From positions 19,694-37,939 of the forward strand of contig MFTL01000006.1 of assembly GCA_001786825.1 (NCBI GenBank): a stretch of 18,246 bases of DNA, written 5' to 3'. Origin of the DNA: Candidatus Nomurabacteria bacterium RIFCSPHIGHO2_01_FULL_39_9. GTDB taxonomy: Bacteria > Patescibacteriota > Minisyncoccia > Phycocordibacterales > DATEUR01. Shown here piece by piece: positions 1-18,246 of the stretch (position 1 is the first letter of the stretch; every line of letters begins with the position of its first letter). The position numbers and the translations under genes were made by a program. The notes below the pieces were generated by a model that had not been told where the DNA came from, made no database searches, and saw only the letters and a program-made list of their open reading frames with translations.

Positions 1-1
1 T

Positions 2-3000
2 TTCAATATGGTCGGCCCTGCAACTGGCGCTGGCGTATTAACCAATCCTGATTCTGGAGATGTTACTAATTCGTGGAAGATTAATGGCGGGGAAGTCAGA
101 GCCAGTATTCCTGATGGAAGTGGCGGTTATTATGTTGGCGGAAGTTTTTTGGTTAATCTTCCAGATGAAGAAGGAACTATATCTAATTTAATCCATATTC
201 AAGCTGACGGCGCAATAGATACAAGATTTAGGCCAAGCAGTGTTCTTACAGACGGCCTAATCAATAATATAGTTCTCGGTCAATTAAACGGTCAGCAAGT
301 TTTATATGTCGGCGGCTTGTTTTCAAATCCTAATCTGCAAGGCGTCTTTAATTTGCTGGTTTTTAATCTTGATGGTAGTGAGGTTGATATTTCAAATGAA
401 AGGAATAGTTGGCCAATTAATAGTATTTCTACGGAAGTAAGCGCGCTTTATTTTGACACAGCAACAAACATTCTTTATGCTGGCCGGTTAACAGATCTTG
501 ATTATTATTTTGCTAACCAAACAGACCCAACGCCTTTCCTTGGCGCGCTTTTGGCTTTTGATACTTCTGAACAAATTAGATTACTCAATTGGGACACTTA
601 TATTGAAGGAAGAATTAATGATATTGAAAAAGTTAACATTCCAACAGAGTTTGATGAAGAAGGTAGGCCAATAACCACTGTAACTTCTATTGTTGCCGGG
701 GGCCGAATCCAAAATTTAAGTTCTAGTCAGTATGGTGTGTCCGCAGTAGAAGCATTGACTGCAGGTTTTCCACCAGAAGAATCACAACTAGTTAATTTAG
801 TTCCAATTTTGTCTGATCGCTCGTTTGCTTATCCGGAATTTACTTTTATATCAGGAAGCGCCTTCGAACAGGCTTTTATAAGAGACATTGAGCTAATCGC
901 TTCAGATTATGTTGCAATCACTGGCGCCTTTTCTCAATTAAAAAGCGAAAGAACTCTTGCTTCAGTTCGTAATTTGGGAATCTTCAGATTAAGTACGGGT
1001 GAGATGATTTGGAATGCCGGTATCGGCGGCGTTACTAGCAGTAAAAACTCTTTCCAATTTGAGGGCGAGACATTTTATGTCGATCCAATTAAAAAGATTC
1101 ATAGCATTCAACAAGCAAGCAATGGTATTCTTTACTTCGGTGGCGAGTTCGATTCTTTCTTAAATAATCCAACAAGAAAATATGGCGCGGCAGTAACTTA
1201 CAATTCCGACACGCTGATTCCGGAAGGACTTTCAAATTGGGATCCTCGAACAAGTGGGCAAATTAACGCCTTTTCTTCAGATCGCAAAGTAAATGCAAAT
1301 CAAATATTTGTCGGCGGTAATTTCTTCATTGCAAATGGCGTCACACGCAATGGCTTAGCCGAGCTTGACCAAAATGGCGTTGTCACGACAACGACATTCC
1401 CAAATCTTGTCGAAATATTTGAAGGCAAAGGGATTCAAATAACTCGGATAATTTTTGACGAGACCAGCAATATTTTATATGTTTTAGGTAATTTTTGCAT
1501 TGAAGGAGAAACAATATGTCGATTAGGGGCATTTCGATATAATCCCAACTTTGGAGGTTTTGGCACTGTTAATTTTAATTCTTTTTTTAGCACAAATGAG
1601 TTCGGAAGACTGTCAGATATGGTCTTAATGAATACGTCTGACGGAGTTAGTCCAAATATAAATAAGCGTCTTTTTGTCGGTGGCACCTTTTCAACCGGTG
1701 AACCGCTTTTGTTCCAAAATCTAATCGCTCTTGATCCGGAAACCGGCGTGTTAGACGAAACAATGAATTTTGGAATTACTGATGATGTTACGGCGCTTTC
1801 AACTGATGGAAGTAAGCTTTTTGTTGCGGCTCAAACTGGCAGAGGAGGAGATAAAGCAGAAGGTAAAGATAAAAAATTTGTTTTTAATTTAACACCCATT
1901 GTTGAGGCTCAAGTTAAGCCGAAACCAGGTATAGGTAATTCTTATATCAAAGCTTTTGGAAGCGAAAATCCAGCGAGCAACCTTCTCTGGACGCAGGAGT
2001 TTTTAGCTCTTGATGGCGTTACCAAACTTCTAACTACTCGAATCGTTAGCCTTAAGCATGATTCTAATAGTCTTTATTTCTCCGGCGGTTTTTCTGTCGG
2101 AGCGCCTTATGACTTTGGTTCTTTGGGCGCCTTGAATACAAGTGATGGTAGTTATATCTCAACATGGAAACCTTTTTCAACCGAATTTAATGGCGGTGTA
2201 AGCGCCATTGAGACGAATGACCAAGCAGTTTTTGCTGCTGTCCAAGTGGTTACTGATCTAGGAAATGAAACAGCGGATCTTTATGCTTTTTCCAAAGCGC
2301 CCGAACAAGCTAACGAATTTTTTGTTTTCAATTACAAGGGTCATCCTTTGGCTAATTATCGAGAATCAGTTCTAATTAAAAGTTTAACTTCAGTTCCATC
2401 GACACAGAAACCAGATAGTTCTGTATTGACTGTTGGAGGTATGTATAATGTTTTTGATCCTATTAAACAATCGCTCCGACCAAATTTGTCTTTCTTTGAC
2501 GTATCGGTAAGAGTGCCGCCACCGCCGGCAAGTATAACAATCAGAGTTTTTGATAAAAATGACAGGGAAATTTCAAACGGTTCTTATACAACTTCAGATC
2601 AAATAACTGCTCGAGTTCAAGTTGTCAGTCTTTCCGTCTCTGATCTTTCTTGTTTTTTGAATGAAGGTTCAAATATTTGTGAAGAAGACGAAAGCTTCGT
2701 TCTCTTGCCCCAAGGAGGAGAAGATAAATCTATAAGTACTTTCGAAGTATCGCGTACTCTTATTACAAAAGATGGATTTCCGGCCTACGGCCCTTATATT
2801 TTAAAGGTCAAAAATTTAGAAGAAGACATCTCTTCTTCCGACTTCACTATCACTTTTATGCCTAGTGAGGAGCTTTTCTGTCAGGCAATACAAGAAGAAG
2901 ATCTAGGGGGCGGCGCCGTTATACTGCCGACAGTTAATATTTTTGTAAATGTAACTGGTGACGGCTTAGTTGTTGGCTATCCGGTAAATTTTGATAAAAA

Positions 3001-3652
3001 TGAAATCGAAAAAAGGGCAGACGGGCCAGGCATATTCTGCTTACCTTCATTAGGTTGTAAAGAAACATATCTACAAGGTCAGATAATAAAGTTGCTCGCT
3101 TTTGAAAGAAATAATTTTAAATTTAAATTATGGGCGCAAAATGCAAGCGACTATAAATGTCTGACCGGAGCGCAATATAAACCAGAACCAAACGCCAACA
3201 ACACCTGCTTTGTCAGATTAAAATCTTCTTTAGATCTCCCGATCGACGCAGTCATTAAAGCCGTTTTTGAAAAACCAGCCCCGCCTCTGCCACCAGCTCC
3301 GCCGAAAGTAGCACCAGTAACGCCCAAGCCACCAGCGCCGCCTAAAAAAGCTCCGACACCACCAGTTGTTGAGGAGGAAGTAATAGCGCCGACTATTTTT
3401 GAAGAATTGATTCCAGAAATAAAACCACCGTTACCACCTCGAGAAATAGTTACGCCGCCCGTCGAGCCTTTGGGCGTATTAGTTGAATTACCAAAACAAC
3501 CAGCGCCAGAATTAACCGCTCGTGAAAGATTCCAAGCAGAAACTCGCAAAGTATTTATAAATCTTTGGAATTCTGTCAGATACACTTCTTGCCGATTATT
3601 TACTGGAGCAACTGCGGAAAAGTGCGATGCTCTTTTTCCGATCTTACCTTAA
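2..3652 (+). CDS. Large secreted delta-60-repeat (beta-propeller-like) protein, 5' partial
   Basis: The reading frame is open to the left edge and the visible N-terminus has no signal peptide, so the true start probably lies upstream; the first in-window ATG is at 8. About 1,216 residues are visible. Residues 1-840 are built from degenerate repeats of the type 'YVGGSF ... G ... W.P ... V.AI', typical of delta-60/WD-like beta-propeller proteins, with many VGG[SNT]F strands. Residues 850-960 look like an Ig-like or cell-surface beta domain. A following segment (about 985-1090) contains several cysteines that could form disulfides. A proline-rich linker (about 1095-1170, PPAPPK-like) precedes a short C-terminal segment with two cysteines. 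The composition (Gly, Asn, Thr, few Cys except near the end) fits an extracellular or cell-surface protein. Its function is unknown; adhesion or surface-layer roles are guesses. The 72-nt gap to the next gene contains a new promoter. Confidence 0.72.
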   Translation, partial: FNMVGPATGAGVLTNPDSGDVTNSWKINGGEVRASIPDGSGGYYVGGSFLVNLPDEEGTISNLIHIQADGAIDTRFRPSSVLTDGLINNIVLGQLNGQQVLYVGGLFSNPNLQGVFNLLVFNLDGSEVDISNERNSWPINSISTEVSALYFDTATNILYAGRLTDLDYYFANQTDPTPFLGALLAFDTSEQIRLLNWDTYIEGRINDIEKVNIPTEFDEEGRPITTVTSIVAGGRIQNLSSSQYGVSAVEALTAGFPPEESQLVNLVPILSDRSFAYPEFTFISGSAFEQAFIRDIELIASDYVAITGAFSQLKSERTLASVRNLGIFRLSTGEMIWNAGIGGVTSSKNSFQFEGETFYVDPIKKIHSIQQASNGILYFGGEFDSFLNNPTRKYGAAVTYNSDTLIPEGLSNWDPRTSGQINAFSSDRKVNANQIFVGGNFFIANGVTRNGLAELDQNGVVTTTTFPNLVEIFEGKGIQITRIIFDETSNILYVLGNFCIEGETICRLGAFRYNPNFGGFGTVNFNSFFSTNEFGRLSDMVLMNTSDGVSPNINKRLFVGGTFSTGEPLLFQNLIALDPETGVLDETMNFGITDDVTALSTDGSKLFVAAQTGRGGDKAEGKDKKFVFNLTPIVEAQVKPKPGIGNSYIKAFGSENPASNLLWTQEFLALDGVTKLLTTRIVSLKHDSNSLYFSGGFSVGAPYDFGSLGALNTSDGSYISTWKPFSTEFNGGVSAIETNDQAVFAAVQVVTDLGNETADLYAFSKAPEQANEFFVFNYKGHPLANYRESVLIKSLTSVPSTQKPDSSVLTVGGMYNVFDPIKQSLRPNLSFFDVSVRVPPPPASITIRVFDKNDREISNGSYTTSDQITARVQVVSLSVSDLSCFLNEGSNICEEDESFVLLPQGGEDKSISTFEVSRTLITKDGFPAYGPYILKVKNLEEDISSSDFTITFMPSEELFCQAIQEEDLGGGAVILPTVNIFVNVTGDGLVVGYPVNFDKNEIEKRADGPGIFCLPSLGCKETYLQGQIIKLLAFERNNFKFKLWAQNASDYKCLTGAQYKPEPNANNTCFVRLKSSLDLPIDAVIKAVFEKPAPPLPPAPPKVAPVTPKPPAPPKKAPTPPVVEEEVIAPTIFEELIPEIKPPLPPREIVTPPVEPLGVLVELPKQPAPELTARERFQAETRKVFINLWNSVRYTSCRLFTGATAEKCDALFPILP

Positions 3653-3686
3653 TCTTGTCTTGTCTCGTTTTAAGTCATACAAACTC

Positions 3687-3714
3687 TTTACTTTTTATTC
3701 AATTTCAATATAAT
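3687..3714 (+). promoter_or_regulatory. Promoter of bL25 gene (leaderless)
   Basis: TTTACT (3687-3692), a 16-nt spacer and a perfect TATAAT (3709-3714). The ATG at 3725 begins 11 nt after the -10 box, so the transcript should start within a few bases of the start codon. There is no Shine-Dalgarno sequence. Confidence 0.6.
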
Positions 3715-3724
3715 AGTTAATACT

Positions 3725-4372
3725 ATGACAGTTTTAGAAGCCCAAAAAAGAAAAGCTGGAGCCAAATTAGGCTCTTTAAGAAAAGAAGGTCAAATCCCGG
3801 CTGTTATTTATGGTGCCGGCAAAGAATCAACTCCAGTTTCAGTTTTAGGTACAGCTTTTATTAAAATTCATAAAGGTGGCGAAACAACGCCTATTTCGCT
3901 AAAAACTCCAGAAGGCGTGGTAGACGCAATGATTCAAGATATTGCCTATGATCCGATTACTTCAAGCCCGATCCATGTTGATTTCCTCGCAATTGATGTC
4001 AATAAAGAAATTGAAGCAAAAATACCGCTTGAATTTATCGGCGAAGCGCCGGCAACAAAAGGCGGCTTGGGCGCTTTGGTTAAAGTTATGCATGAAATTG
4101 AAGTTCTAGCTTTGCCGAAAAATCTGCCGCATCACATTGAAGTGCCGCTTGAAAAACTCGCTACTCTCGAAGACCACATTTTTGTCAGCGATTTGAAAAT
4201 ACCAGCTGGCGTGAAAGCAATCACCGCAGCCGATGAAGTCATCGCTTCAATTGCCGCAATTAAAGAAGAGGTTGAAGCTCCGGCCGGCCCAGTTGATCTT
4301 TCTACTATCGAAGTTGTAAAGAAAGGCAAGAAGGAAGAAGAGGGAGAAGGAGAAGTGGCGACGGCTGCTTAG
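3725..4372 (+). CDS. rplY: Large-subunit ribosomal protein bL25 (TL5/CTC form)
   Basis: Two-domain bL25 of the long CTC/TL5 type, 215 residues. The N-terminal 5S-rRNA-binding domain (about 1-90) contains the family signatures RKAGAKLGSLRKEGQIPAVIYG and PITSSPIHVDFLAI. The C-terminal beta-rich TL5 domain (about 95-185) includes KIPLEFIGEAPATKGGLG and LPHHIEVPLEKL. It ends in an acidic/lysine tail (about 195-215). The protein binds 5S rRNA in the 50S central protuberance. The ATG at 3725 fits the family N-terminus and the leaderless promoter. It probably starts the transcription unit that continues through the transglycosylase, bL31 and RF1, because the next gap is only 11 nt. Confidence 0.95.
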   Translation: MTVLEAQKRKAGAKLGSLRKEGQIPAVIYGAGKESTPVSVLGTAFIKIHKGGETTPISLKTPEGVVDAMIQDIAYDPITSSPIHVDFLAIDVNKEIEAKIPLEFIGEAPATKGGLGALVKVMHEIEVLALPKNLPHHIEVPLEKLATLEDHIFVSDLKIPAGVKAITAADEVIASIAAIKEEVEAPAGPVDLSTIEVVKKGKKEEEGEGEVATAA

Positions 4373-4383
4373 TTTTAATTTTT

Positions 4384-5730
4384 ATGCGTAAATTCTTTTC
4401 CATTGTTATTTTCTCTTTTTTACTACTATTTTCTTTTAACGTTTTTTCTTTTAATCAAGTTTTTGCTCAAAACGTTTCTGGATCAGTTGAAGACCGAAAG
4501 AAACAATTAGAAGCCGAATTAGCGGCGCTAGAACAGCAAATTAAAGAGCAGGAAGCGCTCTTAAATACTCAACGCAAGGAATCGGGCACGATTACCCGCG
4601 ATATTTCGATTTTAACGGGAGAGATTCAAAAAGCTAAATTAGCTATTAAACAAAAAACAGTTTTAATCAACAAGCTTAATGATGAAATAAAAGAAAAAAA
4701 TAAAACTATTGGTGTTTTAAGCGATCGAATTGGGAAACAAAAGGATTCTTTAGCCGAACTTCTTAGAAAAGCTAATCAAATTGAAGAAGTAACACTGGCT
4801 GAATTTATTTTAAGCAATCAAACTGTCGGCGAATTTTATAATGATCTGGAAAAAATTACTTCCATAAAAGAAGCGGTGGTTCTAAAAGTTTCTGAGATAA
4901 AGACTACAAAAAATCTGACCGAAAAAGAAAAGCAAGAATTGCAAGAAAAACAAGATGCTGAAGTAAATGCAAAAGTTGAAATTGAAGGTCAAAAAAGATC
5001 AGTTGAGAAGAAAGAGGGCGAGAAGAAATCTCTTTTGACCGTCAGTAAAAGTAAAGAGAAAACTTACGAACAAGTTTTGAAAGAACGAGAAAAGAAAGCC
5101 GCGGAAATCAGAAGCGCGCTCTTCGCTCTTCGCGATAGCGCCGCAATTCCTTTCGGCAAAGCGCTTGAATACGCCACCGAAGCTTCTAAAAAAACCGGCG
5201 TTAGGCCAGCTTTTGTTCTCGCAATTTTAAAGCAAGAATCAAATATGGGCGAAAATGTCGGTCGTTGCAATCGTGCCGGCGACCCACCTTCGAAAAAATG
5301 GGCGGCTATTATGAAGCCGACGCGAGACCATGCGCCATTTTTGGCTATTACAGCCGCGCTCGGTTTTGATCCCAACAACATTCCACTTTCGTGTCCTATT
5401 GGTTCTGGCTGGGGCGGGGCAATGGGGCCAAGCCAATTTATTCCTTCAACGTGGACTATTTTTGTTAATAAAATGAAAAACATTTTAGGTATTAGCGGTA
5501 TGCCCAATCCTTGGGATCCGCGCCATGCTATTACTGCTTCTTCTGTTTATTTGAGTGATTTAGGCGCTGATACAGGCACTTATACCGCTCTACGCAATGC
5601 GGCTTGCCGCTATTATTCCGGCCGTTCTTGCGACAGCAAGAAGCCGGCCAATACTTTTTATGGAAATTCTGTTATGGCGATTACGACCGATATTCAGGAA
5701 AATATGATTGATCCTTTGCAAGGAATATGA
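4384..5730 (+). CDS. Secreted coiled-coil lytic transglycosylase (murein hydrolase, MltB-like SLT domain)
   Basis: 448 residues. An N-terminal signal peptide (about 1-28, hydrophobic, ending near VFAQ) is followed by a long coiled coil (about 33-245, rich in E/K/Q, the EnvC/PcsB/CwlO type of helical domain). A C-terminal lytic transglycosylase domain (about 255-448) follows. The catalytic glutamate is most likely E285 in [10 protein letters not shown]. Other SLT signatures are [14 protein letters not shown] and [21 protein letters not shown], which resemble the MltB family (MGRAQFMPSS-type motif). Lytic transglycosylases cleave the MurNAc-GlcNAc bond in peptidoglycan. The coiled coil may restrict or target the enzyme, for example at the division site. 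It starts 11 nt after bL25 and its 3' end nearly touches bL31. Enzyme class is well supported; biological role is inferred. Confidence 0.88.
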
Positions 5731-5743
5731 TAGAGTAAAAATC

Positions 5744-5980
5744 ATGAAAAAAGACATACATCCAGAATATTTTCAAAATGCAAAAGTCGCTTGTGTTTGC
5801 GGCGCGCATTTTGAAGTTGGCTCTACAATGCCGAAAATTTCGGTAGAAATTTGCAGTAACTGCCATCCTTTTTATACCGGTGGTGATAAAGTGCTCGATA
5901 CAGCTGGCCGCGTTGAACGTTTCAAGAAACGAGCATCTGCTTCTGTCGGAAAAACAAAATCCAAAACCAAAAAAGGTTAA
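5744..5980 (+). CDS. rpmE: Large-subunit ribosomal protein bL31
   Basis: 78 residues starting at [10 protein letters not shown], the canonical bL31 N-terminus. An upstream in-frame ATG at 5708 would add 12 residues foreign to the family and overlap the previous gene, so 5744 is preferred. It has the zinc-binding (C+) form, with Cys17 and Cys19 (CVC) and Cys37 and Cys40 (CSNC) followed by HPFYTG. The basic C-terminal tail (KTKSKTKKG) is typical. A TATGAT at 5726-5731 lies 12 nt before the ATG and could be a weak leaderless promoter, but no good -35 is seen, so cotranscription from upstream is at least as likely. The prfA gene starts 6 nt downstream. Confidence 0.95.
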
Positions 5981-5986
5981 CTCCAC

Positions 5987-6943
5987 ATGGAATTTAAATT
6001 AGACGATCTTAAAAAGAATAAGAAGACGGCTTTTCTCGCTCTTACTTATGAAAAACTTTTGCGCGAAGAATCAGAACTCCGCGGCATGTTGGATAGCGAC
6101 GAATCATTAAGTCAGATTGTTGGTGAAGAATTAAAATCTGTTCAGACACAAAAAGCAGCGCTGGAAAATCAATTCACAGAGATTCTCAATAAAGAAAAAG
6201 AAGAGGAGGAGTTTCCTAATAAAATTTTATTGGAATTAAGAGCTGGTGCTGGTGGCGACGAGGCCGCGCTTTTTGCTTTTCAACTGGGAGAAATGTATAA
6301 AAGATTTTGTCAGAATAGGGGTTTCGACTGGCGCATGATTGATGAATCCAAAAATGATTTGGGTGGCTATAAATACGCCGCTTTTGAAATCGAAGGTAAG
6401 GACGTTTATAAACTGCTTCGTTTTGAAACAGGGGTTCATCGGGTTCAGCGCGTGCCAGTTACTGAAAAGGGCGGTCGCACGCATACTTCGACTGCTTCCG
6501 TTGCGATTTTGCCAATCCGCAAAAAAACAACAATCGAAATCAATCCGGCTGATCTTGAAATGGAATTTTCGCGCGCCGGCGGGGCAGGCGGGCAAAATGT
6601 CAACAAAGTTGAAACGGCTGTCCGAATTATTCATAAACCAACTGGTTTTTACGTTAGATCAAGCTCTGAAAGAAGTCAGTTGGCTAACCGAGAAAAAGCG
6701 CTGGCGATTTTACAAGCAAAAATAGAAGAAGCGCATCGGGAAGAAGTTGAAGCTAAAGAAGCGAAAGAAAGAAAAACTCAAATTGGCACAATGGATCGAT
6801 CGGAGAAAATTCGCACCTATAATTTCCCGCAAGATCGAGTCACGGACCATCGAATTCACGAGTCGTGGTCAAATATAGATATTATTATGAAGGGGAACAT
6901 TGATAATATAATTTCCGCATTTGAAAAATTGACGAGTATTTGA
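5987..6943 (+). CDS. prfA: Peptide chain release factor 1 (RF1)
   Basis: 318 residues. It recognises UAA/UAG stop codons and triggers peptidyl-tRNA hydrolysis. The catalytic GGQ lies at residues 201-203 within [19 protein letters not shown]. The stop-codon recognition tripeptide is P157-V158-T159 in [12 protein letters not shown], the RF1-type PxT motif rather than the SPF of RF2. The [13 protein letters not shown] segment is also characteristic. At 318 residues it is about 40 shorter than typical RF1 (about 360), and the shortening is in the N-terminal helical domain, which fits a compact genome. The order bL31-prfA is common in bacteria. It uses TGA as its own stop, consistent with the standard code and an RF2 encoded elsewhere. 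Confidence 0.96.
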
Positions 6944-6961
6944 TATTATTAATTCTTATTA

Positions 6962-7036
6962 AGAAAATGGGTTAGTCACCTTTTTCATAAGGCTTAGGCT
7001 TGAGGGCTTAGGAAAAAGGTACCTGACCCCTTTTCT
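6962..7036 (+). repeat. REP-like imperfect inverted repeat (hairpin element)
   Basis: The left arm 6962-6986 and the right arm 7012-7036 are 25 nt each and match at 21 of 25 positions as an inverted repeat. The core is ACCTTTTTC/GAAAAAGGT flanked by GGGT/ACCCC. The 25-nt loop (6987-7011) repeats GGCTTAG/GCTTGAG. The design, a long imperfect palindrome with GGTACCTGACCCC, resembles REP elements mobilised by RAYT (Y1) transposases. No transposase is in the window. The right arm ends 1 nt before the tRNA. It may also work as a terminator for prfA, since it is followed by TTTT. Confidence 0.7.
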
Positions 7037-7037
7037 C

Positions 7038-7109
7038 GCGTGTGTAGTTCAGTGGTAGAACGCTGTCCTGATAAGACAGAGGTCGAAGGTTCGATTCCTT
7101 CCACACGCA
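7038..7109 (+). tRNA. tRNA-Ile (anticodon GAU)
   Basis: A 72-nt cloverleaf with all stems paired: acceptor GCGTGTG (7038-7044) with CACACGC (7102-7108) and discriminator A7109. The D-stem is GTTC/GAAC and the anticodon stem is CTGTC/GACAG around loop CTGATAA, giving anticodon GAT at 7070-7072. The T-arm is GAAGG-TTCGATT-CCTTC. The 3' CCA is not encoded and must be added by CCA transferase. The gene stands alone between the REP-like element and the promoter of the next gene. Confidence 0.97.
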
Positions 7110-7112
7110 CTA

Positions 7113-7141
7113 TTGACAATAATCTCCTTTTATGCTAACAT
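7113..7141 (+). promoter_or_regulatory. Promoter for the 7260 gene
   Basis: TTGACA (7113-7118), a 17-nt spacer, and an extended -10 TGC-TAACAT (TG at 7133-7134, hexamer 7136-7141). It lies 4 nt after the tRNA. It implies a 5' leader of about 110 nt before the ATG at 7260; I recognise no riboswitch class in that leader. Confidence 0.65.
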
Positions 7142-7259
7142 TTCAGTGTTAGTTCTTTTAAATTTTCCTTTATTTTAAGCGAGTAAACAACAGAAAAATA
7201 ACAAACAACGCGAAGCTGACGGCGAAAACAGACAGCAAATTCAAAATCACTATTAACCA

Positions 7260-8549
7260 ATGAATGACAGAAAACCACTTAAGTACGCAAGTCCGGAAGG
7301 GCTTCGTGCTTACGGTTTGCACACGAGAAGTGCAAATTTTAACACTATCGGGACGCATGTGCGTGCCCATATTGATGAAGTTATCGCAATTATGTTTTTA
7401 CAAAAAACCCTCGCGGGCAGAGCAATGTTTCCCGGTATTCAAAATGCTAAAATTATTTTCGGTTTTGAAGACAAGGAAAAAAACGCACAGGAATGGGCAA
7501 GTCAAGGTGTGATTTTAGTTGGAATCGGGAATAAAAACCCTTTCAACGAACACATCTCTGCCGACAATTCTGAAGCGTACACCGGTGAATGCGCAGCCAC
7601 GATGGTGGCAAAATATCTCGGTATTCATGATAAGCCGGAAACACAACAAGTAATGGCTTATGCGCTTTTCAATGACCGTAATGGCGATGAAGGACTGGAG
7701 TACACTGTAAAAGGTAATTCAATTCTTTGTCCCAATCGTTTTTTACCCGGTTCACTTATGAAAAATTTTTACAGCGTTTGTCCGGAGACAGCCAAAGAAA
7801 TGCATGCGATTTGTTTTGAAACATGGAGAGAGATGATTTATGCTGTTTATCTCAAAGACCACAACCTTCACACTGAAGGTAAGGAAGAGTATGAGAAAGG
7901 CAAAATCGTGGGCGAAGCGGTAGCAAAACTATCACAGAAAGAATTGGCAAGAAGAAGAAAAAAGGATCCGAACGCAAAAGACGAGGATACTTTTAAAATC
8001 TTTTTTGTTAATTCCAACAGCGAATTTGTTTTGCCTTACACGCGTTTTCGCGATAAAAGCATCGGAGTTTTCATCTGCCGTCAAAGTACTGGCCACTTCC
8101 AGATTCATACAAGTAATCGCTTTCAAATAATTCTTGAAGATGTCGTGAAAATTATTCGCAGACAGCATCAGGAAGCAAAAAAAAATGTGCTTACGAAGAT
8201 GTTTGTGGATTTGAAAAAACCGGGAACTGTGCCGGGAGCAGAGGAGATTTATTACAATAAAGAGATGGAAGGAATCTACAACAGTTCCATTACCCATCCC
8301 GATGTTGTTGCAACTCCACTCTCCGATGATGCGCTCATCTTTGCAGTCAAAGCCGCTCTTGGAAAATGGTTCTCAAAAGACCATGCAAAAACCTGCCAAA
8401 CAGGTGTCTGCGCTCACAAGAAAGGCAAAGAATGCGGATTCTATCGCTTTGGATTATCTCAATGTGGTGAAGTAATCAGAAAGACGAAAGAAAGCGAGAA
8501 CAGTAATGGTCAAGCAACCAAAAACGCTTCGACAGCAGTGCAAAAATAA
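7260..8549 (+). CDS. Uncharacterised protein with MYG1/DHH-like N-terminal motif
   Basis: 429 residues. The N-terminal segment FNTIGTHVRAHIDEVIAIMFL recalls the metal-binding IGTH...HxDE start of MYG1/UPF0160 (DHH-type 3'-5' exonuclease relatives). GVILVGIGNKNPFNEHI sits where that family has its second metal motif, but the canonical DHH is absent, so family membership is tentative. A charged stretch (about 195-245, KELARRRKKDPNAKDED) interrupts the fold. The C-terminal region has four cysteines (CQTGVC...KKGKECGF...SQC) that could bind zinc. A stop codon lies two codons upstream, so 7260 is the first possible start. An overlapping +1-frame ATG at 7264 is a shadow. It is transcribed alone from its own promoter and ends before a hairpin terminator. 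It could instead belong to an undescribed family. Confidence 0.6.
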   Translation: MNDRKPLKYASPEGLRAYGLHTRSANFNTIGTHVRAHIDEVIAIMFLQKTLAGRAMFPGIQNAKIIFGFEDKEKNAQEWASQGVILVGIGNKNPFNEHISADNSEAYTGECAATMVAKYLGIHDKPETQQVMAYALFNDRNGDEGLEYTVKGNSILCPNRFLPGSLMKNFYSVCPETAKEMHAICFETWREMIYAVYLKDHNLHTEGKEEYEKGKIVGEAVAKLSQKELARRRKKDPNAKDEDTFKIFFVNSNSEFVLPYTRFRDKSIGVFICRQSTGHFQIHTSNRFQIILEDVVKIIRRQHQEAKKNVLTKMFVDLKKPGTVPGAEEIYYNKEMEGIYNSSITHPDVVATPLSDDALIFAVKAALGKWFSKDHAKTCQTGVCAHKKGKECGFYRFGLSQCGEVIRKTKESENSNGQATKNASTAVQK

Positions 8550-8563
8550 AGGTAAATTAACTC

Positions 8564-8619
8564 GAGCCAAATTTTGGCTCACAAACCCGATACGAAAGTA
8601 TCGGGTTTTGTCTTTTTTT
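8564..8619 (+). terminator. Tandem-hairpin intrinsic terminator
   Basis: A short palindrome GAGCCAAA/TTTGGCTC (8564-8580) is followed by an 11-bp stem AAACCCGATAC (8583-8593), a GAAA tetraloop and GTATCGGGTTT (8598-8608). A TGTCTTTTTTT tract completes the intrinsic terminator of the preceding gene. Confidence 0.9.
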
Positions 8620-8636
8620 ATGTTAAAATTTTTGAT

Positions 8637-9098
8637 ATGAAACTCACAAGCAATATTTTTGAAAATACAGGTCTTATCCCATCAACTTACACTTGCGATG
8701 GCGCTGATATTAATCCACCATTATCAATAAGTGATGTGTCAACTTCAGCGAAAAGTCTAGTTTTAATTATGGACGACCCGGATATTCCAGAAGGAGTTAA
8801 AAAAAGTTTTGGTATTGAAGTTTGGGATCATTGGGTTATTTTTAACATTCCGCCGGATACAAAAGAAATAAAAGAGGGAATTGAACCAAAAGGGGTCATG
8901 GGCGCGAATACTCGGGGCAATCTTGCTTATGGCGGCCCTTGTCCGCCAGATCGAGAACACAGATATTTTTTCAAATTATACGCGCTTGATACAATGCTTG
9001 ATTTGCAGGCTGGTTCGAAGAAAAAAGAAATTGAAGCGGCGATGGAAGGCCATATTTTAGAAAAAACAGAGCTTGTCGGTCGGTATAATAGAATTTAA
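8637..9098 (+). CDS. PEBP-family (YbhB/YbcL-like) protein
   Basis: 153 residues starting MKLTSNIFENTG. The longer frame from 8574 would begin inside the terminator of the previous gene, so 8637 is chosen; a TAAAAT at 8624-8629 lies 7 nt before this ATG, suggesting a leaderless mRNA. Phosphatidylethanolamine-binding-protein signatures are the ligand-pocket motif LVLIMDDPDIP, WDHWVIFNIPP and AYGGPCPPDREHRYFFKLYALD, with the conserved Asp-Pro and Gly-Pro-X-Pro-Pro residues present. Bacterial members are small cytoplasmic proteins of poorly known role, often annotated as Raf kinase inhibitor-like. Family is secure; function is not. Confidence 0.93.
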   Translation: MKLTSNIFENTGLIPSTYTCDGADINPPLSISDVSTSAKSLVLIMDDPDIPEGVKKSFGIEVWDHWVIFNIPPDTKEIKEGIEPKGVMGANTRGNLAYGGPCPPDREHRYFFKLYALDTMLDLQAGSKKKEIEAAMEGHILEKTELVGRYNRI

Positions 9099-9099
9099 A

Positions 9100-9124
9100 A
9101 AACCCTTCTGCATTAGAAGGGTTT
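9100..9124. terminator. Hairpin terminator between convergent genes
   Basis: AACCCTTCT (9101-9109) pairs with AGAAGGGTT (9115-9123), extended by A9100-T9124. It lies between the convergent PEBP and M16 genes. On the minus strand the hairpin is followed by a U-rich tract, so it is a good terminator for the M16 gene. On the plus strand the U-tract is short. Confidence 0.8.
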
Positions 9125-9142
9125 AAAAAATTTAAAATAACT

Positions 9143-10393
9143 TTACTTACTTTCGGTTTTAGGCAAGGCTAAAAATTCACCTGTAACAATCGGAGACATA
9201 TGCTTTTCATATATCTCAAGAAGATATTTGACATCGGAAAAACTTTGAATCGTTCCGGCTATTTCTTCTTCAGTAAAAATTCTTCCTTCGATTGATAAGA
9301 ATTCAAAAGCGTGATTCATAAAATCATTAAGTTTTTGATACAAGAAAAGGCTCTTGGATAAAATCCGATTTATCTCTTTGCAAACCAAACTTTTGTCTTC
9401 AAGCGATTTCTGAATTCTTCCGTGCAATTCTTCTCTGACAGCAACGACTTGTGCTTTATTATTTAAAGGAAAAGCCATGTGCCATCTTCCTTGAGTTTCA
9501 TAGTTTAAAAACCAAGTGAGTTCATAAACCCAACCTTTTTCTACTCGAAGCCAGTTATAAAGAGGGCCATGAATATGATTGCCTAAAAACGATAGAATAA
9601 AAGTCAAAGCCGCTTGTTCTTTCCAATCTAAAGTATTCGTTATGCCGCCATAACAATAAAGATGACGACTTACAGAATCCATTTTGATTTCATGATATTC
9701 TCTTTTTTTCCATTCAAACGGGCTTGTTTGGCCAGAAAGAATTTGTGGACTGGTTTTGATTTCAGATAATTTTTTCAAGGCAAATTTTTCATCGTAATTT
9801 CCACCAAGTAGCACAATTATCTTATCGCAAAAATAAGAATCATGAAGGTTGGTGAGATAACTTAAGTTGATTTTAGTTAAATCCTCATCGCTGCCAAATA
9901 TCTGCTCTATTGGGTACAAAGATGAAGATTTCCAAATGGAATGCAAATACTGGCTTAGTTCATCCGTCCCCGGATACCACCTTTCTTTTCTTCTGCGTTC
10001 ATTGGCGATAATATTTTTTTCATTTTCCAAATCTGCAAGATTAAAGATTGGGTCAAAAATTTGGCTCAAAATTCCTTCAAAACTTTTCTGAAAAATAGTC
10101 GCAGGAACATCAACTTCATACATCGTTTCAAATGGAAAAGTCCAAGCGTTGTTATAACCCCCATTTAAACCGATAAATTGTTTAAAAGAATGAAGTTCGG
10201 GAAACATTGCTCCGCGATTCAAAACCATGTGCTCCAAGAGGTGAAATGAACCGGGTAAAATTGGATGCTGATTATGAGCTGTGCCCAAAGGAATAATAAC
10301 GCGAATCATGGCAAATGATACATCGTAAGGATAGCCATAAACTTTAATGCCATTGACCAGAACGGTTTCTTGGAAATTCAGTCTTTCTTTCAT
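9143..10393 (-). CDS. M16-family zinc metallopeptidase (single-domain)
   Basis: 416 residues. M16 peptidases (pitrilysin/MPP-like) degrade or process peptides. The inverted zinc motif HxxEH is intact as H51-L-L-E-H55, and the third zinc ligand is E132, exactly 76 residues after H55 (HxxEH-x76-E). The general-base glutamate is E54. The following ENEKNIIANERRRK helix is typical. The length suits one active half (about 420 residues), which would need to dimerise or pair with another half to form the closed chamber. No signal peptide is seen, so it is probably cytoplasmic. It is divergently oriented from rsmI with a 97-nt gap. Confidence 0.88.
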   Translation of the reverse strand: MKERLNFQETVLVNGIKVYGYPYDVSFAMIRVIIPLGTAHNQHPILPGSFHLLEHMVLNRGAMFPELHSFKQFIGLNGGYNNAWTFPFETMYEVDVPATIFQKSFEGILSQIFDPIFNLADLENEKNIIANERRRKERWYPGTDELSQYLHSIWKSSSLYPIEQIFGSDEDLTKINLSYLTNLHDSYFCDKIIVLLGGNYDEKFALKKLSEIKTSPQILSGQTSPFEWKKREYHEIKMDSVSRHLYCYGGITNTLDWKEQAALTFILSFLGNHIHGPLYNWLRVEKGWVYELTWFLNYETQGRWHMAFPLNNKAQVVAVREELHGRIQKSLEDKSLVCKEINRILSKSLFLYQKLNDFMNHAFEFLSIEGRIFTEEEIAGTIQSFSDVKYLLEIYEKHMSPIVTGEFLALPKTESK

Positions 10394-10454
10394 AAGTTAT
10401 ATTTTTAATGTGAGTTCTGCTTCAGAATAACATTTTTTATAATTATTGTCAAAA

Positions 10455-10484
10455 TTGTCAGATATTATAATTTTGTGTTAATAT
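10455..10484 (+). promoter_or_regulatory. Promoter of rsmI (leaderless)
   Basis: TTGTCA (10455-10460), an 18-nt spacer and TAATAT (10479-10484), with the ATG 7 nt downstream at 10491. A second TTGTCA/TATAAT pair (10446-10451 and 10466-10471) has a poor 14-nt spacer. Confidence 0.55.
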
Positions 10485-10490
10485 TTTTCT

Positions 10491-11168
10491 ATGTCTAAAT
10501 TTTACGTCGTTGCTACGCCAATAGGAAATTTAGAAGACATCACGCTTCGCGCGCTTCGAATTTTAAAAGAAGTTGATTTGATTTTGTGTGAAGATACAAG
10601 AGTTACAAAAAAATTATTAAATCACTACGATATTGGAACGCCAACTTTAAGTTATCATCAACATTCTCGTCTTACTAAAGTAGATCATATTCTAAATCTA
10701 TTGGAAGAAGGAAAAGATTTGGCGTTAGTAACTGACGCCGGCACTCCCGGTATTTCAGACCCCGGTGGTCTTTTAGTTGCTAAAATAAGAGAAAAATTTG
10801 GCAACATTATCTATGCAATACCGGGCGCGAGCGCGCTTGCAGCGGCCATATCAATTAGCGGCGTGCCAACCGATAAATTTAGCTTTCTCGGCTTCTTGCC
10901 TCATAAAAAGGGAAGGGAGACACTTTTTAAAGAAATAGCCAACTCCCAAAGAACTGTTGTTTTTTATGAATCAACCCATCGTCTTTTGAAAACATTAGAA
11001 TCTTTAAATAAATATCTAAAAAAAGAAAGAAAGGTTGTTGTTTGCAAAGAAATCTCCAAAATTTTTGAAGAAGTAATTTCTGGAAGAGCAGAAGAAGTTT
11101 TAAATTATTTCAAAAATCATAAAGACAAGCAAAAGGGCGAATTTGTGATTATTGTCGAATCGTGTTAA
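10491..11168 (+). CDS. rsmI: 16S rRNA (cytidine1402-2'-O)-methyltransferase RsmI
   Basis: 225 residues. It methylates the 2'-hydroxyl of C1402 in the 16S rRNA decoding centre using S-adenosylmethionine. Tetrapyrrole-methylase-fold motifs are all present in order: VVATPIGNLEDITLRAL at the N-terminus, ILCEDTRVT, ALVTDAGTPGISDPG (SAM-binding loop), AIPGASALAAAISISG, and FSFLGFLPHKKG. It lacks the C-terminal extension of about 50-60 residues found in E. coli RsmI (286 aa), so this is the minimal catalytic form. It is followed 30 nt later by a small membrane-protein gene. Confidence 0.95.
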   Translation: MSKFYVVATPIGNLEDITLRALRILKEVDLILCEDTRVTKKLLNHYDIGTPTLSYHQHSRLTKVDHILNLLEEGKDLALVTDAGTPGISDPGGLLVAKIREKFGNIIYAIPGASALAAAISISGVPTDKFSFLGFLPHKKGRETLFKEIANSQRTVVFYESTHRLLKTLESLNKYLKKERKVVVCKEISKIFEEVISGRAEEVLNYFKNHKDKQKGEFVIIVESC

Positions 11169-11198
11169 TATTCAATATATAAAATAAATATATACAAT

Positions 11199-11414
11199 AT
11201 GTCAAAATCAAAAATTATAATTTTACTCGGTGTCGCCAATATTATTATTCCATTTTTAGGCTTGCCTTCTAATTGGAAAACGGGGCTTTTTATAGTCCTC
11301 GGTCTTTATTTAATTTATCTTGGCTATGCAATCAGAGAGAAGAATAAAGAAAATGCCAGTATTGAAATAAATACTGAAAATTATAGTGAAAGCTATCCGG
11401 CTCGAAAAGATTAA
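11199..11414 (+). CDS. Small two-helix membrane protein, function unknown
   Basis: 71 residues with two predicted transmembrane helices (about 5-21 and 28-45) joined by a short turn (GLPSNWKTG), then a hydrophilic tail of about 25 residues that would face the cytoplasm. It has no recognised domain. It lies 17 nt before the DUF4015 gene and is likely cotranscribed with it. AT-rich TATAAA (11178-11183) or TATACA (11191-11196) could act as -10 boxes. Real coding is supported by the clean amphipathic pattern and tight spacing. Confidence 0.7.
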   Translation: MSKSKIIILLGVANIIIPFLGLPSNWKTGLFIVLGLYLIYLGYAIREKNKENASIEINTENYSESYPARKD

Positions 11415-11431
11415 TTGAGAGATCAATTTTA

Positions 11432-12586
11432 ATGAAATCGAATTTAAAAAAAACTGGAGTCATTTGCGGCCTTTTTGGACTAGCAGTTTTCGGCTATTTT
11501 AAAATGCCGGATTTTTTTGCTGTTGAATTCAAACAAAATCCAATAATTCAAACAGTCGCCGAAGAGATTTTGCCGCCAGAACCTCCCAAAATAAAAGTTA
11601 CTCATATCGAAACGCCGACGCAAGTCAAAGGCCTTTACATGACAAGTTATGTTGCGGCGACGCCAAGCATTAAAGCAAAAGTTCTCGGTGTCGTTGACCG
11701 AACGGAAGCCAACGCGCTTGTTGTTGATATCAAAGATTATCGCGGCCGAATTGTTTTTAAAGTTAACGATCCTTATCTTAAAGAGATTGGTTCCGAAGAA
11801 GATTTGATTAAAAATTTAGAAGAATTTATCAATGAACTGCATGCAAAAAATATTTATGTCATCGGCCGGATCAGTGTATTTCAAGATGCTTTTTTGATTC
11901 ATAAGTGGACTGATCAAGCGGTAAAAACTAAATCAGGTAGCGTTTGGAAAGACCGAAAGGGAATTAGCTGGTTTGATGCCGGATCTAAAAAGGTTTGGGA
12001 TTACATCGTGGCAATCGCTAAAGAATCTTACAGCCGCGGCTTTGACGAACTCCAATTTGATTATATTCGCTTTCCATCAGATGGAAATATGAAAGATATC
12101 AGCTATCCCTTTAGCGAAGGAAAAGCTAAGGCTCTTGTTATGAAAGAATTTTTTGCTTATTTGCATGAAAATTTAAAAGACACCGGCGCGAAAACCTCGG
12201 CTGATCTTTTTGGCATGACAACATCAAATTTTGATGATTTAAATATCGGCCAAGTGCTCGAAAATGCAGTGCCGTATTTTGACTACATTAGCCCAATGGT
12301 TTATCCATCGCACTATCCGAAAACTTGGAATGGTTTCGCCAATCCGGCTACCAAGCCATATGAGGTCATTAAAATCGCTATGACGAGCGCTGTGGGGCGA
12401 TTAAAGGTAATTGGTGAAGATCCTAAAAAACTCCGCCCATGGCTTCAAGATTTCAATTTAGGCGCGACTTATACCGCAGATATGGTTCGCAAACAGATTC
12501 AAGCAACCTATGATTCCGGCCTTGATTCTTGGCTTATTTGGGATCCGGCTAACACTTACACCGAGGCTGCGCTTTTAAAAGAATAA
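11432..12586 (+). CDS. Membrane-anchored DUF4015 putative glycoside hydrolase
   Basis: 384 residues. An N-terminal hydrophobic segment (about 9-24) acts as a signal anchor and is followed by a proline-rich linker (PPEPPK). The catalytic-type TIM barrel (about 65-384) matches the DUF4015 putative glycosyl hydrolase family. Its signatures are VKGLYMTSYVA, ANALVVDIKDYRGRIVF, NIYVIGRISVFQD, GFDELQFDYIRFPSDG, ISPMVYPSHYP and RPWLQDFN. The acidic residues in QFDYIRFPSDG are plausible catalytic positions by analogy with other barrels. The substrate is unknown; an extracytoplasmic polysaccharide is inferred. Confidence 0.88.
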   Translation: MKSNLKKTGVICGLFGLAVFGYFKMPDFFAVEFKQNPIIQTVAEEILPPEPPKIKVTHIETPTQVKGLYMTSYVAATPSIKAKVLGVVDRTEANALVVDIKDYRGRIVFKVNDPYLKEIGSEEDLIKNLEEFINELHAKNIYVIGRISVFQDAFLIHKWTDQAVKTKSGSVWKDRKGISWFDAGSKKVWDYIVAIAKESYSRGFDELQFDYIRFPSDGNMKDISYPFSEGKAKALVMKEFFAYLHENLKDTGAKTSADLFGMTTSNFDDLNIGQVLENAVPYFDYISPMVYPSHYPKTWNGFANPATKPYEVIKIAMTSAVGRLKVIGEDPKKLRPWLQDFNLGATYTADMVRKQIQATYDSGLDSWLIWDPANTYTEAALLKE

Positions 12587-12595
12587 AAAATTTAG

Positions 12596-12601
12596 TATAA
12601 T
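12596..12601 (+). promoter_or_regulatory. -10 box of the TrmB-family gene
   Basis: A perfect TATAAT 12 nt before the ATG at 12614, with no Shine-Dalgarno between. No clear -35 is seen. This suggests an independent leaderless start. Confidence 0.5.
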
Positions 12602-12613
12602 TATCGACATAAT

Positions 12614-13378
12614 ATGTTAGAAAAATTTCTTATTGATATTGGTCTATCAGAGAAAGAGGCTAAAGTTTACTTAGCGCTTTTGGGTGTTGATAATTATTCA
12701 GTTGTTGAGCTTGCTAAAAAAACAGACATCAATCGAACAACACTTTATCCGATTCTTGAACGTCTCATAAAAGACAATTTAGTAACTGAAGTTAAAACTG
12801 GCAAAAAAGTTCATTATGCGGCCGAAGCCCCAGAACGACTTACCACTTTCATTCAAAATCAAAAAACAAAATTAGACGAACAATCAAAGCTCGTCCAAGA
12901 TGTTGTGCCTCAACTGAAAAGTCTGCATCGTGAAAGCGGCGAGCGACCAATTATTAAGTATTACGAGGGCAGGGAAGGTATTTTAAAATCTGTAGAAGAT
13001 TATTTCCAGTACCCGGATGAAAAAGGAGGGGTTGCCTACGTCATGTATCCCCGCGATCTCATAGAGGAAACGTTCAGCCCGCAAGAATTGAAAACGGCGG
13101 CGGCGGCAAGAATTAATAAAGGAGTTAAAAATATCGCTATTTATAGTTATTCTAAAAAGGAAATACCTTCTGATACAACAAGCGATCGTTTTCAAGTTGA
13201 TCAAAATGAATACCCAATAAAATCTGATATAAGTGTCTATGGTGATAATGTTCGTATTCACACGCTTGGTAAAAAACTTTCTAGTATTTATATAAAAAAT
13301 AGTGATTTTGCAGAAACACTGCGCACAATTTTTAAGCTCGCTCTTAATTGTTTAAAGAAAATAGAAGCAAAAAAGTAA
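12614..13378 (+). CDS. TrmB-family transcriptional regulator
   Basis: 254 residues. The N-terminal winged helix-turn-helix (about 1-75) is typical TrmB: LSEKEAKVYLALLGV, VVELAKKTDINRTTLYPILERLIKDNLV, then the wing TGKKVHYAAEAPE. A short helical linker (about 75-110) and a C-terminal effector domain (about 115-254, starting IIKYYEGREGILKSVEDYF) follow. TrmB proteins bind DNA as dimers and often sense sugars or metabolites. The effector and targets are unknown here. The gene is monocistronic and closed by a strong terminator. Confidence 0.88.
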   Translation: MLEKFLIDIGLSEKEAKVYLALLGVDNYSVVELAKKTDINRTTLYPILERLIKDNLVTEVKTGKKVHYAAEAPERLTTFIQNQKTKLDEQSKLVQDVVPQLKSLHRESGERPIIKYYEGREGILKSVEDYFQYPDEKGGVAYVMYPRDLIEETFSPQELKTAAAARINKGVKNIAIYSYSKKEIPSDTTSDRFQVDQNEYPIKSDISVYGDNVRIHTLGKKLSSIYIKNSDFAETLRTIFKLALNCLKKIEAKK

Positions 13379-13410
13379 AAACCCCTCCGATAAATCGAAG
13401 GGGAGTTTTT
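13377..13410. terminator. Strong bidirectional intrinsic terminator
   Basis: AAAAAC-CCCT-CCGAT (13377-13391) pairs with ATCG-AAGGGG-A-GTTTTT (13394-13410), giving a GC-rich stem flanked by complementary A and U tracts. It overlaps the TrmB stop codon. It can stop transcription from both sides, including the minus-strand RNA that may start near 13749. Confidence 0.9.
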
Positions 13411-13755
13411 ACACCGTAATGATGTGCTGTTGATTCCGATAAAAAACAGTATGCCACTTAGAGGTCTTCCATATGGTTTTTGTTTTTAAATTGTGGAACA
13501 TTTTTTTCTTTTTTGATACTTTTTTTCTGACCAAGAATCTAAGAATCCGAATAAAGATAGTAAATCAAATTAGAATTACACTTTTGATTGCACTCTTTAG
13601 TTTTTTAAAAATGCATAAAAATCTGGCAGAAAAAGGATCAAATGTTCCGATAGGGAATCCACAGAATCATTTTTTACGATGACGAATAGTTTGATGGAAT
13701 GTCGTCCATAAAAAATAAGTTTTAAATGGTTTTTATAAGAACTTGAGTTACTACC
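13411..13755 (-). other. Non-coding stretch, probable minus-strand RNA
   Basis: About 345 nt without a convincing gene. The very strong minus-strand promoter at 13756-13784 would transcribe it leftward from about 13749 to the bidirectional terminator at 13377-13410, giving an RNA of about 370 nt. On the minus strand two short ORFs (11 codons at 13707 leftward and 4 codons near 13474) follow AT-rich leaders beginning GTTC. A plus-strand ORF of 69 codons (13473-13682) has low-complexity composition and is not believed. No known RNA family is recognised. Confidence 0.4.
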
Positions 13756-13784
13756 ATCATAGCAAATAATAAGATTTTTGTCAA
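13756..13784 (-). promoter_or_regulatory. Strong minus-strand promoter
   Basis: On the minus strand: TTGACA (13784-13779), a 17-nt spacer, and an extended -10 TGC-TATGAT (hexamer 13761-13756). It matches consensus at 11 of 12 hexamer positions and adds TGn. It points toward the TrmB terminator and away from the array. Confidence 0.75.
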
Positions 13785-13883
13785 CCCTTAAAAACTGTCT
13801 GAGTAAGTTTACATTTTAATACTTAAAATAGGCTTTAAATAAGGCTTTTTTGAGTAATTATCTAAAGAAAAAGTCAAAAGCAC

Positions 13884-13912
13884 TTGACAAAATTTTAGCT
13901 TTGTGCTAATCT
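13884..13912 (+). promoter_or_regulatory. Promoter of the ribozyme-punctuated array
   Basis: TTGACA (13884-13889), a 17-nt spacer, and an extended -10 TGC-TAATCT (hexamer 13907-13912). The predicted start is near 13919, just before GATCATTTAAAAC (13921), which faintly resembles the repeated leader motif of the array. It is the only strong plus-strand promoter before the four small genes. Confidence 0.72.
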
Positions 13913-13918
13913 CCCTCA

Positions 13919-14340
13919 TAGATCATTTAAAACTTATCAAGGTATTGTTTTGGAGGCAAAACCAATTAATAACAATTGGTGATGTCATCACCTCCAAATT
14001 AACAAAAAGGTTTTCTAGCCTCCAGAATAATGCCTTGATGAAAATAAAATGGGAAAAAATTAAGGAGGTTTTGATTGGTTCCTCCGGGACAGGGTCGCAC
14101 ACTGTTCATTTAATCCAACCAATTCTGGCTTTTCAGGTTTTAGCCAGTCCGCGTCTGATTGCAGGGAGACAATCAGAAAAAATGCTTTCGGTGGGACATT
14201 AGGCCCCGAAAGCCCGGTAATACGAGTGTGCCTATCATTCGTAAAACCTGTTCTCTCACATGGGCAATCCTTTCGGTTTACCGACTGGATTGCCCTCATT
14301 ATTCAGCTCATCAAGTAATTGGTGGTCTGATTGTGAAAAA
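13919..14340 (+). ncRNA. Structured RNA module 1
   Basis: The first domain is closed by a 21-bp helix (13936-13956 with 14019-14039) with no mismatch and three G-U pairs. It encloses TTGGAGG/CCTCCAA and the nested hairpins CCAATT/AATTGG and GGTGAT/ATCACC, which share two bases and so partly compete. Downstream are CTGGCT/AGCCAG, TCTGATTG/CAATCAGA, CTTTCGG/CCGAAAG and a long-range GCACACT/AGTGTGC pairing. The module ends in the two-hairpin element described separately. A frame of 99 codons (13903-14202) crosses it, but the continuous pairing argues for a functional RNA. No known RNA family is recognised. Confidence 0.7.
14262..14330 (+). ncRNA. Two-hairpin element, copy A
   Basis: Hairpin 1 pairs GGGCAATCC (14262-14270) with GGATTGCCC (14287-14295), with a small inner CGG/CCG stem. 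Hairpin 2 pairs 14303-14313 with 14320-14330 (10 of 11 pairs, including G-U). It precedes the leader motif at 14341. Copy B (14560-14636) has the same layout with compensatory changes. Confidence 0.75.
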
Positions 14341-14356
14341 GTTCTTTAAATAAAAA
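14341..14356 (+). promoter_or_regulatory. boxA-like leader motif, copy 1
   Basis: GTTCTTTAAATAAAAA. It resembles boxA of rRNA leaders (TGCTCTTTAACA) and of lambda nut sites. It opens RNA module 2. Confidence 0.65.
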
Positions 14357-14559
14357 TATTGGTCTTGGGAAGCTGTGGAACCCAGAGGTCGCACCTCTAA
14401 TTCAGCCTAGCTATCCCAGTTTAGCTAGTTCTCCAGTATTGATGTCAACGGTTATTGAAACTGCGTGTACTGTGCAGTAAACAATAATTCTTGTGGGGCG
14501 CCTGGATGTGGCAATCCGGGGGAAGAAGAACTGCTTTGCCAAAAGCAGAAACTGGTGTT

Positions 14560-14636
14560 GGGTAATCAACTACGCAAAACGTGATTGATTACCCTCTTTA
14601 TCCAGATCACCATGAGCTTGTCGAGTGGCGGTTTGG
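14560..14636 (+). ncRNA. Two-hairpin element, copy B
   Basis: Hairpin 1 pairs GGGTAATCA (14560-14568) with TGATTACCC (14586-14594), with an inner ACG/CGT stem. Hairpin 2 pairs 14602-14612 with 14626-14636. Relative to copy A, C-G becomes U-A and C-G becomes A-U in hairpin 1, and U-A becomes C-G at the base of hairpin 2. These compensatory changes support selection for the structure. Confidence 0.75.
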
Positions 14637-14646
14637 TAGAGAGAAA

Positions 14647-14662
14647 GTTCTTTAAATAAAAA
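14647..14662 (+). promoter_or_regulatory. boxA-like leader motif, copy 2
   Basis: GTTCTTTAAATAAAAA, identical to copy 1. It opens RNA module 3. Confidence 0.65.
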
Positions 14663-14983
14663 ATAATGTTCTGGGGCGGAAATTGGTATCAATCATTTGA
14701 TCCCAGCTTCCGCTCTGGAATAGAGCAATGATGATGGCCTGTTTTCATCCTTTAAGGCCAAAGGACGAGGCCGGTCAAGATTGCAGAGTCTCTGCAATCT
14801 TGACCTACCGGTGAGCGCAGCTCATCGGGATAGCGCCAAATCGACAAGACTTATTTCTGATAATTAGCTCGCGAAGCAATTAGAGGGAATAAGGCAACAA
14901 AAAGGATCTGGATTCTAGTATGCAATCCTGGAAAGCTGAAAGGCTTTTAAAAAAGGTTTCGCGACTGAGTATACTTATTTTTT
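14647..14983 (+). ncRNA. Structured RNA module 3
   Basis: Starts at a leader motif. A 13-bp helix (14669-14681 with 14708-14720, with G-U pairs) encloses ATCAA/TTGAT. A perfect 15-bp hairpin follows at 14773-14805 (GGTCAAGATTGCAGA, loop GTC). Smaller hairpins are TGAGC/GCTCA, TAATT-AGCT/AGC-AATTA and GGATT/AATCC. A micro-ORF of 21 codons (14666-14731, starting MFWGGNWY) overlaps the first helix; it may be translated but this is uncertain. The module lacks the two-hairpin element at its 3' end. Confidence 0.6.
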
Positions 14984-14998
14984 GTTCTTTTAAACATT
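14984..14998 (+). promoter_or_regulatory. boxA-like leader motif, copy 3
   Basis: GTTCTTTTAAACATT, a diverged copy 29 nt before the ATG at 15013. Its spacing supports that start. Confidence 0.55.
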
Positions 14999-15012
14999 TA
15001 AAATTTAAGAAA

Positions 15013-15480
15013 ATGGCTAGACTAATCGGAAGTGTTACCTGTAAAGAACTCATTTTAGCTTTTCCTGAAAAGTTTGGCAAACATGCTAAAAAATTCAGAA
15101 AAGAATTATGCGATGTCATTAGTAAGGAGGGATTTGGTTCATATGTGGAGATTAAGGGTAAATATGAGGCAGATTATATCCCCAAATATCGTTCCAAACA
15201 AACCTTATTAAAAAAAGCACAATGTGTAACGATTTCTGAAAGATACAAAGATGATTTTGAATGGATTAAGGTCTCCCTTTTCGATGACGGGCATATAGAA
15301 ATAGTTCATCCGGAACAAACTCTATCTGCCTTAGACAAGTCGAAAATTAAAACCTTAATCATACCTAAAGATAGGTATCGTGCGTACGTTATCAGAGACC
15401 GTGATCAGGAAAGAGATAGAATGCTGAAGTATCATGACCAGTTTCGCGTACGAGTGCTGAAGAATATCGTATCAAAATGA
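15013..15480 (+). CDS. Array gene 1, unknown function
   Basis: 155 residues starting MARLIGSVTC. An upstream in-frame ATG at 14920 would place coding across RNA hairpins and the leader motif, so 15013 is preferred; it lies 29 nt after the motif, as in array gene 3. The protein is basic and rich in Lys/Arg (AKKFRKEL, KYRSKQTLLKK, RDRDQERDRMLKYHDQFRVR), so it could bind nucleic acid, but no domain is recognised. It has no signal peptide or membrane segment. There is no Shine-Dalgarno. It is followed by a 158-nt spacer leading to the first hammerhead cleavage site. Confidence 0.72.
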   Translation: MARLIGSVTCKELILAFPEKFGKHAKKFRKELCDVISKEGFGSYVEIKGKYEADYIPKYRSKQTLLKKAQCVTISERYKDDFEWIKVSLFDDGHIEIVHPEQTLSALDKSKIKTLIIPKDRYRAYVIRDRDQERDRMLKYHDQFRVRVLKNIVSK

Positions 15481-15633
15481 GAACGGACCGGTTTCACACT
15501 CTGATAGATATCTTCAGAGTCGGTTGGCAACAGAAAGTACTTCAGTAGCACTGGGGGAAAAAGTGAATAAGGAGTTGGACACAACCTTAAAAAATAACAG
15601 TGGTCTATATAAGCGGTGAATTCAATTCACCGC
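15481..15633 (+). other. Hairpin-rich spacer after array gene 1
   Basis: No gene. Hairpins include ACTCTGA/TCAGAGT (about 15498-15519) within ACCG/CGGT, AAGG-a-GTTG/CAAC-CTT, and the 21-nt near-perfect palindrome 15613-15633 (GCGGTGAATT, one central C, AATTCACCGC). This last hairpin abuts the 5' strand of ribozyme stem III and would form the 3' end of the upstream cleavage product. Confidence 0.6.
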
Positions 15634-15698
15634 TCTGTCTCCGCCCAAGGCGGACTGATGAGACTTCCGTTCTTTATGAAACGGCAAGACGAAACAGA
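15634..15698 (+). ncRNA. Type III hammerhead ribozyme 1
   Basis: All core elements are in order. The 5' strand of stem III is TCTGT (15634-15638) with cleavage nucleotide C15639 (GUC). Stem I is TCCGCC-CAA-GGCGGA (15640-15654) and the conserved CTGATGA is at 15655-15661. Stem II is long (15662-15690, closed by G-C, containing CCGTT/AACGG with one A-A mismatch and one bulge). GAAA (15691-15694) and CAGA complete stem III. Predicted cleavage is between 15639 and 15640. It would leave the catalytic fold on the 5' end of the mRNA of array gene 2, with a 5'-hydroxyl. Confidence 0.93.
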
Positions 15699-15701
15699 AA
15701 T

Positions 15702-15717
15702 GTTCATTAAACAAAAA
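15702..15717 (+). promoter_or_regulatory. boxA-like leader motif, copy 4
   Basis: GTTCATTAAACAAAAA, starting 3 nt after hammerhead 1. The next ATG is 47 nt from its first base, further than in the other copies. Confidence 0.55.
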
Positions 15718-15748
15718 ATAAATACAAACAATATAAATCCTGAAACTC

Positions 15749-16162
15749 ATGAAAACAATCAAGACATTGATAATGCTTAAAACAGAATTCAGTAACATGT
15801 GGGAAGGTCCTAAGCCAGCCTCATTAACTTATGAAGCCGATTACAAAGGAAATGATACCGGCTACGTGGAGAATTTTGAGAAAAATCTGGTTGATGAAGT
15901 ATGCACGCAATGCGATTTCTGGGACTGTGTATTGGGCTATAAAGAAAGTTTTTCAATTCAAGTGAAAGTATTGGGAGATCAGGAAGAAAATAAAAAATAC
16001 GAAGACCATCTAACAAAACTTATCACCGATGAAATTGTGAAACGAGCCGGTAGAAGCCCTGAGTCGTCTTTCGAAGACGATATGAGTGATGAGAAAAAAA
16101 GAGAGATTGAAAGAGGCGTGCTGGAAGCGAAAATTAGATTTCCCAGATTGTTCATTAAATGA
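15749..16162 (+). CDS. Array gene 2, unknown function
   Basis: 137 residues from the first ATG; internal Met at 15773 or 15797 (MWEGPKPASLTYEADY) are alternative starts. It is acidic overall, with a small cysteine cluster CTQCDFWDC that might bind metal, then beta-like ESFSIQVKVL and a charged helical C-terminus (about 95-137). No domain is recognised. There is no Shine-Dalgarno. Its mRNA would begin with the hammerhead 1 catalytic fold. The gene ends 84 nt before the hammerhead 2 cleavage site. Confidence 0.7.
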   Translation: MKTIKTLIMLKTEFSNMWEGPKPASLTYEADYKGNDTGYVENFEKNLVDEVCTQCDFWDCVLGYKESFSIQVKVLGDQEENKKYEDHLTKLITDEIVKRAGRSPESSFEDDMSDEKKREIERGVLEAKIRFPRLFIK

Positions 16163-16239
16163 CTTTGTCCCCGTTTGGTCACGATCAAATGGCGAGCCTA
16201 AGAGGAAGCAGAGCCTCTCGGTGAAATTAATTTTCACCG

Positions 16240-16292
16240 TTCTGTCGCAAAGTGAATGCTTTGCCTGATGAGTCCACAAGGACGAAACAGAA
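16240..16292 (+). ncRNA. Type III hammerhead ribozyme 2
   Basis: A textbook hammerhead. Stem III is TTCTGT (16240-16245) with ACAGAA (16287-16292), with cleavage nucleotide C16246 (GUC). Stem I is GCAAAG/CTTTGC (16247-16252 with 16259-16264, loop TGAATG) and CTGATGA is at 16265-16271. Stem II is GTCC-ACAA-GGAC (16272-16283), followed by GAAA (16284-16287). Predicted cleavage is between 16246 and 16247. A hairpin CGGTGAAA/TTTCACCG (16219-16239) directly abuts the 5' strand, as in hammerhead 1. Confidence 0.96.
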
Positions 16293-16295
16293 AAT

Positions 16296-16310
16296 GTTCT
16301 TTAAATTTTA
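16296..16310 (+). promoter_or_regulatory. boxA-like leader motif, copy 5
   Basis: GTTCTTTAAATTTTA, starting 4 nt after hammerhead 2 and 29 nt before the ATG at 16325. Confidence 0.6.
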
Positions 16311-16324
16311 AAATATAAAACGCT

Positions 16325-17032
16325 ATGGAAAAAAACTATGTGACCCAAAAAATTTTGGGACTTTCCTATTTAGAAATCCTTTTCCTCAAGCAAATGGAGG
16401 AATTGGAAAAATTATCATTTTCGCAAAAAATTCTTGACACACTAATCGCCAAAAAAGATGTTGTTCTGAAAGCCGTAAGTAATAAACCTTTACAAGAAGG
16501 CGTAGTACCATTTTTACCAGCAATTCCAGTCAAAATGATGGACAGCACTGGCCAGTTGAAATACCATAATGGCTGGAGATTTGCAGACAGTATGGAAATT
16601 TATGCTCAATTTAACGGCTTTCTTTATAATGAAGAAAGAATGTGGAATTTGGTGAATGCAGCAGAACCATATTTTTTGGTTAATGTCAGCGTTTGTCCGC
16701 TTGAAGAAGTTCCGGCTCCAGCACAAGGGAAATCTCAAAATGATATCGGATATGTTGCCCGAGAATTTTTCAAAAACAAAGGGCTGCACACGCTTAATCA
16801 TGTTGAGGCATTATCCGTTGCTTGTCACAGTAAATTAATGCCGGCAGACAAAAATCTTTGCGCTTTCAGTTGTGATTGGGACGGCTTTGAATTCGCGGCA
16901 GTTTATCATAGTTTTGATGCAAGAGGGAATGGTCTTTGTAACACCTCCTTTTCAATTCAAAACGGATTTTTGAAAAAACGCGCTCGCAATCACAAAGATA
17001 TTCTCGTCCCAGTTTGCGAAAAAAGAGTTTAA
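16325..17032 (+). CDS. Array gene 3, unknown function
   Basis: 235 residues starting MEKNYVTQKILGLSYLEILFLKQMEEL. The N-terminal 60 residues are helical. A mixed alpha/beta domain follows, with KYHNGWRFADSMEIYAQFNGF, PYFLVNVSVCPLEEV, NDIGYVAREFF and CAFSCDWDGFEFAAVYHSFDARG. Six cysteines are scattered through the second half. No domain is recognised. The segment NDIGYVARE resembles VNIGYIPRE in array gene 4, a possible distant relationship. Start choice is supported by spacing from the leader motif. It is the longest product of the array. Cytoplasmic location is inferred, as no signal peptide is seen. Confidence 0.75.
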   Translation: MEKNYVTQKILGLSYLEILFLKQMEELEKLSFSQKILDTLIAKKDVVLKAVSNKPLQEGVVPFLPAIPVKMMDSTGQLKYHNGWRFADSMEIYAQFNGFLYNEERMWNLVNAAEPYFLVNVSVCPLEEVPAPAQGKSQNDIGYVAREFFKNKGLHTLNHVEALSVACHSKLMPADKNLCAFSCDWDGFEFAAVYHSFDARGNGLCNTSFSIQNGFLKKRARNHKDILVPVCEKRV

Positions 17033-17193
17033 CTGCTAAATTTTAGCTAGGTTTTAGAGTAGGCGTCACCAGTCGCCGCACGCACACCAACGCGAACTGG
17101 AAGTGCATACATTCTGCACGAGCGCTGGACGACCGCTTGTCGTCCTAACTTTTGAGATCAGAAATAAAAGTTTGTGGTTTCAAAATGAAATTT
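17033..17193 (+). other. Structured spacer between array genes 3 and 4
   Basis: No gene. It is more GC-rich than its surroundings in 17061-17146. Helices visible are CCAG-u-CGC (17069-17076) with GCGCTGG (17122-17128), GTGCA/TGCAC (17103-17107 with 17115-17119), CGC/GCG near 17081-17093, and GGACGAC/GTCGTCC (17127-17133 with 17139-17145). It holds no hammerhead core. It occupies the position filled by ribozymes upstream of array genes 2 and 3. The last 45 nt are AT-rich and unstructured. Confidence 0.5.
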
Positions 17194-17209
17194 GTTCTTT
17201 AAATAAAAA
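17194..17209 (+). promoter_or_regulatory. boxA-like leader motif, copy 6
   Basis: GTTCTTTAAATAAAAA, identical to copies 1 and 2, 31 nt before the ATG at 17225. Confidence 0.65.
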
Positions 17210-17224
17210 TTAAAATACATCAAA

Positions 17225-17632
17225 ATGCAACAAAAAACCATAGACCTCCAACCGGTGTTTGTCATGAACAACCACTATTTGGTTAAAAATTTACAGGAAT
17301 GCTTTAACAAACTAAACACTGTTTTACAAAACAAAACTGGAGTTCGTCATCAGCCGCTTTTTGCAAAAGAAGAAAATGGGGTTGTAAATATCGGATACAT
17401 ACCGCGCGAAAAGGGTACCTGTCCATTCTTCTCTAATGAAAAATTTGATGATACATGGGAAACCCTTGAGAGAATTTGTCTTGCTCAATTTGTAATTTTT
17501 GAAGGATGCAAACATTATGATTGTTATACTGAGGTGCCGATGGCAGGCGCTCCAGAAGAAGGTGATGATGCATTTTTTAAGTTTACGCTTGATGATACAG
17601 GGTATACATATAAACTTTGGACAAAAAAGTGA
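17225..17632 (+). CDS. Array gene 4, unknown function
   Basis: 135 residues starting MQQKTIDLQPVFVMNNHYLVKNLQECF. It has an N-terminal helical region, then GVVNIGYIPREKGTCPFFSNEKFDDTWETLERICLAQFVIFEGC, and ends in an acidic beta-like segment (DDAFFKFTLDDTGYTYKLWTKK). Five or six cysteines are present (CPFF, ICLAQ, GCKHYDCY). No domain, signal peptide or membrane helix is recognised. It is the last gene before the array terminator. Confidence 0.72.
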   Translation: MQQKTIDLQPVFVMNNHYLVKNLQECFNKLNTVLQNKTGVRHQPLFAKEENGVVNIGYIPREKGTCPFFSNEKFDDTWETLERICLAQFVIFEGCKHYDCYTEVPMAGAPEEGDDAFFKFTLDDTGYTYKLWTKK

Positions 17633-17653
17633 TTACCAGCGAACTTATTACAG

Positions 17654-17696
17654 AAGCCAGTTTTACTAAATATCTAGTAAAACTGGCTTTTTTATT
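17654..17696 (+). terminator. Terminator of the array
   Basis: A perfect 15-bp stem, AAGCCAGTTTTACTA (17654-17668) with TAGTAAAACTGGCTT (17675-17689), loop AATATC, followed by TTTTTATTTT. It closes the array transcript. Confidence 0.93.
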
Positions 17697-17732
17697 TTAG
17701 AAATAGTGCTAAAAGACCATAATTATAGTCTC

Positions 17733-17761
17733 TTGTTTTTTTGAATAATAAAAACTATAAT
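17733..17761 (+). promoter_or_regulatory. Promoter of the 17768 gene (leaderless)
   Basis: TTGTTT (17733-17738), a 17-nt spacer and TATAAT (17756-17761), with the ATG at 17768 only 7 nt from the end of the -10 box. Confidence 0.65.
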
Positions 17762-17767
17762 ATAGTT

Positions 17768-18127
17768 ATGGAAAATAAGTTTGAAACAAACTCCAAAGAA
17801 ATGGAAGAAAGACAAAAAATACAAGAGGCGGTAGAAAATTATAAGAAGGAAAAAGAAGAGGAAAGAGAGAGGGAACTTGAAAGAAAGCAGGAAAAAGAAA
17901 AACTTCAAAAAAAGAAAGAGCAAATATTAAAAATTATCGCAGCGATAGTGGCTTTTATAGAGATGATGCTTGGTCAGCAAATAGTTTTGACGGGCGATCT
18001 TACTCTTCTCGCTTTTATCAGAAATTTTACTACAGAAAAACCACCGCGATTTGTAGCTGAATATGATCAACTTGTATATTTGACTTCAGAATTAGATAAT
18101 ATAGAAAAACAGTTAAAGAATCTTTAA
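17768..18127 (+). CDS. Charged coiled-coil protein with a hydrophobic segment, unknown function
   Basis: 119 residues starting MENKFETNSKEMEER. The in-frame ATG at 17741 lies upstream of the -10 box and is rejected. Residues about 10-55 form a highly charged E/K/R helix (EEERERELERKQEKEKLQKKK), probably coiled coil. A hydrophobic stretch (about 57-77, ILKIIAAIVAFIEMMLG) could cross or lie on the membrane. The C-terminus (about 90-119) is again helical. No family is recognised. The next gene starts 2 nt after its stop codon, so the two are probably cotranscribed and functionally linked. Confidence 0.7.
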   Translation: MENKFETNSKEMEERQKIQEAVENYKKEKEEERERELERKQEKEKLQKKKEQILKIIAAIVAFIEMMLGQQIVLTGDLTLLAFIRNFTTEKPPRFVAEYDQLVYLTSELDNIEKQLKNL

Positions 18128-18129
18128 TC

Positions 18130-18246
18130 ATGCAAAAGTGGCTTCGAATATCAATTTTTGTTTTAATTTTAGTCATCGTTTTAGGCGGTGTTTTTGTTTT
18201 AGGCACTTACTTCGGCTATCAAAAACGCCCGGCAGTTGAAAAAATA
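18130..18246 (+). CDS. Membrane-anchored protein, 3' partial
   Basis: 39 residues are visible before the window edge, starting MQKWLRISIFVLILVIVLGG. A short basic N-terminus is followed by a hydrophobic segment (about 6-29) fitting a signal anchor, then GYQKRPAVEKI. It starts 2 nt after the preceding stop. Identity cannot be judged from this fragment. Confidence 0.65.
   Translation, partial: MQKWLRISIFVLILVIVLGGVFVLGTYFGYQKRPAVEKI

Follow-up and report, generated by a model that had tools for sequence, protein, structure and literature searches.

Hammerhead ribozymes standing in a row are known from prophages, where they flank single genes or short blocks of genes in presumed polycistronic RNAs; in the account of these clusters by Perreault et al. 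(2011, PMC3088659), the identities of the genes are not constant, and self-cleavage in vitro was seen for three arrangements that were tested. The locus described here resembles the clusters, as presented there, in having several same-strand hammerheads that flank variable genes, and the original prediction, to which no known system of such a composition came to mind, overlooked this precedent. However, the prophage clusters of that account come from other bacteria, whereas ours occur at chromosomal loci in Patescibacteria, with TrmB as a neighbour. Ours also show a recurrent order of hairpin, ribozyme and box, contain cassettes that consist of RNA only, and have a second hairpin element that is interchangeable with the hammerhead.

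The antitermination of rRNA operons, in the aspects covered by two sources (PMC5725501, PMC10250234), is similar in that boxA lies by the promoter and before later units, and in that structured, untranslated RNA is processed into pieces; in our case both the boxA and the processing are putative. In contrast, the units here are accessory genes and uncharacterised RNAs, and hammerheads stand at borders where rRNA operons have leader-trailer helices cut by RNase III. Compared with the Hammerhead_3 family (RF00008), the ribozymes have the same core, stems and cleavage triplet, but their stem III core is nearly fixed as CUGU/ACAG, a hairpin usually abuts them, and a boxA-like word follows 3-14 nt behind, a distance that was required by our scan itself. 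Integron cassette arrays, like ours, are made up of small-gene cassettes that vary and a border element that recurs, the attC-like core being GTTRRRY. The border of our array, however, looks like an RNA processing element joined to a box, and GTTCTTTAAA contains no attC-like core. To our knowledge, little is understood of what hammerheads do naturally in bacteria. Patescibacteria are tiny, mostly uncultured bacteria that form a very large group, and a search of the open-licence literature found no paper on a chromosomal, TrmB-linked form with a boxA-like leader and the second hairpin (R2).

In this study, the window is the whole stretch of 18,246 nt that was analysed. Judging from the sequence, we suggest that its array is probably a recurrent cassette operon of Patescibacteria, in which a TrmB-regulated, boxA-antiterminated long transcript would be cut between the cassettes. 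The observations behind the original prediction were confirmed, and its interpretation is partly supported.

Organization of the array

The array occupies 13884-17691 and all of its parts are on the + strand. Behind a promoter come three RNA modules with strong folds and four genes for which no family is known, and a single terminator closes the array. The original prediction of hammerhead cutting at the borders fits two of the six internal junctions, which carry a type III hammerhead; three carry the conserved hairpin R2 and one has neither. R1 in the following list is our hammerhead-plus-box model.

12614..13378, + strand: TrmB-family regulator gene upstream of the array (PF01978, E 2.5e-12)
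13884..13912, + strand: promoter TTGACA, 17 nt, TGn-TAATCT (sequence)
13921..13933, + strand: degenerate boxA-like leader GATCATTTAAAAC (sequence)
13934..14261, + strand: RNA module 1, a long closed helix with further domains (fold of 13915-14360, z -7.2)
14262..14340, + strand: junction 1, two-hairpin element of 3' hairpin and R2 (fold z -6.2)
14341..14350, + strand: putative boxA GTTCTTTAAA (motif search)
14351..14559, + strand: RNA module 2 (fold of 14341-14665, z -4.3)
14560..14646, + strand: junction 2, two-hairpin element of 3' hairpin and R2 (fold z -5.6)
14647..14656, + strand: putative boxA GTTCTTTAAA (motif search)
14657..14980, + strand: RNA module 3 (fold of 14647-15012, z -7.6)
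14946..14975, + strand: possible promoter within the array, ahead of gene 1: TTTAAA or TTAAAA, then TATACT (9/12 consensus letters)
14984..14995, + strand: degenerate boxA-like GTTCTTTTAAAC before gene 1 (sequence)
15013..15480, + strand: gene 1, 155 aa, orphan (large protein database search)
15612..15700, + strand: 3' hairpin (15612-15634) and putative type III hammerhead 1, expected cut 15639/15640 (RF00008, R1)
15702..15711, + strand: putative boxA variant GTTCATTAAA (sequence)
15749..16162, + strand: gene 2, 137 aa (ORF)
16219..16293, + strand: 3' hairpin (16219-16239) and putative type III hammerhead 2, expected cut 16246/16247 (RF00008, R1)
16296..16305, + strand: putative boxA GTTCTTTAAA (motif search)
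16325..17032, + strand: gene 3, 235 aa (ORF)
17127..17190, + strand: junction before gene 4, 3' hairpin (17127-17145) and weaker R2 copy (33.8 bits, E 1.1e-4)
17194..17203, + strand: putative boxA GTTCTTTAAA (motif search)
17225..17632, + strand: gene 4, 135 aa, without a Pfam or PHROG family (family search)
17652..17691, + strand: intrinsic terminator, 17-pair stem with T tail (terminator fold)

The terminator, the three structured modules and the four unknown genes of the original prediction were confirmed. The module stretches, which as folded take in the junction elements, fold better than all of 100 shuffled sequences. The longest complete + strand ORFs in modules 1, 2 and 3 have 85, 39 and 28 aa, which means that module 1 is not ORF-free. 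The four gene products matched neither a Pfam nor a PHROG family at 0.1, except that gene 1 had a single PHROG match, of unknown function, at E 0.068. Among 5.8 billion proteins, gene 1 was found in its own cluster alone; gene 2 had, besides its own cluster, three relatives of 59-64% identity, unnamed or annotated as hypothetical protein, and gene 3 had one relative at 55%. Searches of 397 genomes of the order for gene 2 and of 98 genomes for gene 3 found neither gene in any genome but its own, and a search of viral contigs with gene 3 gave no relative. AlphaFold models of genes 3 and 4 (pLDDT 35 and 42) were too poor for a structure search.

The R2 hairpin

The original prediction placed structured elements before most of the leader motifs, and this is true of the two hammerheads and three R2 copies, but not of the gene 1 junction, where model searches found neither. 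The other fold that it had noticed before gene 4 is the third, weaker R2 copy, which was left out of model building. The pairs of R2 covary throughout its 17-pair stem. In alignment A4 (9 rows, aligned by eye), 96.7% of the cells are paired, compared to 79.6% in shuffled ones; the pair counts of alignment A5 are biased towards its own model, to which it was fitted. R2 was matched in 45 of the 397 genomes of the order, at 85 places, the copies per genome being lower bounds. Array loci and control-free loci, 364 kb together, gave 35 matches, and the control of 167 kb of loci from 22 genomes outside Patescibacteria gave none. When 4227 Rfam families were compared with 13880-17700 (E up to 10), the matches besides the hammerhead were weak and far under the gathering scores. 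R2 is apparently an undescribed RNA element, a second conserved hairpin in the slot of the hammerhead.

An unlikely explanation is that the 3' hairpin and the U-rich arm of R2 end transcription unless the polymerase carries a boxA complex, and that the ribozymes only trim 3' ends. R2 often opens with a U-rich CUUUAUU directly behind a strong hairpin, and the lambda N antitermination complex, in the account of it in PMC10250234, withstands Rho-dependent and intrinsic terminators. However, the U run of R2 is short and paired within R2, no U run occurs at the hammerhead junctions of the window, and covariation over all 17 stem pairs exceeds what a terminator needs.

The leader box and the promoters

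The word GTTC[A/T]TTAAA occurs six times on the + strand of 13884-17696 and never on the - strand. In 2000 order-1 Markov sequences matched in composition, it occurred 0.03 times on average and at most twice. Five of the six copies are at unit starts (14341, 14647, 15702, 16296 and 17194), and the sixth lies inside the 3' end of gene 2. Thus the prediction that each unit begins with the same leader motif applies to five starts, but the other two, at 13921 and 14984, have degenerate boxes. The first of these is like GTTCATTTAAAAC, which was seen by eye behind a promoter-like site in L068; the variant at 15702 has a relative, GTTCATTGAA, behind hammerheads in L070, L075 and L090.

The published boxA consensus is GYTCTTTAANA, according to the part of PMC5725501 that gives it. 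Against it, four boxes of the window read GTTCTTTAAAT (10 of 11 letters) and the fifth reads GTTCATTAAAC, and those of L001 and L008, GTTCTTTAAAA, fit in full. The genome's own 16S rRNA leader carries TTTCTTTGACAATTGAA, the leader element reading TTTCTTTGACAATTG, and 15 nt of this leader, TCTTTGACAATTGAA, were found again behind a hammerhead in L135. A box-like word was present in just 13 of 29 rRNA leaders of relatives, versus 20% of control stretches. NusB is encoded in 28 of 31 genomes of the order and was not found in the window's own MAG, which is 62% complete. The leader motif GTTCTTTAAA, to which the original prediction gave no name, resembles boxA, the element of rRNA leaders at which NusB/S10 act in antitermination, and most likely is one. 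By eye, the matches to GTTCTTTAAA on C7, C19 and C20 lie within what look like coding or antisense stretches, and we took them as chance.

Within 24 nt past the ribozyme core, a box with at most two mismatches followed 40 of 65 hammerheads, compared to 2.7% of control stretches, a count biased by R1 having been built largely on copies from a scan that required the box. Four of the 69 hammerheads were dropped for lack of GAAAC/GAAAT in the stretch, and for some of the other 65 the reading began at a later GAAAC; the count of 40 is therefore an underestimate. A stricter count gave 25 of 69, and some array hammerheads have no recognisable box.

The single strong promoter of the original prediction was borne out in its perfect -35 element, but its -10 element (TAATCT with TGn) is poor and our consensus promoter scan does not list it. 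In a database of 44 loci, the stretch around this promoter is similar to the array starts of L082 (E 5.8e-6) and L056 (8e-4). The scan did list the site at 14946-14975, which ends 8 nt 5' of the gene 1 box; genes 1-4 may therefore have their own promoter, and a single promoter is not certain. Promoter-like sites in the region are at about chance level (20 found, 15.7 expected).

Another explanation is that the box is not boxA but a motif common to 5' UTRs or linked to promoters, several units having their own promoters. The distance from box to start codon is 17-48 nt in the four genes of the array and in L008, and boxes stand, by eye, shortly behind promoter-like sites at three other loci of the same genome, as at gene 1. 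On the other hand, the box also lies ahead of non-coding modules and shortly behind ribozyme cores and is like the rRNA leader element, and the scan lists no + strand site directly 5' of the other boxes. We regard this explanation as rather improbable and keep to boxA.

Upstream, the TrmB-family gene of the window has counterparts of 51% identity upstream of arrays in L056 and L082 and of 48% in L090. Of 35 hammerhead clusters, 19 have a TrmB gene no more than 2.6 kb away, compared to 0.9 expected, counted among the R1 matches listed in 22 chosen genomes that were mostly picked for clusters, with rounded genome sizes. The window's own TrmB gene, 2,998 bp from the nearest hammerhead, is not among the 19. 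The other 16 clusters have no TrmB gene inside 2.6 kb, some of them being on contigs that end nearby.

Hammerheads

RF00008 matched 15632-15700 and 16239-16293 with E values of 0.0028 and 1.2e-6. Their scores, 43.3 and 31.3 bits with the higher named first, are both under the Rfam gathering score of 48.5, but both copies have a full core with the features of type III, namely the CUGANGA ... GAAA core, three stems, the NUH cleavage triplet and an open stem III. R1, in whose building both copies were included, scored them at 56 bits (E 1e-11) and 80 bits. This suggests that they are putative type III self-cleaving RNAs at unit borders. Stems I and II covary, with 93.9% of the pair cells paired versus 72.2% after shuffling in alignment A1 (36 rows: 29 copies from a parser that missed several, eight added by coordinates, minus one duplicate, L053), and 93.0% versus 70.2% in A2 (69 rows, fitted to its own model).

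Among the A2 rows with letters, the stem III core pairs are nearly invariant (CG 64/68, UA 60/68, GC 64/67, UA 68/68), and stem I is freely variable. This contrast, as well as the UCUGUC/GAAACAGA common to both window hammerheads, would fit a circular-RNA factory, in which the 3' end of an excised unit pairs with the hammerhead core at its own 5' end and is ligated, as in viroid-like RNAs. We consider this doubtful, because the invariance also fits shared descent, a constraint of activity or model bias, most junctions of the window are not hammerheads, and circular or spliced products were not detected in the cases described by Perreault et al. (2011, PMC3088659), as far as that description extends.

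Recurrence in Patescibacteria

The search of related genomes that had been proposed, for the motif next to hammerheads, gave R1 matches in 88 of 397 genomes of the order (E 0.01), some of which had supplied sequences for R1, and in 40 of 379 genomes of an even sample of the phylum (E 0.001). Copy numbers are lower bounds, as no more than 12-13 candidates were scored in each genome. No match was found in 22 genomes outside Patescibacteria, each picked for a chance match to the scan pattern. The order of hairpin, hammerhead and box occurs in many Patescibacteria, on a single strand and mostly between ORFs, which upholds the prediction of one array with leader-marked units and ribozymes at their borders. 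Among the matches listed (at least 150 R1 places in 81 of the 88 genomes), neighbouring R1 copies were on the same strand in 78 of 78 pairs, close R2-R1 pairs in 29 of 29 and R2-R2 pairs in 31 of 33.

The internal units (n = 46) have a median length of 554 nt. A sense ORF covers at least half of the unit in 29 and an antisense ORF in four; in 17 units no ORF covers half, indicating that the hammerheads do not only separate genes.

A prophage or satellite region is highly improbable: gene-flanking hammerhead clusters on mobile elements are known from prophages (in the part of PMC3088659 on them), and among 85 flanking proteins, hand-picked from 196 ORFs of 17 of 21 loci, two matched phage-integrase families and PHROG gave two weak portal-protein matches and a single head-maturation-protease match, but the commonest Pfam family of the 85 was TrmB (15), the others among those listed (25 of 92) were largely cellular, none of the four matches of a pattern scan of viral contigs was a hammerhead by eye, and the neighbour genes in the window look chromosomal by eye.

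Proposed mechanism and significance

In the cassette operon that we propose, the main promoter is probably under the TrmB-family regulator. The polymerase would encounter boxA close to the start and then at every cassette, and a NusB/S10 antitermination complex would load as on rRNA. Several kb of weakly translated RNA and small genes could then be transcribed despite Rho and internal hairpins. The transcript would be cut between cassettes by the hammerhead at some junctions and probably via the R2 hairpin at others, by RNase III-like cleavage or a new ribozyme. Each released RNA would have a stable hairpin at its 3' end and a hammerhead or R2 remnant, then boxA, at its 5' end, which may give each gene or RNA a separate stability and level.

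The recurrent slot of the hammerheads lies beside a signal like those of antitermination and in many cases close to a regulator gene, and a second element interchanges with them there; this makes their role in operon processing directly testable. The arrays also offer an entry point to gene regulation in a very large and mostly uncultured group, together with R2 and many uncharacterised small proteins and RNAs. It is possible, though we hold it only tentatively, that they represent a distinct mode of expression, in which hammerheads or R2, the latter as a new self-cleaving or nuclease-recruiting RNA, free each unit of TrmB-controlled arrays antiterminated in the rRNA style, and cassettes move as units between arrays and species. 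For 54 cassette proteins from arrays, PADLOC gave three weak single matches, and the PHROG matches were mostly to transcriptional regulators. Cassette content differs between arrays, and some homologous cassettes are found in more than one array.

Anatomy of the array

The array runs on the plus strand at 13884-17691 of the window, within a 408 kb MAG (completeness 62%), and it agrees with the original prediction in leading from a promoter, through three RNA modules (folding z-scores -7.2, -4.3 and -7.6) and four ORFs, to a terminator of 17 pairs. The leader motif GTTC[A/T]TTAAA, here called the box, occurs six times on the array strand and never on the opposite one, compared to an average of 0.03 in Markov controls. 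It had been placed at the start of each unit, which is true of five of the six exact copies, but the sixth lies inside gene 2, at its end. A search of 5.8 billion proteins gave, outside each gene's own cluster, no relative for gene 1, three for gene 2 and one for gene 3; gene 4 matched no family in Pfam or PHROG. The relatives carrying the same type of array are Patescibacteria wherever their records carry names, and we regard the anatomy of the array and its conservation as solid.

Five of the six junctions between the units fall into two kinds.

15633-15700, plus strand: type III hammerhead, preceded at once by a perfect hairpin, box 1-2 nt downstream
16240-16293, plus strand: type III hammerhead, preceded at once by a perfect hairpin, box 1-2 nt downstream
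Junctions at 14262, 14560 and 17127, plus strand: hairpin and then R2 (a second long hairpin), no hammerhead there

A structured element had been expected before most motifs, and these two hammerhead and three R2 junctions bear this out; at the junction of module 3 and gene 1, however, neither a hammerhead nor R2 was found. A promoter-like site with 9 of 12 consensus letters ends 8 nt upstream of the gene 1 box. Such sites are about as common as by chance (20 found, 15.7 expected), but the placement of this one relative to the box resembles that of promoter-proximal boxes, and for this reason a second promoter serving genes 1-4 is possible. The claim of a single promoter is thus not certain.

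Hammerhead-box junctions in Patescibacteria

We scanned 84,980 species for a hammerhead core followed within 3-14 nt by GYTCWTTRAA and obtained 44 stretches, 21 of which were hammerheads by eye. Looking for the motif beside hammerheads in related genomes, as proposed with the prediction, yielded 21 cases largely titled as Patescibacteria: 16 from Patescibacteria lineages, four from 'uncultured bacterium' records and one from a Phycisphaerales bin. The remaining 23 matches, 22 of them outside Patescibacteria, were read as chance. The hammerhead stretch of the Phycisphaerales bin NORP244 (L053) is identical to that of the Wolfebacteria bin NORP124 (L068) and is likely a result of mis-binning. 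In nearly all of the 21 hammerheads a hairpin stands immediately upstream of the cleavage strand. At locus L064 (4120-4247), R2 takes the place of this hairpin directly upstream of hammerhead and box, so that the border elements stand in tandem.

In alignment A1 (36 hammerhead copies), 93.9% of cells were paired, compared to 72.2% when shuffled and at most 48% when slid. At E 0.01, the hammerhead-plus-box model built from it, R1, matched 88 of the 397 genomes sampled from the order, a count that takes in the window's own genome and several that supplied model sequences, and 40 of 379 genomes of a phylum-wide sample at E 0.001. None of 22 control genomes outside Patescibacteria was matched, the 23rd, the likely mis-binned Phycisphaerales, being set aside.

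In 21 loci (20 fetched and the window) picked for several R1 matches, R1 found 69 hammerheads, which kept to a single strand within each locus; among the 150 R1 matches listed for the order genomes, all 78 pairs of hammerheads at most 3 kb apart shared a strand. The internal units (n = 46) had a median length of 554 nt, and a sense ORF covered at least half of the unit in 29 of them, an antisense ORF in four. Three units without a sense ORF of 30 aa look like RNA cassettes. By a loose score, a hairpin of at least 7 stood just upstream of 64% of hammerheads and of 28.5% of random positions. The arrays and the stretches immediately behind them gave 95 ORFs, among which eight homologous protein pairs (E <=3e-4) linked arrays of different genomes. 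The cassette proteins (n = 54) had few Pfam matches, in 11 families, with the response regulator receiver the commonest (3). By eye, tiny ORFs in the first array units of L056 (~4004-4075, ending ..EALEAMRG) and L082 (~3024-3083, ending ..EWLAWLRGE) are possibly related micropeptides, and units of L068 (minus strand, ~1610-220) and L089 (3746-3800) have in common, between box and start codon, a leader GGCTTTAA..AGGTGTGCCAT.GAACACCAG, by eye a further conserved element.

The R2 element

Nine R2 copies from four loci, aligned by eye, had 96.7% of cells paired, compared to 79.6% when shuffled; one U-G pair was kept in 9/9 of them and in 25 of 34 rows of a larger set. At E 0.001, model R2 matched 45 of the 397 genomes from the order; loci of organisms other than Patescibacteria, 167 kb in all, gave no match. 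Of its 35 matches in 37 loci, mostly array loci, the best 28 (nine being model copies) were all on the hammerhead strand, and one of the last seven was off it (E 0.75). Among the R1 matches listed, all 29 R2 sites genome-wide with R1 within 4 kb shared its strand, and 20 genomes had both elements (9 expected). Because of this shared strand and co-occurrence, R2 and the hammerhead occupy the same kind of slot; cleavage by R2 is putative.

A conserved frame with variable cassettes

In 22 picked genomes, a TrmB-family gene lay at most 2.6 kb from 19 of 35 hammerhead clusters (0.9 expected). TrmB was also the commonest of the families listed (15) among 85 flanking proteins that we chose from 196 ORFs; integrase families accounted for two of the 85, and PHROG gave further weak portal and protease matches. 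The TrmB upstream of the window array shares 51% identity with the TrmB neighbours of the arrays at L056 and L082, whereas genes 1-4 had no relative at E <0.5 by tblastn in 44 loci, which argues for a conserved frame with variable cassettes.

Proposed antitermination and processing

The box resembles boxA, whose consensus is written GYTCTTTAANA in a passage of PMC5725501. The 16S leader of the window's genome has TTTCTTTGACAATTGAA about 100 nt upstream of the gene, and TCTTTGACAATTGAA from this leader recurs downstream of a hammerhead in locus L135. NusB was found in 28 of 31 order genomes and not in the window's own MAG, which is 62% complete. Against the boxA reading, only 13 of 29 rRNA leaders of relatives had a box-like word (control 20%). 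Judged from sequence, the best fit is a single antiterminated transcript that would be cut at the unit borders.

Gene-flanking hammerhead clusters are already known from prophages; passages of Perreault et al. 2011 (PMC3088659) describe such clusters, suggest processing of long transcripts and report cleavage. Among the matches listed from open-licence papers we found none on hammerheads in Patescibacteria, which is not proof of novelty. If R2 were a ribozyme, or if the cassettes moved as units, a categorically new reading would be possible.

Box sites elsewhere in the genome

At three further loci of the same genome (L001, L007 and L008) the box lies, by eye, 13-15 nt downstream of a -10-like hexamer. 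L001 (1501-2115, contig C6 from 15048 onward), ~4.6 kb before the window, holds another large RNA unit close to the array: a promoter-like site and a full-match boxA GTTCTTTAAAA are followed by a strongly structured RNA of ~600 nt (z -8.7, 20 shuffles), which matched no Rfam family, and then by a terminator-like hairpin. At L008 (1501 onward, contig C16:7847), a promoter-like site and GTTCTTTAAAA follow a tRNA gene, and the leader AATAAATACAAACAA..CTGAAACTCATGAAAA closely resembles that of array gene 2. At L007 (contig C12:8608, minus strand), a promoter-like site and GTTCTTTAAAC stand upstream of what by eye is an apparent S1-domain RNA-binding protein gene. Behind the motif on the minus strand of L006 (contig C7) there is a short regular repeat, in which GGTTTTCTT and TGGCTCGCTT alternate with ~8 variable bases between them.
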